Source: Microbacterium oleivorans (lineage in GTDB: Bacteria > Actinomycetota > Actinomycetes > Actinomycetales > Microbacteriaceae). Taken from it: a DNA stretch of 64,000 nucleotides. The DNA lies in contig NZ_MAYO01000003.1 in the NCBI RefSeq assembly GCF_001691565.1, positions 1,464,766-1,528,765 of the forward strand. Reading direction: 5' to 3'. Positions 1 through 64,000 of this stretch are shown here, piece by piece (positions within the stretch are counted from its first letter, which is position 1; every line of letters begins with the position of its first letter). The notes beneath the pieces were generated by a model. That model had not been told where the DNA came from. It did not search any database and saw only the letters and a program-made list of their open reading frames with translations. Position numbers and translations under genes: made by a program.

Positions 1-537
1 CTCGGGTACCGAGCCGTAATGCTTCTTCAGGACCGAGGTGCGAAGCCCCAGACCCAGATCGGATGCCGGGACCACCGACACCTCACCGGTGGACTCGTCG
101 ATGAGCTCCACCTCGACGAGGGTCTCGACGATCTCCTGGCCGTAGGCGCCGATGTTCTGGATGGGTGCCGCGCCCGTGGTGCCGGGGATGCCCGCCATCG
201 CCTCGATGCCGCTGAGTCCCGCCGCGACCGTCTGCGCGACGAGGTCATCCCAGGAGTGGCCCGCCTGCACCTTGAGTCGCACATGACCGGGGTTCGGCGA
301 AGGCAACCGCTCGATGCCGGTCGTCCGGACGAGGATCACGGTGCCGTCGAACTCGTCGTCGGCGAAGAGCAGATTCGAGCCGCCGCCGAGCACCAGCCAC
401 CGCTCCCCCGCGGCCCAGACGTCGCGGAGCGCGTCGGCGACCTCGTCGGTCGAGCGCGCCTCGACCATGCGATGAGGCGTTCCACCGACGCGCAGCGTTG
501 TGAGCTGCGAGAGGGGGACGGGCGTGATCTCGGGCAT
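1..537 (-). CDS. murB: UDP-N-acetylenolpyruvoylglucosamine reductase, N-terminal part
   Basis: Cytoplasmic FAD enzyme that reduces enolpyruvyl-UDP-GlcNAc to UDP-MurNAc with NADPH, an early step of peptidoglycan precursor synthesis. The visible 179 residues begin MPEITPVPLS and carry the FAD-binding GGGSNLL motif near residue 50 and the family signature AGIPGTTGAAPIQNIGAYGQ near residues 115-135, followed by SDLGLGFRTS. The C-terminal half lies beyond the window edge. The ATG overlaps the stop of the upstream MaoC-type gene as TGATG, so translation is probably coupled and the three genes form one operon. Identification is secure. Confidence 0.95.
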   Translation of the reverse strand, partial: MPEITPVPLSQLTTLRVGGTPHRMVEARSTDEVADALRDVWAAGERWLVLGGGSNLLFADDEFDGTVILVRTTGIERLPSPNPGHVRLKVQAGHSWDDLVAQTVAAGLSGIEAMAGIPGTTGAAPIQNIGAYGQEIVETLVEVELIDESTGEVSVVPASDLGLGLRTSVLKKHYGSVPE

Positions 538-944
538 CAGGATGCCGCGCGGACGCGCACCTGCGCTTTGCCGAGGACCGTCGTGCCGTCGTGGCTGACG
601 GTCAGATCGATGCGCACGGCGTCATCGTCGACCGCGCCGACCTTCGCGACGACGGTGACGTCGGCGCCGGTCTCGGTGTCGACGACGACGGGGCGCGTGA
701 AGCGGACGCCGTACTCGAGGATGCGGCCGGAGTCCCCCAGCCATTCGACGATCGTCTCGACGGCGAGGCCCATCGTGAGCATGCCGTGGGCGAGGACGCC
801 GGGCAGGCCGACGCGCGCGGCGACGGCGTCGTTGTAGTGGATGGGGTTGAGGTCCCCCGACGCGCCCGCATAGCGGACGAGGGAGGTCCTCGTCAGGTGG
901 ACGGTGCGCTCGGCGACGACGGTGCCGATCTCGAGAGTGGTCAT
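537..944 (-). CDS. MaoC/hot-dog dehydratase, HadB-like subunit
   Basis: Single hot-dog (R)-hydroxyacyl dehydratase of 135 residues. The hydratase-2 motif is visible near residues 28-48 as YAGASGDLNPIHYND, with the Asp/His pair that activates water, followed by GVLAHGMLTMGLA. It overlaps the stop of the next gene upstream by ATGA and ends in the murB start codon, so it sits in the middle of a tight three-gene operon. Paired with the FAS1-like subunit it resembles mycobacterial HadA/HadB, the 3-hydroxyacyl-ACP dehydratase of fatty-acid elongation. The substrate here is inferred from that pairing, not from sequence. Confidence 0.88.
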   Translation of the reverse strand: MTTLEIGTVVAERTVHLTRTSLVRYAGASGDLNPIHYNDAVAARVGLPGVLAHGMLTMGLAVETIVEWLGDSGRILEYGVRFTRPVVVDTETGADVTVVAKVGAVDDDAVRIDLTVSHDGTTVLGKAQVRVRAAS

Positions 945-1387
945 TCGTCTCCTCCGACCAGCAGGACGGAGGTCGCGGTGACGACGTGATCGCCACCGGC
1001 ATCCGTGATCTCGGCCTCGCTCGTCACCATCGCGCCCTTGCCGAAGGCGCGGATGCCGGTGACCGTGAGACGCCCGGTCAGCTCGTCGCCGGCGACGATG
1101 GGCCGCGTGTAGCGGAACCGCTGCTCGGCGTGGACGACGCGCTCGAGCACGATGCCGGAGCCCGGTTCGCTCAGCAGCTGCTGCAGCGTGAGGTCCTGGA
1201 TCACCATCGCGAAGGTGGGCGGCGCGACGACGTCGGCGTAGCCGAGATCCCGGGCAGCGGCGGGGTCGTCGTGCTGCGGGTCGGTGGCGAACACGGCGCG
1301 GGCGAACTCGCGCACCTTCTCGCGACCGACGAGGTACGGGGCGGTCGGCGGGAACGCGCGACCGAGCAACTCGGGATTCACAGGCAC
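941..1387 (-). CDS. FAS1-like/MaoC N-terminal dehydratase subunit, HadA-like
   Basis: 148 residues matching the FAS1-like dehydratase N-terminal hot-dog family: VGREKVREFARAVFATDP near the N terminus, DVVAPPTFAMV in the middle and the FRYTRPIVAGDEL strand. The family lacks the catalytic Asp/His of its MaoC partner and works as the second subunit of a heterodimer. It starts at GTG; a TAGGAT box lies exactly six bases upstream, so the transcript is probably leaderless and this is the operon promoter. Stop and next start overlap as ATGA. Confidence 0.88.
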   Translation of the reverse strand: MPVNPELLGRAFPPTAPYLVGREKVREFARAVFATDPQHDDPAAARDLGYADVVAPPTFAMVIQDLTLQQLLSEPGSGIVLERVVHAEQRFRYTRPIVAGDELTGRLTVTGIRAFGKGAMVTSEAEITDAGGDHVVTATSVLLVGGDE

Positions 1388-1420
1388 CGGACGATCCTAC
1401 CGTCCGGGTCCCGAGCGGGC

Positions 1421-2218
1421 TCAGCGCGCGCGGTGTGCGCGCACCGCCTTGATCCCGAGCTGGATTGCGATGAAGGTGAGATAGATCGCGAACAGGACGT
1501 TCGCCGTGAACGGATCGACGAGCGTCGCGAGCCACGCGCCGAGCGCGGTCGTCGTGCAGGCCGCCACACCGATGACGGCGGCCGCGACGAGGTCGACGTT
1601 GTGGCGTCGGAGGTTGCCGACCGTGCCCGAGATGGCGGTCGGGATCATCATGAGGAGCGACGTGCCCTTGGCGACGAGATCGCTCGTCCCGAAGAGGAAC
1701 ATGAGCGCCGGCACGACGATGACGCCGCCGCCGACGCCGAGCAGGCCCGCCATGATCCCGGTGAAGACTCCGAGAACCGCCAAGCCGGCCCCGATTCCCC
1801 AGGTCAGCGGCAGCTCCGCCTCGCGCGACGGGACGACGATGAAGAGCATCACGATCACCACGACGAGGAACGCGATGAACCCCCAGCGGATGACGTTCTG
1901 AGACAACCGCGCGAGCAGCCACGTGCCGATCTGCGCCCCGACGACCGCGCCCGCGGCGAGGATGATCGCGGGGATCCACGCCACAGCATCGACGACCGCG
2001 TAAGAGATGACGCCGACGGCCGCCGTCGGCACGATCGCCGCGAGCGACGTGCCTGCCGCGCGGCGCTGATCGAAGACGAGGAGCGTCAGCAGGAGCGGGA
2101 CGATGACGGTGCCGCCGCCCACGCCGAACATGCCCGACATGAGCCCGGCGAGCAGGCCGATCGCGAGCGCGCCGAGGTAGTAGCGGGCGTTGCGGTCGGT
2201 CGTTGCGGGCGCGGTCAC
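1421..2218 (-). CDS. Sulfite exporter TauE/SafE family membrane protein
   Basis: 265-residue inner-membrane protein with about eight hydrophobic helices and the two characteristic repeats LMSGMFGVGGGTVIVP and IMAGLLGVGGGVIVVP that begin each half of TauE/SafE (DUF81) proteins. The family exports small organic or inorganic sulfur anions such as sulfite or sulfoacetate; substrate cannot be told from sequence. The frame is open further upstream, but that part is Arg/Pro-rich and has no usable start, so I take the GTG that overlaps the stop of a nine-codon leader reading frame. Divergent from the lactonase gene. Confidence 0.87.
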   Translation of the reverse strand: MTAPATTDRNARYYLGALAIGLLAGLMSGMFGVGGGTVIVPLLLTLLVFDQRRAAGTSLAAIVPTAAVGVISYAVVDAVAWIPAIILAAGAVVGAQIGTWLLARLSQNVIRWGFIAFLVVVIVMLFIVVPSREAELPLTWGIGAGLAVLGVFTGIMAGLLGVGGGVIVVPALMFLFGTSDLVAKGTSLLMMIPTAISGTVGNLRRHNVDLVAAAVIGVAACTTTALGAWLATLVDPFTANVLFAIYLTFIAIQLGIKAVRAHRAR

Positions 2219-2256
2219 GGGAGCAGATCCGACTCGAAACGCATGCGTCGACCCTA
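2215..2256 (-). promoter_or_regulatory. Leaderless promoter and nine-codon leader frame for the TauE/SafE gene
   Basis: A TAGGGT box (2251-2256) is followed after six bases by ATG (2244), which opens a nine-codon frame, MRFESDLLP, ending in TGA. The TGA overlaps the exporter GTG as GTGA. The exporter GTG has no Shine-Dalgarno sequence, so it would depend on translation of this frame. A single-base frameshift in the real N terminus would give the same picture. Confidence 0.5.
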
Positions 2257-2306
2257 CTCCCGGGCGGACGCGGCGCCGCTCGCGGGGAGCGGCATACGAT
2301 CGATCC

Positions 2307-3341
2307 ATGTCGTCTTCACTCGTCCTCGTGGCCAACGCCGGTGACTCGTCGATCAGCACCTTCCGCGTGACCGATGACGGACTCCAACGGCTCGCCGTCA
2401 CCTCCGGGACCACCGGCTGCTCGAACTTCGCCGTCGATGCGGAGCGGGGCCTCGTGTACGCGTCCGTGAAGGCCGACGACGACGACGGGGATGCCGGCAT
2501 CCTCACCCTCTCCCTGAATCGGGAGACCGGCGAATTGACCAGTCTCTCTCGGGTTGCGTTGCCGGGCGGGGCCATGAACTACCTCTCTCTCACCCGCGGC
2601 GGATCGGCGCTCCTCGGCGCTGCGTACTCGGGCGGGTACGGCATCGTGTGCGGCGTCGACGACGCCGGCGTCGTCTCCCCGCCTGTCGCGGAGGTGCACC
2701 TCCCCCGGCTGCACTCCGTGCTCGCGAGCGGCGATGGCCGCCACGTCTACTTCGTCTCGCTCGAGACCGACCTCGTCGCCCAGTGCACGCTGGAAGCGGA
2801 CCTCGCCCTGACCCCGCTCGACCCGCCGACCGCGGCCGCCCCGGACGGCAGCGGCCCGCGGCACCTCGCGTTCAGCGACGACGAGAGAAGCGTCTACGTC
2901 CTCACCGAGTTCACCGGCGAGGTCCTGCGATACCGTCGCGACCCGTCGACGGGAGCGCTCGACCTGGTCGATGCCACGCAGGCCCACGACCCGTCCGAGA
3001 AACTCCGCCACAGCGTCATCGACGAGGACCCGCGCGAGAACCATTACGTCTGGGGCGCGGACATCCACCTCACGGACGGCGTCGTGTGGGCGTCGGAGCG
3101 CACCGCGAGCACTCTCGCGGCTCTGCGCATCCTCGACGATGGGTCGCTGTCGGAACCCACCGGGTTCGTCGCGACCGAGACGCAACCGCGCGGGTTCGCC
3201 GTCAGCCCCGACCGCCGACTCCTCGTCGCCGCCGGTGAAGGGTCGACGACCGTGTCGCTCTACCGCGTCGACGGAACCGACCTGCATCTGCAGGGACGGT
3301 ACGAGACAGGCCGCGGCGCGAACTGGGTGCGCTTCGCCTGA
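2307..3341 (+). CDS. Lactonase family beta-propeller protein (6-phosphogluconolactonase-like)
   Basis: 344-residue protein of the YbhE/Pgl-type seven-bladed beta-propeller family (lactonase, Pfam family PF10282). Blade-type repeats are visible, for example SISTFRVTDDGL near the N terminus, ILTLSLNRETGELTSL, VLRYRRDPSTGALDLV and the C-terminal TQPRGFAVSPDRRLLVAAGE followed by VSLYRVDG. The family hydrolyses 6-phosphogluconolactone or acts on other cyclic esters; no pentose-phosphate genes are adjacent. The ATG lies six bases after TACGAT, indicating a leaderless transcript. No signal peptide, so cytoplasmic. Confidence 0.85.
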   Translation: MSSSLVLVANAGDSSISTFRVTDDGLQRLAVTSGTTGCSNFAVDAERGLVYASVKADDDDGDAGILTLSLNRETGELTSLSRVALPGGAMNYLSLTRGGSALLGAAYSGGYGIVCGVDDAGVVSPPVAEVHLPRLHSVLASGDGRHVYFVSLETDLVAQCTLEADLALTPLDPPTAAAPDGSGPRHLAFSDDERSVYVLTEFTGEVLRYRRDPSTGALDLVDATQAHDPSEKLRHSVIDEDPRENHYVWGADIHLTDGVVWASERTASTLAALRILDDGSLSEPTGFVATETQPRGFAVSPDRRLLVAAGEGSTTVSLYRVDGTDLHLQGRYETGRGANWVRFA

Positions 3342-3364
3342 CCCCGCTCAGCGGGACAACCCGC

Positions 3365-3922
3365 TCAGCGCAGGAACTGCTCGGGGTCGAACTCGTCGAT
3401 CGGGATGATCCGCACGCGGGGAAGCTGCGCATCGAACGCGCTCGCGTCGTACTCGAGATCGAAGAAGCGGATGCCGGGGATCTGAGCGAACCCGGCGTTG
3501 CGGAACTCCTCGAAGGCCAGCACGCCGACGCGACGCGAGCCGTCGGCGAGGACGCCGAGATCGTCGACGAAGTCGCCGTCGTGGCTGACGAGGACGACGT
3601 CGTCACCGTGGCTCTGAAGCGCCTGGAGCGTCCGCTGGATGGCGAGGTCGACGACCTTCTCGTCCGCGTCGCCCGACAGCGGGACGGGCTGGTAGCCGAG
3701 CGCGAGCAGCGCCTGCACGAACGACATCGGCAGGTTCGTCGAGGCGTTGAGGAAGAACAGTCCGCGCGCGTCCTGATTCCACTGGTCGGCGACGAAGGAG
3801 AGGATGCGGTCCCACCGGGGCCGCTCGTCGGGCTGAGGACGTCGCCCCAGGATCGATCCGCCGAGGGTCGCGTCGATGTTCTCACCGTCGACGAGAATCC
3901 AGGTCCTCCGATTGCCGGCCAT
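3365..3922 (-). CDS. NYN/LabA-like domain protein (PIN-fold RNase-like)
   Basis: 185 residues matching the NYN (DUF88) family of PIN-like nucleases: ILVDGENIDATLGG at the N terminus gives the first acidic residue, DADEKVVDLAIQ the second acidic cluster and VVLVSHDGDFVDDLGVL the third, the usual three-Asp metal site. Such proteins are thought to be single-strand RNases; the target is unknown. A GGAGGAGG Shine-Dalgarno sequence lies just before the chosen ATG; the frame is open upstream but that part looks like untranslated leader. Convergent with the lactonase gene, separated by 23 bases. Confidence 0.85.
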   Translation of the reverse strand: MAGNRRTWILVDGENIDATLGGSILGRRPQPDERPRWDRILSFVADQWNQDARGLFFLNASTNLPMSFVQALLALGYQPVPLSGDADEKVVDLAIQRTLQALQSHGDDVVLVSHDGDFVDDLGVLADGSRRVGVLAFEEFRNAGFAQIPGIRFFDLEYDASAFDAQLPRVRIIPIDEFDPEQFLR

Positions 3923-4001
3923 GCCGCCTCCTCCGCGCGCTCCGGAGCTGTGCCGGCGCGCCCGACTCATCCTAGGCGGCGGGCCGGCCCCCGCCTTCTC
4001 G

Positions 4002-5729
4002 TCACCAGCGCCGGCCGAACACCCCTGCCAGGAGCGCATGCCCGAGCGGGAGCAGAGAGCCCGTCATCAGCACCCCGCCCAGGACCGGGTCCTCCGGACG
4101 CAGCGTCGCACCGCCGATGAGCAGCGCGGCGAACACGAGGCCCGAGAGGGTGCGCCTGCCCAGCTGCTCCAGCCGGGCGACCCGCCGCTCCAGCGCCGGA
4201 TCGGGGAACGAGACCCGACGGTCCTCGATCCGCGTGAGGAACCCGTCCACCCGCCCCGGCAGCCGTGACGCCGTGGTGATGCCGGTCACGGCGCGGCGCA
4301 GGACGTCGGCGACGGCGTTGCGACCTTCCTCGCGGACGAGCCGCGAGGCGTAGGGCTCGACGGCGTCCCAGAGGTTGAAGGCCGGATCCAGCGCACTGCA
4401 GACGCCCGACGTGAGCGACATCGCGCGCACGATGAGCAGGAAGTTCTCGGGCAGCTGGAACGGCAGCGACCGCACGACGTCCTGGAACTCGATCGCGAAC
4501 GCGCGGAACTCCCGCGGGTCCACCTCGCGGAGCTCGGCGAAGCCCATGCCGCCGAAGCGGGCGAACAGCTGCGTCATGGCGCGCTCGAGCTCGGTCGTGT
4601 CGGCGCTGGGCAGGAGGACGCCCACGTCGCGGATGCTCTGGACGAGCGCGACGCCGTCACGGGCGGCGACGGCGATCATGAGGCGGCGAAGTCCGTTGCG
4701 CAGGCTCGGCGGAACCTCGCCCATCATGCCGAAGTCGATGAAGGTGAGGCGCCACGGCGGAGCGCCGGCACCGGCGGCATCCGTCCCCGTCAGCGGCGTC
4801 ACGAAGATGTTGCCCGGGTGCGGATCGGCGTGGAAGAAGCCGTGGGTGAAGACCTGATCGAACATGACCGAGGCGAACACCTGGGCGACCTCCGCCGGGT
4901 CGATCCCCGCCGCGAGGAGCGCCTCGTGATCGGTGATCTTGATCGCCGTGACGTCCTCGAGCGTCAGGGTGCGTCGCGAGGTCCGCTCCCAGACGACCGC
5001 GGGGACCCCGACGCGGGGGTCACCGGCGAAGTCCGCCGCGAAGCGTTCGCCGTTGGCCGCCTCGTGCAGGTAGTCGATCTCCTCCAGGCTCGTCTCGGCG
5101 AACTCTTCGACGAGCTGCGGCGCATCGACGCGGTCCGAGACGATGCGGACGTGGCTGAGCCAACGACCGACGCGGCGGAGTGCGGCGAGATCCGTGTCGA
5201 CGATCCGCTGGATGCCGGGGCGCTGCACCTTCACGACGACCGCGTCGAGTCCCGTGAGGGCGGCATCTTCCTCCGCCAGCCGAGCCCGATGGGCCTGACC
5301 GAGGGATGCCGCCGCCACCGGTACCGTCTCGACGCCGGCGAAACCGCGGTCGAGCGGAACGCCCAGCTGTCCTTCGGCCTCGGCGCGGATCTCGGGGAAC
5401 GGGACCGCCGGAACCTCGTCCTGCAGTCCCTCCAGTTCTTTCGTGATCTCGGGCGGCAGGACGTCCAGGCGCGACGACATGAACTGGCCGACCTTGATCA
5501 TCAGGCCGCCGAGGTCGATCGCGAGCCCGTGGAAGCGGCGCGCGATGCGCTGCATGCGTGCCGAACGCCCTCGCACGCCGATCCAGCCGAGGCCGATGCG
5601 TGGCAGGAAGAGCTCGAACCACCACGTGACGACGAGTGCTCTCGCCGCGAAGCGGAGGATGCGTCGGTAGCGCGCCCGCGCGTGGCGGTCGTCGGGAAGG
5701 TTCTCGCCTTCCCGACGCCGTGCTGCCAC
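4002..5729 (-). CDS. ABC1/AarF/UbiB-family atypical kinase
   Basis: 575-residue member of the ABC1 kinase-like family. Signature elements are visible in order: LMIKVGQFMSSR (KxGQ motif), VPVAAASLGQAHRA (the Ala-rich loop replacing the glycine loop), FFHADPHPGNIF (catalytic loop) and FIDFGMMGEVP (metal-binding DFG-like). Two C-terminal hydrophobic helices (SGLVFAALLIGGATL and a second) give a membrane anchor. UbiB-type proteins support quinone lipid synthesis or trafficking; since this organism makes menaquinone, a role with isoprenoid lipids is inference. It starts five bases after the PadR stop, so the two are co-transcribed. GTG start chosen. Confidence 0.88.
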   Translation of the reverse strand: MAARRREGENLPDDRHARARYRRILRFAARALVVTWWFELFLPRIGLGWIGVRGRSARMQRIARRFHGLAIDLGGLMIKVGQFMSSRLDVLPPEITKELEGLQDEVPAVPFPEIRAEAEGQLGVPLDRGFAGVETVPVAAASLGQAHRARLAEEDAALTGLDAVVVKVQRPGIQRIVDTDLAALRRVGRWLSHVRIVSDRVDAPQLVEEFAETSLEEIDYLHEAANGERFAADFAGDPRVGVPAVVWERTSRRTLTLEDVTAIKITDHEALLAAGIDPAEVAQVFASVMFDQVFTHGFFHADPHPGNIFVTPLTGTDAAGAGAPPWRLTFIDFGMMGEVPPSLRNGLRRLMIAVAARDGVALVQSIRDVGVLLPSADTTELERAMTQLFARFGGMGFAELREVDPREFRAFAIEFQDVVRSLPFQLPENFLLIVRAMSLTSGVCSALDPAFNLWDAVEPYASRLVREEGRNAVADVLRRAVTGITTASRLPGRVDGFLTRIEDRRVSFPDPALERRVARLEQLGRRTLSGLVFAALLIGGATLRPEDPVLGGVLMTGSLLPLGHALLAGVFGRRW

Positions 5730-5734
5730 GCGGA

Positions 5735-6346
5735 TCAGCCCTGCGCGAGCAGGGCGTAGAGCCGGCGGCGAGCCTCGTCGAGGATCTCCACGGCCTCCGC
5801 CACCTGCTCGGGCGACCCGGTGCGGGCGACCTGTGCCGCTGCCTGAGCCAGCTCGACGCCTGCCTTGGGCAGCGCAGTCGCACGGTGGTGGTGCTCCTTG
5901 GCGGGCGCCGCCGTCTCCCATGGGGCCGACCCCGTCGCCTCTTCGGCGACCATGCGGCCCGCGTCGGTGAGGGAGTACGTCTTCCGACCGCCCGCCTCCT
6001 CGGCGACGATGAGGCCCTCATCGGCGAGCAACTGCAGCGTGGGGTAGACCGAGCCGGCGCTGGGCTTCCACGATCCGCCGCTACGGGAGTCGATCTCCTG
6101 GATGATCTGGTATCCGTGCATGGGCTTCTCGACCAGGAGTGCGAGGACAGCGGTGCGCACGTCACCCCGGCTCATGCGTGAGGGCGTGGGGCGCTGATCG
6201 AAAGACGTTCGGAACTGCTCGAAGGCCTCCATGAGACCGGCGCCGAGGTTGCCGAGATCGAAGCCCTGCGGCCCCGATCCGAACCCGCGGCCGGTGCCGC
6301 CGAAGCCGCCCGAGCCGAAGCCCTGCGAACCGAATGAGCTGTTCAT
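5735..6346 (-). CDS. PadR-family transcriptional regulator
   Basis: 203 residues. A Gly/Phe-rich N-terminal tail of about 45 residues precedes a PadR winged helix: RTAVLALLVEKPMHGYQIIQEI, then SAGSVYPTLQLLADEGLI and the wing GGRKTYSLTDAG. The C-terminal half is helical (VAEAVEILDEARRRLYALL) and likely dimerises. The ATG is preceded by GAAGGAGA. It heads a two-gene operon with the ABC1 kinase. A perfect 14-bp palindrome lies 30 bases upstream of the start, the expected place for autorepression. Similar Gly-rich PadR proteins are common in actinobacteria; the ligand is unknown. Confidence 0.92.
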   Translation of the reverse strand: MNSSFGSQGFGSGGFGGTGRGFGSGPQGFDLGNLGAGLMEAFEQFRTSFDQRPTPSRMSRGDVRTAVLALLVEKPMHGYQIIQEIDSRSGGSWKPSAGSVYPTLQLLADEGLIVAEEAGGRKTYSLTDAGRMVAEEATGSAPWETAAPAKEHHHRATALPKAGVELAQAAAQVARTGSPEQVAEAVEILDEARRRLYALLAQG

Positions 6347-6376
6347 GATGTCTCCTTCAGGTGGTGACCGATACCC

Positions 6377-6390
6377 AACGATATATCGTT
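6377..6390. promoter_or_regulatory. Palindromic operator upstream of the PadR gene
   Basis: AACGATATATCGTT is a perfect 14-bp inverted repeat and one of the few A/T-rich tracts in the area. It lies between the PadR start codon and its likely promoter, so PadR autoregulation is the simplest reading. Confidence 0.55.
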
Positions 6391-6476
6391 CGAAACTGTC
6401 ACGACCCGACCTCAGGAACTTGCCAGGGTTCGTGATCAGGTCTTTTCCCGGCGGGGCGCGGATCGTCGATGCGCAG

Positions 6477-6493
6477 ATAACGTTCGGGTAACG
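6477..6493 (+). promoter_or_regulatory. MtrA-like direct repeat upstream of the wall-associated protein
   Basis: ATAACG and GTAACG are spaced five bases apart, an 11-bp period. This resembles the GTAAC-type direct repeats bound by the actinobacterial response regulator MtrA, which controls cell-wall hydrolases. It lies 100 bases before the start of the secreted transglycosylase-like gene. Resemblance is by eye only. Confidence 0.35.
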
Positions 6494-6592
6494 CTCAGGT
6501 TCGTGCACCAGAGTGGGCGACTCGTGCCCGCCCGAACGGTCACGCACGCTCCCTGGGGGCGTGTCCTCGCTACACGGAACCATTACTTCTGC

Positions 6593-7633
6593 ATGCCTAC
6601 TGACTCGAACTCCCCCGCCACACGCCGATCCATCCGCTCCACCCGAACCGAAGAACGTCGGCTCCGCCGCCGCCCGGTTCTCGTCCTCTCGACGCTGACC
6701 ACAGCGTTCGTGATCGCCGCAAGCGCGACGGCCATGACACCCGCTCCGCAGGACGCGCAGGCCGAGACCACGGCTCCCGCCATCGCTCTCGCCTCGTTCT
6801 CGCGGACCCTCCCCGACTCCCTGACCGACGGCGTCGCGACCTCGGCGCCGCAGTCCGAGATCCGCTCGACGCTGGATGAGGCGAAGGCCGCGGTGGCCGC
6901 ATCCACCGACGTCACCGCCGACATCGCAGCGTCGAAGCTCGACGTCGGGACGAAGGACACGACCGTGTCCACCGATGGCTTGGCGAAGGCCGTCGACGAG
7001 TTGGAGTCCGTCTCCGCTCTTCCTCTCCTGCTCGACACCCGCGATGCCACCGAGGCCGTGGAAGCCGAGGTCGCGACGGTGACGGAGAAGACCAGCGCGC
7101 TGCGCGGCCGTCTCGACGCGGCCGTCGAGAAGGAGAAGGAACGCGTCGCCGAGGAGAAGCGCAAGGCCGAGGCCGCCAAGAAGGCCGCCGCCGAGAAGAA
7201 GGCTGCCGAAGAGGCCGCCCAGGCCAGTGCCTCGCGCTCGGCGTCCTCCTCGTCCGGGTCCTCCTCGTCCGGCTCCTCCTCGTCCAGCTCCTCCTCGTCC
7301 AGCGCCGCTCCCTCCAGTGGCGGCACGTCGGCCGCGGCCGCCAAGGCCACCGCTCGCGCCATGCTCGGCGATTACGGCTGGGGCGACGACCAGTACTCCT
7401 GCCTCGTCTCACTGTGGAACAAGGAGTCCGGTTGGAACTACCGCGCCTCCAACCCGTCCAGCGGTGCCTACGGCATCCCGCAGGCCCTCCCCGGCAGCAA
7501 GATGGGAAGCGTCGCGTCCGACTGGCGCACCAACCCCGCCACCCAGATCGCGTGGGGCTTCGGCTACATCGACAGTCGCTACGGCAGCCCCTGCGGCGCC
7601 TGGGGCCACTCGCAGTCCGCGGGCTGGTACTGA
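6593..7633 (+). CDS. Secreted lytic transglycosylase-like protein with Ser-rich linker
   Basis: 346 residues. An Arg-rich N terminus is followed by a membrane/signal segment (PVLVLSTLTTAFVIAASATA, near residues 29-48) ending before DAQAE. Then come an Ala/Glu/Lys coiled-coil region near residues 165-210 (EKEKERVAEEKRKAEAAKKA), a serine/glycine linker encoded by short repeats near 215-245, and a C-terminal domain of about 90 residues with SLWNKESGWNYRASNPSSGA followed by YGIPQA. That is the glutamate-centred fold of transglycosylase/aggregation-promoting-factor-like proteins, so peptidoglycan cleavage outside the membrane is likely. The first ATG after the leader was chosen; no strong Shine-Dalgarno site is seen. 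Confidence 0.82.
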   Translation: MPTDSNSPATRRSIRSTRTEERRLRRRPVLVLSTLTTAFVIAASATAMTPAPQDAQAETTAPAIALASFSRTLPDSLTDGVATSAPQSEIRSTLDEAKAAVAASTDVTADIAASKLDVGTKDTTVSTDGLAKAVDELESVSALPLLLDTRDATEAVEAEVATVTEKTSALRGRLDAAVEKEKERVAEEKRKAEAAKKAAAEKKAAEEAAQASASRSASSSSGSSSSGSSSSSSSSSSAAPSSGGTSAAAAKATARAMLGDYGWGDDQYSCLVSLWNKESGWNYRASNPSSGAYGIPQALPGSKMGSVASDWRTNPATQIAWGFGYIDSRYGSPCGAWGHSQSAGWY

Positions 7634-7664
7634 TCGCGGCCTGACACATCACCTGTGACACCGC

Positions 7665-7710
7665 GGATGCCGCGGGTCCCCGACATGACGTCGGCGGGCC
7701 CGCGGCATCC
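7665..7710. terminator. Bidirectional terminator-like inverted repeat built from GGATGCCG
   Basis: GGATGCCGCGGG (7665-7676) pairs perfectly with CCCGCGGCATCC (7699-7710), with a further CCGAC/GTCGG pairing inside the loop. It sits between two convergent genes. There is no T-run, so termination is inferred from position. Confidence 0.55.
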
Positions 7711-7725
7711 GTCGTTCTGCCGGAC

Positions 7726-9021
7726 TCAGGCGGTGAAGAACGCCTCCGCCACGCGCGACAGGTCGTGCAGGTCGCTCACGCCGGCGAGCTCGCGCGCGGA
7801 GTGCATCGACAGGATCGGGATGCCGACGTCCACCGTCGCGATCCCGAGCCGGGTCGCCGTGATCGGACCGATCGTCGAGCCGCACGGCACGGCGTTGTTC
7901 GAGACGAACTCCTGCGAGCCGACACCGGCGGTGTCGCACCAGCCGTGCCACGCCGCCGCGCCGGCCCCGTCGGTCGCGTAGCGCTGGTTCGCGTTGATCT
8001 TGAGGATCGGGCCCGACCCGAGACGGGGCTGGACGACCGGGTCGTGCTTTTCTGCGTAGTTCGGGTGCACCGCGTGCCCGACGTCGCTCGACACGCACCA
8101 CGAGGCGGCGAGCGCACGCAGCTGCTGCTCGCGATCGGCGCCGAGGGCGAGCTGGATGCGCTCGAGCACATCGGCCAGGAACGGGCCGGCGGCGCCCGAG
8201 CGGGTCGCGGACCCGACCTCCTCGTGGTCGAACACGGCGAGCATCGCGATGCGCTCCGCGTCGAAGCCGTCGGCTGCCCGCTCGAGGGCCACGACACCGG
8301 CGTGCACCGAGGCGAGATCGTCGAGGCGGCCCGAGGCGAAGAACACCTCGCCCTTGCCGAACACGGCGCCCCGGGCGGCGTCGGCCGTGACGACGTCGTA
8401 CCCGCGGATGCGCGAGGCGTCGACACCGGCTTCTGCGGCGAGCTCGGCGAGCAGGTCGGCGGAGTCGGCGTCGCCGAGACCCCACACAGGCTGGGTCTGG
8501 CGCTGCTTGTCGAGGGCGAGGCCGTCGTTGACCTCGCGGTCGAGGTGGATGGCGAGCTGCGGCAGCCGCAGGAGCGCGCCGGTCGCGGCGAGGACGCTCG
8601 TGCCGTCGTCGAGCACCAGGCGGCCCGCGAGACGCAGCTCGCGATCGAGCCACGAGTTCAGGAGCGGCCCGCCGTAGACCTCGACGCCCGCCTGCAACCA
8701 GCCGAGGCTGCCCGTCGTCGGGCGGGGCTTGAGTTTCAGGGCCGGGGAGTCGCTGTGCGCGCCGAAGACATGCACACCGGTCGCGGCATCCGCTGCGTCC
8801 GGGACGACCCACGCCAGCACCGCACCGTCGCGCACGACGAAGAACCGCCCCCCGGGCTGGGCGGGCCACGCGTCGCGCTCGTCGAGCTCGTGGAATCCCG
8901 CCTCGCGAACTCGACGAGCGACCTCCGCCGCGGCGTGGTAGCTCGAGGGCGAGGCGGCGACGAAGTCCGCCAGGTCGGCGGCGTGGTCGAGCGCAGCCGA
9001 GCCGGTCAGGGGCGTGGACAT
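7726..9021 (-). CDS. M18-family aspartyl aminopeptidase
   Basis: 431 residues, usual length for M18 dinuclear zinc aminopeptidases (ApeB/DNPEP), which remove N-terminal acidic residues in the cytoplasm. Metal ligands are visible in GAHSDSPALKLKP (first His), AVFDHEEVGSATRSGA (catalytic and bridging Glu), DVGHAVHPNYAEKHDP and the C-terminal ILSMHSARELAG (last His). The N terminus ADFVAASPSSYHAA matches the family. The ATG follows a weak GGAGG-containing leader. Convergent with the transglycosylase-like gene. Confidence 0.93.
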   Translation of the reverse strand: MSTPLTGSAALDHAADLADFVAASPSSYHAAAEVARRVREAGFHELDERDAWPAQPGGRFFVVRDGAVLAWVVPDAADAATGVHVFGAHSDSPALKLKPRPTTGSLGWLQAGVEVYGGPLLNSWLDRELRLAGRLVLDDGTSVLAATGALLRLPQLAIHLDREVNDGLALDKQRQTQPVWGLGDADSADLLAELAAEAGVDASRIRGYDVVTADAARGAVFGKGEVFFASGRLDDLASVHAGVVALERAADGFDAERIAMLAVFDHEEVGSATRSGAAGPFLADVLERIQLALGADREQQLRALAASWCVSSDVGHAVHPNYAEKHDPVVQPRLGSGPILKINANQRYATDGAGAAAWHGWCDTAGVGSQEFVSNNAVPCGSTIGPITATRLGIATVDVGIPILSMHSARELAGVSDLHDLSRVAEAFFTA

Positions 9022-9127
9022 GGGTGTACCTCCAGAGAAGGATGCCGGGCGGGACCCTCTGATCGTAGTTCGACCGCGTCCGCGCAACCCCGTGGCCCAC
9101 GGGCACGCGCCGCGGTAGACCGGGCGC

Positions 9128-10360
9128 ATGGCGAAGAAGGACGACGCGGTCACCCTCGAAGTCGACGGGAACGAGGTGCGGCTCTCGAGTCCCGACAAGG
9201 TGGTGTTCCCGGAGCCCGGGATCACCAAGCGCGAGCTCGCGGAGTACTACCTCGCGGTGGCTGACGGGGCCGTGCGCGGCGTCGCGGACCGGCCGATGGT
9301 GCTGAAGCGTTTCGTGAAGGGCATCGATCAGGAGGCGTTCTTCCAGAAGCGCGTCCCCGAGAATCGCCCCGACTTCGTCTCTTCTGCGACGCTCCGCTAC
9401 GCCTCGGGAACGAGTGCGGAAGAAGCAGTGATCCGGGATGCCGCGGGCCTGGTGTGGGCGGTGGGACTCGGATGCCTCGACCTCAACCCCCACCCCGTCC
9501 GCGCCGACGACCTCGATCACCCCGACGAACTGCGCATCGACCTCGACCCGATGCCCGGCGTGGAGTGGTCGCAGATCGTCGACGTCGCCTTCGTCGCGCG
9601 CGATCTGCTGACGGACGTGGGGCTCGTCGGATGGCCGAAGACGTCGGGCTCGCGCGGCATCCACATCCTCGTCCGCACCGATCGCGCGCACGACTACGCG
9701 CAGGTGCGGCTCGGGGCGCAGGCGTTCGCCCGCGAGATCGAGAACCGCGCTCCGGGTCTCGCGACGGCGCACTGGTGGAAGGAGGAACGAGGCGAGAGCG
9801 TGTTCGTCGATTTCAACCAGAACGCGAAGGACCGCACGGTTGCCTCGGCGTACTCCGTCCGTCCCCTTCCGGATGCCCGCGTCTCGATGCCGATCGAATG
9901 GGACGCGCTGCGGACGGTCCGTCCAGAGGAGTTCACGGTCCGCACGATGCCAGGTCTCTTCGCGGAGCGAGGCGACGCTCACGCAGGCATCGACGACGCT
10001 CCCGGGTCTCTCGAGAAGCTGCTGGCGCTCGCGGACGAGCTCGGCCCCGCCGAACGCGCGCCGCGCGGCGGGGACGGATCGGGACGGCGGAAGTCGACGA
10101 TGCCCCTCATCGAGATCTCCCGCGCAGCGACGAAGGACGAGGCTCTCGGCGGTCTCGACCGGTGGCGCGCGCGGCACCCCGAGGTCGCGGCGCATCTCTC
10201 CCCCGCCGACGTGATGGTGGACGGCATGCGCGGGTCGAGTTCGCTCTGGTACCGCGTCCGCGTGAACCTGCAGCACGTCCCCGACGCCGAACGCCCCACC
10301 CAGGAGCCGCTCGAAGTGGACTACGACCCGTGGACGCGCCCCGCCGCTCGCGACTCCTGA
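9128..10360 (+). CDS. LigD-type DNA polymerase/primase domain protein (stand-alone)
   Basis: 410 residues of the archaeo-eukaryotic primase family found in LigD polymerase domains. Visible motifs: LKRFVKGIDQEAFFQKRVPE at the N terminus, the metal-binding RIDLDPMPG (DxD), KTSGSRGIHILV (SxGxH nucleotide-binding motif) and ESVFVDFNQN (third Asp). LigD polymerase fills gaps during Ku-dependent end joining and prefers ribonucleotides. No ligase or phosphoesterase domain is attached and no ku gene is nearby, so this is a stand-alone form. A TAGACC box lies six bases before the ATG. Its 3' end overlaps the convergent MFS gene by 40 bases. Confidence 0.9.
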   Translation: MAKKDDAVTLEVDGNEVRLSSPDKVVFPEPGITKRELAEYYLAVADGAVRGVADRPMVLKRFVKGIDQEAFFQKRVPENRPDFVSSATLRYASGTSAEEAVIRDAAGLVWAVGLGCLDLNPHPVRADDLDHPDELRIDLDPMPGVEWSQIVDVAFVARDLLTDVGLVGWPKTSGSRGIHILVRTDRAHDYAQVRLGAQAFAREIENRAPGLATAHWWKEERGESVFVDFNQNAKDRTVASAYSVRPLPDARVSMPIEWDALRTVRPEEFTVRTMPGLFAERGDAHAGIDDAPGSLEKLLALADELGPAERAPRGGDGSGRRKSTMPLIEISRAATKDEALGGLDRWRARHPEVAAHLSPADVMVDGMRGSSSLWYRVRVNLQHVPDAERPTQEPLEVDYDPWTRPAARDS

Positions 10361-11937
10361 GCCTCGTCATCACGGCGCCGGCCGGCTCCGAGGGCGAACG
10401 TCGCACCCAGACCGATCACGAGGAAGCCCGCCGCCGTCAGAGCGGATGCGCGGGTGCCGTCGGAGAAGGCGGTGCGCGCGGCATCCGCGACCTGTGCCTG
10501 CGAGGGGTCCGCTTCGAGACCGGCGATGGCTGCTCCCGCGGAGTCGACGACGGCGGTGACCACCTTGTCCGCGGCGGCGGACGGGACGCTGGCATCGTCG
10601 AGGGACGCCGCCAGCACACCGCCGGTGGTGGTGAACAGCACCGTCCCGAGGATCGCTACGCCGAGTGCCGAGCCGACCTGGCGAGCGGTGGACTGCATGC
10701 CCGAGCCCTGCCCGGACTTCTCGACGGGGACGTCCTGCAGGATGACACCCGTGAGCTGCGCGGTCGCGAGCCCCACGCCGAACCCGTACACGGCGAGCGC
10801 GGGGATGAGCCAGCCCCAGGCGGCATCCGGTCCGATGATGAACCCGGCCCAGGCGATGCCGATGATCTCGGCCAGGATGCCGACGCGTACCACCACGACT
10901 GCGGGCACCTTCCCGCTGGATGCGCCCGCGGCGCCGCTGGCGACGAACGATCCGCCGGCGAGCGCGAGAAGCAAGAGACCCACCTGGAGCGCGTCGAAGC
11001 CGAGGACGAACTGCAGCCAGAGAGGCAGCGCGAGAATCAGGCCGAACTCGCCGAGCGAGACGACGAGGGCGGCTATGTTGCCGTTCCGGAACGACGAGAT
11101 GCTCAGCAGCGAGAAGTCGATGAACGGATCCTGGCCCCGGCGACCGCGACGCAGGCCCCACCAGACGAACAGCACGAGCGCGACGAGGGTGATCCCGAAG
11201 GCGAAGGGAATGGGCGAGACGGAGAGCGGCCACTCCCAGCCGCCGATCGTGAGCCCGTCCTCCGCGGTCCACCAGCCGAACGTCCGCCCCTCGATCAGAC
11301 CGAAGACGAGCGAGCCGAACATGATGACGGACAGCAGCGCGCCCACCCCGTCGATCGACCGCTTCCGGCTCTCGCGCGATTCGGCGACCGTCAGGAGCAC
11401 GCCGATCACGATGATGATGCCGAGGGGGATGTTGATCCCGAAGGCCCAGCGCCATGAGAACGCCGTCGTCAACCAGCCGCCGAGGAGCGGGCCGACCGCG
11501 GCCATGCCGCCGATGGTCGAGCCCCAGACGGCGAACGCGATACCGCGCTCGCGGCCGCGGAACGTGGAGTTGATGAGCGAGAGCGTCGTCGGTAGGATCA
11601 TCGCCCCGCCGACGCCCTGCACGAAGCGGGCGAGGATCAGCAGCTCACCCGTCGGCGCGAAGCTCGCCAGCACCGAGGAGGCGGCGAAGATCGATACGCC
11701 GAGAAGCATGATCCGCCGCCGCCCGAAGCGGTCCGCGAAGGCACCGAAGAGCAGCAGGAGCGAGGCGAAGACGAGGGTGTAGACCTCCTGCACCCACTGG
11801 ACTTCGGTCGAGCTGATCTCCAGCTCTTCGACGATGGACGGGACCGCCACGTTGACGATGGTCGAGTCGACGATGATGAGCGACACCGCGACGCTGATGA
11901 AGACCAGACCCAGCCACCGACGGGAATCCTTCGCCAT
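10321..11937 (-). CDS. MFS drug:H+ antiporter, DHA2 (EmrB/QacA) family
   Basis: 538 residues with about fourteen transmembrane helices. The family motifs are visible: TEVQWVQEVYTLVFASLLLLFGAFADRFGRRR-type motif A in the first third (split here as LLFGAFADRFGRRRIMLLG), LARFVQGVGGAMILPTTLSL (motif B) and AVGPLLGGWL (motif C). Expected to export lipophilic compounds across the inner membrane. The long C-terminal loop before the last helix (around ALTAAGFLVIGLG) is normal for the family. ATG with GCGAGG upstream. No regulator is adjacent. Confidence 0.9.
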   Translation of the reverse strand: MAKDSRRWLGLVFISVAVSLIIVDSTIVNVAVPSIVEELEISSTEVQWVQEVYTLVFASLLLLFGAFADRFGRRRIMLLGVSIFAASSVLASFAPTGELLILARFVQGVGGAMILPTTLSLINSTFRGRERGIAFAVWGSTIGGMAAVGPLLGGWLTTAFSWRWAFGINIPLGIIIVIGVLLTVAESRESRKRSIDGVGALLSVIMFGSLVFGLIEGRTFGWWTAEDGLTIGGWEWPLSVSPIPFAFGITLVALVLFVWWGLRRGRRGQDPFIDFSLLSISSFRNGNIAALVVSLGEFGLILALPLWLQFVLGFDALQVGLLLLALAGGSFVASGAAGASSGKVPAVVVVRVGILAEIIGIAWAGFIIGPDAAWGWLIPALAVYGFGVGLATAQLTGVILQDVPVEKSGQGSGMQSTARQVGSALGVAILGTVLFTTTGGVLAASLDDASVPSAAADKVVTAVVDSAGAAIAGLEADPSQAQVADAARTAFSDGTRASALTAAGFLVIGLGATFALGAGRRRDDEAQESRAAGRVHGS

Positions 11938-12004
11938 GAGATTTACCTCGCTTTTCTAGCAATCCGACAGCGATAGTACTCCTCCGACGACGGGGTGCAA
12001 CCCG

Positions 12005-12499
12005 TCAGATGCTGCGGAGTTCGACAGTGCGGATGCCGCCGTCCGCCACCTCGACCACCATCAGCGTGTGATCGGGCTGCCGCCTGCGGTCCGTGGGCGA
12101 TCCTGGATTCAGCAGACGCATCCCGCTCATCGCGGTCGTGTCCCAGGGGATGTGGCTGTGGCCGAACACGAGCAGGTCGGTCTCAGGGAAGGCGGCATCC
12201 ATCCGCTCCTCGCGGCGCTGCTTCTGACCGGTCTCGTGCACGACCGCGATGCGGACTCCCTCGACCTCGCGCCGGGCCACCTCCGGCAGGACCGACCGCA
12301 GATCCTCGCCGTCGTTGTTCCCGTACACCCCGAGGACGTCGCCGTGCTGCTGCAGGTCCGCGAGGACGGATGCCGCGACCCAGTCCCCCGCATGGATGGT
12401 GAGGTCGGCGGCATCCGCTTCGCGCCGGACCGCATCCGGCAGGGTCCGCGCACGGCCCGGGATGTGCGTGTCGGAGATCAGCAGCAGTCGCGTGGTCAC
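12005..12499 (-). CDS. YfcE/MJ0936-type metallophosphoesterase
   Basis: 164-residue calcineurin-fold phosphodiesterase. All metal motifs are present: LLISDTHIPGR (DxH), HAGDW, VYGNNDGEDL (GNxD), VVHE and VFGHSHIPW (GHxH). Members hydrolyse phosphodiesters with Mn2+; the physiological substrate is unknown. It starts at GTG with TACCCT six bases upstream, a leaderless arrangement. It stands alone between the MFS pump and a divergent small acidic protein. Confidence 0.88.
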   Translation of the reverse strand: MTTRLLLISDTHIPGRARTLPDAVRREADAADLTIHAGDWVAASVLADLQQHGDVLGVYGNNDGEDLRSVLPEVARREVEGVRIAVVHETGQKQRREERMDAAFPETDLLVFGHSHIPWDTTAMSGMRLLNPGSPTDRRRQPDHTLMVVEVADGGIRTVELRSI

Positions 12500-12629
12500 C
12501 GCGGCAGGGTAGCCCAGCCGGGCCCGGGGCGACAGCCCGTGCGCGAGGTGGACCGACGGAGCGAAAGTGGATGTCCATCACCTGGCGCCCCGTGACCCCC
12601 GGGCGCAGCCATCCGACGGAAGGAACCCC

Positions 12630-12890
12630 ATGAGCACTCCCGATCAGCCCGCCGACGACGGCATCCGCCTCGACCCGAGCGACGCCCCCACCGAAGACAC
12701 CACCGTCGGTGACACCGAAGCGGCCGATGCCGAGTTCGAGGGCCGTCTGCCCGACGACATCGAGACCCCGGCGGACCCCGGTGAGACGTATGCCGATTCG
12801 GGCATCCAGCCCGAGTCCCAGGGCGAAGACCCTGTGATCGTGGAGCTCGGTGAGGAGGGCGAGGGCGACCTCTCCCCCATCGACGTCTGA
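12630..12890 (+). CDS. Small acidic protein of unknown function
   Basis: 86 residues, strongly acidic (many Asp, Glu) and with few hydrophobic residues, so probably disordered: PADDGIRLDPSDAPTEDT at the start and GEEGEGDLSPIDV at the end. A clear Shine-Dalgarno sequence (GGAAGGA) precedes the ATG, and composition is normal for local coding DNA, which supports it as a real gene. I do not recognise a family. It precedes the TetR gene by 25 bases and may share its transcript. Confidence 0.7.
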   Translation: MSTPDQPADDGIRLDPSDAPTEDTTVGDTEAADAEFEGRLPDDIETPADPGETYADSGIQPESQGEDPVIVELGEEGEGDLSPIDV

Positions 12891-12915
12891 TCTCCCGTCG
12901 GCATCGTGCCCGCCG

Positions 12916-13605
12916 ATGCAAGGGATCGGGAGTGACACGCCGCCCATCGACTCGGTGAGGCGGCGTGCCGCGTTCGATCCCGTGCGTCCGCCGACGGATC
13001 AGGATGCCGGGCTTCCGGCGCCGCTGACCCGCGGCGCGCAGAAGGTGCTTGCCGCAGCGAGCCGGCTCTTCTACGAGCGTGGTATCGCCTCTGTCGGTGT
13101 CGATGCGATCGCCGAGCATTCCGGCGTCACCAAGCGCACCCTCTACGACCGGTTCGGGTCGAAGGACGCACTCGTGCTCGCGTATCTCCGCGAGCGGGAT
13201 GCCGCGTGGTCGGCACGGTGGGAAAGACGCATCATGTCCTCCCCCGGGCCGCGGACCCTGACGGTCTTCGACTCCTACGCCCACGACGTAGACCCGGTCG
13301 GCCACGGCTGCGCGTTCCTCAACGCGGCCGCGGAGCTGCCGCCTGACCACGCCGGGTGGAGCGTCATCCGCGACCACAAGGCCAGGGTCGCGCACCGCGT
13401 CGGCGAGCTGGTGGCCGAAGATCTCGGCGAGGATACCCCCGAGATCGCGGGGACGATCTTCCTCATGCTCGAGGGCGCCATCGCGCATCAGCGCGTGGAC
13501 GGTGATTCCCGCCGACTCGCCGACGCGCGCCGGCTCGCCGATACGCTCCTGACCAGCCACCGGTGGCACCGTTCCCGATCGATCTGTGACAGATTCGGTC
13601 CATGA
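12916..13605 (+). CDS. TetR/AcrR-family transcriptional regulator
   Basis: 229 residues from the chosen ATG. The DNA-binding domain is KVLAAASRLFYERGIASVGVDAIAEHSGVTKRTLYDRFGSKDALV, seen in two parts as AASRLFYERGIASVGVDAIA and SGVTKRTLYDRFGSKDAL. The C-terminal half carries HGCAFLNAAAELPPDH, typical of the TetR_C group near AcrR. About 40 residues before the helix-turn-helix are poorly conserved, so a GTG 39 bases downstream is an alternative start. Its stop overlaps the ATG of the next gene as ATGA, suggesting the membrane protein is its target or partner. Confidence 0.85.
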   Translation: MQGIGSDTPPIDSVRRRAAFDPVRPPTDQDAGLPAPLTRGAQKVLAAASRLFYERGIASVGVDAIAEHSGVTKRTLYDRFGSKDALVLAYLRERDAAWSARWERRIMSSPGPRTLTVFDSYAHDVDPVGHGCAFLNAAAELPPDHAGWSVIRDHKARVAHRVGELVAEDLGEDTPEIAGTIFLMLEGAIAHQRVDGDSRRLADARRLADTLLTSHRWHRSRSICDRFGP

Positions 13606-14111
13606 TGGCCAGAGCCGGACGCCGAGTCCCTTTCTCATTCGTCGATGTCACCGTTCACACCCTCACGACGTGGGCTCTCGCATCGATCCTCGTGAGCGCC
13701 TACTGGGTCGTGGAGTTCACGGCTAACGGCAGCGGAGGTGACTACCTCGGGGCGTTCATCACCGCCAGCATCCTCGCTGTGTTCGTCTTCACGTGGTTCG
13801 GGTCTCCACTGGCCTGGCTGACGGGGCGTGCCCTGCGCTCCGTCACGGCGAGATGGGTGCACGTCGCCGTGTTCTGGGCGCTGGGCGCACTCGCGTCCGT
13901 GCCCGTGATGTGGCTCATGATCCCGTGGACCGGGCTCGACGGCGAGCCGCATCTCGGGCCTCGGATAGTGGGAGCGGCCGCACTCTGCGGCGCATTCGCT
14001 GCGGCAGGGCGCGCACTGGCGTTCACCGCTCGCGCACGCCGCGAGCGGCGGCCACCGCGCCCCGCTGACCCGGAGGATGTGCTCCTCGACGCTCAGGAGT
14101 CGGGCCGCTGA
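13602..14111 (+). CDS. Small four-helix membrane protein
   Basis: 169 residues with about four hydrophobic segments (TLTTWALASILVSAYWVV, LGAFITASILAVFVFTWFG, WVHVAVFWALGALASVPVMW, IVGAAALCGAFAAAGRALAF) and an Arg-rich C-terminal tail facing the cytoplasm. I do not recognise a family. Start overlaps the TetR stop; two consecutive Met codons are possible starts. Expression is probably coupled to the TetR gene. Confidence 0.75.
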   Translation: MMARAGRRVPFSFVDVTVHTLTTWALASILVSAYWVVEFTANGSGGDYLGAFITASILAVFVFTWFGSPLAWLTGRALRSVTARWVHVAVFWALGALASVPVMWLMIPWTGLDGEPHLGPRIVGAAALCGAFAAAGRALAFTARARRERRPPRPADPEDVLLDAQESGR

Positions 14112-14145
14112 CCTTCGCCCGTCCGCCCCGGCGAGCGGAAATAGA

Positions 14146-14175
14146 CAAAACCCCCGGGTGGAGCCGGGGGTTTTG
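14146..14175. terminator. Bidirectional rho-independent terminator
   Basis: CAAAACCCCCGG pairs perfectly with CCGGGGGTTTTG around a six-base loop. Runs of A and T on opposite sides let it act on both strands: for the membrane-protein gene reading right and the tRNA pair reading left. Confidence 0.85.
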
Positions 14176-14177
14176 CG

Positions 14178-14251
14178 TAGCGGGAGCGGGGCTTGAACCC
14201 GCGACCTCACGATTATGAGTCGTGCGCTCTGACCAGCTGAGCTACCCCGCC
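14178..14251 (-). tRNA. tRNA-Met(CAT), elongator type
   Basis: 74 nt cloverleaf reading GGCGGGGTAGCTCAG at the 5' end, anticodon stem CACGA/TCGTG around the loop CTCATAA (anticodon CAT) and T-arm GCGGGTTCAAGCCCCGC. Paired first position G with discriminator A excludes the initiator form, and the arm sequences match the elongator tRNA-Met of related actinobacteria rather than tRNA-Ile2. No encoded CCA. Confidence 0.93.
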
Positions 14252-14275
14252 GTGGCGCATCTGAAGGATGCTGCG

Positions 14276-14347
14276 AGCCCCGAGTCAGGATTGAACTGAC
14301 GACCCCTTCCTTACCATGGAAGTGCTCTGCCACTGAGCTATCGGGGC
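14276..14347 (-). tRNA. tRNA-Thr(GGT)
   Basis: 72 nt cloverleaf: GCCCCGA acceptor strand pairing with TCGGGGC, anticodon stem CTTCC/GGAAG around ATGGTAA (anticodon GGT) and T-arm with GTTCAATCC. It is transcribed ahead of tRNA-Met, 24 bases apart, so both probably come from one transcript ending at the hairpin downstream. Confidence 0.95.
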
Positions 14348-14411
14348 GTGCTGCCCGCAAGCGGGCAACTAGAAGAGGATACCAGAGTCGCGGCATCCCT
14401 CTGTAACCGGG

Positions 14412-15824
14412 TCAGCCTCGCGTGTGCTCCTTCAGCCACGGAAGCGGATCGATGCGCGTGGTGCCGCCGATCAGCACCTCGAGGTGCAGGTGGGGGCCGG
14501 TGGACTTGCCGGTACTGCCGACCTGTCCGATGACCTGGCCGGCCTTCACGGTCTCGCCGGGCGAGACGCGAAGGGACCCGTACTCCATGTGCCCGTAACG
14601 GGTCGACACGAGCTGACCGTCGATGATGTGGTCGATGACGACGGTCACACCGTAGTCGCCGCCGGCCTCGGTCGCGATGCGGACCGTTCCCGCGGCGACC
14701 GCGTGGATCTCGGCTCCCCGGCCGGGGGTGAAGTCGGTGCCGTGGTGGGCGCGCGAGAACTTCGAGAGGTAGGACGTCGAACCGAACTGCGCCGAGATGG
14801 GCACGCCGACGGGGAAGGGCCACTGCACGGCTGCCGTCGCGTCGTTCACCCAGGTGCCCGCGAACTTGGTGACACCGGAGTCGGCGGCGACGTCGGCCAT
14901 CGACTCGATGTCGTACTCGTCGGATCGGGCGAGATCCTTGGCCGCCGTGGCAGAGCCCGCGACGTACGCCTGGATCTCGGGGGCATCGACGTCGGTCGCA
15001 TCGCTGGCGAGCGTCATGTCGCCGCGAACCTCCTGGCCGAACGCGCCGACCGCGGCGACGGGCGTGGTGGTACCGATCGCGAGAAGGCCCACCACGCCGA
15101 CGACGCTGACCGAGAAGGATGCCGCGGCGACACGCTTGAACATGACCCGGCCGCGGCGGGGTCGAGCGGGCTGGTCGGCCATGCGCACCCGGGTCGTGGG
15201 CTTCGGCTGCTCGTCGGCCTCCGCCGCCGCTCGGGCGACCTGGATCGGGGTCTCGCCGGTGAAGGAGAACACCTTGGCGGCGAGCTCGAACTCGTCGATG
15301 CTCGACGTCGCGTCGTGAGCGGACGAGTGAACAGAATCCGCGGCCGGGAGGACGATGGTCTCGTCGAGGAACTCCCGCACGGGAACCTCGGGGACCGGGA
15401 CCGCGGGGGCGGCCGGCCGGGACGATCGGCGACGCCGCGGAAGAGCGGCTGCAGCTGCCTCTGCGACGACGGATTCAGCGATCGACGCCCGCACTTTGGT
15501 CGCCTCCGGCTCGACAGCGACGGATGAGGCGAAGACAGGTCCCGAGAGGGCCGGCTCTGCCGCGCCGGCGTCGACGACGGAAGAAGCGTCGCGCGAGCGG
15601 CGACGGCGCAGGATGGGAGCCTCTGCCGCGTGAACTGTCGCGGCGGCCTCGCCTGCGACGCCGGACCCGTCAGCCTGTCGCCGGTACTCCGCGCGGGTCA
15701 ACGGCGCGGAGCCGGACACAGCGGGTCGCCGGCTGCGACGCGCTGCGGGCGCGTCAGTCGGGGTGGCATCGAAAGTCAAACGTGCGGGCTCTCGCGTAGA
15801 GCGGCCGGGGGCCGCGGGCTTCAG
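14412..15824 (-). CDS. M23-family (LytM/lysostaphin-type) peptidase with internal membrane anchor
   Basis: About 470 residues. A long, low-complexity cytoplasmic N-terminal region (about 230 residues, rich in Ala, Arg and Pro) precedes one membrane segment (SFSVSVVGVVGLLAIG) near residues 235-255. The outside part ends in an M23 domain with HHGTD near residue 360 and GPHLHLEV near 446, the zinc ligands HxxxD and HxH; it should cleave peptide cross-bridges or help septal hydrolysis. The start is uncertain: CTG has GGAGGAG eight bases upstream; TTG at 15779 and GTG at 15911 are alternatives. An MtrA-like repeat lies upstream. Confidence 0.85.
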   Translation of the reverse strand: MKPAAPGRSTREPARLTFDATPTDAPAARRSRRPAVSGSAPLTRAEYRRQADGSGVAGEAAATVHAAEAPILRRRRSRDASSVVDAGAAEPALSGPVFASSVAVEPEATKVRASIAESVVAEAAAAALPRRRRSSRPAAPAVPVPEVPVREFLDETIVLPAADSVHSSAHDATSSIDEFELAAKVFSFTGETPIQVARAAAEADEQPKPTTRVRMADQPARPRRGRVMFKRVAAASFSVSVVGVVGLLAIGTTTPVAAVGAFGQEVRGDMTLASDATDVDAPEIQAYVAGSATAAKDLARSDEYDIESMADVAADSGVTKFAGTWVNDATAAVQWPFPVGVPISAQFGSTSYLSKFSRAHHGTDFTPGRGAEIHAVAAGTVRIATEAGGDYGVTVVIDHIIDGQLVSTRYGHMEYGSLRVSPGETVKAGQVIGQVGSTGKSTGPHLHLEVLIGGTTRIDPLPWLKEHTRG

Positions 15825-15854
15825 GGGTCGATCTCCTCCGCTCGGGCAGCGAAG

Positions 15855-15871
15855 GTAACGATCAGATAAAC
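15855..15871. promoter_or_regulatory. MtrA-like direct repeat near the M23 peptidase start
   Basis: GTAACG and ATAAAC are separated by five bases, the same 11-bp period as the element at 6477. It lies about 30 bases upstream of the proposed M23 start, on the opposite strand, in an A/T-richer tract that does not look coding. Confidence 0.3.
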
Positions 15872-15907
15872 ACGCTACACGACGGAGGCTGAGAATGGGG
15901 TCCCTGT

Positions 15908-16696
15908 TCACACACCGATCGTCGCGACCAGCCGTTCGAAGAGCTCGGGACCCGCAGCGATGGTCATCTCGCGGCCCGGGGCGCCGCCGGGAGCCCCCGT
16001 GATCAGTCCGCCCGCCTCGGCGACCAGCAGCCCACCTGCCGCGTGGTCCCAGGGATGCAATCCCCGTTCGAAGTAGCCGTCCAGCCGGCCGGCGGCGACG
16101 TAGGCCAGGTCGAGCGACGCAGCTCCCGCGCGTCGTAGGTCGCGCAGAAGCGGCATCACGGCGGCGACCCGGGCGAGGTCTTCAGCGTGGTGCTTCGGGT
16201 CGTACCCGAACCCCGTGGCGACGAGCCCACCGGCTTCGCCCACGCTCGACGCGGAAAGCCGGTGCTCGCCCAGCCACGCACCGCCGCCTCGGATCGCGTG
16301 GAAGGTCTCGTCGACAGCCGGGTTGTGGACGACCCCCGCCAGAGCGGTCCACGTCGGCGGCGTCGGGTCGCCCGACACCGCCGCGATGCTGACGGCGTAA
16401 TGCGGCATCCCGTAGGCGTAGTTCACGGTGCCGTCGATGGGGTCGACGACCCAGGTGATGTCGGAGGTCCCTCGCTCGGCGCCGGACTCCTCGCCGAGGA
16501 AACCGTCGTCCGGCCGCTCCGCGGCGAGACGGGCACGGATGAGCGCTTCGACCTCACGGTCAGCCTCGGTCACGATGTCGGCGAGCGCCGACTTGGTGGC
16601 GGCGATCGCGACGCCTTCCTCACGGCGCGTGCGGGCGAGTCGGCCCGCTTCGCGAGCGATGTCCAGAGCGAGATCGGCGAGCGCGGCGGCATCCAT
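15908..16696 (-). CDS. Inositol monophosphatase family protein
   Basis: 262-residue Li+-sensitive phosphatase fold. Metal-binding motifs are intact: FLGEESGAE (first Glu), WVVDPIDGTVNY (DPxDGT) and HPWDHAAGGLLVAEAGG (WDxAAG). Members dephosphorylate inositol-1-phosphate, histidinol phosphate or nucleotide 3'-phosphates; in actinobacteria an inositol or histidinol role is most common, and sequence alone does not decide. ATG six bases after TACCGT, so leaderless. The 3' end overlaps a possible distal GTG start of the M23 gene. Confidence 0.9.
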   Translation of the reverse strand: MDAAALADLALDIAREAGRLARTRREEGVAIAATKSALADIVTEADREVEALIRARLAAERPDDGFLGEESGAERGTSDITWVVDPIDGTVNYAYGMPHYAVSIAAVSGDPTPPTWTALAGVVHNPAVDETFHAIRGGGAWLGEHRLSASSVGEAGGLVATGFGYDPKHHAEDLARVAAVMPLLRDLRRAGAASLDLAYVAAGRLDGYFERGLHPWDHAAGGLLVAEAGGLITGAPGGAPGREMTIAAGPELFERLVATIGV

Positions 16697-16798
16697 CCCT
16701 CCACGGTACGCCGCCGGGGGCCGACTCCCGCGGAACGCGGAACCGCCCGCGACATCCGGCCGATGGCGAGGTGTCACGGGCGGTTCGCGCCGTGCTGG

Positions 16799-17821
16799 TC
16801 AGTAGCGCGGCGGCGGCGGAACGTCCGGCGTCCCCGGAGCCGGGGGCATCGGCGGCGCCGGCTGGTCGGGGTGCGCGGGCGGAGCAGGCGGCGCGGGCGG
16901 AGCAGGCTCGCCGGGTGCGGGCGGAGTTGGGCCCTCGTTGTGCTGCGGAACCGGAGGCGCGGGGGGCACGTCACCGCTCGCACCGTAGGCCTGCTGCGGG
17001 TAGGTCGGCTGGCCGGTGTAGTAGGCGTTCCAGTCGGGGCTGCCGTCGGGCATCACGGGAAGCGGGGTACGACCGTCCGCATAGGTCGGCCAGGCCTGGA
17101 CGGGTGCCGACGGCGCGGCGTCCTGCGCCGCGTACGGCAGCTGCTGCGGGTAGCCCGGTGCACCGTATCCCGCAGCGCCGTAGCCGATGGCCTGGGGGCG
17201 TTCCTTCTTCGGGGCGAAGAGGGCGTTCACGAGCGGGACGAGTGCCGTACCGACCGCGGCGAGGATCGCCGCGGAGACGAGCACGCGCCAGTAGATGTCG
17301 CGGAAGTCGACGAACTCACCGAGCATCAGCGGGATCACGAGCATGAACGCGAGGATGACGACGAGGCCCATCGTGACGTACGCCACGATGCTGGTGAACG
17401 TCGTCTGGTGGCGCGTGAACGACTTCACGTAAAGACGGATGTGAAGGAGAGCTCCCTGCAGGACGAGCAGGATGACGATGTACTTGAAGAACCGCTCGAC
17501 GCCGACGCCGTAGTTGTCGCCCGCATCCGGCATCCAGATCAGGAACGCGCCGATGATGAGCGCGATCACCCACGACACGATGCTGGCCAGCGCGAACCAC
17601 GCCGGTCGGCGAGGGGCGAGGGATGCCTCGAGGATCGACAGTCCGGCGAAGGCCGCCAGCAACAGGATCGTGAGGAACGCCCGCCCGACGATGCCGGCGG
17701 AGTCGCCGACGATGACCCAGACGACGCAAACGATCGCGGCAGCGATCAGCGCGCCGATGGCGACCCAGATCGCTGCTCTGAAGATCTTGCTCGAACTGGG
17801 GGCGGTGATCGGTTCGCTCAT
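16799..17821 (-). CDS. Multi-pass membrane protein with Pro-rich C-terminal tail
   Basis: 340 residues. The first 195 contain six hydrophobic helices (for example FRAAIWVAIGALIAAAIVCV, ILLLAAFAGLSILEASLA, IVAYVTMGLVVILAFMLV, VLVSAAILAAVGTALVP). The rest is a Pro/Tyr/Gln-rich tail with YPQQ repeats and a terminal run of PAPPAPP-type repeats, presumably cytoplasmic. I do not recognise a named family, though such proteins are common in Microbacteriaceae. GAAGGG nine bases before the second of two possible ATG codons fixes the start. Confidence 0.75.
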   Translation of the reverse strand: MSEPITAPSSSKIFRAAIWVAIGALIAAAIVCVVWVIVGDSAGIVGRAFLTILLLAAFAGLSILEASLAPRRPAWFALASIVSWVIALIIGAFLIWMPDAGDNYGVGVERFFKYIVILLVLQGALLHIRLYVKSFTRHQTTFTSIVAYVTMGLVVILAFMLVIPLMLGEFVDFRDIYWRVLVSAAILAAVGTALVPLVNALFAPKKERPQAIGYGAAGYGAPGYPQQLPYAAQDAAPSAPVQAWPTYADGRTPLPVMPDGSPDWNAYYTGQPTYPQQAYGASGDVPPAPPVPQHNEGPTPPAPGEPAPPAPPAPPAHPDQPAPPMPPAPGTPDVPPPPRY

Positions 17822-17936
17822 CCTCGACATCCCTTCGGCGGAGGCCTCCCCCCGCCCTCGCTCCCATCCTGTCAGACCGCGCCGTCCGTCAACGGAATGT
17901 CCACAGGGGTTGCTCGACCCGCGGCGGGAATGAGAA

Positions 17937-17962
17937 AGAGCCACGGATTGCTCCGCGGCTCT
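17937..17962 (-). terminator. Terminator downstream of tRNA-Tyr
   Basis: AGAGCCACGG pairs with CCGCGGCTCT around a six-base loop with one internal mismatch; on the tRNA strand it is followed by TCTTTCTCATT, a partial U-run. It begins 12 bases after the tRNA 3' end. Confidence 0.7.
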
Positions 17963-17973
17963 TCATGAGGTGG

Positions 17974-18055
17974 TGGCGAGTGAGGGATTCGAACCCCCGA
18001 ATGCAATGCAGTCTGATTTACAGTCAGATCCCTTTGGCCGCTTGGGTAACTCGCC
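17974..18055 (-). tRNA. tRNA-Tyr(GTA)
   Basis: 82 nt class II tRNA with GGCGAGT acceptor strand pairing to ACTCGCC, anticodon stem TCTGA/TCAGA around CTGTAAA (anticodon GTA), a long variable arm and T-arm GGGGGTTCGAATCCC. Discriminator A; CCA is not fully encoded. Single transcription unit with its own terminator. Confidence 0.96.
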
Positions 18056-18142
18056 AGGTGCGCACCCGCCCGGCTTTCTCAGTCGACCGGAGGCGCGATC
18101 ACCGATACTACCCTCCCCGAGGGCTTGTCGAAAACCGAGCCG

Positions 18143-18631
18143 TCAGGCGGCCGTCGCGACGCGCTCGACGAAGGATTCGAGGCGGTGTCGAGTGCCGTCG
18201 ATCCGCCGATCGACGCTCGCGCGGATCTCGCTCGGCGCGAGCGGCGCGGCGATCCGCACGTTGTCGTGGCAGGTCAGATCGGCGCACACGTAGGTGCCGA
18301 CACTGTCGCCGCGATCACCGGCATCCCCCGCACGTCGCGCGGTGAACATCGTCACCTGATTGCCCGGCTGCATCGTGTGGCAGATGTTGCACATCGCCGA
18401 GCGCGCGTGGGCGGCGCCGTTCGCGGCCCGCAGGACGATGCCCGTTGGCTCACCGCCGATCTCGGCGACGACGTAACCCCGGCTGCGCGTCGTGGGGTCT
18501 CGCCAGGCGAGGAAATCGAGGTGATCCCACTCGAGGATCGGAAAGTCGTGGGGCAGTTCGAGACGTTCCCGCTCGTCTCTCGTCGCATTGACGAGCACGT
18601 CGCGCAACTGGTCCTCTGTCAGCGGCCGCAT
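18143..18631 (-). CDS. FBP-domain zinc protein (EF-G-binding, FusB-like C-terminal domain)
   Basis: 162 residues. The N-terminal part (MRPLTEDQLRDVLVNATRDE) and the four-cysteine treble clef MCNICHTMQPGNQVTMF followed by VGTYVCADLTCHDNVR match the FBP domain of elongation-factor-G-binding proteins such as FusB. Those bind EF-G on stalled ribosomes and release it, giving fusidic-acid resistance in some species. The actinobacterial members are uncharacterised, so a ribosome-recycling role is inferred from family. ATG six bases after TAGACT; leaderless. Confidence 0.85.
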   Translation of the reverse strand: MRPLTEDQLRDVLVNATRDERERLELPHDFPILEWDHLDFLAWRDPTTRSRGYVVAEIGGEPTGIVLRAANGAAHARSAMCNICHTMQPGNQVTMFTARRAGDAGDRGDSVGTYVCADLTCHDNVRIAAPLAPSEIRASVDRRIDGTRHRLESFVERVATAA

Positions 18632-18671
18632 CACTCCAGTCTACGAAGCGGGGGATGCCGCGGCTCCGTCG

Positions 18672-18986
18672 TCAGCGGCCGATCGCGAGGATGATCGACG
18701 CGGCGCCGACGAGTCCGATCCCCAGGACCGTGCCGATCGCGGGCCAGACGAACCCACTCCGACGGACGCCGGCGAAGACAAGACCGACGATTCCGGCGAG
18801 CATTGCCGCCGAACCGCCCGCGACCAGCATCGCGAAGGTGACGATGAGAAGCCACCCGTACTGCTCGTCCACCGTCGCGACAAGGAAGAGGACCAGGAAG
18901 GTAGGCAGGACCGACAGGACAACGATGACGCCAGCCGCGATGCCCCAGGCACGCTGCGCGAGCTGAGGGGATGCGGGCGTGCTCAC
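18672..18986 (-). CDS. Small three-helix membrane protein
   Basis: 104 residues with three hydrophobic segments ([61 protein letters not shown]) and short polar termini. Unknown family. GTG start exactly six bases after TACTCT supports the start and suggests a leaderless transcript. It lies 40 bases upstream of the FBP gene, which has its own similar promoter. Confidence 0.75.
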
Positions 18987-19036
18987 CTGGTCAGAGTAAA
19001 GGCGCGAGCCGCGCGGTCATGTTCGGCGCGCGGTGG

Positions 19037-19882
19037 TCATCCCTTCGCCTCGATCGACCGGCTCGTCGGGCGAAGCTGCACGCGGTCTCCAGGTTGCAGG
19101 ACGCGCTCCGGCCCGCCGGCCTGATTGAACTGCTGCACGGTGATCGCGTCGACGCAGAACCGGTCGCCGATGCCGCGATACGTGTCACCCGGCTGGACTG
19201 TGTAGAACGTCGGTGCCCCGTCGACCTTCTCGACCGGCCCCTCCGCGTACTCCCCCACACCCGAGTCGACGAGCTTCCCCGTCATGCTCACGGCGATCCG
19301 ACCGGACGAATCGGGCTCGGACAGCTCGATGCGCGCGATGCCGTCGCAGTCCTGATGAGTGCGGTAGCCGCCCTTCTTCGCCTCGTTGAGAGCCAGCGCG
19401 GTCTCCATGCCCTCGGGGAGGATCGCGAGGTAGTCGCCCTCGTAGATGTCGCCGGCCCCGTCGAACGCGTTCGCGGCGTCGAACTCGCCGCTGTCGAGGC
19501 AGAACCGCTCGACGATCGCCCAGTACGAATCGTTCGACACCACGCGGTAGACGGTCGCGAGCCCCTTCGCGTTCGACCGCTCGACGACACCCGTCGCTCC
19601 GGGCGAGATCGACCCGCGATCCTTCCCGGGTGCGACGCCGAGGCATTTGCTCTCGGGCGGGGCGGGAGTGGTTTCGACCGGGGCGGGCTCGGAGGGCTCC
19701 GGAGTCGGCGTGGGCGTCGGCGTCGGGGTCGCTATGCGCTCCGGGGTGGCAGACGACGACGGCGCTTCCGCGACCACCTCGTCGGTCGGGATCATGCCGA
19801 TGACCGCCGGCGCCGCGAGCGCCAGCAATACCACCACGGCCCCCACGGCGATTCCGAGCATGATCTTCCCCCGACGATCCAT
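19037..19882 (-). CDS. Membrane-anchored LysM domain protein
   Basis: 281 residues. An N-terminal membrane segment ([24 protein letters not shown]) is followed by a [10 protein letters not shown]-rich linker and an extracellular part with two LysM-type motifs: a divergent one in [20 protein letters not shown] and a canonical one in [20 protein letters not shown] ending in [12 protein letters not shown]. Paired cysteines may form disulfides outside the cell. LysM binds GlcNAc of peptidoglycan, so wall attachment is likely; no catalytic domain is seen. Confidence 0.87.
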
Positions 19883-19975
19883 GCCTCGACGCTAGCGGTC
19901 CCCGATCACGGGCGCGCAACGATGCGGATGCCGGGACCCGCGGCATCCGCTCGGTACAGCGGTACCCTCGAACGC

Positions 19976-20467
19976 ATGGCATCAGACTCTTCGTTCGACG
20001 TGGTCAGCAAGGTGGATCGTCAGGAGGCGGACAACGCCCTCAACCAGGCGCGCAAGGAGGTCGAGCAGCGCTACGACTTCAAGGGCACCGGCGCCTCGAT
20101 CGAGTGGAGCGGCGAGTCGATCCTCATCAAGGCGAACAGCGACGAGCGGGCGAAGGCCGTGCTCGACGTCTTCCAGTCGAAGCTGATCAAGCGCGGCATC
20201 TCGCTGAAGAGCCTCGAGTCCGAGGACCCGCAGCCGTCGGGCAAGGAGTTCCGTCTCGTGTCGACGCTCAAGGAGGGCATTTCCTCCGAGGACGCGAAGA
20301 AGATCACGAAGCTGATCCGCGATGAGGGACCCAAGTCGGTCAAGGCGCAGATCCAGGGCGACGAGCTGCGCGTGCAGTCGAAGTCGCGCGACGATCTGCA
20401 GGAGGTGCAGCGGATGCTGAAGGCTGCCGACCTCGACGTCGACCTGCAGTTCATCAACTACCGGTAG
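19976..20467 (+). CDS. yajQ: YajQ-family nucleotide-binding protein, 3' end rebuilt by an inserted element
   Basis: 163 residues, full length. Family features: [20 protein letters not shown] at the start, [39 protein letters not shown] and the closing [11 protein letters not shown]. YajQ proteins bind nucleotides (c-di-GMP in Xanthomonas) and influence transcription; the role in actinobacteria is unproven. The last codons, TTC ATC AAC TAC CG, are the left core of an integrated element, which supplies CGG TAG; the original tail, CGC TGA, survives at the right end 5 kb away. TACCCT lies seven bases before the ATG. Confidence 0.95.
20450..20463. repeat. attL core, 14-bp direct repeat
   Basis: TTCATCAACTACCG, identical to the copy at 25449-25462. 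It encodes the last five residues of YajQ, so integration keeps the protein sequence intact. Confidence 0.88.
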
Positions 20468-20501
20468 CGCTACCCCGCTGACCTGGGGTTCTTTGTTCTC
20501 G

Positions 20502-20520
20502 GTCCGCAGCGAGTCCGCAG
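20502..20520 (+). repeat. Paired integrase arm-type repeats, left end
   Basis: GTCCGCAG occurs twice at an 11-bp period (20502-20509, 20513-20520), 39 bases inside the left core. An equivalent pair lies inside the right end, in the same orientation. Arm-type binding sites of the integrase are the likely meaning. Confidence 0.5.
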
Positions 20521-21195
20521 GACGCACCACAGAAGCCATGAACTCGGCCGTCGCGGCTCTGGTGCGGTCCTCGGCGGAGGGCCACAGGTGGCTGTAGACG
20601 TTCAGGGTGATGCTCGGCTGCGAATGGCCGAGAGCGCGCTGAACGGTCACGACGTCGCACCCGGCAGCGATGAGATTCGACGCGAAGGTGTGCCGCAGGA
20701 TGTGCAGCGTCACATCCTGTGGAAGCCCGGCTTCCTCGCGGACGCGGCGCCACTCTTCGCCGGCGCTGTTGCGCTGCCAGAGTCGCCCGAGGGGCGTGCG
20801 GAAGAGTTGCTCGCCCGGGTCGCTCAGCGACGCTCGAACGACGTGCACGCTGAGCGAGGCGGTCAGTTCGGCGGGCACGCAGATCGTGCGCTCACTGCCG
20901 TACTTCGGCGGCACTAGCGTCGCTGACGTGTTAGTCGCGCCCTGCACCTGTCGGCGCACGTCGATCGCGCGAGCAAGGAACTGCACGTCGCCGACCTGTA
21001 GGCCCGACGCCTCACCCAGCCGCAGGCCAGCGAAGAGACACACCTCGACGAATGGCCGGAAGTCCTCCGCCACGTCTAGGATCGCCCGGATCTGATCGAG
21101 GGTGAGGGTCCGCATCGCGACGTACGCACGGCGGGCTCGAGGCGCCTTCACGGTCCCGGCCAGGTTCGAGGAGATCACGCGGTCGAGCACGGAGC

Positions 21196-21508
21196 GGGCG
21201 AATACCGCGTGTGGGCTGAGGACGAGACCGGCGGCGAGGCGTATATTCCGCTGCACCCGTCGAAGCGTCGGCGGTCTGAGCAGATCCTGGCGGACACCGC
21301 ACGCCGGTTCGGCGGCACGTACGTCTCCGGCGACGCAGCATCTTACGCGCAGTGCGCCGTGGTCGGCGAGACGGCATCCGCCGGGCACCTCCTGCCCAAC
21401 ATCACCCAGAAGATCGTCTTCGTCAACCCGACCGTGCGTGACCCCGAGAAGGACGCAGCGAAGGCCGGGCGCGTGCTCGGCGGCATGGTCATGGGAGGGA
21501 TGCCGTGA
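21196..21508 (+). pseudogene. Phage tail tape-measure protein, C-terminal fragment
   Basis: The frame GEYRVWAEDETGGEAYIPL, then PSKRRRSEQILADTARRFGG, matches the end of siphovirus tape-measure proteins of actinophages, where a Gly-Glu-Ala-Tyr-Ile-Pro motif precedes a basic stretch. About 60 further residues end in VLGGMVMGGMP. The long N-terminal part is absent and replaced by the truncated integrase on the other strand; the two share a GCGGGCGAATAC junction. A strong terminator follows the stop. Confidence 0.75.
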
Positions 21509-21533
21509 CGTGACGACGCGCCATCATGGACTA

Positions 21534-21580
21534 ACGAACCACCCCCGCTCCGCCTCACGGCTGGGCGGGGGCGGTTTCGT
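21534..21580 (+). terminator. Terminator copy 1 (47-bp direct repeat)
   Basis: AACCACCCCCGC pairs with GCGGGGGCGGTT (one A-C mismatch) followed by TCGT. The 47-bp block recurs at 22724-22770 with two differences. It follows the tape-measure fragment. Confidence 0.75.
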
Positions 21581-21702
21581 CGGTTTCAGCGGAGCCGTGG
21601 CGCGCTCTGGAGCATCAATCGCGGCGAAGGCTCCCACAGACGTGCAGAGAGCGCCGACCTGCATGGCGCGCGTCAGCGACACAGACCTCGACAGCGTGCC
21701 TC

Positions 21703-21728
21703 CCGGATATACGCTCCGGATATACGCT
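21703..21728. repeat. Perfect 13-bp tandem repeat upstream of the RelA-like gene
   Basis: CCGGATATACGCT is repeated twice without spacing, ending 17 bases before the start codon. Each copy contains a TATACG -10-like core. It may be a doubled operator or promoter for the toxin-like pair. Confidence 0.6.
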
Positions 21729-21745
21729 CGCCTTTGGAAGGGACG

Positions 21746-22444
21746 ATGACTGCGGTGAACATCAGCAGCTCGCAGGTGAACAAGGCCGGGTCAAGGATCC
21801 GGAAATTCTTGCGCGGCGAACTCGAGGACCGGGCACAGCTCGACCACGCCATTCGGGTGATCGAAGCCTTCCGGGCGGCGCATCAGTACCCATTGGTCAA
21901 GGCCAACAACGGCCTCCGTTCGATGATTTCAACCGAACGTTGCCAGGTAGAGGTGTCCCAGCGAATGAAGCGCTTCATGACCATTCTCGACAAGCTTCAC
22001 CGCGAACCGACGCTGGCTCTCTCTCGCATGCAGGATGTCGGTGGGTGTCGCGCGATCTTGTCTAGCGTGGATGAGATCAGGCGAGTGGAGGCCCGCCTGC
22101 GCAAGCGGCGTCCGGTGGTGGGTTACAGCGACTACATCAGCAATCCACGGGCTTCGGGGTATCGCGGAGTGCACGTCGTGGTGGAGTATGATAGTAGATG
22201 TATCGAGATCCAGTTGCGTACCCGGCTGATGCATCTGTGGGCAATTACGGTCGAACGTCAGTCAGCACTGATCGGAGAGAATCTCAAGCAGGACGGTTCA
22301 CACGACGTGCAGCAGTTCATGGCTGCCATGTCCGAAGCGATGGCCCTTGATGAGTCCGGACAGGCTATCCCCCAAACGCTCCTAGCTAGTATTCAAGACC
22401 TTAGACTTCGAGCAGACCCCTACCTCGCGAAAGGAACCGTGTAA
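21746..22444 (+). CDS. RelA/SpoT-domain small synthetase (candidate toxSAS)
   Basis: 232 residues with only a (p)ppGpp-synthetase fold; no HD hydrolase, TGS or ACT domain. Active-site motifs are intact: QRMKRFMTILDKL (residues 72-84, ATP-binding basic loop), DVGGCR (97-102, Mg2+ Asp and adenine-stacking Arg), YSDYI (127-131), GYRGVHVVV (138-146, acceptor-binding Tyr), EIQLRT (154-159, catalytic Glu) and HLWAITVE. Phage-borne enzymes of this type include toxSAS toxins that make alarmones or pyrophosphorylate tRNA ends. GGAAGGG precedes the ATG. Stop and next start overlap (TAATG), and the pair lies between two terminator copies, a typical prophage cargo layout. Confidence 0.9.
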   Translation: MTAVNISSSQVNKAGSRIRKFLRGELEDRAQLDHAIRVIEAFRAAHQYPLVKANNGLRSMISTERCQVEVSQRMKRFMTILDKLHREPTLALSRMQDVGGCRAILSSVDEIRRVEARLRKRRPVVGYSDYISNPRASGYRGVHVVVEYDSRCIEIQLRTRLMHLWAITVERQSALIGENLKQDGSHDVQQFMAAMSEAMALDESGQAIPQTLLASIQDLRLRADPYLAKGTV

Positions 22445-22713
22445 TGGCCGCGATCCAGCACTTCATCTTGGTGTTCGATCACACGAAGGGACGCCTGATA
22501 CAGGACCCGCTTGCGTTCGGTGAGGACAGCAAGAGTGCTCTGGCTCACTACTCTGACCTGGAGCGCACCTACCGGGAGAACCCGAACATGGACATCGTCA
22601 TGGTCGGTTCCGACTCGATTGAAACCGTGAAGGTTACCCACGCGAACTACTTCGACGGGACTGCGGCGTTCGCCAAATATCTCAGGGAGATCGAGCTCAG
22701 CCGCTCTGTCTGA
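22444..22713 (+). CDS. 89-residue partner of the RelA-like gene, candidate antitoxin or effector
   Basis: Starts in the stop codon of the RelA-like gene (TAATG), so translation is coupled. The sequence is a small alpha/beta protein: IQHFILVFDHTKGRLIQD, then an acidic YRENPNMDIVMVGSDSIET strand-loop and HANYFDGTAAFAKYLREIE. No helix-turn-helix or membrane segment. Position directly after a lone synthetase is where toxSAS antitoxins are found, though their order varies; an antitoxin role is inference. It might instead be a sensor that activates the synthetase. Ends just before the second terminator copy. Confidence 0.8.
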   Translation: MAAIQHFILVFDHTKGRLIQDPLAFGEDSKSALAHYSDLERTYRENPNMDIVMVGSDSIETVKVTHANYFDGTAAFAKYLREIELSRSV

Positions 22714-22723
22714 ACCCCCAAGG

Positions 22724-22770
22724 ACGAACCGCCCCCGCTCGGCCTCACGGCTGGGCGGGGGCGGTTTCGT
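22724..22770. terminator. Terminator copy 2 (47-bp direct repeat)
   Basis: AACCGCCCCCGC pairs perfectly with GCGGGGGCGGTT around a 16-base loop; TTTCGTTGT follows. It ends the RelA-like transcript and, on the other strand, lies just after the 25-codon peptide gene. The two differences from copy 1 remove its stem mismatch. Confidence 0.85.
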
Positions 22771-22772
22771 TG

Positions 22773-22850
22773 TCACACGACCGCGAGGAGCACAAGCTTC
22801 ACAATCTCGACGATGCCTCGGACGATGGTCCGCACGTTGCGGTGGTTCAT
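22773..22850 (-). CDS. 25-residue hydrophobic/basic micropeptide
   Basis: ATG is preceded at the ideal distance by GGAGGTGA, one of the strongest Shine-Dalgarno sequences in the window. The product begins MNHRNVRTIVRGIVEIV and ends KLVLLAVV: a basic head and one short hydrophobic helix, long enough to insert in or lie on the membrane. It reads opposite to the RelA-like pair and stops three bases before the shared terminator. Small phage or type I toxin peptides look like this; no function is assigned. A 7-bp hairpin lies upstream of the ribosome-binding site. Confidence 0.55.
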   Translation of the reverse strand: MNHRNVRTIVRGIVEIVKLVLLAVV

Positions 22851-22866
22851 GCCATCACCTCCATTT

Positions 22867-22884
22867 CTGCCGGCAACCCGGCAG
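22867..22884 (-). promoter_or_regulatory. Hairpin upstream of the micropeptide ribosome-binding site
   Basis: CTGCCGG and CCGGCAG form a perfect 7-bp stem with a four-base loop, ending four bases before GGAGGTGA in the peptide mRNA. A TAATAG tract about 30 bases further upstream could be a -10 box. An operator or an RNA control element are both possible. Confidence 0.35.
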
Positions 22885-22984
22885 CCGTGAAGTCTCTATT
22901 ATTGGGAGCTCACGAGGGCGGGGATGCTGGCACGAATTACCCTGCGGCGACTGCCGTGTCGGCGATCGGCGTGAGGATCGGCGG

Positions 22985-23242
22985 ATGCCCGACTGGCACC
23001 CGATGCTCGCGACCGAGGAGCGCACCCCGGGGGTGTGGACGATGGTCGCGCCCGACGGTGTCGAGTATGGCCGGGTCGAGATCCGCCGGGCCGGCAACGC
23101 CGTCTTCTATCGGTGCTGGTTCCGCGACGTCGAGCTCGAGCCCACCCACACTCTGCGCAACGCCGCGGCGCGCGTGCACCATGCGTTCATTGGGACGATG
23201 GCCCCGGGGTATCAGCCGGGGAAGACGCACCCCGGAGCGTAG
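22985..23242 (+). CDS. Unknown 85-residue protein in the element
   Basis: Starts MPDWHPMLATEERTPG and continues TMVAPDGVEYGRVEIRRAG, FYRCWFRD and a helical end (TLRNAAARVHHAFIG). Compact alpha/beta composition with four Trp, no membrane segment. I do not recognise the family; the wording of the sequence (Val-Glu-Tyr-Gly-Arg-Val beta strand) suggests a small conserved phage or actinobacterial accessory protein. Start chosen at the first ATG; only a weak ribosome-binding site (GGCGTGAGGATCGGCGG) is visible. Confidence 0.6.
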   Translation: MPDWHPMLATEERTPGVWTMVAPDGVEYGRVEIRRAGNAVFYRCWFRDVELEPTHTLRNAAARVHHAFIGTMAPGYQPGKTHPGA

Positions 23243-23266
23243 CCCCCGCGCACCTAGGCTGGCCGC

Positions 23267-23440
23267 GTGCAACTCGACGATGACCTCGACGCCGGCGCTC
23301 AGCCGACGTGCCCGACCTGCGGGACTGTCATGCGGGAGACTGACGGTTTGTACGAATGCGCCCGGGGTGGCGCGACGATCGATATCCCGTTGGTTGAGCG
23401 GCCACGTGGCGGTGACGGACTGCCCGCGGTCTGCTGCGGT
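23267..23440 (+). pseudogene. Zinc-ribbon-like small protein, possibly decayed
   Basis: GTG lies exactly six bases after TAGGCT, a convincing leaderless start. The product begins MQLDDDLDAGAQPTCPTCG and has a CPTCG knuckle, but the second knuckle is reduced to a single Cys (YECARGG), so zinc binding by four cysteines is lost. The frame stays open to 23818, antisense to the excisionase-like gene, and that part has no coding character. I end it where it meets that gene; the true end is unknown. Confidence 0.35.
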
Positions 23441-23773
23441 CTATTTCTCAGCACCACCGTGTGTGCGCTCCGTCAGGAACGCGGCCAACGCATCTTCGCC
23501 GACGCGTTGATTCTTGCGGGTGTCGCCGAGTTCGATCACTGCGAGCTCCCCCTGCTGAATGCGAGCGTAAACCCAATCGACGCCGGCGCCGAGCCGTTCG
23601 GCGACTTCGACCACCTTGAACAGGCGTGGGACGGAGCTCACAGGTGCCTCCAGTGCATGGGGTGCCGGTGGGTGCGTTTGCAGCCAAATCCTGGCGTACT
23701 CCTCGTATGCCTCGACCAGGCACTCCTCCATCGTCGGAGTGCGATTCTCTCTGACGTACGCCGGAACACTCAA
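23441..23773 (-). CDS. Excisionase-like helix-turn-helix protein
   Basis: 110 residues from a TTG start. The C-terminal half, VPRLFKVVEVAERLGAGVDW, then VYARIQQGELAVIELG and VGEDALAAFLTERTHG, is the MerR-like winged helix of phage excisionases and AlpA-type regulators (helix-turn-helix followed by a sheet and a closing helix). The N-terminal part (MEECLVEAYEEYARIW) is extra. It would bind near the att arms to direct excision or regulate element genes. ATG 42 bases downstream of the TTG is an alternative start. With the integrase damaged, excision would need help in trans. Confidence 0.7.
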   Translation of the reverse strand: MSVPAYVRENRTPTMEECLVEAYEEYARIWLQTHPPAPHALEAPVSSVPRLFKVVEVAERLGAGVDWVYARIQQGELAVIELGDTRKNQRVGEDALAAFLTERTHGGAEK

Positions 23774-23825
23774 GCGACGGCCTCGACCTTGGTGCGCGTG
23801 AGAAGGTGCGCGAGATGACCGGGCA

Positions 23826-24290
23826 TCAGGCGCGGGTGTAGTCGGGTGCGACGCCCGGAGACGACCGCGGCACGTCATCGGGATCCGAGGGCCGGCCGCC
23901 CAGCGCGTGCACAAGCCACATCCCGTACTCGGGACGCCAGACGAGCGTGAGCCACAACGCGGGATACACGACACGATCCGCTGTCTCCTGTCGTGCCTCA
24001 GGCTCGTTGCGGAGGATCTTCACGTAGGCGACGTCAGGCGCATCGGCGGCGGGTTCGGGGTATGAACCCATCCCCCAATCCTGGACGGCCTCGACCGCCG
24101 CCTGCGCCTCGCTGAAGTCCCCCCAGGCGGCGAGCGACTCTGGGGTCACGACATCGGAGAACTTCTCGACGTCGAGAGGGTCCTGCTGGATGAGTTCCAT
24201 GAACGCGAGAGCGGGAAGGAAAGGCTCTGTCAGGCCATAGCCCGCGATGGAAGCAGCAGCGTCGTCGGAGGCGTCCCAGGAATCGCTCAT
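23826..24290 (-). CDS. Unknown acidic 154-residue protein in the element
   Basis: Acidic, soluble protein beginning MSDSWDASDDAAASIAGYGL, with helical segments (FLPALAFMELIQQDPLDVEK, EAQAAVEAVQDWGMG) and a C-terminal sheet-like half (PALWLTLVWRPEYGMWLVHAL). The ATG lies seven bases after TACGAT. No family recognised. The mix of an acidic helical N half and a beta C half with conserved-looking Trp resembles NTF2/SnoaL-like immunity or accessory proteins, but this is only an impression. It follows the excisionase-like gene in the same direction but is upstream of it in transcription. Confidence 0.6.
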   Translation of the reverse strand: MSDSWDASDDAAASIAGYGLTEPFLPALAFMELIQQDPLDVEKFSDVVTPESLAAWGDFSEAQAAVEAVQDWGMGSYPEPAADAPDVAYVKILRNEPEARQETADRVVYPALWLTLVWRPEYGMWLVHALGGRPSDPDDVPRSSPGVAPDYTRA

Positions 24291-24355
24291 GCGGCCGATC
24301 GTAGCGGCGGAGTGGAGCAAGAGATCTGCACGCCACCCCGGCTCACCCACTTACT

Positions 24356-24826
24356 TCAGTAGCCCTCTTCGGCTTCGGCGTTTTTCGCCTTCGTGGGGAG
24401 CGGGACAACCTGGACTGCGGGATCGCCGCGCTTGACGACTGACTCGGAGGCGTCGATCTCCTTCTCTGCGAATCCATCGCTGGACCGGAGCGTTTCTACC
24501 ACCTGCTTCTCCGGTTCGTAATTGTCCATTCCGAGCAAGCTCGCTGCTCGGTACACCGAGAAGCGATTCCCGACCTCCGGGATCGTGATCGTGCGAAACG
24601 TCCTCCCAACCGCCATGTGCGGTTGCACGCTCACGACCTTGACCTCAGTCTTCGGCCACTCGACGTTGCCCAACGGCTCGTTCGTGTCTGGGTCGGTGAT
24701 CTGGATGCCGCCCGGGTAAAGGATCTTGAATCGCATGCCGATCTCTACCCCCTCCTCCGCGCCGACATTCAGCACCAGCTCGCGCTCGTTGAGAACAGTT
24801 GCGACCTTTCCCTCGATGCGGCTCAT
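24356..24826 (-). CDS. Unknown 156-residue beta-rich protein, second gene of a pair
   Basis: N-terminal beta-barrel-like domain: SRIEGKVATVLNERELVLNV followed by EGVEIGMRFKIL, a pattern (strand, NxREL, GxxxGVExGMxF) also seen in small SH3/OB-like sensor domains. A further strand region (TEVKVVSVQPHMAVGRTFRT) and an acidic tail follow. No enzyme motif. It starts in the stop of the 149-residue membrane gene (ATGA), so the two are made together. Function unknown; a cytoplasmic partner of the membrane protein is the natural guess. Confidence 0.7.
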   Translation of the reverse strand: MSRIEGKVATVLNERELVLNVGAEEGVEIGMRFKILYPGGIQITDPDTNEPLGNVEWPKTEVKVVSVQPHMAVGRTFRTITIPEVGNRFSVYRAASLLGMDNYEPEKQVVETLRSSDGFAEKEIDASESVVKRGDPAVQVVPLPTKAKNAEAEEGY

Positions 24827-25272
24827 TGGTCCTTCTCCTGGAGTTTCTTGATGGCTTCGGGATGGAACTCTGCCCAGTCGAGAGCGGCGCTGGCAACACC
24901 TTCTTCGATCCCGGCTAGCTCGACTGTGAGCAGGCCCATGCTCGACTTCATCTCGCTCGCGGTGGCATTCTCGTACGCCGTTTCAGCTCGAACACGAGCT
25001 CGTTGGGTGGTCGCAGTCAAGTCAATCAGCCGACGGACGGCTGTTCGAGCGAGCGAGGGGTCGGCCCGGCCAATGCTGCCAAACGTGAACGCGCTGCCGC
25101 CTTGAAGCACGGCAGCGAGGATGACCAGAAGCGCACTCACGAGGGGAGTGCTCACCGTGTCTTGGGGCAGGCAGGCGAGGAAGATCGTGACGCCCACTCC
25201 GGCAGCGAACAGTGCGACGCCGAGTACGACGCGCCCACTCGGCCGCTTCTTCGATGGCTGATCGTTCCCCAC
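24823..25272 (-). CDS. Unknown two-helix membrane protein, first gene of a pair
   Basis: 149 residues: short basic N terminus (NDQPSKKRPSG), two transmembrane helices (VVLGVALFAAGVGVTIFLA and LVSALLVILAAVLQGGSAF) joined by a short loop, then an 85-residue cytoplasmic helical region (ARTAVRRLIDLTATTQRARV and a following EMKSSMGLLTVELAGIEEGV). Two helices plus a coiled-coil-like domain beside a soluble partner is the layout of several membrane-effector defence modules, but no specific family is recognised. GTG start, next to attR; ends with ATGA overlap. Confidence 0.68.
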   Translation of the reverse strand: MGNDQPSKKRPSGRVVLGVALFAAGVGVTIFLACLPQDTVSTPLVSALLVILAAVLQGGSAFTFGSIGRADPSLARTAVRRLIDLTATTQRARVRAETAYENATASEMKSSMGLLTVELAGIEEGVASAALDWAEFHPEAIKKLQEKDQ

Positions 25273-25324
25273 TCGCTCATGATGACGCACGGCGAGGAGC
25301 GCGTGCGAACAGACTCGCGGGGCA

Positions 25325-25343
25325 GTCCGCACTCAGTCCGCAG
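25325..25343 (+). repeat. Paired integrase arm-type repeats, right end
   Basis: GTCCGCA occurs twice at an 11-bp period (25325-25331, 25336-25342), matching the pair at the left end. Further in, AGCAATCA occurs at 25358 and 25430, and CAATCATC is repeated at a 10-bp period (25422-25439), candidates for a second class of arm or excisionase site. Confidence 0.5.
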
Positions 25344-25448
25344 GATCCTCAATGTCGAGCAATCACATGTAATTAGTCGCAATCAAGAAATCCCTTGCCT
25401 ATCGGCAGTCGATGACCTGGCCAATCATCAGCAATCATCGGGTTGCGA

Positions 25449-25462
25449 TTCATCAACTACCG
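25449..25462. repeat. attR core, 14-bp direct repeat
   Basis: TTCATCAACTACCG followed by CTGA: together TTC ATC AAC TAC CGC TGA, the displaced natural end of yajQ. From 25273 to here no gene is seen, only candidate binding sites; from 25463 to 25565 nothing but the next leader. Confidence 0.88.
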
Positions 25463-25565
25463 CTGACGCGCGGGGAAGTACCTCGTCGGGGTTGTCAAGC
25501 CCGGGTGGACCGCCCTCCCCCTCGCCTACCGTGGCTAGTCAGCACCACGAGCAAGTGAGGTTTCC

Positions 25566-25817
25566 GTGCCCGAGCACCACTCAACCCCCGGCACGGTCTG
25601 GGCCCGCGTCGAAGACGGCTTCCACGTCGGCAGCCGCGACGGCAACTTCCTCGGCTACATCGAGCGGGGCACCGACGGTCGGTACGCGGCCTTCGACATG
25701 CGGTCGGCTCTGATCGGAACGTTCGCCGACCTGGTGTCGGCGATGCGCACGCTCTCGTCGGCTCCGACGTCCGCACCGGGCGCGAACGGCATCCTCACGA
25801 TCCGGGAGAACCGATGA
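25566..25817 (+). CDS. Small unknown protein upstream of the BLUF photoreceptor
   Basis: 83 residues from a GTG preceded by GTGAGG. The sequence GTVWARVEDGFHVGSRDGNF followed by LGYIERGTDGRYAAFDM looks like a small beta-sheet domain; the rest is a short helix (LIGTFADLVSAMRTL). No family recognised. Its stop overlaps the BLUF gene start (ATGA), so the two proteins are made together and may act together. Confidence 0.75.
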   Translation: MPEHHSTPGTVWARVEDGFHVGSRDGNFLGYIERGTDGRYAAFDMRSALIGTFADLVSAMRTLSSAPTSAPGANGILTIRENR

Positions 25818-26263
25818 CCACCACCGACGACACCGTGTTCTCCGTCGTGTACTCCAGTACCGCGACCGAGCCGTTCAGCGACGAGGCACTCGGTGACCTG
25901 CTCCAGCAGTGCCGGGACGCGAACGCGGAGCGGGACATCACCGGGATGCTGCTGTACCGGAACGGCCGCTTCATCCAGATCCTCGAGGGTCCTGAGCAGG
26001 CCGTCCGCGAGACGATGGGCAAGATCGAACGCGATCCGCGCCACGACCATCTGCGCGTCCTCATCGACGAATTCATCGAGGAACGCAACTTCGCCGAGTG
26101 GACGATGGGCTTCGAGCCCATCACCATGCCCGACAAAGACGCTCCCGAGGGCTTCCGCGACACCTTCGACGACCTCGAATCGCACGGCGATCCGTCGGCC
26201 ACCCTGCGCGCCGCACGCGAACTGAGCCTCTGGTTCCGCGTACGCGCGCAGCAACCGCGCTGA
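25814..26263 (+). CDS. BLUF-domain blue-light photoreceptor
   Basis: 149 residues, almost entirely a BLUF domain. The flavin-binding residues are present: Tyr13 in VVYSSTA, Asn37 in CRDANAERDITGMLLY, Gln55 in GRFIQILEGPEQAV and Trp96 in FAEWTMGF. Light rearranges the Tyr-Gln-flavin hydrogen bonds and changes the C-terminal helices. No output domain (EAL, cyclase) is fused, so it must signal through a partner protein; the overlapping 83-residue gene is the obvious candidate. A strong terminator follows. Confidence 0.93.
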   Translation: MTTTDDTVFSVVYSSTATEPFSDEALGDLLQQCRDANAERDITGMLLYRNGRFIQILEGPEQAVRETMGKIERDPRHDHLRVLIDEFIEERNFAEWTMGFEPITMPDKDAPEGFRDTFDDLESHGDPSATLRAARELSLWFRVRAQQPR

Positions 26264-26272
26264 CGAACGAAC

Positions 26273-26308
26273 GACGGCCCGGACCCCTGCGAGGGGATCC
26301 GGGCCGTC
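26273..26308. terminator. Bidirectional terminator after the BLUF gene
   Basis: GACGGCCCGGA pairs perfectly with TCCGGGCCGTC, with CCCCT/AGGGG extending the stem inside. It separates the BLUF gene from the convergent oxidoreductase gene. No U-run. Confidence 0.75.
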
Positions 26309-26322
26309 GCCCTGTCAGCTGA

Positions 26323-27450
26323 TCAGAGCGTGCTGGCGAAGGGGTCGAAGTCGACCGGCACCGCGGGCACCGGCGCGACCGTGCTGTCGATCTCGAGGTA
26401 CTGGCCGGTCTCGGCCGAGTCCTGTGCCGACAGCAGCACATCGAGCACGTGGAAGCCGAGCTCGCCGGTCGCGACGTGCGTGCGGCCCTCCGCGATCGCG
26501 CGGACCATGTCGAGGACACCGAGACCACGGCCGACGACCGTGCCCTTCTGCTCGACGTCGATCCACTCCTGCTCGGTCTTCATCCCGTCGCGGAAGACGC
26601 CGAGCGGCTTCACGTAGCGGGTCGGACCGTCGAAGCGGTTGGGGTCGGGCAGCACGATCGAGCCCTCGGTGCCGTGGATCTCCACGACGCCGTGACGCTC
26701 GAGCGCCGAGTCGAAGCTCAGCAGGTGCGTGCCGTGCTGGCCGCCCTCGAAGGTCGACAGGACCTGCACCGACGAGGGCACCTCGACGGGGAAGGTCTCC
26801 CCCGCGCGGGGACCCGTGTGGATGTGACGCTCCGTGCGGAAGCGCGATCCGCGGGCCGCGACACCGGCGATCGGTCCGAGCAGGCTGACGAGCGCCGAGA
26901 AGTAGTACGGCCCCATGTCGAGGAGGGGACCGGCACCCTCCGCGAACAGGAACGCAGGCTCGGGATGCCACAGGTCGGGGCCCTGCGTCTGGAACGCCGT
27001 CTGCACGAACAGGGGCGTACCGATGACGCCCTCGGCGATGGCGCGCTTCGCGGACTGGAAGCCCGGGCCGAGGATGGTGTCGGGCGCCGAGCCGACGCGG
27101 ACGCCGGCAGCGTCGGCATCCTTCAGCAGCTGACGAGCACCCTCGCGGTCGAGACCCAGCGGCTTCTCGGTCCACACGTGCTTGCCGGCGGCGACCGCCT
27201 GCGACGAGACCTCGATGTGCGACTCAGGGATCGTGAGGTTCACGACGAGCTCGACCTCGGGGTTGCCGAGGACGTCCTCGAGTGTGCCCCACGAGGGGAC
27301 GCCGTGCTCGTCGGCCTTGGCCTTGGCGCGCTCGGGGATCAGGTCGCCGATGGCGACCACCTTCACGTCGGGGAACGACGTGAGGTTCTCGAGGTAGGTC
27401 TGGCTGATGACACCGGCACCGACGATGCCGACTCCGACGGGGCCGGTCAT
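26323..27450 (-). CDS. Gfo/Idh/MocA-family NAD(P)-dependent sugar oxidoreductase
   Basis: 375 residues. The Rossmann dinucleotide site is GVGIVGAGVISQTYLENL at the start, and the catalytic-site signature GKHVWTEKPLGL (EKP with the Lys that binds substrate) lies near residue 95. The second domain contains GPLLDMGPYYFSALVSLLG, where the Asp/Tyr pair binds the substrate. It oxidises or reduces a hydroxyl of a sugar or inositol; the exact sugar is unknown. It overlaps the end of the sugar isomerase gene (ATGA); the two form an operon. Confidence 0.92.
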   Translation of the reverse strand: MTGPVGVGIVGAGVISQTYLENLTSFPDVKVVAIGDLIPERAKAKADEHGVPSWGTLEDVLGNPEVELVVNLTIPESHIEVSSQAVAAGKHVWTEKPLGLDREGARQLLKDADAAGVRVGSAPDTILGPGFQSAKRAIAEGVIGTPLFVQTAFQTQGPDLWHPEPAFLFAEGAGPLLDMGPYYFSALVSLLGPIAGVAARGSRFRTERHIHTGPRAGETFPVEVPSSVQVLSTFEGGQHGTHLLSFDSALERHGVVEIHGTEGSIVLPDPNRFDGPTRYVKPLGVFRDGMKTEQEWIDVEQKGTVVGRGLGVLDMVRAIAEGRTHVATGELGFHVLDVLLSAQDSAETGQYLEIDSTVAPVPAVPVDFDPFASTL

Positions 27451-28271
27451 GCGATGAACCCGCCGTCCTTCAGGAAGGCGTACGACGCGGCGATGTCCTC
27501 GAACACGTCGCCGGGAGCCTTGTCGTACTCGATGACGGCGTACTGGATGCCGGTGCCGGCCTTCAGCGATGCAGCGAGCGGGACGTCGCCGGTGCCGGCG
27601 CGCAGCTGCTCGAGGGAGTCAGAACCGAACTCGGCGGCGCCGGGGGCCCACGGGTTGGATGCCGGTGCGATGCCGTCCTTCACATGCACGGCGATGAGAC
27701 GGTCACCGAGCTTCTCGACGAGGGCCGGCACGTCCTGTCCGCCGGTGAGCGCCCAGAACAGGTCGAGCTCGATCTGGACGCGGTCGTCGGTGAGCTCGAG
27801 GAAGCGGTCGTAGGCGGTCTGCCCGTCGAAGGACTTCACGAACTCCTGCGCGTGGTTGTGGTAGCCGACGGTCATCCCGAAGCCGGCGGCCGTTTCGACG
27901 AGGCGGTTGAGCCGCTCGGCGATGTCGGCGACGCCCTCCTCGGTGAACCAGCGCTCTGCGGGCACGAACGGGTCGATGACCGTGGTCATGCCGATCTTCG
28001 CTGCGGCCTCGAAGACGACCTCGGGAGCGGGAGTGGGGATCGAGCCGTCCGGCGTCCAGAGCTCGTCCGACAGCAGGGGCGCGTGGCCGGTGGGCGAGGC
28101 GAGGCCGCTGGCGTCGAGCGCCGCGCGGATCTCATCGGGACGGCGGACGAAGTCGAACGCTTCGACGTTGCGCAGGCCGAGAGCAGCCAGCTTGTCGAGC
28201 GATCCGGACATGTCCTCGCTGAACTCTTTGGCGAGCGTGTAGAGCTGGACTGAGGCGAGTGGCAGAGCCAT
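27447..28271 (-). CDS. Sugar phosphate isomerase/epimerase (xylose isomerase-like TIM barrel)
   Basis: 274-residue TIM barrel of the AP endonuclease 2 superfamily. Metal ligands are seen in TVGYHNHAQEF (His), VQIELDLFWALTGGQD (Glu/Asp) and IAVHVKDG (His-Lys). Members isomerise keto/aldo sugars or dehydrate inositol derivatives; together with the oxidoreductase it probably forms a sugar or cyclitol catabolic pair. GAAGGAAGG precedes the ATG. The promoter region is shared with the divergent TetR gene and holds a strong operator. Confidence 0.9.
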   Translation of the reverse strand: MALPLASVQLYTLAKEFSEDMSGSLDKLAALGLRNVEAFDFVRRPDEIRAALDASGLASPTGHAPLLSDELWTPDGSIPTPAPEVVFEAAAKIGMTTVIDPFVPAERWFTEEGVADIAERLNRLVETAAGFGMTVGYHNHAQEFVKSFDGQTAYDRFLELTDDRVQIELDLFWALTGGQDVPALVEKLGDRLIAVHVKDGIAPASNPWAPGAAEFGSDSLEQLRAGTGDVPLAASLKAGTGIQYAVIEYDKAPGDVFEDIAASYAFLKDGGFIA

Positions 28272-28337
28272 GGGCCTTCCTTCGTAACGTCGTTGTCGGA
28301 TGCCGCGGGGCGGCGTGGCCACGACGATATCAGAATT

Positions 28338-28355
28338 AACCTCCAGGTGGAGGTT
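28338..28355. promoter_or_regulatory. TetR operator between the sugar operon and the TetR gene
   Basis: AACCTCCA, two bases, TGGAGGTT: a perfect inverted repeat of 8-bp arms. It lies 16 bases upstream of the TetR -10 box (TACTCT) and about 70 bases upstream of the isomerase start, so one bound regulator could control both directions. Confidence 0.75.
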
Positions 28356-28382
28356 TTCTTCCCGCCGCCCTACTCTGTCCCC

Positions 28383-28982
28383 ATGGGCGCAGACGAAGAC
28401 GCGGTGATCGGTCGCCGCGGATCGCGGCCGAAGGGCGTCGCCCGTCGGCAGGAGATCCTCGACCGCGCCATCGAGGTGTTCCGCGAGCGGGGCGCCAGCG
28501 GCACATCGCTCCGCAAGATCGCCGAGGCCATCGGGGTGTCCCACGCCGCTCTCCTGCACTATTTCGACTCGCGCGAGCAGCTGCTCGTCGCCGTCTACGC
28601 GCACGCCGAGCAGAACCACGAGAATCCGCCCGAGCTCCGCCCCGGCATCGACACGATGATCCACGCCGCACGGCGCAACGTCGACATCCCGGGTCTCGTG
28701 ACCCTCTACTCCACGCTGCTCGCCGCGTCCCTCGAGGACGAGGAGGGCGTCGGACGGGACTTCTTCACCGCCCGTTTCGAGGGACTCCGCAGGTCCATCA
28801 CCGAGAGCCTGCGGGTCCAGCAGCGCGAAGGCCTCGTGCGGGACGACGTCCCCGCCGAGCACCTCGCGGCCCTTCTCATCGCGGCATCCGACGGTCTGCA
28901 GATCCAGTGGCTGCTCGACCCCGACGTCGGGCTGGAATCCACGCTCCGAACCCTCGGCGCGCTGCTGCGCCCACCGGCATGA
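28383..28982 (+). CDS. TetR-family regulator of the divergent sugar operon
   Basis: 199 residues. The helix-turn-helix is EILDRAIEVFRERGASGTSL followed by IAEAIGVSHAALLHYFDSREQLL. The C-terminal ligand domain is all-helical (RRNVDIPGLVTLYSTLLAAS, AALLIAASDGLQIQWLLDPD) of the kind common in actinobacterial TetR proteins linked to sugar genes. TACTCT lies six bases before the ATG (leaderless). Its stop overlaps the start of the MFS pump gene as ATGA. Repression of the divergent oxidoreductase/isomerase operon through the adjacent palindrome is inferred from position. Confidence 0.9.
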   Translation: MGADEDAVIGRRGSRPKGVARRQEILDRAIEVFRERGASGTSLRKIAEAIGVSHAALLHYFDSREQLLVAVYAHAEQNHENPPELRPGIDTMIHAARRNVDIPGLVTLYSTLLAASLEDEEGVGRDFFTARFEGLRRSITESLRVQQREGLVRDDVPAEHLAALLIAASDGLQIQWLLDPDVGLESTLRTLGALLRPPA

Positions 28983-30184
28983 CCCCGCCCCAGCTCACCC
29001 GAGGCCTCGTCGTCGTCCTCGGGTTCCTGTCTGCCGTCGGCCCCTTCGCGATCGACATGTACCTCGCATCGCTCCCGCAGATCGCCGACGAGCTCGAGGC
29101 CGCACCCGCCACGGTCCAACTCACGCTGACGGCGTTCCTTCTCGGCCTGGGGGCCGGACAGCTCCTCCTCGGACCGCTCTCGGACATGTGGGGTCGCCGT
29201 CGCGTCCTCCTGCTCGCAACGACCGCGTTCACCCTCACAAGCGTCGCCCTCATCGCCTCACCGAACATCGAGGTGTTCATCGGCCTGCGCCTGCTGCAAG
29301 GGCTCTCGGGCGCCGCGGGCGTCGTGATCGCGCGCGCCATCGCCGTCGATCTCAGCACCGGGCGGACCGCCGTGCGGGCGCTCAGCCTCATCGCGACGGT
29401 GGGCGGGCTCGGCCCCCTCGTCGCTCCCCCGATCGGCGGCCTCGTCGCGTCGTTCTCGGGGTGGCGCGGCGTGCTCACGGCCCTCGCCGTCATCGCCGTC
29501 CTCATGCTCCTGCTCGCCTGGCTCGTCGTCCCGGAATCGCTCCCCGGGGAACTCCGGCACACCGGTGGCCTCCGGGCCATGCGATCCTCGTTCGGCCACT
29601 TCCTGAGGGATCCGATCTACCTCGGATACACCGGCGCCTACGTCTCCGGCTTCGCGGGCCTGTTCGCCTACGTCGCGGCATCCCCCTTCGTCGGCCAGGT
29701 CATCCTCGGCATGCCGCCCCTTCTCTACGGGCTCGGCTTCGCCGGCGGCGGTGCCGCGCTCCTGATCGCCAACCTGATCAACGCGACGTATGCGCCACGG
29801 ATCGGACCGGAGCGGATGCTGGTGGTCGGCGCGTCGCTCGGTGTCGCATCCGGGGCGGTCATGACCGCGGCGGCGGCCGCTGGCATCCTGTCCATCCCGC
29901 TCTTCCTGGCCTGCGCGTTCACGACGATGGGCGCAGCGGGGCTGACGTTCGGGAACGCCAACGCCCTGGGCCTCGCCCGCGCGACGGCGAGCAACCGCGG
30001 GGCGGGAGCGGCGCTCATGGGCGCGTGTCAGTTCGCGGTCGGTGCGCTCGTGACACCGGTCGTAGGTCTGTGGGGCGAGGAGACGGCGCTGCCGATGGCG
30101 TGCGTCATGCTGCTCGGCGCGGTGATCAGCCTGACGCTCGGGCTCGCCTCGAACCGCGCGAGCGGCCGAACACACCCCGCATGA
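28979..30184 (+). CDS. MFS transporter, Bcr/CflA (DHA1) family
   Basis: 401 residues with about twelve transmembrane helices. The Bcr/CflA signature is clear: SAVGPFAIDMYLASLPQIAD in helix 1, GQLLLGPLSDMWGRRRVLLL (motif A) and RLLQGLSGAAGVVIARAIAV-type motif B, then GPLVAPPIGGLVASFSGWR. Members expel bicyclomycin, sulfonamides or dipeptides by proton antiport. Translationally coupled to the TetR gene, but the family rarely serves sugar pathways, so its regulation by that TetR protein is uncertain. Its 3' end overlaps the convergent hydrolase gene by 59 bases. Confidence 0.9.
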   Translation: MTPPQLTRGLVVVLGFLSAVGPFAIDMYLASLPQIADELEAAPATVQLTLTAFLLGLGAGQLLLGPLSDMWGRRRVLLLATTAFTLTSVALIASPNIEVFIGLRLLQGLSGAAGVVIARAIAVDLSTGRTAVRALSLIATVGGLGPLVAPPIGGLVASFSGWRGVLTALAVIAVLMLLLAWLVVPESLPGELRHTGGLRAMRSSFGHFLRDPIYLGYTGAYVSGFAGLFAYVAASPFVGQVILGMPPLLYGLGFAGGGAALLIANLINATYAPRIGPERMLVVGASLGVASGAVMTAAAAAGILSIPLFLACAFTTMGAAGLTFGNANALGLARATASNRGAGAALMGACQFAVGALVTPVVGLWGEETALPMACVMLLGAVISLTLGLASNRASGRTHPA

Positions 30185-31151
30185 GCCAGCGCTCGAGGCT
30201 TCGGTAGGCGTCGGCCCGTGGAGTGGGGCGCGAGAGGAAGATGTCGTGGATGCCGCCCTCGATCCGCGCGAGCGTCACGTCCCGCCCGATGCGGGTCGCC
30301 GCACGGGCGATGTCGTCGACGACGAGGACGGAGTCGCTGCCGGTCATCTCCGCGTTCCACGCGAAGGGGTTGGTCGATTTCGTGGAGAGGATGACGATCG
30401 TCGGGCAGCCGACATCGACGCCCGCCGACACCCGCCGGTGCCCCTCGACGATCGCCGCCAACCAGCCGGGGTGCGTGGGGAAGCCGCGTTCGGGTCGCCA
30501 TTCGCGCCGGTACCCACGCACCGGGAGAGCGCCGACCTCGGTCTGCGCGCGGGTGTAGAAGCCGAGGTCGACGACGGGGTGCGCACCCATCGGGTCCACT
30601 CGGGCGCGCATCTGGACGAGCGGCGACAACGCCTGTCGGCCCAGGGTGCCCAGCTGCAGTTCCAGCCACGGGCTGTTGAGGACGAGTGCGTCGAGCCGGC
30701 CGTGATGACGTGAGGCCCAGAGCGTCGCGGTGAGCCCGCCGGTGGAATGTCCCATCATCACCAGTCGGCGACCGCCACGAGGTTCATCGAGCGGATGCCC
30801 CATGGCCGCCAGCGCCGCGGCGATGTCGGCGTCGTAGACGTCGAGCGAGGTGACGAAGCCGGGCGTCTGACCGGGGCGCAGACTCCGACCGTATTTGCGG
30901 AGGTCGAGGGCGTGGAATCGGGCTCCCAGCGACGCCCAGAACCGGGCGAGCTCCACCTGGAAGAAGTAGTCCGACCAGCCGTGGAGGTAGATCACGTCGA
31001 CGTCGCGCAGCGGACCGGTGAGGCCCGCGAGCCTCGGCGGATCGAGACGGACGAGCGTCGCGACGACCTCGCCTTCCTGGTCGCTGCCCAGCGGCAGCGT
31101 GAGGCGCTCGAACGGACGCCCCAGGACGTCCTGCTCCCAGCCGCCGGTCAT
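30126..31151 (-). CDS. Alpha/beta hydrolase (lysophospholipase-like)
   Basis: 341 residues. The nucleophile elbow is MMGHSTGGLTATLWAS (GxSxG), the oxyanion segment is VIYLHGWSDYFFQ near residue 55, and the charge-relay His is in EGGIHDIFLSR near the C terminus with the acidic residue upstream (VDDI). Resembles serine aminopeptidase S33/monoglyceride lipase-like hydrolases; substrate unknown. It starts seven bases after the FprA-type gene stop and is probably co-transcribed with it. Confidence 0.87.
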   Translation of the reverse strand: MTGGWEQDVLGRPFERLTLPLGSDQEGEVVATLVRLDPPRLAGLTGPLRDVDVIYLHGWSDYFFQVELARFWASLGARFHALDLRKYGRSLRPGQTPGFVTSLDVYDADIAAALAAMGHPLDEPRGGRRLVMMGHSTGGLTATLWASRHHGRLDALVLNSPWLELQLGTLGRQALSPLVQMRARVDPMGAHPVVDLGFYTRAQTEVGALPVRGYRREWRPERGFPTHPGWLAAIVEGHRRVSAGVDVGCPTIVILSTKSTNPFAWNAEMTGSDSVLVVDDIARAATRIGRDVTLARIEGGIHDIFLSRPTPRADAYRSLERWLMRGVFGRSRGSRRARASG

Positions 31152-31158
31152 CGCGTGA

Positions 31159-32532
31159 TCACTCCCCGCGCGAGACCCGCACCATCTCGTCGCGGTCGAC
31201 GACCTTGATGCGCTCGCGCTCGTGCGGGGCGCCGAGGGCGACCTCGTGCTCGTCGAGTCGGTGCCAGCCGTCGAGATCGGTCCAGGCGACCTGACGCTCG
31301 GCGAGCAGGGCGATGATCGCCTCGTCGGACGGGTCCTCAGGGCTCCACCACGATGCCTGGTCGTTGATGAGGTGACGGATGGTCTCCATCGCGTCGGACT
31401 TGGTGTGGCCGATGAGACCCACCGGTCCGCGCTTGATCCACCCGGTCGCGTAGACGCCGGGGACACGCTCGTTCGAGCCCTTCTCGACGACCTGACCCTC
31501 GTGGTTCGGGATCACGCCGTGGCGCTTGTCGAACGGCACGTCCGGCAGCGGCGAGCCGAAGTAGCCGACCGCGCGGTAGACCTGGCCGACGGCGATCTCG
31601 CGCATCTCGCCGGTTCCCTCAACCCCGCCGGACCCGTCGGGACGGGTGCGCTCGGTGATGATCGAGGCGACGCGGCCGTCGGCATCCTTCGTGATCTCCA
31701 CGGGACGCGCCCAGAAGTGGAGGTGGAGGCGGCGGCTCGCCTCGCCGCCGGCGTTGTTGACGCTGGGCCGCTTGCGCCACGACTGCAGCACGCGGTCGAT
31801 GACCATGACCTGCTTGTTCGACGCGATCGCCGTTTTCGAGGCCTCGTCGTAGTCGAAGTCCTCGTCGTAGACGACCATGTCGACGTCGTTCAGCTCGCCG
31901 AGCTCGCGGAGCTCGAGAGGGGTGAACTTCACCTGCGCGGGACCGCGCCGACCGAAGACGTGCACGTCGGTCACGGGAGAGGCCTTGAGCCCCTCGTAGA
32001 CATTGGCGGGGATCTCGGTGGGGAGGAGGTCGTCCGCGTGCTTGGCGAGCACGCGCGCGACGTCGAGAGCGACGTTTCCGTTCCCGAGGACCGCAACGGA
32101 TGCCGCATCCAGCGGCCACTCGCGCGGGAAGTCGGGGTGGCCGTCGTACCAGCTCACGAAGTCGGCGGCCCCGAAGGAGCCCTCGGCGTCGATGCCGGGG
32201 ATGTCGAGATCGGCGTCCTTGATCGCACCGGTCGCGAAGATGACCGCGTTGTAGTGCTTCTTGAGGTCGGCGAGGGTGATGTCGGTGCCGAAGCGGACGT
32301 TGCCGAAGATGCGGATGTCGCCGCGGTCCAGCACGTCGCGGAGGGCGTTGATGATGCCCTTGATGCGCGGGTGGTCGGGCGCGACGCCGTAGCGGACCAG
32401 TCCGTACGGGGCGGGCAGGTGGTCGAACAGGTCGATCGAGACCTCGAACTTGCGCTCGGCCTTGAGGAGGATGTCCGCCGCGTAGATGCCGGCAGGTCCT
32501 GCGCCGACGATGGCCAGCCGAAGCTTGGTCAT
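31159..32532 (-). CDS. fprA: FprA-type NADPH:ferredoxin (adrenodoxin-like) reductase
   Basis: 457 residues matching mycobacterial FprA. FAD-binding Rossmann motif LAIVGAGPAGIYAADIL at the start, APYGLVRYGVAPDHPRIK, the NADPH-binding VAVLGNGNVALDVARVLAKH, FGRRGPAQVKFTPLELREL and the C-terminal GWIKRGPVGLIGHTKSDAMET that closes over the flavin. It passes electrons from NADPH to ferredoxin for P450s or other redox enzymes. ATG follows CGGAAAGGA. Sits downstream of the polyprenyl synthase with a 62-base gap containing a small GC hairpin. Confidence 0.93.
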   Translation of the reverse strand: MTKLRLAIVGAGPAGIYAADILLKAERKFEVSIDLFDHLPAPYGLVRYGVAPDHPRIKGIINALRDVLDRGDIRIFGNVRFGTDITLADLKKHYNAVIFATGAIKDADLDIPGIDAEGSFGAADFVSWYDGHPDFPREWPLDAASVAVLGNGNVALDVARVLAKHADDLLPTEIPANVYEGLKASPVTDVHVFGRRGPAQVKFTPLELRELGELNDVDMVVYDEDFDYDEASKTAIASNKQVMVIDRVLQSWRKRPSVNNAGGEASRRLHLHFWARPVEITKDADGRVASIITERTRPDGSGGVEGTGEMREIAVGQVYRAVGYFGSPLPDVPFDKRHGVIPNHEGQVVEKGSNERVPGVYATGWIKRGPVGLIGHTKSDAMETIRHLINDQASWWSPEDPSDEAIIALLAERQVAWTDLDGWHRLDEHEVALGAPHERERIKVVDRDEMVRVSRGE

Positions 32533-32593
32533 GGGTGTCCTTTCCGAGAGCCCGCGTGCGGGCCTGACGAAGAAGCGGCGAATCCGCCGGGTT

Positions 32594-33655
32594 TCAGCTG
32601 GAGCGGTCGACGACGACCTGGGCGAAGCGTGTCAGCGCCTCGCGGACCTGACCGTCGGGCAGGGGCGCGAGAGCGGCAACGGCACGGTCCGACCACTCAT
32701 GCGCGAGCCGGCGGGTCGCCTCGGTCGCGGGGTGCACGCGAAGCTGCGCGAGCGGCTCGTCGAGGATCGCGGGGTCGGCACCGTCGGAGATGCGAGCGAC
32801 ACCCTCGTCGATCGTGACCTTCAGCGCCTGCGAGGCCGGGTCGGTCGCGCGACCGAGGAGCAGGTACGGCATGGTCGGCACGCCGGCGCGCAGGTCGGTT
32901 CCGGGCACCTTGCCGGTCTCGGCCGGATCGGCCGACAGGTCGATGACGTCGTCGAGAAGCTGGAAGGCGACGCCCACGCGCTCACCGAACTCCCGGACGG
33001 GGGCGGCGTATTCGTCGGATGCGTCGGAGAAGACGACCCCTGTCTCGGCGGCGGCGGCGATCAGCGAACCCGTCTTGTCGCTGAGAACCTGCAGGTAGAA
33101 CTCCACCGGGTCATCGCCCGGCTGGGCACCCACGGTCTCGTGCATCTGTCCGAGGACGAGGCGCTCGAACGTGTCAGCCTGAAGCCGGATCGCCCGCTCG
33201 CCCACCTGCGCCATGAGCTGGCTGGCGCGGGAGAACAGCAGGTCGCCCGTGAGGATCGCGACGCTGTTGCCCCACACGGCGTGAGCGCTGGGGACGCCGC
33301 GACGACGGTCCGCTTCGTCCATGACGTCGTCGTGGTACAGCGAACCGAGGTGGGTCATCTCGAGCGCCGTGGCGCCCGCGAGGACGTCGTCGGTGACCCC
33401 GGAGCCGAGCTGCGCCGTGAGGATCGCCAGCATCGGCCGCATCCGCTTTCCGCCGGCCTCGTAGAGGTAGCGGGACGTGACGTCGGCGAGCGAATCGCCG
33501 ACCTTCAACTCACCGGCGAGGCGGGCTTCGACGAGGTCGAGCCCCTCTTCGACGGTGGTGAGGAGCTTCCGCATCCGCGGTCCCACGAAAATGCGTTCGG
33601 TGACGCCGAGTCGGCTCGCGATCTGCGAGCCCGGAGTACCGGGTCGGGGGGTCAT
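32594..33655 (-). CDS. Long-chain polyprenyl diphosphate synthase (menaquinone side chain)
   Basis: 353 residues with both Asp-rich motifs: SLYHDDVMDEADRRRG (first, DDxxxD) and FQLLDDVIDLSADPAE (second, DDxxD), and GGKRMRPMLAIL before the first. The residue before the first Asp-rich motif allows long chains, as in hepta- to nonaprenyl synthases. It probably makes the C40-C50 tail that MenA joins to DHNA. It follows menG by 23 bases in the same direction, supporting the menaquinone link. Confidence 0.9.
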   Translation of the reverse strand: MTPRPGTPGSQIASRLGVTERIFVGPRMRKLLTTVEEGLDLVEARLAGELKVGDSLADVTSRYLYEAGGKRMRPMLAILTAQLGSGVTDDVLAGATALEMTHLGSLYHDDVMDEADRRRGVPSAHAVWGNSVAILTGDLLFSRASQLMAQVGERAIRLQADTFERLVLGQMHETVGAQPGDDPVEFYLQVLSDKTGSLIAAAAETGVVFSDASDEYAAPVREFGERVGVAFQLLDDVIDLSADPAETGKVPGTDLRAGVPTMPYLLLGRATDPASQALKVTIDEGVARISDGADPAILDEPLAQLRVHPATEATRRLAHEWSDRAVAALAPLPDGQVREALTRFAQVVVDRSS

Positions 33656-33678
33656 GGCTCCAGCGTACCCGTCGCGCT

Positions 33679-34425
33679 CTAGGCCTGGTCCGGGGTTGCG
33701 GGCTTGCGCGCCCGGTGCAGGGCGACGATCCCGAAGCTGAGGTCGCGCCAGGCCACCTGCTCCCAGCCCGCCTCGCGCATGCGACCTGCGAGGGCACGCT
33801 GGTCGGGCCAGTCGCGGATCGACTCGTTCAGGTAGTCGTAGGCGGCCGCGTTCGAGCTGAAGGCGCGGGCGACGACGGGCAGGATGCGGTCGTTGTAGAA
33901 GCGGTAGAGGCCGCGCATGAGCGCTGCCGGCGGGTGTGAGAACTCGCAGATCACGAGCGTGCCGCCCGGCTTGGTGACGCGCAGCATCTCGCGGAGCGCC
34001 TTGTCGGGATCATTGACGTTGCGGAGGCCGAACGAGATCGTGACGGTGTCGAACTCCTCGTCGGCGAAAGGCAGGGCCGTCGCATCGGCCTCGACGAACG
34101 ACAGGTTCGGGATGCCGCCGTGCCGCCGCTTCCCCTCCGCGATCATCCCCGCGGAGAAATCGCCCGCGACGACGTCGGCGCCGCTGCGGGCGAGGGAGAC
34201 CGAGCTCGCCCCGGTCCCGGCTGCCAGGTCGAGGATGCGCTGACCGCGCCGCGGTGCCACGGCTCGCGTCGTCGCGATGCGCCACAGCTTGTCGTTCCCG
34301 AGGCTCAGCACCGTGTTGGTGCGGTCGTAAGCGGGCGCGACCTCGTCGAACATGCCGCTGACGCGGGCGGGATCCTTGCCGAGATCCGCGCGGGTGGACG
34401 GGGTGCGGGAGGGCTGGTCGGTCAC
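33679..34425 (-). CDS. menG: Demethylmenaquinone methyltransferase
   Basis: 248 residues. UbiE/MenG family features: [20 protein letters not shown] near residue 25, SAM-binding [32 protein letters not shown], the [16 protein letters not shown] signature and VICEFSHPP. The enzyme methylates demethylmenaquinone, the last step of the pathway. GTG start six bases after TAGGCT, back to back with an equivalent promoter for menF on the other strand. Confidence 0.94.
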
Positions 34426-34431
34426 GTACCG

Positions 34432-34509
34432 AGCCTAATCGCGGCGGACTGCCCGGGGGTGCGAGGCCGGGGTCAGCGGCGGCCCCGCCGACCGGTGCCG
34501 GATTAGGCT
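34432..34509. promoter_or_regulatory. Divergent leaderless promoters of menG and menF
   Basis: TAGGCT on the minus strand (34432-34437) lies six bases before the menG GTG; TAGGCT on the plus strand (34504-34509) lies six bases before the menF GTG. Identical boxes and spacing suggest the same sigma factor and joint expression. Good -35 hexamers are not obvious. Confidence 0.65.
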
Positions 34510-34515
34510 GAGCGA

Positions 34516-35766
34516 GTGACCTCGTCTGCACTCGGCATCCCGCGGCTGCGTGCCGTCACCCGCCGGATCGAACCGGTCGATGAGCCGCTCGTCTACGCCT
34601 CTCCCGACGACCCGACCGTGTGGTCGCGCCGCGGTGACCTGCTCGTCGGCGTCGGTCGTGCGGCAGAGCTCCCCGCCGGCACGCCGGCTGCGACGTGGTG
34701 GCGCGACGTCGCCGCCGCAGCGGAGATCGACGACAAGGTGGGGATGCCGGGGTCCGGCCTCGTCGCCTTCGGCACGCTGCCGTTCGATCCCGCGCACAGC
34801 TCGGCCAGCGCTGCCCTCGCCGTGCCGCGCATGATCATCGGCCGTCGCGGCGACACGAGCTGGGTCACTCATGTCTTCGTCGAGGGCGAACCCGAGCGCG
34901 ACGAGCCCCAGGCGGTCACCCTGGGACCGCACTGGTCCGCGACGGTCGGCCCCGGCGCCTGCACGCCCGACGGCTACCAGGGCGAGGTGCGAGCGGGCCT
35001 CGACGCGATCGCGTCCGGCGAGGTCGCCAAGGTCGTCCTGGCCCGCGATCTGGTGGGCACCGTCCCCGCCGGCTCGGACCTGCGGCGCCTCGTCCGCGCG
35101 CTCGCGTCGTCGTACCCCGACACCTGGACGTTCGCCGTCGACGGCATGATCGGGGCGAGTCCCGAGACCCTCGTGACCGTTTCGGGCGGTACGGTCACCG
35201 CGCGCGTGCTGGCCGGAACCGCCGCGCGTGGAGCTGACGCCGATGCGGACACCGCGGCATCCGTCGCTCTCGCAACGAGCCCCAAGGATCTCGACGAGCA
35301 CCGCTACGCCGTGCAGAGCGTGCTGACGGCGCTGCGTGATCACACGACCGCGCTGGTCGCCGAGCCGGAGCCGTTCATGCTGAAGCTGCCGAATGTCTGG
35401 CATCTGGCGACCGATGTCGAGGGCTCGCTGTCGGGGCACGCGTCCTCCCTCGACCTCGTCGAGGTGCTGCATCCGACCGCGGCCGTCGCGGGCACGCCGA
35501 CGCAGGCCGCCCTCGAGGTCATCCGTCGGGTCGAGCCGTTCGATCGCGGTCGTTACGCCGGTCCCGTCGGCTGGATCGACGCCGCGGGCGACGGCGAGTG
35601 GGCGATCGCCCTGCGATGCGCGCAGTTCGACGTGCACACGGATGCCGGGGCCGACATCCCGCTCATCGCTCACGCGGGCGCGGGCATCGTCGCCGGCAGC
35701 GACCCGGAGACGGAGATGCTCGAGACCCGAGTGAAGTTCCGCCCGATCGTCGACGCGCTCGCCTGA
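34516..35766 (+). CDS. menF: Isochorismate synthase
   Basis: 416 residues of the chorismate-binding (MenF/EntC/PabB) family. Conserved blocks: VAKVVLARDLVG, MIGASPETLVTVSGGTVTAR followed by LAGTAARG, SPKDLDEHRYAVQSV, the HPTAAVAGTPTQAALEVIRR block and RGRYAGPVGWIDAAGDGEWA, then the C-terminal AHAGAGIVAGSDPETEMLET with Mg2+-binding Glu. The lysine that activates water (in EVAKVV) fits isochorismate synthase. First committed step of menaquinone synthesis. Leaderless GTG start. Confidence 0.94.
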   Translation: MTSSALGIPRLRAVTRRIEPVDEPLVYASPDDPTVWSRRGDLLVGVGRAAELPAGTPAATWWRDVAAAAEIDDKVGMPGSGLVAFGTLPFDPAHSSASAALAVPRMIIGRRGDTSWVTHVFVEGEPERDEPQAVTLGPHWSATVGPGACTPDGYQGEVRAGLDAIASGEVAKVVLARDLVGTVPAGSDLRRLVRALASSYPDTWTFAVDGMIGASPETLVTVSGGTVTARVLAGTAARGADADADTAASVALATSPKDLDEHRYAVQSVLTALRDHTTALVAEPEPFMLKLPNVWHLATDVEGSLSGHASSLDLVEVLHPTAAVAGTPTQAALEVIRRVEPFDRGRYAGPVGWIDAAGDGEWAIALRCAQFDVHTDAGADIPLIAHAGAGIVAGSDPETEMLETRVKFRPIVDALA

Positions 35767-35971
35767 CGGGCGCCCTCGCGTTTCTGCGACGCCGTTGATC
35801 CTGGATCACGGCACAACCCCGACTTCGCGTCGCTGGAATCCGATGAAGTCACCGAGCTCGCATTGGTCGCACAGGCCGCGGACCGCGCGATCCGCACGGT
35901 GTTCGCGGCGACCGGGAGGGTGTGCGCTGCGCGCCGCCGTGGGGTCCCGCGCTCCCCGGCTGACGCTGTGA
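35767..35971. other. Intergenic stretch with a possible decayed coding remnant
   Basis: 205 bases between convergent menF and a lipase-like gene. No terminator hairpin of note. One plus-strand frame reads FASLESDEVTELALVAQAAD followed by RAIRTVFAATG with good codon usage but no start, so it may be the remains of a gene. I could not identify it. Confidence 0.3.
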
Positions 35972-36661
35972 TCACGGGAGTCCGTCGCTCTCCTCGGACA
36001 GGGCGATCAGCTCCGCGATGACGCGGGGGTGCGCCAGCACGCGGAAGTGGCCGCCGGTCTCGAGCCGAACGTTCTTCGCGGCGCCCGGCAGCTCGCTCCC
36101 CTCGGGGATGTGAGGGTCGAACCGTCCGTAGACCGAGACGATGCGGCCGTTGACCTCGTGCTCCTTCGAGAGCGACACGATCGTCGCGCTCCGCGGTGAG
36201 AAGATCCGGAGCGACGGCACGACCATCGCCCGCCCGTAGCGCGATCCGCCGAACGGCGTCGCGACGGCGAGCATGCTCGCGATCCGACCCTCGGCGGCAT
36301 CCCGGATCATGACCCGCTTGCCGACGAGTCCACCCTTGCTGTGCGCCAGCAGCACGCAACCCCGCAGGTCGTGGTGCGCGATGTACTCGACGACACTCGC
36401 TGCCGCCTCGTCGACGGGACGCCGGTTGCGTCGCAGGACGGGCAGGACATGGACGGGATGCCCCCGGTCGTGCATCGCGGTGATGAGGGGAATCATGAAC
36501 CGCCAGGTCTCGTACACGCCCGGCAGGATCACCACGGGCGTCAGATTCCCCGTCGCGAACTCTCGCGGATCGGTGCGGCTGAGTGCGGCATTCACCTGCC
36601 ATCGGAGCGCGTAGAGGTAGTCGCGGGCCCACCAGGCGGCGTTGCGGAGGAGCCGGATCAT
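35972..36661 (-). CDS. Alpha/beta hydrolase, lipase/PGAP1-like
   Basis: 229 residues. PVVILPGVYETWRFMIPLI holds the oxyanion region, VLLAHSKGGLVGKRVM the nucleophile elbow (HSKGG) and TGGHFRVLAHPRV the catalytic His, with Asp likely in YGRFDPHIPEG. The pattern is that of small triacylglycerol-lipase or PGAP1-like esterases. No signal peptide, though the N-terminal helix is amphipathic (LLRNAAWWARDYLYALRW). Start overlaps the stop of the upstream hydrolase (ATGA); the pair is one operon. Confidence 0.85.
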   Translation of the reverse strand: MIRLLRNAAWWARDYLYALRWQVNAALSRTDPREFATGNLTPVVILPGVYETWRFMIPLITAMHDRGHPVHVLPVLRRNRRPVDEAAASVVEYIAHHDLRGCVLLAHSKGGLVGKRVMIRDAAEGRIASMLAVATPFGGSRYGRAMVVPSLRIFSPRSATIVSLSKEHEVNGRIVSVYGRFDPHIPEGSELPGAAKNVRLETGGHFRVLAHPRVIAELIALSEESDGLP

Positions 36662-37443
36662 CGGGAGACCCGGGGAACCGGTGGCGTCCGCGCCGCTACG
36701 AAGGCGCGGATGGCGTCCGCGGCATCCTTCGACGATCTGTCCTGGACGACATGGAAACCCCTCGAGATCTCGGCGACGGCCGCATCCGGGGCAGCGGCAG
36801 CCAACCTGCGGCACCACGCTCCGCCGGCCACGGGATCGCGCGCTCCTCGGAGGACGAGCAGGGGCTGCGAGAGGGACCGGACGCGCTCGTCCAACGGGTA
36901 GGCGAGCATGTGCCGCAGCTGCCGCGAGTACCAGGGGATGCCGCATCGGAGGTAGTCGGTGAGCACCAGCCAGTTCGCCCTGGGCGACTCGCCGAACATG
37001 TCCACCGCGAGCGCGCGGGCCTGCGCGAAGGCCGTCCGGTGACGGTCGTCGGCCACCGGTCCCATCGCGACCGTGAGAGTGATGAGGTCGGGACGTTGCA
37101 GCGCCACCTCGACGACCCATTGGCTCCCCATCGAGTGTCCGACGGCGATGACGTCCCTCAGCCCGAGGCGGTCGAGCAGTCCCGCGATCGCCGCAGCCAT
37201 GGCGACCACGTCGAGGTCTCCGTCCGGTGTGGGCGTTCCTCCGAACCCGGGCAGATCGATGGAGACGACCGCGTCCGTACGCGCCAGTTCGGTGTGCATC
37301 CGACGCAGATAGCGATGCGACATCCCGATCCCGTGCACGAGGAGGAACGTGCGCGTCGCGGCGGCGGGCTCTGAGCGCACGACGCGGAAGACCCGTCCGT
37401 CGACCGCCACGTCGTCGGCGATCGCACCGTGGGGTTCTCTCAC
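36658..37443 (-). CDS. Alpha/beta hydrolase (esterase/haloperoxidase-like)
   Basis: 261 residues, GTG start with GAGGGAA upstream. FLLVHGIGMSHRYLRRM gives the oxyanion loop, VIAVGHSMGSQWVVEVALQ the Ser nucleophile, LVLRGARDPVAGG the Asp and SRGFHVVQDRSS the His. A generic MhpC/RsbQ-type carboxylic ester hydrolase of unknown substrate. It overlaps the downstream lipase-like gene by ATGA; the two may act on successive ester bonds, but nothing shows this directly. Confidence 0.88.
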   Translation of the reverse strand: MREPHGAIADDVAVDGRVFRVVRSEPAAATRTFLLVHGIGMSHRYLRRMHTELARTDAVVSIDLPGFGGTPTPDGDLDVVAMAAAIAGLLDRLGLRDVIAVGHSMGSQWVVEVALQRPDLITLTVAMGPVADDRHRTAFAQARALAVDMFGESPRANWLVLTDYLRCGIPWYSRQLRHMLAYPLDERVRSLSQPLLVLRGARDPVAGGAWCRRLAAAAPDAAVAEISRGFHVVQDRSSKDAADAIRAFVAARTPPVPRVSR

Positions 37444-37520
37444 GCGTTCCCTCTCGCCTGCCCGGTCCGCCGGGGAGCCTCACGCTAGCCGCCGCAGCGG
37501 CAGGGATGCCGGGGGTTGAC

Positions 37521-37811
37521 CTACCGCAGGCGACGCGTCAGGCGGACGGTCACCGTGTCGCCGATGTCCTTGCCCAGCTTCCGGCGGACCCCAGCGTTCA
37601 GGGAGACCATGTGCCCACCCGTGCCCGTCACCATCAACCCGACGTTCGACATCTCGACATCGTCGACGGTGAGGTCCACCCGGACGGAACGGCCGGTGCC
37701 GAAGAAGTCCGCCGAACCGGGCATCTCGACGCAGGACCAGGTCTCACCCTTGACCTCCACTCCGATCGGGGCCGTGAAGGTGTGGTTGAGGGCAACGGGT
37801 TCGAAAGGCAA
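37521..37811 (-). CDS. DUF1905-domain small beta-barrel protein
   Basis: 96 residues matching DUF1905: beta strands with FTAPIGVEVKGETWSCVEMP, then SVRVDLTVDDVEMSNVGLMV, the GGHMVSLNAGVRRKLGKDIG signature and closing DTVTVRLTRR. The family is a small double-psi-like barrel of unknown function, often beside YdeI proteins. TTG start with GGAG five bases upstream. It follows the 55-residue membrane peptide gene by 14 bases. Confidence 0.88.
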   Translation of the reverse strand: MPFEPVALNHTFTAPIGVEVKGETWSCVEMPGSADFFGTGRSVRVDLTVDDVEMSNVGLMVTGTGGHMVSLNAGVRRKLGKDIGDTVTVRLTRRLR

Positions 37812-37825
37812 TGGATCTCCTCAGG

Positions 37826-37993
37826 TCAGCGGGCGGGCGACCGCAGTTCGACGCCGATGAGCGTGAGTCCCGCCGCGATCGCGGCCGTTCCGATGGCCGC
37901 GATGATCAACCCACCGCCGAGAGGCAACAAGATGCCGAAGGCCGCCATGGCGACACCGACGATGAGCAGGATCGCGATATAGGCCTTGATCAT
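37826..37993 (-). CDS. Small two-helix membrane protein (55 residues)
   Basis: MIKAYIAILLIVGVAMAAFG begins a first transmembrane helix; LIIAAIGTAAIAAGLTLIGV forms the second, with a Gly-rich turn (PLGGG) between and a short basic tail (ELRSPAR). TTGAAGG precedes the ATG. The coding frame is clean and the next gene starts 14 bases after its stop, so the two are likely one transcript. Function unknown. Confidence 0.7.
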   Translation of the reverse strand: MIKAYIAILLIVGVAMAAFGILLPLGGGLIIAAIGTAAIAAGLTLIGVELRSPAR

Positions 37994-38077
37994 GCCTTCA
38001 ACCTACGGGGTGCCGTCCGCTCCCGTCAGGAAATCGCGAACGTGCTCCGTGTCCGTCGGCGTCGCTAGCCTCGTCGC

Positions 38078-38842
38078 ATGACTGTCGTCTTCCTGCACGG
38101 TTGGCCCGGACTCCCCTCGGACTACGACGACGTGGTGACCCACCTGAGCGGGCAGCGGGTGATCGTCCCCGACCTCTCAGGGTTCGGCGCAGGGTTCGCC
38201 AGCACGTCGGCCCCGTTCGATGCGACGGCCGCGGCGCACGCCGACCGGCTCCTCTCCTTGCTCGACGATCACGGCGCCGCGGACGGGATCGTCATCGTCG
38301 GGTACGACATCGGCAGCCGCATCGCGCAGGCCGCCCTCCGCACGGCTCCGCACCGGTTCCGCGGCGCGGTGCTGACGCCCGCCTATCCGGGCATCGGCGA
38401 CCGCGCGGCATCCCCCGCCCTCGCCTCGACCTTCTGGTACCAGCACTTCCACCGCGAGCCCGTGGCGGCCGCCCTCATCGACGGCGACGAACGGGCCGTT
38501 CGCACGTACCTGACCTACATCTGGGAGACCTGGCGGGCGGGGGCCGCCCCTCCCCCGAACCTCGACGAGATCGTCGCGGCGTACGCGCGGCCGGGCGCGT
38601 TCGCCGCGAGCCTGCAGTGGTACGTCGCCAACCGGGGATACGCGGCTGGCGAGGGGCCGATCACGGTTCCGACGACCATGCTCTGGCCCGACCGTGACCC
38701 GCTCTTCCCGGTGGAATGGGCGGACGAGCTTCCGAAGCATTTCTCGGACGTCCGTCTCGAGATCGTGCCGCGCTGCGGGCACTTCGTCCCGGTGGAACGA
38801 CCGGATGCCGTCGCCCGCGCGGTCCGCTCCCACCTGCCCTGA
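38078..38842 (+). CDS. Alpha/beta hydrolase, epoxide hydrolase/haloalkane dehalogenase-like
   Basis: 254 residues. FLHGWPGLPSDYDDVV supplies the HGxPG oxyanion motif; the nucleophile position is Asp in IVIVGYDIGSRIAQAAL, as in epoxide hydrolases and dehalogenases rather than serine esterases. LWPDRDPLFPVEWAD gives the acidic residue and VPRCGHFVPVERPD the His. Substrate unknown. TAGCCT lies six bases before the ATG, so the transcript is leaderless. Confidence 0.88.
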   Translation: MTVVFLHGWPGLPSDYDDVVTHLSGQRVIVPDLSGFGAGFASTSAPFDATAAAHADRLLSLLDDHGAADGIVIVGYDIGSRIAQAALRTAPHRFRGAVLTPAYPGIGDRAASPALASTFWYQHFHREPVAAALIDGDERAVRTYLTYIWETWRAGAAPPPNLDEIVAAYARPGAFAASLQWYVANRGYAAGEGPITVPTTMLWPDRDPLFPVEWADELPKHFSDVRLEIVPRCGHFVPVERPDAVARAVRSHLP

Positions 38843-38884
38843 CCGGCTCGAGTCGATGTCGGAGGTTGGTGACAGAGTGCAGGT

Positions 38885-40201
38885 ATGACGGACGCGACGG
38901 AAACCCCCGATGGTGAGGCGTATCTCACCGCCATCACGGGGATCATTGCGGATGTCGAAGACGTCGAGCGAAAGATGGCGGCGGTGCAGATCGCGCAGCT
39001 TCGTACGCTCGCCGCGGCGGGTCGGTTGGCGGACGAGCAGGGTGGGCATCCGCACATGAGAGTGCGACTGAGCGACATGGTGCTTCGATCGATCTCTGCG
39101 GAGGTCGCGGGTGTGATGCGGATGACCGACCGGACGGTGCAACGCCGGATCGGGGAAGCCCGGCTGATCATCGAAGGGTTCCCGGCGGCGGTGGCCGCGT
39201 GGGAGGCGGGTCGGATCGTGCGAGGTCATGTGCTGGCGATCGTGGATGCCGGTGCGAACCTGCCCGCAGGGCTGTGGGCCGAGTTCGAAGCCGTCGCGAT
39301 TGAACGGTGCGAACGCGATACCCCCAACCGGGTGCGAGGTGAGCTGGATATCCTCGCCCACCGGATGCACCCCCGGTCTTTCGCCGAGCGACACGACGAG
39401 GCTGCTGCCGGGCGATGCGTGCGACTCGTTCCCGGGCGGGACGGGATGTCGGATCTAGTCGCGACCCTGCCGACCGTGATCGCGGAGGGGGTCCACGACC
39501 GACTCACTCAGCAGGCACGGGCCATCGTCGATACGCGGGAGGAACGCGCCTCGAAGTCCGATGTGGTTGCGACCGATCAGCGGTCGACCGATCAGGTCCG
39601 CGCGGACGTGTTCGCCGACCTCCTCCTCGCCGGCACCCCCGCACTCGACGACACCCGTGACACCACCGCCGGACCGCTCGGCGCGATCCGCGCGCGAGTG
39701 CAGGTCCTCGTTCCCGCGGCGACGCTCACCGGCGCGAATGACGGGCCCTGCGACCTCACCGGCCGGTCCCCCATCGATCCCGCAACCGCCCGCGCACTCG
39801 CAGGTGACACCGGGATATGGGAGCGCCTCTTCCACGACCCCACCACAGGCGTCACCGTCGCCACCGACTCGTACCGCGTACCCTCCGGGATGCGCCGGTT
39901 CCTGCAAGCCCGCGACCAGCACTGCCGGTTCCCCGGATGCCGCGTCGCCGCCATCCGGTGCGAAGTCGACCACACCCACGACCACGCCCTCGGCGGCAAG
40001 ACCGAACTCTCGAATCTGGCCCACCTGTGCCAGAGGCATCATTCGATGAAACAGTTCACCGCCTGGAAAGTCCGACAACTCAAGGGTGGCGTCCTGGAAT
40101 GGACCTCACCCCTCGGCAGGACCTACAGAGAAGACGCACCCACCCCGGCCGTCGCCTTCACTCCTGCCGCAGCACTCCCCGGAGACCCGGCACCCTTCTG
40201 A
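38885..40201 (+). CDS. DUF222/HNH (13E12-repeat) family protein
   Basis: 438 residues. The N-terminal two thirds is the helical DUF222 domain (AAVQIAQLRTLAAAGRLADE, TVQRRIGEARLIIEGFPAAV, AWEAGRIVRGHVLAIVDAG). The C terminus is an HNH endonuclease domain with HCRFPGCRVAAIRCEVDHTH and LGGKTELSNLAHLCQRHHSMK: two Cys, DH and the final HH. These genes are multi-copy in actinobacteria (13E12 repeats) and may be mobile or defence-related; activity is little studied. Only 42 bases separate it from the hydrolase gene. Confidence 0.9.
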   Translation: MTDATETPDGEAYLTAITGIIADVEDVERKMAAVQIAQLRTLAAAGRLADEQGGHPHMRVRLSDMVLRSISAEVAGVMRMTDRTVQRRIGEARLIIEGFPAAVAAWEAGRIVRGHVLAIVDAGANLPAGLWAEFEAVAIERCERDTPNRVRGELDILAHRMHPRSFAERHDEAAAGRCVRLVPGRDGMSDLVATLPTVIAEGVHDRLTQQARAIVDTREERASKSDVVATDQRSTDQVRADVFADLLLAGTPALDDTRDTTAGPLGAIRARVQVLVPAATLTGANDGPCDLTGRSPIDPATARALAGDTGIWERLFHDPTTGVTVATDSYRVPSGMRRFLQARDQHCRFPGCRVAAIRCEVDHTHDHALGGKTELSNLAHLCQRHHSMKQFTAWKVRQLKGGVLEWTSPLGRTYREDAPTPAVAFTPAAALPGDPAPF

Positions 40202-40205
40202 CTCG

Positions 40206-41078
40206 TCATGTCGCGGCGAGCCGCGCCTTCTCCGCCTCGACATCGAAATCAGCCGCCGGCCACTGCGGATCGATGCGTTCCAGCACGTCGATGAGAAGCG
40301 CCTGCACGGCGAGTCGCGCGTACCACTTGGCGTTCGCGGGGACGACGAACCACGGCGCCCGATCCGTCGAGGTCCGCTCGAAGAGCGTCTGGTACGCCTC
40401 CATGTACGCGGGCCAGAGCTCACGCTCGTCGACGTCGCCGGGGTTGTACTTCCAGTGCTTGTCGGGGCGTTCGAGCCGCTCCGCGAGCCGCGACTTCTGC
40501 TCGTCGCCCGAGATGTGCAGCATCACCTTCACGATGTGGACCCCGCGCTCCACGAGCCGCTGCTCGAAGTCGACGATCGCTCCGTAGCGACGGTCGATCT
40601 CGTCCGCGGGTGCGAGCTGCCGGACACGACCGATCAGAACGTCTTCATAGTGCGAACGGTCGAAGACGCCGATGTACCCCGGCTCGGGCACCTCCCTCTC
40701 GACGCGCCACAGGAAGTCGTGCGCGAGCTCCTCCGGCGTCGGCTTCTTGAACGCTTTCAGATGCACGCCCTGGGGGTCGGTGGCGCCGATCACGTGCCGA
40801 ACGATGCCGCCCTTGCCCGCGGAGTCCATCGCTTGCAGCACGAGCAGGACCGACGGGGAATCGGGCTGCGTCCGACTCTGCGCGTACAGCCGCTCCTGCA
40901 ACTGATCGAACTCCCCGGCGGCTGCGGCCAGGTCAGCCTGGCCCGCCTTCTTTCCGCCGTCGTATCCGGGCGTCGAATCGGGATCGACGTCCGCCAGCCG
41001 GAAGTCCGCACCGACCCGCAGAAGCGTCGTCGGCGAAGCAGTCCAGTGGCCGCGGGAAGGGTGGCGCGTCGCAGTCAT
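40206..41078 (-). CDS. PPK2-family polyphosphate:nucleotide phosphotransferase
   Basis: 290 residues. Walker A in LVLQAMDSAGKGGIVRHVIG, Walker B/DRS in YIGVFDRSHYEDVLIGRVRQ, the lid with LERPDKHWKYNPGD and the closing RAPWFVVPANAKWYARLAVQ are diagnostic for PPK2 proteins of the polyphosphate:AMP/ADP class. It transfers phosphate between polyphosphate and nucleotides. MTATRH is taken as the start because AGGA lies at proper distance; an ATG three codons upstream is possible. Convergent with the HNH gene by 4 bases. Confidence 0.94.
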   Translation of the reverse strand: MTATRHPSRGHWTASPTTLLRVGADFRLADVDPDSTPGYDGGKKAGQADLAAAAGEFDQLQERLYAQSRTQPDSPSVLLVLQAMDSAGKGGIVRHVIGATDPQGVHLKAFKKPTPEELAHDFLWRVEREVPEPGYIGVFDRSHYEDVLIGRVRQLAPADEIDRRYGAIVDFEQRLVERGVHIVKVMLHISGDEQKSRLAERLERPDKHWKYNPGDVDERELWPAYMEAYQTLFERTSTDRAPWFVVPANAKWYARLAVQALLIDVLERIDPQWPAADFDVEAEKARLAAT

Positions 41079-41134
41079 GCGGCTCATCCTGCCGTGCGGC
41101 GCAGGATCACGCGATGGACTTGCGGATGCCGCCG

Positions 41135-42934
41135 CTACCGCTCCAGGGGGACGTCGATGATCTGGCGACCCCCGACCGGCGACGTCAGCGCCTGATCCAG
41201 CGCGCCGCGCGTGGTGACCCGGCGATACTCCCAGCCGTACGCGGTGGCCAGCTCTTCGATGCGCGCGGTCTGCGGCGTGTACTGAACCCGGTCGAAGGCC
41301 TCTGCTCCTGCGACGCGCGCGACTTCGAGACCGTCGAAGATGGTGCCGCCCCCGTCGTTGCCCACGATGACCTGGATGCGCGGCTCCGCTTCGGCCGACG
41401 GATGCAGAAGCGCCCCGACGTCGTGGAGGAACGCGAGGTCGCCGAGCAGCACCCTCGTGACGCCGGGAGCAGCCCCCCGCTGGGACGCCGCGGCGATGCC
41501 GAGCCCCGTCGCGACGGTGCCGTCGATCCCGGCGAGCCCGCGGTTCGCGTGAACGGGAACCCTCTTCCCGCCCAGGACCTCGTCGGCCACCCGCACGAGG
41601 CGGGACGAACCGAACAGCAGCCGGTCGTGCGGCCACGTCGCGCGCCACAGGGCATCGACGAGACCGGCCCGGTCGAGCGGTGCGCGGATCGCGCCGAGTT
41701 CGGCGGAGATCGCCCCCAGACGCTCGGCGGGAACGGCCGACGACAAGGCATCGGCATCCGGGGCAGCCGGGCTGAGGTCCACGATCTGGTCCCGCGACGC
41801 GCGCATCCACGCCCCCAGCCAGTCGCGGTTGCCCCTCGCGGCGGTGACCGCGTCGACCGGGACGGTCGCCCCGTTGAGGTTCAGGTTCTCCCCCGGCCCA
41901 CGCACGGCGAACACCTCGACGTCGCCGCGGCTGAGCAGGCGCGCGACCTCACGGCTCAGCGTGGGGTGCCCGAAGACCACGACGCGTTCGATGCGCCCGC
42001 CGAGGTCCGGATCGGAGAGCAGCCGACGGTAGCCGTGCACGAGGTGCCGTCCGTAGCGCGCCCCGCTGACGATCTCGGCGATGAGGGGGAACCCGCCGTC
42101 ATGGGCGAGCTGCTCGGCATCCGCCCCCGCATCGGCCCCTGCGACGACAACTGTGCGCGGACCGGCCTCGAGGACGACCGACTCCGACTCGACGGTCTCG
42201 ACCGCCGCGCCGACGCCGCCCCCGCCCTGATAGTGCGCGCCCCATTCCGCGTCGGCGGCCCCGGCATCCTCCGTCACGGCGTCCGCCGTCACCGGGGACT
42301 CGGATGCCGACACTCCGGCCGACGCGGACGGCAGCCACCCGGGCGCCTCACCCGCGAGGGGTTCTCGGAACGGGACGTTGAGGTGGACGGGCCCCGAGAC
42401 CCGGGAACCCGCACCGACCGCGGCATCCCATCCGTCGTCGGCAGCGGTGCGGAAGGGGGTGACCTCGTCGGCCTCGAAGGAATCCGCCACGACCTCTGCC
42501 ACCGGGAGGTCGGCTTCGTGGCGCACGAACCCGGAGAATATGCCGGGCTGGCGCGTGGCCTGGTTCGCTCCGATGCCGCGGAGTTCTGGCGGACGGTCCG
42601 CCGTGAGGAGGAGGAGCGGCACGCCGGAGTGGTGTGCTTCAAGAACAGCGGGGAGGAGGTTCGCGACCGCCGTCCCCGACGTGCAGACGACGGCCGCCGG
42701 CATCCTGTCCTCGCGACCGATCCCGAGCGCCGTGAAGCCCGCCACGCGCTCATCGATGCGGACGTGGAGGCGGACGAGACCGCGGGCCTCGAGCTCTGCC
42801 GCGACGAGGGCGAGTGCCTGCGACCGCGATCCGGGCGAGACGACGATGTGGCGAAGTCCCCGCTCGACGAGACGAGTGAGCAGCGCCGCCGCGGCGTCGG
42901 TCGCCGGCGCGCGTCCGGGTCCGGCAGTCGCCAT
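41135..42934 (-). CDS. menD: SEPHCHC synthase (2-succinyl-5-enolpyruvyl-6-hydroxy-3-cyclohexene-1-carboxylate synthase)
   Basis: 599-residue thiamine diphosphate enzyme of menaquinone synthesis, joining 2-oxoglutarate to isochorismate. Visible: HIVVSPGSRSQALALVAAEL at the N terminus, RIDERVAGFTALGIGR with the catalytic Glu, LLLLTADRPPELRGIGANQ, and the ThDP motif LLGDLAFLHDVGALLHP then VIVGNDGGGTIFDGLE. A 40-residue Ala/Glu-rich insertion (around VTADAVTEDAGAADAEWGAH) lengthens the middle domain. It follows the PLD-N gene with its ATG two bases from that stop. Confidence 0.95.
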   Translation of the reverse strand: MATAGPGRAPATDAAAALLTRLVERGLRHIVVSPGSRSQALALVAAELEARGLVRLHVRIDERVAGFTALGIGREDRMPAAVVCTSGTAVANLLPAVLEAHHSGVPLLLLTADRPPELRGIGANQATRQPGIFSGFVRHEADLPVAEVVADSFEADEVTPFRTAADDGWDAAVGAGSRVSGPVHLNVPFREPLAGEAPGWLPSASAGVSASESPVTADAVTEDAGAADAEWGAHYQGGGGVGAAVETVESESVVLEAGPRTVVVAGADAGADAEQLAHDGGFPLIAEIVSGARYGRHLVHGYRRLLSDPDLGGRIERVVVFGHPTLSREVARLLSRGDVEVFAVRGPGENLNLNGATVPVDAVTAARGNRDWLGAWMRASRDQIVDLSPAAPDADALSSAVPAERLGAISAELGAIRAPLDRAGLVDALWRATWPHDRLLFGSSRLVRVADEVLGGKRVPVHANRGLAGIDGTVATGLGIAAASQRGAAPGVTRVLLGDLAFLHDVGALLHPSAEAEPRIQVIVGNDGGGTIFDGLEVARVAGAEAFDRVQYTPQTARIEELATAYGWEYRRVTTRGALDQALTSPVGGRQIIDVPLER

Positions 42935-42935
42935 G

Positions 42936-43331
42936 TCAGGAACGCGAGCCGCGGGGCTGCTCGCCCGTGTCGTCGTCGGACTGCGGGTCGACGGGTCGAT
43001 CACGCGGGTCGGGAGACTCGGAGTCGAGGGCGGCCAGTTCCTCTTCGAGCCGGCGGATGCGCTCGTCCTGGTCGCTCGAGGTTCCGATGCGACCGAGGAA
43101 GTCGGGGTCGTCGTCGGGAGCGCGGAAACTCACGCGCTGCGACGACGCGCGGGCGCGGCCGATGACGAACCAGAGCACCCCGCCGACGACGGGCAACAGG
43201 ATCACGATGAGCAGCCAGATCGGCTTGCTCACCCCGCGGTGACGGGTGGGCGGCTGCAGCGCGCAGTCGACGATGCTGTAGACCCAGAAAGCGGCGAACA
43301 GCAGCGCCAGAACGAGGTACACGCGCGCCAT
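42936..43331 (-). CDS. PLDc_N (cardiolipin synthase N-terminal) membrane protein
   Basis: 131 residues. Two transmembrane helices (VYLVLALLFAAFWVYSIVDC and PIWLLIVILLPVVGGVLWFV) around a loop with TRHRGVSK, exactly the PLDc_N domain pattern, then a charged cytoplasmic tail with a short coiled coil (DERIRRLEEELAAL). Lacks any phospholipase D catalytic domain. Function unknown in this short form. ATG six bases after TAGGAT, so it begins a leaderless transcript that continues into menD. Confidence 0.88.
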   Translation of the reverse strand: MARVYLVLALLFAAFWVYSIVDCALQPPTRHRGVSKPIWLLIVILLPVVGGVLWFVIGRARASSQRVSFRAPDDDPDFLGRIGTSSDQDERIRRLEEELAALDSESPDPRDRPVDPQSDDDTGEQPRGSRS

Positions 43332-43407
43332 TCCTCCATCCTAGGCGCGCCGTCGCACCCCGAGGCGGCGCGGCGGCCGCTCAGACTGGTCGCCGTAGAA
43401 TGTGTGC

Positions 43408-43698
43408 ATGCGTGCCCGGTCCGCCCTCGTCTACGCGCTGCTGCGGCTGCTCGCCTTCTTCGTCCCGTTCGGGATCATGATGCTGTTTCCCGTGCTCCGC
43501 GAGCAGTACTGGCTCGCTGCGATCTTCGCAGCGCTCATCGGCCTCAGCCTGTCGATGCTCTTCCTGCGCCGTCCGCTCGACGACGTGTCGATGGGCATCG
43601 CCGAGCGTCGCGAGGCACGCCGCCGAGCCGACAGCGACGAGGCCGTCGAAGACGCGTTCCGCGATGAGGATGCCGCGTCCGACGGCACCGTCCGCTGA
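43408..43698 (+). CDS. DUF4229 small membrane protein
   Basis: 96 residues: two helices (ALVYALLRLLAFFVPFGIMM and YWLAAIFAALIGLSLSMLFL) and a basic-acidic tail (RREARRRADSDEAVEDAF). Matches DUF4229, an actinobacterial family often found beside menA. TAGAAT lies six bases before the ATG, the clearest leaderless promoter here. Convergent with menA, three bases between stops. Confidence 0.85.
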   Translation: MRARSALVYALLRLLAFFVPFGIMMLFPVLREQYWLAAIFAALIGLSLSMLFLRRPLDDVSMGIAERREARRRADSDEAVEDAFRDEDAASDGTVR

Positions 43699-43701
43699 CC
43701 G

Positions 43702-44682
43702 TCAGACCGCGACGTAGGCCCAGAGGATGAACCCGCTCCACGCGAGCGAGGCGACGGAACTCAGCTGGAGGGCGACGATCAGTTCGCGCGCGGTCCGGTA
43801 GGTCCAGACGATCAGCGTGGCCGACAGCGTCACCAGCAGCACGAGCAGCGACAGCCACGCGACCGGGTAGACGACGCCGAGGACCGGCACGACTGCGAAC
43901 GGCACCAGCATGAACACGGTGTAGAGGACCTGCGACGCGCGCTTGCCGATGAGAACCGTCAGCGTGCGTTTGCCCGCGACGCGATCCTGAGCGATGTCCC
44001 GCAGATTGTTCGTGATCAGCACGCCGCAGGCGAGGGCCCCGACCGCGATCGAGGGCACCCAGGACTCCTGCGGCACCGACCCTGTCTGCACGTAGGTGGT
44101 CCCGATCGTGGCGACGGGGCCGAAGAAGACGAAGACGAACAGCTCGCCGAGGCCGAAGTAGCCGTACGGTCGCTTGCCGCCGGTGTAGAACCAGGCGGCG
44201 ACGATGCAGACGACTCCGACGGCGAGCAGCCACCAGAACTGCGTCCGGATGACGACCGCGATACCCACGAGCGCGGCAATCGCGAAGAAGATCAGGGCAG
44301 CGGTCAGCACGGCTCGTGGCGTCACCCGCCCCGACGCGGTCAGGCGGGTGGGCCCGACGCGGTGGTCATCGGTGCCGCGGATGCCGTCGCTGTAGTCGTT
44401 GGCGAAGTTCACCGCGATCTGCAGTGAGACCGCGACGACGAGGCAGCACAGCGCGAGAACCCAGTGGAACCCCGCACCGACGGCGATCGCCGCACCCGTG
44501 CCGACCAGGATCGGGCTGATCGCGAGCGGCAGAGTCCGAAGGCGCGCCGCACCGATCCAGTCGCGAGCGGTCACCGGGGCCGGCTTGGGTGGCGCCGACG
44601 ACACGCGCGCTTTCGCCGGGTTGCCGCGCGGCGCGGAGCGCTTCGCGGCGGGCTTGCGGGAGGTCTTTCGGGAGGCGGCCAC
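43702..44682 (-). CDS. menA: 1,4-dihydroxy-2-naphthoate octaprenyltransferase
   Basis: 326-residue membrane prenyltransferase joining DHNA to the polyprenyl tail. A basic Pro/Lys-rich N terminus of about 35 residues precedes the UbiA fold: VNFANDYSDGIRGTDDHRVG is the first Asp-rich motif (NxxxDxxxD), ITNNLRDIAQDRVAGKRTLT the second. About eight helices. GTG chosen; a TTG two codons upstream is possible. It follows menE by 11 bases, so menB-menE-menA form one operon. Confidence 0.94.
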   Translation of the reverse strand: MAASRKTSRKPAAKRSAPRGNPAKARVSSAPPKPAPVTARDWIGAARLRTLPLAISPILVGTGAAIAVGAGFHWVLALCCLVVAVSLQIAVNFANDYSDGIRGTDDHRVGPTRLTASGRVTPRAVLTAALIFFAIAALVGIAVVIRTQFWWLLAVGVVCIVAAWFYTGGKRPYGYFGLGELFVFVFFGPVATIGTTYVQTGSVPQESWVPSIAVGALACGVLITNNLRDIAQDRVAGKRTLTVLIGKRASQVLYTVFMLVPFAVVPVLGVVYPVAWLSLLVLLVTLSATLIVWTYRTARELIVALQLSSVASLAWSGFILWAYVAV

Positions 44683-44693
44683 GAGCAAGGATC

Positions 44694-45869
44694 CTATTCC
44701 CCGCGCGGCGTGGGCTCTTCGTCGTCCGCGAGTAACCGTCGCAGGAGCGACCGATCGGGCTTGCCGGTCGAGGTCATCGGCACCTGATCGAGCACGAGCA
44801 TCTGCCGCGGGCGCGCCGGCCCACCCACGGCCTCGGCGACGACGCGGCGCAGCTCACCGAACAGATCGGGTTCGGCGTGGTTCCCGAGCGCGCGGCGCGA
44901 GAGGACGACGACGGATGCCTCACCCCACCGCTCGTCGCGCGTCGGCACGACGACGGCGCCCTCGAGGCCGGCGATCGTCCGGACCGCGTGCTCGACGCGA
45001 TCGAGCGAGACGTTCACACCCCCCGAGACGATGACGTTGTCGCGACGACCCGTGATGCGGAGGACCCCGTCCTCGAACGACCCGGAATCGCCCGTGCGGT
45101 ACCAGCGCGCACCGTCGCCGTCGCGGATGAACGTCTCGGCCGACCGCTCGGGATCGCCGAGGTAGCCGTCGGCCAGTGTCGGACCGCCGAGCTGGACCTC
45201 GCCGTCCTCGACGCGCAGCCGCACGCCCTCGAGCGGACGCCCGTCGTAGACGCATCCGCCGCTCGTCTCGGTCGACCCGTAGGTGCGGACGATGCGGGCG
45301 CCGAGAGCTGCCGCGCGGTCGGCGAGCCCGGGCGGCAGCGCCTGCCCGCCGACGAGCACGGCGTCGAACGAGGCGAACGCGCGGGCGACCGCGGCATCCG
45401 TCTCCCCCGCCTCGACCAGGGTCTGCACCTGGGCGGGGACGAGGGACGTGTAGGTCGGGACCCGGTGTCCGCCCTCGCTCGCGGCCATCGCGGACGCTGC
45501 GGCCGTGAAGGTCTGCGCTGTGAAGGAGCCGGCCAGGATCGCCGGGTCGCGACCGGCGACCAGTGCCCGCACCATGACCTGGACGCCGGCGACGTAGGTC
45601 GCGGGGAGGGCGAGCAGCCACGACCCGCTGCCGATCCGGCCCGCCGTCGCGAGCGCCGACGACGTCAACGCCGACCGGCTGAGCGCGACGGACTTCGGGT
45701 ACCCGGTCGACCCGCTCGTCGTGACGACGACGGCTGTGCCGGCGGGAACGTCTGCAGGAAGATCGGATGCCGCGCCGAGAGCGACTGCCGGTCCCGCACC
45801 GAGGACCGCGGCTCGAAGCGCACGGAGGACGTCACGCGGATCCGCGGAATCGAGGCGGCTCAGCTGCAT
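44694..45869 (-). CDS. menE: o-Succinylbenzoate-CoA ligase
   Basis: 391 residues, short as usual for actinobacterial MenE. AMP-binding features: AVVVTTSGSTGYPKSVALSR (P-loop), ARIVRTYGSTETSGGCVYDG, WYRTGDSGSFEDGVLRITGR followed by RDNVIVSGGVNVS, and the C-terminal QVPMTSTGKPDRSLLRRLL with the adenylation Lys. It activates OSB with CoA and ATP before ring closure by MenB, whose gene lies nine bases upstream. Confidence 0.94.
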   Translation of the reverse strand: MQLSRLDSADPRDVLRALRAAVLGAGPAVALGAASDLPADVPAGTAVVVTTSGSTGYPKSVALSRSALTSSALATAGRIGSGSWLLALPATYVAGVQVMVRALVAGRDPAILAGSFTAQTFTAAASAMAASEGGHRVPTYTSLVPAQVQTLVEAGETDAAVARAFASFDAVLVGGQALPPGLADRAAALGARIVRTYGSTETSGGCVYDGRPLEGVRLRVEDGEVQLGGPTLADGYLGDPERSAETFIRDGDGARWYRTGDSGSFEDGVLRITGRRDNVIVSGGVNVSLDRVEHAVRTIAGLEGAVVVPTRDERWGEASVVVLSRRALGNHAEPDLFGELRRVVAEAVGGPARPRQMLVLDQVPMTSTGKPDRSLLRRLLADDEEPTPRGE

Positions 45870-45878
45870 GGCGCGGAC

Positions 45879-46781
45879 TCAGTAGTGGTACGGGTACGGC
45901 GACCAGTCCGGGTCGCGCTTCTCGAGGAAGGCGTCGCGCCCCTCGACGGCCTCGTCGGTGCCGTAGGCGAGGCGCGTCGCCTCACCGGCGAACACCTGCT
46001 GGCCGACCATGCCGTCGTCGATCGCGTTGAAGGCGAACTTCAGCATGCGGATCGCGGTCGGGGACTTGCCGAGGATCGTCCGCGCCATCGAGATCGCCTC
46101 GCGCTCGAGGTCGGCGTGCGGGACGACGCGGTTCACCGCGCCCATCTCGTACGCGCGCTGCGCGGAGTACTCCTCGGCGAGGAAGAACACCTCGCGGGCG
46201 ACCTTTTGACCGACCTGGCGAGCCATGTAGGCCGAGCCGTACCCGGCGTCGAACGAGCCCACATCCGCGTCGGTCTGCTTGAACTTCCCGTGCTCGGCGC
46301 TCGCGATCGACAGGTCGCAGACGATGTGCAACGAGTGCCCGCCCCCCGCCGCCCAGCCCGGGATGACGGCGATGACGACCTTGGGCATGAAGCGGATGAG
46401 GCGCTGCACCTCGAGGATGTGGAGCCTCCCCGCGCGCGCCGGGTCGGGGGCCGTCGCATCGTCGGCGGCGTACGTGTAGCCGTCGCGGCCGCGGATGCGC
46501 TGATCACCGCCGGAGCAGAACGCCCAGCCGCCGTCCTTCGCACTCGGGCCGTTGCCGGTGAGCAGCACGACGCCGATCTTCGGGTCCTGTCGCGCGATGT
46601 CGAGGGCGCGGTACAGCTCGTCGACGGTATGCGGTCGGAAGGCGTTCCGCACCTCGGGACGATCGAACGCGATGCGGGCGATCCGCCCGTCGGTCGAGAC
46701 GTGCGCGGTGATGTCGGTGTAGCCCGTGGCGCCGGGCGCCTCGGTCCACTCCGACGGGTCGAAGAGCTCGGAGACGGTCAC
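45879..46781 (-). CDS. menB: 1,4-dihydroxy-2-naphthoyl-CoA synthase
   Basis: 300-residue crotonase-fold enzyme. IARIAFDRPEVRNAFRPHTV starts the core; VLLTGNGPSAKDGGWAFCSGG and DQRIRGRDGY, AVIPGWAAGGGHSLHIVCDL (oxyanion hole) and TDADVGSFDAGYGSAYMARQ carry the MenB-specific SFDxGYGS motif. The C terminus ends DWSPYPYHY as typical. GTG start six bases after TAGGCT, identical to the menG and menF promoters, so the operon is probably leaderless and co-regulated with them. Confidence 0.95.
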   Translation of the reverse strand: MTVSELFDPSEWTEAPGATGYTDITAHVSTDGRIARIAFDRPEVRNAFRPHTVDELYRALDIARQDPKIGVVLLTGNGPSAKDGGWAFCSGGDQRIRGRDGYTYAADDATAPDPARAGRLHILEVQRLIRFMPKVVIAVIPGWAAGGGHSLHIVCDLSIASAEHGKFKQTDADVGSFDAGYGSAYMARQVGQKVAREVFFLAEEYSAQRAYEMGAVNRVVPHADLEREAISMARTILGKSPTAIRMLKFAFNAIDDGMVGQQVFAGEATRLAYGTDEAVEGRDAFLEKRDPDWSPYPYHY

Positions 46782-46877
46782 CCGGCCAGCCTACGCGCGG
46801 GCCCCATCCGGGTGCCGATCGTGCGAAGCTTGTCGGGCGGTCCTCACCCCCGACGAGGGCTGCAGAGAGACCCCCGC

Positions 46878-47291
46878 ATGAAGATCACGAGATCATCCGA
46901 CTGGCGGGACGCTCTTCCGTTCGAGGTCCCCGTCCTCGCCGCCGACGCCGTGCCCGGCGAGCCGACGCGCTGCGTGAGCTGCCCCGCAGGCAGCGAGCCG
47001 CGGGACCGGACCGAACTGTGGGCCGTCAAGCACCGGCATCCCAACAATCACGCCGGATTCGTGCGCTATTACTGCGCCGAGCACAGCCCGAAGACGCCGC
47101 CGCCGCCCCCGGCCTCGGTCGCGAGCCCCGGTCGGGCGCGCGGCGCGGCTCCCAAGGCCCGCCCGGAGCGGACCGTCGCCCCGAAGCGCCCCGCGGCCTC
47201 GCTCGATGTCGTGCGGGCGATGTGCCCGAACTGCTTCGTGGAGGTCTCCGCGACCGGCGAGTGCGGGATGTGCGGCCAGCAGGTCGCCTGA
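46878..47291 (+). CDS. Small protein with two zinc-binding segments
   Basis: 137 residues. The first half has CVSCPAGSEPRDRTELWAVK and YYCAEH, a Cys/His cluster; after a Pro/Ala/Arg-rich linker the C terminus ends MCPNCFVEVSATGECGMCGQ, a clear zinc ribbon. Similar proteins appear widely in actinobacteria as glucose-6-phosphate dehydrogenase-adjacent or unannotated; I do not assign a function. GAGAGA seven bases before the ATG. Confidence 0.8.
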   Translation: MKITRSSDWRDALPFEVPVLAADAVPGEPTRCVSCPAGSEPRDRTELWAVKHRHPNNHAGFVRYYCAEHSPKTPPPPPASVASPGRARGAAPKARPERTVAPKRPAASLDVVRAMCPNCFVEVSATGECGMCGQQVA

Positions 47292-47298
47292 GCGGGGA

Positions 47299-48090
47299 TC
47301 ACCTGCGGGGCTCGCGGCTGAACGCGGTGACGGCCTGCGTCCGCCACCACTCTTCGGCGGCGTTCACGCTCTCTTCCGGGAGCAGCGACGATTCCGTGGC
47401 TGTCAGCCCCACATCATCGCCCGACGTGGCGACAGGACGCGCACTGCGGACGACGACGACATCGCGGCCCTTCACCGAAGCGACGACCGTCGGCTCCGTG
47501 CCCTCGAAGACACGTACCCGGCCATCGTCGCCGACCTGCGACGACGCGCACGCGACGAGCGCGTCGAGGATCGGTGCTGCCTGAGCCTCCGAGGGCGTCG
47601 CGAACCGCCACGCCTGCATCCCGATGACCATGTACTCCTCGGCTGTCGTGCGCCCGACGACGTAGCCGGCGATCTGGCGCTCCGCGCCCGCGGCGAACAT
47701 GTACTCGAGGGGACCGCTGGAAAGAGCCCGCGCGACGTCGTCGAGGGAGGCATCCGGCGCGGTGCAGGTTTCGACGGTGCCCACCGGCTGCGTGGAGACA
47801 GGCGCGCACGCGCCCTCTCCCCTCACGGTGTCGTCGCCGGATGCCGTCCACCCGGCCATCGGGTCCGCCGGCTCGATCACACCGAGCACCTCGTCGAGGT
47901 TGATGAGCATCGTCGTGTCGCCGGCCCACTCCGCGCACCGCGGCGGCTCGGCGACCTCCTCCGCCGCCGCGGCGGGCGTCCGCTCGGCGGAGGGCGTCGG
48001 GGTCCGCTCCGACTCGAGGCTCGCCGTGGAGACGCATCCCGCCAGCGCCATCGAGGTGAGGAGTACGAGCGCGAGTCGAAGTGGACGCAT
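47299..48090 (-). CDS. Secreted lipoprotein of unknown function
   Basis: 263 residues with a lipoprotein signal: LRLALVLLTSMALAGCVSTA, lipobox LAGC. After a Pro/Thr linker the domain has several Cys (RCAEWAG, GACAPV, ETCTAPD, ACASSQV) suggesting extracellular disulfides, and VASVKGRDVVVVRSARPV near the end. No catalytic motif. Divergent from the zinc-ribbon/nuclease-like gene; convergent with the small zinc protein gene. Confidence 0.85.
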   Translation of the reverse strand: MRPLRLALVLLTSMALAGCVSTASLESERTPTPSAERTPAAAAEEVAEPPRCAEWAGDTTMLINLDEVLGVIEPADPMAGWTASGDDTVRGEGACAPVSTQPVGTVETCTAPDASLDDVARALSSGPLEYMFAAGAERQIAGYVVGRTTAEEYMVIGMQAWRFATPSEAQAAPILDALVACASSQVGDDGRVRVFEGTEPTVVASVKGRDVVVVRSARPVATSGDDVGLTATESSLLPEESVNAAEEWWRTQAVTAFSREPRR

Positions 48091-48134
48091 CTTCGCAGTA
48101 TGTCGTGTCCGAGCCCTCGCCTACCATCGGCGCG

Positions 48135-49028
48135 GTGACGGAACCCGTGCGGTGGTGGTGGGAGCGTCGGCAGTTCTCCCGGGGCGTCGACGTCCCCTAC
48201 GCCGTCGGGACGTACCGCTCGACCTGGGCTGCGTATCCGGAGCTCGTCCGGCAGTACCACCCGGATCTCAACGCGGGCATCGTGCTGTCGCAGATCCCGC
48301 CGGCTGCCGACGTGTGGCTGTGCTGGGAATGCTCCGCGGGCCATCGCTTCGCCGCGACGCCGACCGAGCAACGTGAACGGCCCGGGCGCGTGCGTCGCCG
48401 GTCAGCCTGGTGCCCGGAGTGTTCCGCCCTCGCGGCGCCCCGTCCTGTCACGGTCGTCGAACGCATCGACGCGGGTGCGGTCCTGGCCGCAGTCGAACGT
48501 GCGAAGGCCGTGCGGATGCCGGTGGCGACCACCCCTGCTGCGCCCCGGAAGCGCGCGGCGCCGGCCGTCTGCGAGAAGACCCCGGACCTGCCTGTGGGCG
48601 AGCCCTTCACCAGCGAGTGCGCTCCCCCACCGGCATCCGCTGCCGAAGCGCGATTGCGCGCGGATCTGACCGCCGCGGTCCTGTTCACCGAGGGGATGAC
48701 CGCGGTGCGGGTGGCGCGGCCGTTCTTCCGCCACCGCGAGGTGTGGCCCGACATGCTGCTGCCCGAGCTGCGGGTCGCGGTGGAATACGACACTCCGGGA
48801 CGCCACGGGCTCGAGCACGTGGGAAAACGGGAGGCATCCGATCGCCGGAAGGATGCGCTGCTGCGCGCCGCAGGCTGGGAGGTCGTGCGGGTGCGCACCG
48901 GCGGGCTCGAGCCGTTGGGGCCGCACGACGTCGTGCTGCGGACGGCGGGAACGCGAACGGTTGCCGCGATCGTGGACGCGCTTCGCGAGATCCGCGGGCC
49001 GCTGGTGGTCGACGCGTATCTGCGGTGA
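48135..49028 (+). CDS. Zinc-ribbon protein with C-terminal VSR/DUF559-like nuclease fold
   Basis: 297 residues. N-terminal treble-clef region: WLCWECSAGHRFAATPTEQR and SAWCPECSALA (four Cys and a His), preceded by YPELVRQYHPDLNAG. The C terminus, WPDMLLPELRVAVEYDTPGR then RRKDALLRAAGWEVVRVRTG, has the Asp/Glu-x-Asp, Lys and GWxVxRxR pattern of PD-(D/E)xK enzymes of the Vsr/DUF559 type. Such solitary proteins may cut or repair DNA; target unknown. GTG seven bases after TACCAT. No methyltransferase is adjacent. Confidence 0.82.
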   Translation: MTEPVRWWWERRQFSRGVDVPYAVGTYRSTWAAYPELVRQYHPDLNAGIVLSQIPPAADVWLCWECSAGHRFAATPTEQRERPGRVRRRSAWCPECSALAAPRPVTVVERIDAGAVLAAVERAKAVRMPVATTPAAPRKRAAPAVCEKTPDLPVGEPFTSECAPPPASAAEARLRADLTAAVLFTEGMTAVRVARPFFRHREVWPDMLLPELRVAVEYDTPGRHGLEHVGKREASDRRKDALLRAAGWEVVRVRTGGLEPLGPHDVVLRTAGTRTVAAIVDALREIRGPLVVDAYLR

Positions 49029-49144
49029 GGTCCGCCCGGTGCCGGCTCAGAGCGGCTCCTGCGATCACCGCGAAGACCACCACCGCCACCGCACGCTTCA
49101 TCCTGACCCCCTCACCCGAGAGTGTCGCACCTGCGGCATCCGTC

Positions 49145-50656
49145 TCAGCCGAGCGCGACCGCCGTCCACGACACCGGCGGGAGCGTGATCGTCAGCGCGC
49201 CGCCGTCCAGAGCGGCGGACTCGTTCGGCCGCGGAGCGACGCGCTCGCGGTCGGCGAGGGTGTTCTTCGCGTAGACGTCGTCGTCCGAGAGGGTGTGCGT
49301 CTCGGCGATCGAGGCGGCACCCAGGCCCGACACGTCGACGGTGACCTCGATCGACTCGGTCGTGCTGCGGTTCACGAGGAAGACGGCGCTCTGGCCGGTC
49401 GCGTCGTCACGGGTCGCCACGGCGTCGACGAGCGGCACCTCGCCGAAGACGGCGGTCTCGTACGACGGCGCGTCGACCAGGACGCGCATCGCGGTCCCCT
49501 GCGCGAGGCGCGAGGTGATCGAGAACGGGAAGAACGTCGTCTGTCGCCAGGCGGGACCGCCGGGCTCGGTCATGATCGGCGCGATCACGTTGACCAGCTG
49601 CGCGAGCGAGGCGCTGGCCACACGGTCGGCGTGCTTGAGCAGCGAGATCATGAGGCTGCCGAAGACCACGGCATCCACCACCGAATACACGTCCTCGAGC
49701 AGGCGCGGCGCGACGGGCCAGTTGTCGATGCCGTCGATCTTCTCGACGTTCTCCCACCGCGACAGGTACCAGACGTTCCACTCGTCGAAAGAGATGTCGA
49801 TCTTCTTCGACGAGCGCTTGATCGCGGCGACGTGGTCGGCGGTCGCGACGACGGTCTCGATGAAGCGGTCCATGTCGACAGCCGAGGCGAGGAAGCTGTC
49901 GATGTCGCCGTCCTTCTCCTCGTAGTACGCGTGGCACGAGATGAGGTCGACGTCGTCGTAGGTGTGCGTCAGGACGACGCGCTCCCATTCGCCGAACGTC
50001 GGCATCGTCGCGCCCGACGAACCGCAGACGACGAGCTGGATCGACGGGTCGAGCTGCCGCATCCCCTTCGCGGTCCGCGACGCGAGCTTGCCGTAGTCCT
50101 CGGCGGAGCGGTGGCCGAGCTGCCAGGGGCCGTCCATCTCGTTGCCGAGGCACCACATCCGGATGCCGAACGGGTCCGTCGCGCCGTTGGCGACGCGCTG
50201 GTCGCTGAGCGCGGTGCCCGAGCGGATGTTGCAGTACTCGAGCAGGTCGATCGCCTCGAGCGTGCCGCGCGTGCCGAGGTTGACGGCCATCATCAGGTCG
50301 CTGCCGACCTTGTCGAGCCACGATGAGAACTCGTGCAGGCCGACCTGGTTCGTCTCGGTCGAGTGCCACGCCAGGTCGAGGCGACGCGGGCGCTCGGCGA
50401 CGGGCCCGACCGAGTCCTCCCAGCGGAAGCCGGACACGAAGTTGCCGCCGGGGTAGCGGATCGTGTCGACCCCGAGCTCCTTGACGAGGTCGATGACGTC
50501 GGTGCGGAAACCCTCGGCATCCGCTGTCTCATGACCGGGCTCGAAGATGCCGTCGTAGATGTGACGGCCGAGGTGTTCGACGAACCCGCCGAAGATCTTG
50601 CGGCGGACCTCCCCGATGGGCGATGCGGCGTCGACGATGAGGCGTGCGGAGGTCAT
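49145..50656 (-). CDS. Alpha-L-arabinofuranosidase, GH51
   Basis: 503 residues, cytoplasmic (no signal peptide). The GH51 acid/base Glu lies in MWCLGNEMDGPWQLGHRSAE and the nucleophile Glu in DISFDEWNVWYLSRW; IRYPGGNFVSGFRWEDSVGP is also conserved. The C-terminal beta domain ends TLPPVSWTAVALG. It removes arabinofuranosyl units from oligosaccharides imported into the cell. AAGGA precedes the ATG; an ATG 13 codons upstream lies in the operator and is less likely. Regulated by the adjacent LacI protein. Confidence 0.95.
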   Translation of the reverse strand: MTSARLIVDAASPIGEVRRKIFGGFVEHLGRHIYDGIFEPGHETADAEGFRTDVIDLVKELGVDTIRYPGGNFVSGFRWEDSVGPVAERPRRLDLAWHSTETNQVGLHEFSSWLDKVGSDLMMAVNLGTRGTLEAIDLLEYCNIRSGTALSDQRVANGATDPFGIRMWCLGNEMDGPWQLGHRSAEDYGKLASRTAKGMRQLDPSIQLVVCGSSGATMPTFGEWERVVLTHTYDDVDLISCHAYYEEKDGDIDSFLASAVDMDRFIETVVATADHVAAIKRSSKKIDISFDEWNVWYLSRWENVEKIDGIDNWPVAPRLLEDVYSVVDAVVFGSLMISLLKHADRVASASLAQLVNVIAPIMTEPGGPAWRQTTFFPFSITSRLAQGTAMRVLVDAPSYETAVFGEVPLVDAVATRDDATGQSAVFLVNRSTTESIEVTVDVSGLGAASIAETHTLSDDDVYAKNTLADRERVAPRPNESAALDGGALTITLPPVSWTAVALG

Positions 50657-50677
50657 GGGCGTCCTTGTCCGAAGAAG

Positions 50678-50690
50678 GTAAACGTTGTAA
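50678..50690. promoter_or_regulatory. LacI-type operator before the arabinofuranosidase gene
   Basis: GTAAACGTTGTAA is a near-palindrome with the central AACGTT typical of LacI-family operators, 22 bases upstream of the GH51 start and between it and the lacI-type gene. Confidence 0.6.
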
Positions 50691-50738
50691 TTCATGATGA
50701 CGAAAGGGATGCCGGGCGTCAAGGTCCGGGAGCCGCGA

Positions 50739-51758
50739 TCAGCGCCGCGGCAGGCCGGGCGCGGACTCCCGCACGCGCAGCGTGAAGTCGGCCGCCAGCA
50801 CGCGGGGGCCGCCGGGGGCCGAGTCGGCGACGCGGCCGAGCAGCGTGTCGACGGCCGTCTGCGCGATCCACCGCCGCCCCGGATCGATCGTGGTCAGCGA
50901 CGGGATCGAATACCGCGCCTCGTCGAGGTCGTCGAACCCGACCACGGCGACATCGTCGGGCACCCGCCGCCCCGCTTCCTGCAGCGCGCGGATCGCCCCG
51001 AGCGCGAGGGTGTCGTTGAGCCCGAACACGGCGTCGACGTCGACGCCCCGAGCGAGGAGGTCGCGCACGGCGTCGGCACCGCCGGAGCGATCCCAGAAGC
51101 GCGTCGCCACGACGAGAGCGGGGTCGAAGGCGACCCCCGCGGCGGCGAGCGCGGCGCGATGCCCCTGCAGTCGCAGCCCTGCGGCTCCCTCACCGTCGTC
51201 CTCGTGCGCTCCCAGCACCGCGATACGACGCCGGCCCGACGCCAACAGATGTGACGTCGCCGCCTGGGCCGCGTCGATGTTCCGCATCGTCACGTGGTCG
51301 ATCGCCGCGTCGAACACCCGCTCACCGAGGAGCACCGTCGGGTACGCACCGGGGCGCGCGGCGAGGTCGGTCGCGTCGAGCCCCAGCGGGCTCAGGATCA
51401 GACCGTCGGTGAGGCCGAGGCGAGGGCTGCGGAGCAGCTCTCGCTCGCGCTCCCGCTCGCCGCCCGTCTGCTCGACCAGGACGACCACGCCCCGCTCCTC
51501 GGCGCGCGCGATGACCATGCCGGCGAGTTCGGCGAAGTAGCTGAGCGAGAGGTCCGGGACCGCGAGCGCGATGGCCCCGGTCCGGCCGCTGCGGAGGTTC
51601 CGTGCCGTCAGGTTTGGCGTGTAGCCGAGCTCGGCGACGGCCCGCTCGACGGCAGCCCGGGTCGACGGCCGTACATGCGGATGCCCGTTGACCACGTTCG
51701 AGACGGTCTTGATCGACACGCCCGCGAGTCGCGCGACGTCGTGCAGTGTCGGTGCCAT
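50739..51758 (-). CDS. LacI-family transcriptional regulator
   Basis: 339 residues. N-terminal HTH and hinge: LHDVARLAGVSIKTVSNVVN then YTPNLTARNLRSGRTGAIAL. Periplasmic-binding-like ligand domain with GLILSPLGLDATDL, HLLASGRRRIAVLGAH, VFGLNDTLALGAIRALQEAG and VPDDVAVVGFDDLDEARYSI. It lies 82 bases upstream of the GH51 gene on the same strand and probably represses it in the absence of an arabinose-containing sugar; that ligand is inferred from the neighbour. Confidence 0.94.
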   Translation of the reverse strand: MAPTLHDVARLAGVSIKTVSNVVNGHPHVRPSTRAAVERAVAELGYTPNLTARNLRSGRTGAIALAVPDLSLSYFAELAGMVIARAEERGVVVLVEQTGGERERERELLRSPRLGLTDGLILSPLGLDATDLAARPGAYPTVLLGERVFDAAIDHVTMRNIDAAQAATSHLLASGRRRIAVLGAHEDDGEGAAGLRLQGHRAALAAAGVAFDPALVVATRFWDRSGGADAVRDLLARGVDVDAVFGLNDTLALGAIRALQEAGRRVPDDVAVVGFDDLDEARYSIPSLTTIDPGRRWIAQTAVDTLLGRVADSAPGGPRVLAADFTLRVRESAPGLPRR

Positions 51759-51833
51759 CCGCCCTCCCGGGCGTCACTGTACCGTCCGCGCAACCCCCGC
51801 GCGGACGCGCGATGCCGTCACTACGCTCACGGG

Positions 51834-52646
51834 ATGACCTCCTCGGCCACATCCGCAGCGCACAGCGCGAAGAACAGCAGAGCAGTGCACACCGTCGCGC
51901 GTGGCGGCTTCGCCGCGAGCGGTGTGGTGCACATCGTCGTCGGCATCATCGCCATCTCCCTCGCGTTCGGCCAGGCGGGCGGCGAGCAGGCAGACCAGTC
52001 GGGCGCCCTGGCGCAGCTCGCGGCGGCGCCCGGCGGTGTCTTCCTGCTCTGGGCGGCGGCTCTCGGCCTGGCGGCGCTGGGCGTCTGGCACCTCCTGAGC
52101 GCCGTCCTCGACCGGAGCGCCGACTCCGGCAAGGACCGCGCCGTCCACATCGTCAAGAACGGCGCGAAAGGCGTCGTGTATCTCGTGATCGCGTTCTCGG
52201 CGGCGACCTTCGCCGCCGGAGGATCCACGAGCTCGGCGGGATCGACGCGCTCCCTCACCGCCGATCTGATGTCGACACCCGGCGGGGTGTTCCTCGTCGT
52301 CGCGATCGGGATCGTCGTCATCGCCATCGCGGCGTACCTCGTCTTCAAAGGAATCACCCGTCGCTTCGAGCGCGACCTGTCCATGCCCGCCGGCTCGACG
52401 GGCCGGATCGTGCGCATCCTCGGAACGGTCGGGTACATCGCCCGCGGTGTGGCCTTCGCCGGCGTCGGCGTGCTGTTCGTCGTGGGCGCAGCCACGAACG
52501 ACCCCGAGAAGTCCACCGGGCTCGACGGGGCGCTCCGGTCCTTCGCCGACCTTCCCGCCGGCAAGGTCCTGCTCGTGGTGATCGGCCTCGGGTGGATCGC
52601 GTACGGCGTCTACGCGTTCTTCCGCGGCCGCTACACGCGACTCTGA
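51834..52646 (+). CDS. DUF1206 membrane protein (three tandem repeats)
   Basis: 270 residues with six transmembrane helices arranged as three two-helix DUF1206 repeats, each starting with an aromatic/glycine helix: VARGGFAASGVVHIVVGIIA, IVKNGAKGVVYLVIAFSAAT and ILGTVGYIARGVAFAGVGVL. The second helices carry LGLAALGVWHLLSAVLD, AIAAYLVFKGITRRF and GWIAYGVYAFFRGRY. Family function unknown. TACGCT lies six bases before the ATG. Confidence 0.92.
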   Translation: MTSSATSAAHSAKNSRAVHTVARGGFAASGVVHIVVGIIAISLAFGQAGGEQADQSGALAQLAAAPGGVFLLWAAALGLAALGVWHLLSAVLDRSADSGKDRAVHIVKNGAKGVVYLVIAFSAATFAAGGSTSSAGSTRSLTADLMSTPGGVFLVVAIGIVVIAIAAYLVFKGITRRFERDLSMPAGSTGRIVRILGTVGYIARGVAFAGVGVLFVVGAATNDPEKSTGLDGALRSFADLPAGKVLLVVIGLGWIAYGVYAFFRGRYTRL

Positions 52647-52701
52647 CATGCGACCGCCGCACCTTCCCCGCGACGGCGGCCGGGCGGGCCAGGATGGGGT
52701 C

Positions 52702-53691
52702 ATGCTCCTCCCCCCGCTCGCCGACCTCCGCGCGACGGCGCGCGTCGTGTCGCTCCCCCTCCACACGCGCTTCCGCGGCATCGACGTCCGCGAGGCGTTG
52801 CTCCTCGAAGGGCCGGAGGGATGGACCGAGTTCTCGCCGTTCATCGAGTACGACGACCCCGAGTCCGCCGCCTGGTTGGCGGCCGCGATCGAGTACGGCT
52901 GGCAGCCGAGTCCTCCCGCCGTTCGCGATGCGGTTCCGGTGAACGCGACGGTGCCGGCGGTGGCCGCGGCATCCGTTCCGGGAATCCTCGCGCGCTTCGA
53001 CGGATGCCGCACCGCCAAAGTGAAGGTCGCCGAAGCCGGCCAGGTGCTCGCCGATGACGTGGCGCGCGTGCGGGCGGTGCGAGAGGCGATGGGCCCCGAG
53101 GGCCGCATCCGCGTCGACGCGAACGGCGGTTGGAACCTCGACGAGGCGGAGCACGCCGTACACGCCCTCGCCGAATTCGATCTCGAGTACGTCGAGCAGC
53201 CCTGCGCGACGGTGGCGGAACTCGCCGAATTGCGCGGCCGGATCCGCTACATGGACATCCCGGTCGCCGCAGACGAGAGCGTTCGGAAAGCGGACGACCC
53301 GCTCGCGGTCGCGAGAGCCGAGGCTGCGGACCTGCTGGTGATCAAAGCCCAGCCGCTCGGCGGCGCGCGGCGCGCCCTGTCCCTCGTCGCCGAAGCCGGG
53401 CTCCCCGCGGTCGTCTCGAGCGCCCTCGACACCTCGGTCGGCCTCGCGATGGGCGTCGCCCTGGCGGCATCCCTCCCCGATCTCGACTACGACTGCGGGC
53501 TGGGAACGGCCTCTCTGCTCGCGGCGGACGTCGCCGCCGCGCCGCTGCGACCGCGGGGGGGCATACTCCCCGTCGGACGGGTGACCGTGGATGCCGCGCT
53601 CCTCGACGCGCACGCGGCATCGGCCGAACGGACGCGATGGTGGCTCGACCGGCTCGGCCGGTGTCACGCGGTTCTGGCCGCGACCTCGTAG
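52702..53691 (+). CDS. menC: o-Succinylbenzoate synthase
   Basis: 329-residue enolase-superfamily enzyme that dehydrates SHCHC to o-succinylbenzoate. Catalytic residues in order: AKVKVAEAG (KxK acid/base), RVDANGGWNLDEAE (first metal Asp), LEYVEQPCATVAEL (Glu), IPVAADESVRKADD (third ligand) and LLVIKAQPLGGARRA (second Lys). Leaderless ATG, six bases after CAGGAT. It is separated from the rest of the men genes by about 6 kb, with GH51/LacI in between. Convergent with the TetR gene. Confidence 0.94.
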   Translation: MLLPPLADLRATARVVSLPLHTRFRGIDVREALLLEGPEGWTEFSPFIEYDDPESAAWLAAAIEYGWQPSPPAVRDAVPVNATVPAVAAASVPGILARFDGCRTAKVKVAEAGQVLADDVARVRAVREAMGPEGRIRVDANGGWNLDEAEHAVHALAEFDLEYVEQPCATVAELAELRGRIRYMDIPVAADESVRKADDPLAVARAEAADLLVIKAQPLGGARRALSLVAEAGLPAVVSSALDTSVGLAMGVALAASLPDLDYDCGLGTASLLAADVAAAPLRPRGGILPVGRVTVDAALLDAHAASAERTRWWLDRLGRCHAVLAATS

Positions 53692-53694
53692 CGC

Positions 53695-54291
53695 TCAGGT
53701 GGACGCGATGAGCAGCGGCACGACCTGCTCGAGTCGCGACTGCATCGCCCTGGCGGCCTGACGCTCCGTCAGCCGTTCGAGCGCGGACTGCACGCTGCAC
53801 TGCTCGGAGACGTCGAGCAGCAGCGCCGCCGCGTCGGCCACCGGCATCCGAAGCGGCAGCCCGCGGAGCTCGCTCACCTCGCGGATGATCGTCTCGACCC
53901 GGCCCAGTATCTGCGCCCGCCACGCGAGGAACGCCTCCGCCAACCGCGGATCGCGTAGCGCCTGCGTCCGCACCTCGCTGAGCAGTTCGGGCTCCATCCG
54001 CTCAGCGAGCGACATGTCGGCGATCTGGCGGACGAGGTCGATCGGATCCTCGGTGCCCGAGAGTCGCTTCACGCGGACCGACACCTCGTCGAGCTTGTCT
54101 TCCGAGAGCTGGGTGATGAGCGCGAGGAAGAGCTCGTCCTTCGACTCGAAATTGGAGTAGAACGCACCGCGGGTGAAGCCGGCGCGTTCGCAGATGGTCT
54201 CGACGGATGCCGCGTCGAGCCCGACCTCCGCGAACACCTCGTGTGCGGCTTCGAGCAAGCGAGCCCGCGTGTTCTCGCGACTTCTCGCCAT
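53695..54291 (-). CDS. TetR-family regulator of the MMPL/YhgE operon
   Basis: 198 residues. HTH: LLEAAHEVFAEVGLDAASVE followed by ICERAGFTRGAFYSNFESKD ELF-type helix 4. C-terminal helices (ADAAALLLDVSEQCSVQSAL) form the ligand pocket. The FTRGAFYSNF form is typical of AcrR-type repressors of efflux operons. Two abutting perfect palindromes lie between it and the divergent MMPL gene. AAGGA ten bases before the ATG. Confidence 0.92.
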   Translation of the reverse strand: MARSRENTRARLLEAAHEVFAEVGLDAASVETICERAGFTRGAFYSNFESKDELFLALITQLSEDKLDEVSVRVKRLSGTEDPIDLVRQIADMSLAERMEPELLSEVRTQALRDPRLAEAFLAWRAQILGRVETIIREVSELRGLPLRMPVADAAALLLDVSEQCSVQSALERLTERQAARAMQSRLEQVVPLLIAST

Positions 54292-54333
54292 CTCACACCC
54301 ATCCTTCAGACTCGGCGCCCACGTGCGGGTCTA

Positions 54334-54351
54334 CGATACACATGTGTATCG
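54334..54351. promoter_or_regulatory. TetR operator 1, perfect 18-bp palindrome
   Basis: CGATACACATGTGTATCG is fully self-complementary and lies between the divergent TetR and MMPL genes. It shares the GATACA/TGTATC half-site with the abutting palindrome. Confidence 0.8.
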
Positions 54352-54367
54352 GATACAGCGCTGTATC
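54352..54367. promoter_or_regulatory. TetR operator 2, perfect 16-bp palindrome
   Basis: GATACAGCGCTGTATC is fully self-complementary and follows the first palindrome without a gap. The centres are about 17 bp apart, allowing two dimers side by side. The MMPL ribosome-binding site (AGGAG) follows 20 bases downstream. Confidence 0.8.
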
Positions 54368-54398
54368 GAACCCGTCCGACTCTGATCCAGGAGCGCCC

Positions 54399-57275
54399 GT
54401 GTCCACCATCCTCTTCACGCTCGGCCGATGGGCCTACCGTCACTCGTGGCGCGTGCTCATCGCCTGGATCCTGCTGCTCGGAATCGTCGGGGGCGGCGTC
54501 GCGCTCTTCATGAAGGGGACCGACAACTCCTTCGCGATTCCCGGTACCGAGGCCCAGCAGGGGCTCGAGCTGCTGAATCGCACCTTCCCGCAGGCCAGCG
54601 GAGCGAGTGCGCAGCTGATCGTGGTCGCCCCCGAGGGTGAGAAGGTGACCGATCAGCCCCTCCGCGGCGAGATCGACGACCTCGTCGCGGCGCTGGGCGA
54701 CATCGACGGCGTCACCTCGGCGACCTCTCCCTTCGACAAGATGGTCACCGGCCTCGTCGCGGATGACGACCGCGCCGCTCTCGTGCAGATGCAGTTCGAC
54801 GGGAACTCCACCGAGGTCTCCGACGCGACCATCGACGCGGTCGAGAAGGCGGCCGCCGACTTCCACGAGGCGCTCCCCGCCGGTGCGGAGTCCGCCCTCG
54901 GCGGCGACCTGTTCGCGGCATCCATCCCCGCCCTGTCGATCGTCGAGGTCATCGGCGTCCTCGTTGCCCTGTTCGTCCTGATCGTGACGTTCCGCTCGTT
55001 CGCCGTCGCGTGGTTCCCGCTCGTCAGCGCGCTCATCGGCGTCGCTCTCGCAATCGCGCTCATCTTCCTCGCGACGGCGGTGACGACGATCTCGTCGACG
55101 ACGCCCATGCTCGCCGTCATGCTGGGTCTCGCCGTCGGCATCGACTACGCGCTGTTCATCGTGTCGCGACATCAGGATCAGGTCCGCGGCGGCATGGATC
55201 CCGAGGAATCCGCCGCCCGCGCCGTCGGCACGGCCGGGTCCGCCGTGGTGTTCGCCGGCGTGACGGTCATGATCGCCCTCGTCGGACTCAGCATCGCCGG
55301 CATCCCGTTCCTCTCGACGATGGGCATCGCCGCCGCCGTCGCCGTGGCCGTCGCCGTGGCCGTCGCCGTCAGCCTCACCCCGGCGCTCCTCGGCTTCGCG
55401 AAGGGCCGCGTCGTCGGCTGGGGCGGGAAGATGCTGCAGCGCGGCGTGGCGACACGTCGCCGTCGCCGCGGATCTGACGCGGACGACGCCGACGAAGATG
55501 CGCCCGAGCCGGAGCCCGCACCTTCCGCCGGCCCCGTCGCCCCGGCACGACCCAACCGCTGGGTGATGCTGGTGACGCGGCATCCGATCATCGCCACCGT
55601 CGCGGTCGTCGTCGGACTGGGCGTCATGGCGATCCCGTCCGCGAATCTGCATCTCGCGCTGCCGAACGCCGGCGTCCAGCCGCCGTCGAGCCAGGCGCGT
55701 CAGGCCTACGACCTGAACGCGGAGTACTTCGGCGCCGGGTCGAACGGCCCGCTCGTCATGACCGGCACCATCGTCACGTCCACCGATCCACTCGGGCTCA
55801 TGGACGACCTCAAAAAGGAGGTCGAGGCGATCCCCGGCGTCGAGCGCGTCGCCCTCGCCACCCCCAACGAGACCGCCGATACGGGCCTGATCCAGATCGT
55901 GCCGACCACGGCGCCCGACGATCCCGCGACCGCGGACCTCGTGCGCGAACTCCGCTCGCACCACGACGAGTGGCAGAAAGAGTACGGCGTCGACCTCAAG
56001 GTGACGGGCTTCACCGCCGTCGGCATCGACGTGTCCGACCGTCTCGGCGCCGCCCTGCTGCCCTTCGGCATCTTCGTGGTCGGCCTGTCGTTCATCCTGC
56101 TGATGATCGTCTTCCGCTCGATCTGGGTTCCGCTGAAGGCGACGCTCGGCTACCTGCTATCGATCCTCGCCGCCTTCGGCGCCGTCGCTGCGGTGTTCGA
56201 GTGGGGCTGGCTCGCCGACCTCCTGCATGTGACACGTACAGGCCCGGTGATCAGCTTCATGCCGATCATCCTCATGGGCGTGCTGTTCGGACTCGCGATG
56301 GACTACGAGGTCTTCCTCGTCTCTCGCATGCGCGAGGACTTCGTCCATGCCGTGCGCGCCCGCGGCGGACGGGCGAGCCGCGAGACGGCGATCGCGGCCG
56401 TACGCTCCGGCTTCACCGCCTCGGCGCGCGTCGTCGTGGCTGCAGCCGTCATCATGTTCGCGGTCTTCGCCGCCTTCGTCCCCGAAGGCGACAGTTCGAT
56501 CAAACCGATCGCCCTGGGTCTCGCCGTCGGCATCGCCGTCGATGCCTTCCTCGTCCGCATGACCCTGACCCCGGCGGTCATGGCTCTGCTGGGCGAGAAG
56601 GCATGGTGGATGCCGCGCTGGCTCGAGCGGCTGCTCCCCAAGGTCGACATCGAGGGCGAGGCGGTCGAGCACGAACGCGCCCACGCCCACTGGCCCGAGC
56701 CCGATTGGAACGGTGCGCTCGCGGCGGAGGACCTCGAGGTGCGAGCCGAGTCGACCGGCACCGACGTCGTCCTCTTCTCGGGTGCGAGCGCTCGGGTCGC
56801 GGAGGGCGGCACGCTCCTCGTGACGGCCGCCGATCCGCATGCTTCGCGGGCATTCCTGCTGACCGTCGCGGGTCGCATCGCGCCGACCGCCGGCCTGCTG
56901 CGCGTGTCGGGGCATCTGCTGCCGGGCCGTGCCGCATGGGTCCGCGCGCACGTCTCCGTCGCCGACCTCAGCGGCGCCGACGCTCCGCTCGCCGACCTCC
57001 GCCGCGCACTTGCGGGCCGCACCCGGTTCGTCGTGATCGTCGGCCTCGACGCCCTCACCGGCGCCGCCCGCGACCAGGCCGCCGCGCTCCTGCGCGACGC
57101 GACCAACGCGGTCGCGGCGAAGGCCGGCGCACTGACCGTCGTCACCTCGGCCCGCGACGTCGAATCGGCCCGCGGCATCCTCGCGGATGCCTACCGACCC
57201 GATCCGGACCTCGTGCGACTCGCCGTCTCCACCCCCCTCGCCGTCGACACCCCCACCCAGGTGACTCCCTCATGA
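54399..57275 (+). CDS. MMPL-family RND transporter fused to a degenerate ABC ATPase-like domain
   Basis: 958 residues. Twelve transmembrane helices in two halves, each after an extracellular loop; signature AVGIDYALFIVSRHQDQVRG in the first half and GLAMDYEVFLVSRMREDFVH in the second, as in MmpL lipid/drug exporters. After helix 12 (residue 740) about 180 further residues look like an ABC ATPase that has lost its Walker A: GTLLVTAADPHASRAFLLTV, FVVIVGLDALTGAARDQAAALL in the Walker B/D-loop place and LTVVTSARDVESARG in the H-loop place. GTG with AGGAG upstream. It overlaps the YhgE gene by ATGA. Confidence 0.9.
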   Translation: MSTILFTLGRWAYRHSWRVLIAWILLLGIVGGGVALFMKGTDNSFAIPGTEAQQGLELLNRTFPQASGASAQLIVVAPEGEKVTDQPLRGEIDDLVAALGDIDGVTSATSPFDKMVTGLVADDDRAALVQMQFDGNSTEVSDATIDAVEKAAADFHEALPAGAESALGGDLFAASIPALSIVEVIGVLVALFVLIVTFRSFAVAWFPLVSALIGVALAIALIFLATAVTTISSTTPMLAVMLGLAVGIDYALFIVSRHQDQVRGGMDPEESAARAVGTAGSAVVFAGVTVMIALVGLSIAGIPFLSTMGIAAAVAVAVAVAVAVSLTPALLGFAKGRVVGWGGKMLQRGVATRRRRRGSDADDADEDAPEPEPAPSAGPVAPARPNRWVMLVTRHPIIATVAVVVGLGVMAIPSANLHLALPNAGVQPPSSQARQAYDLNAEYFGAGSNGPLVMTGTIVTSTDPLGLMDDLKKEVEAIPGVERVALATPNETADTGLIQIVPTTAPDDPATADLVRELRSHHDEWQKEYGVDLKVTGFTAVGIDVSDRLGAALLPFGIFVVGLSFILLMIVFRSIWVPLKATLGYLLSILAAFGAVAAVFEWGWLADLLHVTRTGPVISFMPIILMGVLFGLAMDYEVFLVSRMREDFVHAVRARGGRASRETAIAAVRSGFTASARVVVAAAVIMFAVFAAFVPEGDSSIKPIALGLAVGIAVDAFLVRMTLTPAVMALLGEKAWWMPRWLERLLPKVDIEGEAVEHERAHAHWPEPDWNGALAAEDLEVRAESTGTDVVLFSGASARVAEGGTLLVTAADPHASRAFLLTVAGRIAPTAGLLRVSGHLLPGRAAWVRAHVSVADLSGADAPLADLRRALAGRTRFVVIVGLDALTGAARDQAAALLRDATNAVAAKAGALTVVTSARDVESARGILADAYRPDPDLVRLAVSTPLAVDTPTQVTPS

Positions 57276-59323
57276 CTCTCTCCATCGAACGCGCGCAGAC
57301 CCGGCGCCCCATCTCGTGGCTCACGCTCCTCGGCGTGCTCCTCCTGCCCGCTGTCATCGGGGGCCTCCTCGTGGCGGCTCTCTACAACCCCACCGAACGC
57401 CTCGATGCACTGAACACCGCGATCGTCAACAACGACGAGCCGGTGGAGGTCAATGGGCAGACGACACCGCTCGGGCGCCTGCTCACGGCGGGGCTCGTCG
57501 AAGGCTCGAAGGACCTCGAGAGCAACCTCACCTGGACGATCTCGAATTCGACGGACGCGAAGGAAGGCCTCGAAGACGGCACCTATGACGCGATCGTGAC
57601 GATCCCGAAGAACTTCTCCGCGGCCGCGACCTCGACGGCTCCTGGAAAGACCCCCGAGCGGGCGACGATCGAGCTCACCTCCTCGCCCGACGCGCGCATC
57701 GTCGACGACGCCATCACGACGCAGGTGACCTCGACCGCGGCATCCGTCCTCGGTCAGCAGCTCACCACGGGCTACCTCGAGAACGTGTTCCTCGGCTTCA
57801 CGACCCTGAACGAGCAGCTGGGCAAAGCAGCCGACGGCGCCACCCAGCTCGCCGACGGCGCGAAAGGGGCAGCCGACGGCGCCTCGAAGCTTGCGGACGG
57901 CGCCTCGAGCGCGGCCGATGGCGGGTACTCGCTGGCCGACGGACTGCGGAAGCTCCAGAACGGCGCGAACCAGCTCGCCGGGGGTGCCGCAGCCACGTCG
58001 AAGGGGCTCTCGGAATGGTCGGCCGGCGCTCGTCCGATCGCCGACGGAACGCAACAGCTCGCGGACGGGCTGACCCAGGCCGCGGAGCAGACCTCGGCGA
58101 TCCCGGCGATCCCCTCCGACGTCGTCGAAGGCCTCAAGGCCCTCACCGCAGACGGCGAGCAGAACCGCGAGGCGGTGACGGGCATCGTCGACACCCTGAC
58201 CGCCGCGGCGAATGCGTGCGACCCCGCGCAGGCCGGCGCGGAGCTCTGCGACCAGCTGACGGATGCCGCGGCTGACGCGACGTCCGCCCTCCCGGCCCTG
58301 CAGGCCACGGTCGGCGACTCGAAGAAGCTTGCCGAGAACATCGACGCGCTCGCGAACTTCGGTCCGAGTCTGACCGAGGGTCTCCGCACCTCGGCCGCCG
58401 CCGCCGAGAAGCTCGCGGGCGGCATGGGCAAGCTGGCCGACGGCGCAGAGCAGCTCTCGTCCGGCGCAGGTCAGCTGTCGACGGGTGCACGCGACCTCGC
58501 GACCGGTGCCGGCGCCGCGGCGGAGGGCGGCGACAAGCTCGCGGCCGGTGTCGACGCGCTCGCCGGCGGTGCCGGGGAGCTGTCGACCGGTGTCGGCAAG
58601 CTCGCCGACGGCACGGATGACCTCGCCGGCGGCCTCGACAAAGCGGTCGACGGCGTGCCGTCGTACACGAAGAACGAGGCGAAGGACCTCGCCTCGATCG
58701 TCGCCGACCCGGTGGTGGCCGACGGTACGGGCAGCTCGCTGTTCGGCGCATCGGCCGTGCCGCTGCTGGCCACCCTCGCCCTGTGGTTCGGCGGTCTCGC
58801 GTCGTTCGTGGTCCTGCGCGCAGTCCCGCGGACCGCGCTGTCGTCGCGTCGGTCCTCGGCCGCCCTCGCGCTCCGCGCGCTCGCACCGGGCGTCGTGATC
58901 GGCGCGCTGCAGGGCGCCCTTGTGGCCGTCGTCGTCCAGCTCGCGGCCGGATACGACGCGGACAGGTGGTGGCTCTTCGCCGCCATGTGCGTGCTCGCCG
59001 GTGTCGCGTTCGCCGCAGTCAACCACGCGCTGGTGGCACTGTTCGGGGGCATCGGCCGCTGGATCTCGGTGCTCGTCGGCGTCATGGCGCTGGCGACCGG
59101 CATCGTGTCCACCGTGCCGGGCACCCTGCTCGATGTCGCGGGGCTCCTGCCGACGGCACCGGCTTACACGTCCATGCTGGCGGCGCTGACGGATGCCGGC
59201 GGGGGCGCGACGGCCGCGGTGGGCCTCGTGCTCTGGACGGTGCTCGCCATCGGCGCGGGCATCCTCGCCGTCGCGCGGCACCGCTCCACCTCGGCCCGGG
59301 CCGTGCTGACGCAGCCGGCCTGA
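57272..59323 (+). CDS. YhgE/Pip domain membrane protein
   Basis: 683 residues. N-terminal helix (LLGVLLLPAVIGGLLVAALY) then LDALNTAIVNNDEPVEVNGQ, the Pip/YhgE extracellular signature. Two long arrays of LADGA/SxGAxQL-type eleven-residue repeats (about residues 185-260 and 370-460) form an extended extracellular rod. Five C-terminal helices (LLATLALWFGGLASFVVL, LALRALAPGVVIGALQGALV and others) match ABC-2-type permeases. Usually works with an ABC ATPase; here the fused MMPL/ATPase-like protein is the only partner. Ends before a strong hairpin. Confidence 0.92.
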   Translation: MTLSIERAQTRRPISWLTLLGVLLLPAVIGGLLVAALYNPTERLDALNTAIVNNDEPVEVNGQTTPLGRLLTAGLVEGSKDLESNLTWTISNSTDAKEGLEDGTYDAIVTIPKNFSAAATSTAPGKTPERATIELTSSPDARIVDDAITTQVTSTAASVLGQQLTTGYLENVFLGFTTLNEQLGKAADGATQLADGAKGAADGASKLADGASSAADGGYSLADGLRKLQNGANQLAGGAAATSKGLSEWSAGARPIADGTQQLADGLTQAAEQTSAIPAIPSDVVEGLKALTADGEQNREAVTGIVDTLTAAANACDPAQAGAELCDQLTDAAADATSALPALQATVGDSKKLAENIDALANFGPSLTEGLRTSAAAAEKLAGGMGKLADGAEQLSSGAGQLSTGARDLATGAGAAAEGGDKLAAGVDALAGGAGELSTGVGKLADGTDDLAGGLDKAVDGVPSYTKNEAKDLASIVADPVVADGTGSSLFGASAVPLLATLALWFGGLASFVVLRAVPRTALSSRRSSAALALRALAPGVVIGALQGALVAVVVQLAAGYDADRWWLFAAMCVLAGVAFAAVNHALVALFGGIGRWISVLVGVMALATGIVSTVPGTLLDVAGLLPTAPAYTSMLAALTDAGGGATAAVGLVLWTVLAIGAGILAVARHRSTSARAVLTQPA

Positions 59324-59337
59324 CCCCGGTCGGCCGC

Positions 59338-59368
59338 GGGCGGGCGCGCACGAAAGGCGCGCCCGCCC
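59338..59368. terminator. Bidirectional terminator between YhgE and AlaX-like genes
   Basis: GGGCGGGCGCGC pairs perfectly with GCGCGCCCGCCC around ACGAAAG. It lies between convergent genes. No U-run. Confidence 0.75.
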
Positions 59369-59375
59369 CGCAGGC

Positions 59376-60245
59376 TCAACGGGAGACGGTGACCGACGTC
59401 GTCATGGTGAACTGGATGCCGCCGGGCACCCCGCTCGCTTCGAGAGCGACGGTCAGCCGCTCGATCTGCGCGAGGGACGTCAGGTGCGTCCCGCCGCACG
59501 GGAGTTCGACAGGGCCGCCTGGCAGTTCGCAGCGCCACGACCGGCGGCCGGCGAGCGTGTGATCGTCGCGGTGGATGCCGATGCCTCCCGACGAGCCGGC
59601 CCACTCCGTCAGCGTCGCCTCGATGCGCTGCTCGAGGGCGCGCAGATCGTCGAGGGCGCTCGGATCGAAGCCCTTCTTCCGCAGTGACTTGCCGACGCGG
59701 TAGACGTCGGTCGAGCCGTACGACGTGATGCGGGAGGTCTGGATCGCGAGCATGTCGAACGCGGGGTGGCCGGCGGCATCCGTCGTCACATCTTTCGTCC
59801 ACGCGTCCGAGAGGGCGGCGTCGAGGGCGAGGGATGCCAGGTGGCAGGCCGTATGGCCGGCGGACAGGGCGGCGCGCAGCTCGGGGTCGACACCCGCCTC
59901 GACGCTCTCCCCGACGGCGGGACCCGGCCCGTCGACGACGTGCACGACGACGAACGTCCACCCCTCGGTCCCCATCCGCACCGGCAGGTCCGAGCCGACG
60001 ACCAGCTCTCCGTCGTGGACTCCCCCGGTCAGGGTCGCGACCACCGGGATCTCCCCGTCCGCGGTGCGCAACACACCGACGTCGGCGGGCTGGTCGGGCC
60101 AGGCGGTGTCGACGGGGTGGAACGGGGTCCGATCGAGGAGCACGCCCGTCCGGCCGCCTTCGAGCGGCACGGCGTGGACGACGGTCGCCGTCCCGGCGAC
60201 CTCGCCGTCGGGGTAGGTCACGACGGTGGCGGGGATCTGCGCCAC
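59376..60245 (-). CDS. AlaX-like alanyl-tRNA editing protein
   Basis: 289 residues. The editing-site zinc motifs are intact: LSAGHTACHLASLALDAALS (HxxxH) and PVELPCGGTHLTSLAQIE (CxxxH). The N-terminal part (VAGTATVVHAVPLEGGRTGV, TPFHPVDTAWPDQPADVGVL) is the usual beta barrel. Such trans-editing proteins deacylate Ser- or Gly-mischarged tRNA-Ala. The frame is open further upstream across the ccsB gene; that part is shadow. GTG start, five bases past the ccsB stop, so it may be the last gene of the cytochrome operon. Confidence 0.85.
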   Translation of the reverse strand: MAQIPATVVTYPDGEVAGTATVVHAVPLEGGRTGVLLDRTPFHPVDTAWPDQPADVGVLRTADGEIPVVATLTGGVHDGELVVGSDLPVRMGTEGWTFVVVHVVDGPGPAVGESVEAGVDPELRAALSAGHTACHLASLALDAALSDAWTKDVTTDAAGHPAFDMLAIQTSRITSYGSTDVYRVGKSLRKKGFDPSALDDLRALEQRIEATLTEWAGSSGGIGIHRDDHTLAGRRSWRCELPGGPVELPCGGTHLTSLAQIERLTVALEASGVPGGIQFTMTTSVTVSR

Positions 60246-60250
60246 GAGGA

Positions 60251-61270
60251 TCAGCTGAGGCCGCTGTAGGAGTGCAGCCCCTGGAAGAACTGGTTCACGA
60301 TCGTGAAGTTGAACAGAACGGCGGTGAAGCCCACGATCGACAGCCAGGCCGAGCGCGTGCCGCGCCAGCCGCGCGTAGCGCGGGCGTGGATGTAGCCGGC
60401 GTAGACCACCCAGATCACGAAGGTCCACACTTCCTTCGTGTCGAAGCCCCAGTAGCGGCCCCACGCGTCGTTCGCCCAGATGGCGCCGGCGATGAGGGTG
60501 AAGGTCCACAGGACGAACCCGATGATCGCGAACCGGTAGGCGAGCGACTCGAGCACCTCGGCGCTGGGGAGCGTCCGCAGGAACGGCAGACGCGTGCGGG
60601 GCGCGGCATCCGTTCCCACCGCTGCCAGCGCGATGCGCTCGCGCCGGGACTGCAGCAGCTGCACGACCGACAGCGCGAACGCGAGCGCGTAGAAGGCCGA
60701 CGCGAGCGAGGCGACGAACACGTGGATGACGAGCCAGACGCTCTTCAGCGGGTCGGACAGCGGAACGACCTCGACGTAGTACGCCAGCGCGGCACCGCCC
60801 AGGAGGACGACGATGAGGCCGTTGATGAACGCGCCGAGGAAGCGCAGGTCGTACTTCACCAGCACGGTGAGGAACACCATCACGACGAGCATCGTGCCGG
60901 TGAGGGCGAACTCGTAGTTGTTCGACCACGGCACGCGGCCCGCGGCGATTCCGCGCGTGACATCCGCGCCCACGTGGAAGAGGAAGGCGATCGTCGTCAG
61001 GACGACCCCGAGCCGTGCGAACAGGTACCGGCCTCGCTGCGAAGGAGCCGCCTCGAGCGCCACCTTGGCGGCCGCCTCTTCGGCACGGATGTCCTCGATG
61101 GTCTGCCCCCCGCCGGCGGCCACGAGCGTGCGCGCCTGCGTCTTGGCGTCCTGGGCCTTGATCGCGAGCTCGGAGCGGCGGGCGAGGTCGACCGTGAAGG
61201 CGAGGAAGCCGAGCGTATAGATCGCGATGGCCGTCCACAGCAACAGCACGGAGATGTCATCGAACGACAT
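60251..61270 (-). CDS. ccsB: System II cytochrome c biogenesis heme-handling protein
   Basis: 339 residues with about eight helices. The Trp-rich WWD-type heme motif is seen as WANDAWGRYWGFDTKEVWTF near residue 275, with conserved heme-ligand His in FLFHVGADVTRGI and WLVIHVFVASLAS. It presents heme with ResB for attachment to apocytochrome c outside the membrane. An insertion of about 40 charged residues (QDAKTQARTLVAAGGGQTIE) after the first helix is a local feature. Follows resB by 28 bases. Confidence 0.95.
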   Translation of the reverse strand: MSFDDISVLLLWTAIAIYTLGFLAFTVDLARRSELAIKAQDAKTQARTLVAAGGGQTIEDIRAEEAAAKVALEAAPSQRGRYLFARLGVVLTTIAFLFHVGADVTRGIAAGRVPWSNNYEFALTGTMLVVMVFLTVLVKYDLRFLGAFINGLIVVLLGGAALAYYVEVVPLSDPLKSVWLVIHVFVASLASAFYALAFALSVVQLLQSRRERIALAAVGTDAAPRTRLPFLRTLPSAEVLESLAYRFAIIGFVLWTFTLIAGAIWANDAWGRYWGFDTKEVWTFVIWVVYAGYIHARATRGWRGTRSAWLSIVGFTAVLFNFTIVNQFFQGLHSYSGLS

Positions 61271-61298
61271 GGGGGTCCTCCGGAGGAGATGGGTGGGT

Positions 61299-63017
61299 TC
61301 AGTTTACGTTCGCTGCCGACGCGGGGGCGGATGCCGGTTCGTCGTCCAGCGCCCTTCCGTGCCGTTTCGCGAGCTCGGCGACGGCCACGCCGATTGCGGG
61401 GTCCTCACCGCGCGCGAGGCCCGCGTACTCGACGCGCACCCGGTCGCCGTCGGGGGTCGCCTTCACCCACATGCGACGACGCGGGACGAACAGCGCCGTG
61501 AAGAGGCCGACCATCGCGAGGACCGCGAACACGAGCACCCACGTGGCGCTCGAGTCGTTGTGGATCGACAGCGAGACGTAGCGCTTCACGGACTCCGGCG
61601 CGCCGGTGCGCGTCTCGTCCTCGAAGGTCACGGTGCCACGCCCGCCCGGCAGATCGACGGTCTGTCCGGGTGAGAGCTCCAACGACGGGGAGGGAGCGTT
61701 CCGACCGGCGATCTCGGTCATCCCGTCGGTGTCGAGGGCGTAGACCGAGCGCGGGGTACCGTCGTCGATGCCGAGGTCGCCCTCGTAGACGAAGAACGTC
61801 AGTCGGGGGTCGAGGAGATCGCCGTAGCGGGAGGTCAGGGCACCGCTCGACAGCTGCGCGACCGTCGGGTAGAAGAACCCGACGAGCCCGAGCTGCTTGC
61901 CCCCCGTGTCGGGGATCTTCACGACGCCCTGCGAGGTCATCGTCGGGCTCTGCGGCAGGAAGGGCACGGACTCGCTGAAGACGACGTCGCCGGCCCCGTT
62001 GCGCACCGTGATGGTCGGCGCGTAGCCGTTGCCCATGAGGTACACGCGATCGCCCGCCATGGTGATCGGGTGATTCACCTCGATCACCTGATCCTCGGCC
62101 TTCTGCCCGGGGAAGCGGGTCGTGACGTGCGCCTCGAAGTCGCCCGCCTGCCCGGACGGTGGCGCATACGTCACGTCGAAGCGGTCGAGGGTGATCGAGT
62201 ACGGCGTCAGCTCCTCCGTGTCGACGAAGCGACCGGGATTGAAGGAGGTGTAGCCGAGACCGAGCGAGTTCACGAAGCCGTCGCCCTCGGTGATGACGGT
62301 CTGCCCGGTGTACGTGAAGCCGCCGCCGATCCCGACCGAGATGAGAACGCCGACGAGCGCGCCGTGGAAGAGCAGGTTGCCCGTCTCGCGCAGGTAGCCG
62401 CGCTCTGCGGACACCGAAGCGACGCCGTTCCGGTCGTAGCGTTCGACGCGGTACCGGGCGGAGCGCAGCTGCGCCTCGGCGAGATCGACCGCGTGCGCCG
62501 CGTGGCCCGCGGCATCCTCACCATCGGGGACCGCGACGGTCGTTTCCGCGTGATCCGACAACCGCGACAGGCGGGCGGGAGTGCGCGGCGGACGAGCGCG
62601 GAGCGCCTTCCAGTGGTGCTTCGTCCGCGGCAGGACGCAGCCGATCAACGAGATGAACAGAAGGATGTAGATCGCCGAGAACCACACCGACGTGTAGACG
62701 TCGAAGAGCTGGAACGCGTCGAACGTGGGGTACAAGTCGGGGTTGGTGGCCCGCCACTGGGTCACGCCGTTGGGGTCGGCGCTGCGCTGCGGCACGAGCG
62801 AACCGGGGATCGCGGCGATCGCGAGGAGCAGGAGCAGGACGAGCGCCGTGCGCATGCTCGTCAGTTGCCGCCAGCCCCAGCGGAGCCATCCGACCACGCC
62901 GAGAACCGGCTGGCCGCCGGAGAAGGCGGGCTCGTCGTCGCCGGTCTTGTCGAGGTGGTCGCTCGGACGGAGCGGTCCGTCGACCGCCGGGGCGTCGTCA
63001 GAGGAACGTCGGGACAC
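61299..63017 (-). CDS. resB: Cytochrome c biogenesis protein ResB
   Basis: 572 residues. Three N-terminal helices (TALVLLLLLAIAAIPGSLVP, FSAIYILLFISLIGCVLP, LFHGALVGVLISVGIGGGF), a 300-residue extracellular domain (VNHPITMAGDRVYLMGNGYA, PSLELSPGQTVDLPGGRGTV) and one C-terminal helix (WVLVFAVLAMVGLFTALFVP), exactly the ResB/Ccs1 layout. The final tail is rich in Ala. It pairs with CcsB. Start: GTG 20 bases inside the ccdA 3' end; the first residues (SRRSSDDAPAVDG) are cytoplasmic and unconserved. Confidence 0.93.
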   Translation of the reverse strand: MSRRSSDDAPAVDGPLRPSDHLDKTGDDEPAFSGGQPVLGVVGWLRWGWRQLTSMRTALVLLLLLAIAAIPGSLVPQRSADPNGVTQWRATNPDLYPTFDAFQLFDVYTSVWFSAIYILLFISLIGCVLPRTKHHWKALRARPPRTPARLSRLSDHAETTVAVPDGEDAAGHAAHAVDLAEAQLRSARYRVERYDRNGVASVSAERGYLRETGNLLFHGALVGVLISVGIGGGFTYTGQTVITEGDGFVNSLGLGYTSFNPGRFVDTEELTPYSITLDRFDVTYAPPSGQAGDFEAHVTTRFPGQKAEDQVIEVNHPITMAGDRVYLMGNGYAPTITVRNGAGDVVFSESVPFLPQSPTMTSQGVVKIPDTGGKQLGLVGFFYPTVAQLSSGALTSRYGDLLDPRLTFFVYEGDLGIDDGTPRSVYALDTDGMTEIAGRNAPSPSLELSPGQTVDLPGGRGTVTFEDETRTGAPESVKRYVSLSIHNDSSATWVLVFAVLAMVGLFTALFVPRRRMWVKATPDGDRVRVEYAGLARGEDPAIGVAVAELAKRHGRALDDEPASAPASAANVN

Positions 63018-63792
63018 CGGAGACCACCCCCTGGAACGCGGACATGAGCGAGGTCCAGACACCGGTGACCATGAGCACGCCGAGCGCGATCAGGAGCGCG
63101 CCGCCGACGATGTTGACGACGCGGATGTGGCGGCGGACGAAAGCCACCGACCGGGTCGCCCAGCCTGCGCCGAGGGCGAGGAGGACGAACGGGATGCCGA
63201 GGCCCAGGGAGTAGGCCACGGCGAGCGTTCCCGCCCGAACAGGGTCGGCCTGGCTGTAGGCCATCGTGAGGATCGCCGCGTAGGTGGGTCCGATGCACGG
63301 CGCCCAGCCGACGCCCATCGCGATACCCAGCAGCGGAGCCCCGACGAGGCCGACGTTCTGCTTCAGCTGCGGCCGATAGATCTTCTGAGCGAAGCCGAAG
63401 ACGCCGATGAACACGAGGCCGAGCGCGATGACGACGAGACCGAGCACCCGTGTGATGAGGTCCTGGTACTCGATGTACACCCGGCCGAGGACCCCGGCGA
63501 AGACTCCGAAGACCAGGAAGACCACCGTGAATCCTGCGATGAACAGCGCGACGCCGAGGAGCAGGCGGCCGCGAGGCGGAGCTTCCGCGCGGGTGAGCGT
63601 CGTCGTGCCCGCGGCCGCGGCATCCGTCGACCTCTTCGGCTCGCGCGGCGCGACGGCGCCCCCCAGGAAGCCGAGGTAGCCGGGGACCAGCGGGAGGACG
63701 CACGGCGAGAGGAACGAGGCGAGCCCCGCGAGCGCCGCGATCGGGATCGCGATCCAGAGCGACTCGCCCATCACGATCGACCCGGGGTTCAT
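62998..63792 (-). CDS. ccdA: Thiol-disulfide exchange membrane protein
   Basis: 264 residues, six helices. Both redox cysteines are present: GLASFLSPCVLPLVPGYLG (first) and MGVGWAPCIGPTYAAILTMA (second). CcdA carries reducing equivalents from cytoplasmic thioredoxin to TlpA/ResA outside, keeping apocytochrome CxxCH cysteines reduced for heme attachment. It overlaps the upstream TlpA gene by ATGA and the downstream resB by 20 bases, a tight System II operon. Confidence 0.96.
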   Translation of the reverse strand: MNPGSIVMGESLWIAIPIAALAGLASFLSPCVLPLVPGYLGFLGGAVAPREPKRSTDAAAAGTTTLTRAEAPPRGRLLLGVALFIAGFTVVFLVFGVFAGVLGRVYIEYQDLITRVLGLVVIALGLVFIGVFGFAQKIYRPQLKQNVGLVGAPLLGIAMGVGWAPCIGPTYAAILTMAYSQADPVRAGTLAVAYSLGLGIPFVLLALGAGWATRSVAFVRRHIRVVNIVGGALLIALGVLMVTGVWTSLMSAFQGVVSGVPTFL

Positions 63793-64000
63793 CCCTTCTC
63801 CGCGAGAGTGTCGTCGACGAGGTCGCGGAGGGTCGTGGCGTCGGGCAGCTGACCGAACAGGCGCGCGGCGACCCGACCCTTGCGGTCCACGACGAGGGTT
63901 GTCGGAGCCGCCTGGAGCGAGGTCCAGTCCGCGAAGGCGAGCTTCAGATCGACGTCGCCTCGGGCGAGGATCGACGGGTACGTGATCTTGTACGTGTCAT
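63789..64000 (-). CDS. TlpA/ResA-type thiol-disulfide oxidoreductase, C-terminal part
   Basis: Only the last 70 residues are in the window: YKITYPSILARGDVDLKLAF, QAAPTTLVVDRKGRVAARLF, ending LRDLVDDTLAEKG. The cis-Pro loop APTTLVVD and following RKGRVAAR strand are typical of TlpA/ResA thioredoxin folds. It receives electrons from CcdA and reduces apocytochrome c. The CxxC active site and signal peptide lie beyond the window end. Confidence 0.88.
   Translation of the reverse strand, partial: DTYKITYPSILARGDVDLKLAFADWTSLQAAPTTLVVDRKGRVAARLFGQLPDATTLRDLVDDTLAEKG

Follow-up and report, generated by a model that had tools for sequence, protein, structure and literature searches.

An MMPL pump with a predicted, degenerate ABC ATPase tail encoded directly upstream of a YhgE/Pip permease in Microbacterium oleivorans

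The window analyzed here is a 64,000-nucleotide stretch of Microbacterium oleivorans DNA, in which an MMPL pump gene occupies positions 54399-57275 of the plus strand as a single open frame with a GTG start, encoding 958 amino acids. Residues 1-750 (54399..56648, plus strand) form the body of this RND-superfamily pump, and the whole protein matched the Pfam MMPL model PF03176 with an E value of 6.9e-80 (268.9 bits; cut-off, 20.5). The MmpL3 model scored 185 bits against the pump body, well under its cut-off of 1400. The pump retains both Asp-Tyr (DY) pairs, Asp249-Tyr250 (55143..55148, plus strand) and Asp635-Tyr636 (56301..56306, plus strand), which we take to be the proton relay by analogy with MmpL3, and the two motifs were present in 76 of 76 related loci. 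The PF03176 match and the DY pairs are what this protein has in common with MmpL3-type pumps; to our knowledge, MmpL3 has neither an ABC-like tail nor a YhgE partner. Residues 751-958 (56649..57275, plus strand) comprise a linker and a predicted pseudo-ATPase tail. The linker opens with the motif IEGEAVE (56649..56669, plus strand), of which E2, G3, E4, A5, V6, and E7 are invariant across 33 aligned rows. A gene for a YhgE/Pip permease with a helical extracytoplasmic stalk follows at 57272..59323 (plus strand); the span that the earlier note on this DNA gave for the pair, 54399-59323, is correct. Because the MMPL stop lies at 57275 and the YhgE start at 57272, the two genes overlap by 4 bp.

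Divergent from the pump gene is a gene for a TetR-family regulator (53695..54291, minus strand; PF00440, E value of 2.3e-16), which is present in 76 of the 78 related loci; the two without it, L047 and L056, are cut at a contig start. Reading of the sequence gave two unstranded palindromes, GATACACATGTGTATC (54335..54350) and GATACAGCGCTGTATC (54352..54367), as putative TetR operators 1 and 2. Around the TetR start, GATACA-N(2-5)-TGTATC occurred in 60 of 76 related stretches and the looser pattern ATACR..YGTAT in 72. TetR may repress the operon from these two operators until a ligand appears.

In the loci examined, the gene carrying the tail is tied to YhgE. YhgE was present in 77 of 78 related loci, and the 4-bp overlap was found in all 72 with a complete YhgE. 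A survey of MMPL-YhgE neighbors, a check suggested in the earlier note, showed that the fusion recurs: in each of 112 additional fused loci, YhgE comes immediately after the fusion gene on the same strand. These loci represent 12 families, and some are again Microbacterium. Fused loci span 61 genus codes. None of 20 untailed control MMPLs had YhgE within its stretch, and the existence of untailed MMPLs indicates that the tail is not required for MMPL function as such.

The fold and ancestry of the tail were examined by structure prediction and profile comparison. An AlphaFold2 model of the tail was obtained with high confidence (pLDDT, 92.8; pTM, 0.90), and the predicted structure shows an ABC nucleotide-binding domain (NBD) fold spanning about 175 residues, at about residues 770-944 of the MMPL protein, so that the outcome named in the earlier note as refuting its reading, a tail without such a fold, did not occur. 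Alignment of the model with VIA placed model residues 20-194 on LolD (9rlj_D; Z of 16.8 over 163 residues, rmsd of 2.7), 987 of the 998 chains aligned had a Z of at least 8, and the best 50 Foldseek matches listed were, without exception, either ABC proteins or chains from complexes that contain them. Furthermore, hhalign related the tail to a profile of YhgE-linked ATPases with a probability of 99.1 and an E value of 1.7e-18, in an alignment gapped at the expected site of the helical subdomain. This descent, together with the shared open frame, bears out the idea of an ATPase-like part fused to an MMPL pump. Plain sequence searches were negative: the tail alone matched no ABC model in Pfam and NCBIfam, the Pfam model ABC_tran gave no match to it at E values up to 5, and as a single sequence it found no PDB chain below an E value of 0.1 (best, 0.12). 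The chains listed for a 33-sequence tail profile against the PDB were mostly ABC ATPases (best E value, 5.9e-4), with the non-ABC chains 3fa3 and 7osv within the first ten matches. The ABC link was thus reached through fold, profiles, and intermediates rather than through plain sequence search, and by these routes the tail is predicted to be an ABC ATPase in both fold and descent. The domain is smaller than the earlier note described.

Alignment revealed that the tail is without any recognizable ATP-site motif. At the Walker A position (56826..56849, plus strand) the octamer is AADPHASR, in line with the loss that had been proposed for this motif, and the pattern GxxxxGK[ST] was found in none of 77 related rows, even with Arg permitted for Lys. 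Walker B and the H-loop, which had been called recognizable, are not so in this strain. Walker B (57027..57050, plus strand) can be identified by position only, as FVVIVGLD, in which Val stands for the Asp and Gly for the catalytic Glu; the Asp was found in 68 of 77 related rows and the catalytic Glu in none, while three canonical ABC ATPase controls had both (3/3 each). The H-loop region reads TVVTSARDVE and lacks its His. A His anywhere in the H-loop stretch compared was seen in 3 of 77 related, 3 of 87 family, and 1 of 20 order rows, against 3 of 3 controls. The Q-loop position and Walker B are separated by only 26 residues in the window (60 or fewer in 77 of 77 related rows), compared to 78 residues in the three canonical ATPases, which indicates that the helical subdomain with LSGGQ has been lost.

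Other versions of the fusion are found in relatives, where full-length and intermediate forms exist. The series runs from MMPL with a full-length Walker A ATPase through a short form with Walker A to a short form without it. At two loci (L284 and L285), a full-length NBD carrying GPSGSGKT is joined to MMPL, and YhgE follows. Walker A is kept in 14 of 87 family rows, and of the fused tails with this motif, three (L168, L157, and L100) exceed the ABC_tran cut-off and one (L108) falls below it. The match tally of 377 of 398 is not a measure of how prevalent the fusion is, since the weak matches include ordinary ATPases.

Except for other fused tails, the nearest relatives of the tail are the stand-alone ATPases paired with YhgE/Pip in actinobacteria (L228-L247 and L268-L283), where, in 36 of 36 loci, the ATPase gene immediately precedes YhgE and shares its strand. 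The profile of these YhgE-linked ATPases scored best against ABCA chains. Unlike the tail, they are not fused to MMPL, possess the helical subdomain, and often keep Walker A: the strict motif was found in 19 of 21 order rows, a set that includes L176 of the window's own genome, and in 8 of the 16 loci from other parts of the class, where six further rows differ at the first Gly only and two (L280 and L283) have lost the motif. Contrary to the statement that YhgE normally pairs with a working ABC ATPase, none of 37 stand-alone partners had the catalytic Glu, LSGG[QEM], or the H-loop His. Retention of Walker A without the catalytic Glu points to a possible intermediate stage in which nucleotide was bound but not rapidly hydrolyzed. 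The tail could in principle be a regulatory sensor, gating the pump upon binding of a nucleotide or some other small ligand, as the Walker A motifs of those 14 family rows and of many stand-alone partners lacking the catalytic Glu might suggest; however, the motif is absent from all 77 rows of the window's own group and the P-loop belongs to the variable regions of the tail, making this role quite improbable.

Degenerate NBDs paired with live ones are well known in ABC exporters, such as CFTR and TM287/288, and provide a precedent for a heterodimer of the tail and an intact ATPase whose gene lies elsewhere, with YhgE still driven by ATP. Like the tail, CFTR NBD1 and TM287 combine an NBD fold with lost catalytic residues, but they have retained the helical subdomain and operate alongside a live site, whereas the tail has neither Walker A nor the helical subdomain and forms one protein with an MMPL pump. 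That subdomain is the part that would sandwich ATP against the Walker A of a partner, no gene lies between MMPL and YhgE, and at its other YhgE locus this genome likewise encodes an NBD-like neighbor without Walker A. Judging from the tail itself and these two YhgE loci, we regard such a heterodimer as very improbable. Rather, the tail probably derives from an ATPase subunit of the type linked to YhgE, which became fused to the MMPL C terminus and was later reduced to a pseudo-ATPase.

The history of the fusion was explored with two trees. The MMPL tree was a quick search with SH-aLRT support only, built from 62 fused and 20 untailed rows, leaving out seven fused loci with short pieces (L099, L100, L105, L106, L108, L111, and L149). 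All 62 fused rows fell within a set with 99% support that also contained four untailed rows (L329-L332), making a single early fusion compatible with the tree, though not established by it. Under a rule of no regain, Walker A was lost 10 times on this tree as drawn, at least 7 times with branches below 80 collapsed, and at least 3 times with branches below 95 collapsed. In the tail tree (130 rows, with the Walker A and insert columns masked), stand-alone and fused sequences were separated weakly (60/46).

Within the tail, one stretch stands out by its conservation, the 18-residue block RVSGHLLPGRAAWVRAHV (56901..56954, plus strand), which had just 10 variants in 77 rows, with a single variant accounting for 50 of them. 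The dN/dS of the tail was below 1 in every pair tested (median, 0.26; range, 0.085 to 0.46), compared to 0.08 for the pump body. The tail thus evolves at about three times the rate of the pump body, which fits partial decay, and it also changes faster than YhgE. These rates bear on whether the tail is a relic, that is, a tolerated spacer whose ATPase lost its job and which merely keeps yhgE translation coupled through the ATGA overlap. Such a relic would account for the absence of Walker A and the catalytic Glu from 77 of 77 rows and for the fast change, and the overlap, present in all 72 loci with a complete YhgE, would be a reason to preserve the open frame. A dN/dS below 1 in all pairs tested, the near-invariant block, a domain that is still predicted to fold with high confidence, and the spread of fused loci over 61 genus codes argue against it, and we consider a relic unlikely.

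We then turned to the permease. YhgE matched the N-terminal NCBIfam model TIGR03061 (pip_yhgE_Nterm) with 114.5 bits (cut-off, 96.15) and ABC2_membrane_3 with 45.9 bits, and scored 58.8 bits with the C-terminal model TIGR03062 (cut-off, 102.2). The model of the whole protein was moderate to weak (pLDDT, 71.4; pTM, 0.44), and Foldseek alone found nothing for it below an E value of 0.001. With VIA, the membrane part aligned with ABCG1 over 215 residues (Z of 16.2; rmsd of 3.7), and the best 50 matches listed were ABCG, PDR-type, ABCH, or ABCA chains. On this VIA second look at a moderately sure model, the membrane part of YhgE is predicted to be an ABCG-like (type V) permease fold. A loop with a short helix between the long hydrophobic helices 2 and 3 (58814..58870, plus strand; short helix at 520-524 in the model) is a candidate coupling helix, in which L523, R526, and S529 are invariant in 36 rows; across all six groups compared, the loop has a similar, moderately conserved consensus. 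A scaffold or wall-spanning stalk role has been proposed for the EsaA/YueB relatives, and YhgE might likewise be a stalk or scaffold rather than a transporter, with the tail just positioning it beside the pump. Nine LxxG heptad stretches, long helices at 143-461 of the model, and a T7_esaA_Nterm match below the cut-off (51.1 of 122 bits; E value of 1.1e-13) speak for this role, while the resemblance of the membrane part to a full ABCG permease domain and the kept coupling-type loop speak against it; we judge a pure scaffold to be doubtful, though a serious contender.

Our preferred reading, which we consider fairly likely, is that the tail is a pseudo-ATPase dock that ties the MMPL pump to YhgE. 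The presence of intact, half-worn, and dead versions of the motor in relatives suggests that pump and permease may work as one machine, and the two proteins would then form a single complex. Here, the remaining face of the tail, with its GHLLPxRAAWVRAHV block, may still grip the coupling loop on the cytoplasmic side of the ABCG-like YhgE, although the invariant block could face MMPL itself or a second tail instead. The proton-driven MMPL would move or release a lipid-like substrate, and YhgE, with its extracytoplasmic helical stalk, would serve as a conduit or flippase that is attached to the pump and set in motion by it rather than by ATP. Both the docking on YhgE and the coupling of energy are what we infer from the evidence above. 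Retained function is indicated by the dN/dS of the tail, the near-invariant block, the DY motifs, the kept YhgE loop, and the ABCG-like membrane part. More tentatively, and as a possibility rather than an expectation, the pair may be a true hybrid of two transporter superfamilies, in which the NBD fused to an RND pump works without ATP and transmits mechanical drive to an ABC-type permease, the proton motive force substituting for ATP hydrolysis. Actinobacteria would then preserve this machine in grades, some binding ATP and others free of it. Compared to the ABCG/ABCA (type V) exporters, to which YhgE is related by the likeness of its membrane part to ABCG1, the proposed machine differs in that its NBD lacks an ATP site and sits on another pump, while the helical stalk of its permease extends far outside the cytoplasm.

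ABC transporters and RND/MMPL pumps are regarded as distinct machines with different sources of power. At this locus, a single open reading frame joins an RND/MMPL pump to an NBD, beside the kind of permease that the NBD came with, giving YhgE/Pip a candidate physical partner. It also raises the question of whether a partner pump can take the place of ATP in running or steering an ABC permease, which the living relatives with full-length Walker A, short Walker A, and motif-free fusions make directly testable. In a literature search judged largely on titles and the starts of abstracts, we found no description of an MMPL-NBD fusion. In the portion of one report consulted, MmpL4 and YhgE stand far apart in a table (PMC12584985). 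In Saccharopolyspora hirsuta, YhgE and MMPL genes with neighboring locus tags rise with cholesterol (3.82- and 3.33-fold, respectively), according to the parts of that report consulted, and the MMPL there could be an untailed one beside YhgE (PMC9782250).

The MMPL pump that carries the tail, a linker followed by an ABC-like domain at its C-terminus (residues 751-958), is encoded on the forward strand at 54399-57275 (GTG start, 958 aa), and its stop is overlapped by the start of the YhgE/Pip gene (57272-59323, forward strand). A TetR gene runs divergently on the reverse strand at 53695-54291, and two adjacent 16-bp palindromes, GATACA-N4-TGTATC, lie between it and the MMPL gene at 54335-54350 and 54352-54367. 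The search yielded 78 related loci, of which 70 have Microbacterium in the record title; the palindrome pattern was present in strict form in 60 of 76 and in loose form in 72 of 76. The tail is 79-84% identical to those of its nearest named relatives, Microbacterium strains (L008-L010). Two records, L018 (a 5.4 kb contig titled Stenotrophomonas maltophilia) and L016 (titled Planococcus), hold operons typical of Microbacterium, and these labels from other phyla likely reflect contamination or mislabelling. At L170:5128-8141 the N-terminal part of the MMPL is in one open frame and the tail in another, which reflects a frameshift or an error of assembly in that genome.

By fold, the tail is predicted to be an ABC ATPase. 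A model of residues 751-947 built with 32 relatives had a pLDDT of 92.8 and a pTM of 0.90, and each of the 50 matches listed by Foldseek was either an ABC protein or a chain from a complex that contains one (best E value, 9.3e-8). VIA-align placed the model on LolD with a Z score of 16.8 (2.7 Å over 163 residues) and on an ECF ATPase at 2.2 Å over 157 residues. Profile comparisons indicate that it is also an ABC ATPase by descent: the tail profile matched that of 16 stand-alone YhgE-linked ATPases (E value, 1.7e-18), with a gap in the tail at the position of the helical subdomain, and alone it reached CbiO and CFTR NBD1 in the PDB at an E value of ~0.001. The stand-alone profile retrieved 524 PDB sequences at E <= 0.001, with ABCA ATPases at the top.

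The ATP site has decayed. The Walker A position of the window tail reads AADPHASR, and among 77 rows (the window and 76 of the 78 related loci, omitting the split rows L056 and L057) Walker A and the catalytic Glu were each found in none, the Walker B Asp in 68 and a His near the H-loop place in 3. The distance from the Q-loop position to Walker B was at most 60 residues in all 77 rows (26 in the window). Three canonical ATPases that came with these loci served as controls; all three had Walker A, Asp, Glu, and His, with 78 residues from the Q-loop position to Walker B, and the motif columns were therefore correctly read. Judged by these motifs, the tail could not be an ordinary ATPase.

Relatives provide a decay series from intact to dead tails. 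In L284 and L285, from another order of the same class, the MMPL ends in a fused, full-length NBD that has GPSGSGKT, and YhgE comes next. Walker A is retained in the short tails of L286, L212, L157, L168, L167, L100, L102, L108, and the L099 group; of the four scanned, L168, L157, and L100 passed the Pfam ABC_tran cut-off and L108 failed. Across the 87 rows of the family set, Walker A was found in 14 (5 with the Lys) and an insert the size of the helical subdomain in 23, none of which had Walker A. These 23 "long" tails (L123, L126-L130, and L132-L148) form a clade in which the order of loss is the reverse of that in the short Walker A tails; L127, the only insert-keeping tail scanned, had no Pfam match. 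On a tail tree with the Walker A and insert columns masked, L105, L113, L115, and L116, which lack the motif, are sister to the Walker A-bearing L100 and L102 (starred clade, 99/90), pointing to a recent loss. Overall, Walker A was lost at least 3 times, and 10 times on the MMPL tree as drawn. On the tail tree, fused tails L213, L215, L218, and L168 lie nearer to the stand-alone ATPases than other fused tails do, with weak support (80/89, 60/46), and may represent a second fusion event.

The order set has 21 stand-alone rows, one from the window's genome and 20 further loci; Walker A was present in 19 and the Walker B Asp in 20. In 16 rows of the class set, strict Walker A was present in 8 and the Asp in 11. 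The catalytic Glu, the His, and LSGG[QEM] were each absent from all rows of both sets, and the YhgE-linked lineage may therefore bind ATP but not hydrolyze it quickly, already prior to any fusion. Outside the order, the stand-alone ATPases L268, L269, L271, L272, and L280-L283 depart from the strict Walker A pattern, L280 and L283 throughout and the other six just at the first Gly. ATPase decay thus also extends to unfused forms. The window's genome has a second YhgE outside the window (L176:6056-8730), with an upstream NBD-like ORF that belongs to the YhgE-linked ATPase lineage, lacks Walker A, had no ABC match in a Pfam scan, and pairs with L244 on the tail tree (100/99). This is a second, unfused pseudo-ATPase/YhgE pair; thus, both YhgE copies found in the genome have partners without Walker A.

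Parts of the tail are strongly kept. The linker IEGEAVE and, before the Q-loop position, RVxGHLLPxRAAWVRAHV are nearly invariable; the 18-mer block has 10 variants among 77 rows, the commonest in 50, and G82, V86, G88, and P92 of this stretch are among the best-kept positions over 50 family rows. In ABC proteins, the equivalent stretch leads into the Q-loop, adjoining the coupling helix of the membrane subunit. In a list of 45 pairs, one of them a duplicate (44 distinct), median dN/dS was 0.083 in the pump body, 0.193 in YhgE, and 0.258 in the tail, indicating that the tail is under constraint, though looser than the pump. The pump has DY pairs at D249-Y250 and D635-Y636, and two DY motifs were found in all 76 related loci; pairs of this kind carry protons in MmpL3. 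The YhgE model was moderate (pLDDT, 71.4; pTM, 0.44). Its membrane helices matched ABCG1 (VIA-align Z score, 16.2 over 215 residues), and the 50 VIA-align rows were ABCG, PDR-type, ABCH, or ABCA chains. At 520-524, in the place of a coupling helix, the model has a short helix; L523, R526, and S529 do not vary across 36 rows, and the loop consensus is similar and moderately conserved in YhgE of fused and stand-alone settings. Pump and permease look still functional.

Among the loci examined, linkage of the tailed MMPL to YhgE is close to absolute. YhgE was present in 77 of 78 related loci, the miss (L057) stopping at a contig end, and its start overlapped the MMPL stop as ATGA in all 72 loci with a complete YhgE. 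It also immediately followed the fused gene, in the same orientation, in 112 of 112 further fused loci. Of these, 88 belong to the window's family (including the window and other Microbacterium), 20 to other families within the order, and 4 to taxa outside it, with 61 genus codes and 12 family codes in total. Neither tail nor YhgE was found within 9.5-12 kb stretches around 20 untailed MMPL genes, picked mostly for short frames. A stand-alone ATPase directly preceded YhgE in 36 of 36 loci; at one of the stand-alone loci, L233, a fragment of an MMPL lies about 4 kb away. Since all fused, untailed, and stand-alone loci were drawn from the higher ranks of profile searches, these counts describe the best matches rather than all genomes. 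Saccharopolyspora, outside the counted loci, is a possible exception. On the MMPL tree, four untailed MMPLs of one family (L329-L332) fall inside the fused-pump set; they lack a nearby YhgE, possibly through joint loss of tail and YhgE.

Starting from the observed ancestry, ATP-motif loss, and retained constraint of the tail, and from its YhgE neighborhood and gene overlap, we propose that the tail would hold YhgE via the old NBD-permease interface. Proton-driven MMPL movements, or substrate hand-over, would replace the ATP cycle, and the extracytoplasmic helices of YhgE would extend the path through the wall. In a literature search covering few subscription papers, neither an MMPL-ABC fusion nor a joint MMPL-YhgE system was found described. 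Since all the parts fall within known fold families and their joint function is a proposal, MMPL-tail-YhgE does not count as a new category. The TetR gene and the paired palindromes suggest that a ligand resembling the substrate acts as inducer. In Saccharopolyspora hirsuta, neighboring YhgE and MMPL genes respond to cholesterol (PMC9782250), which hints weakly at lipid-like compounds.
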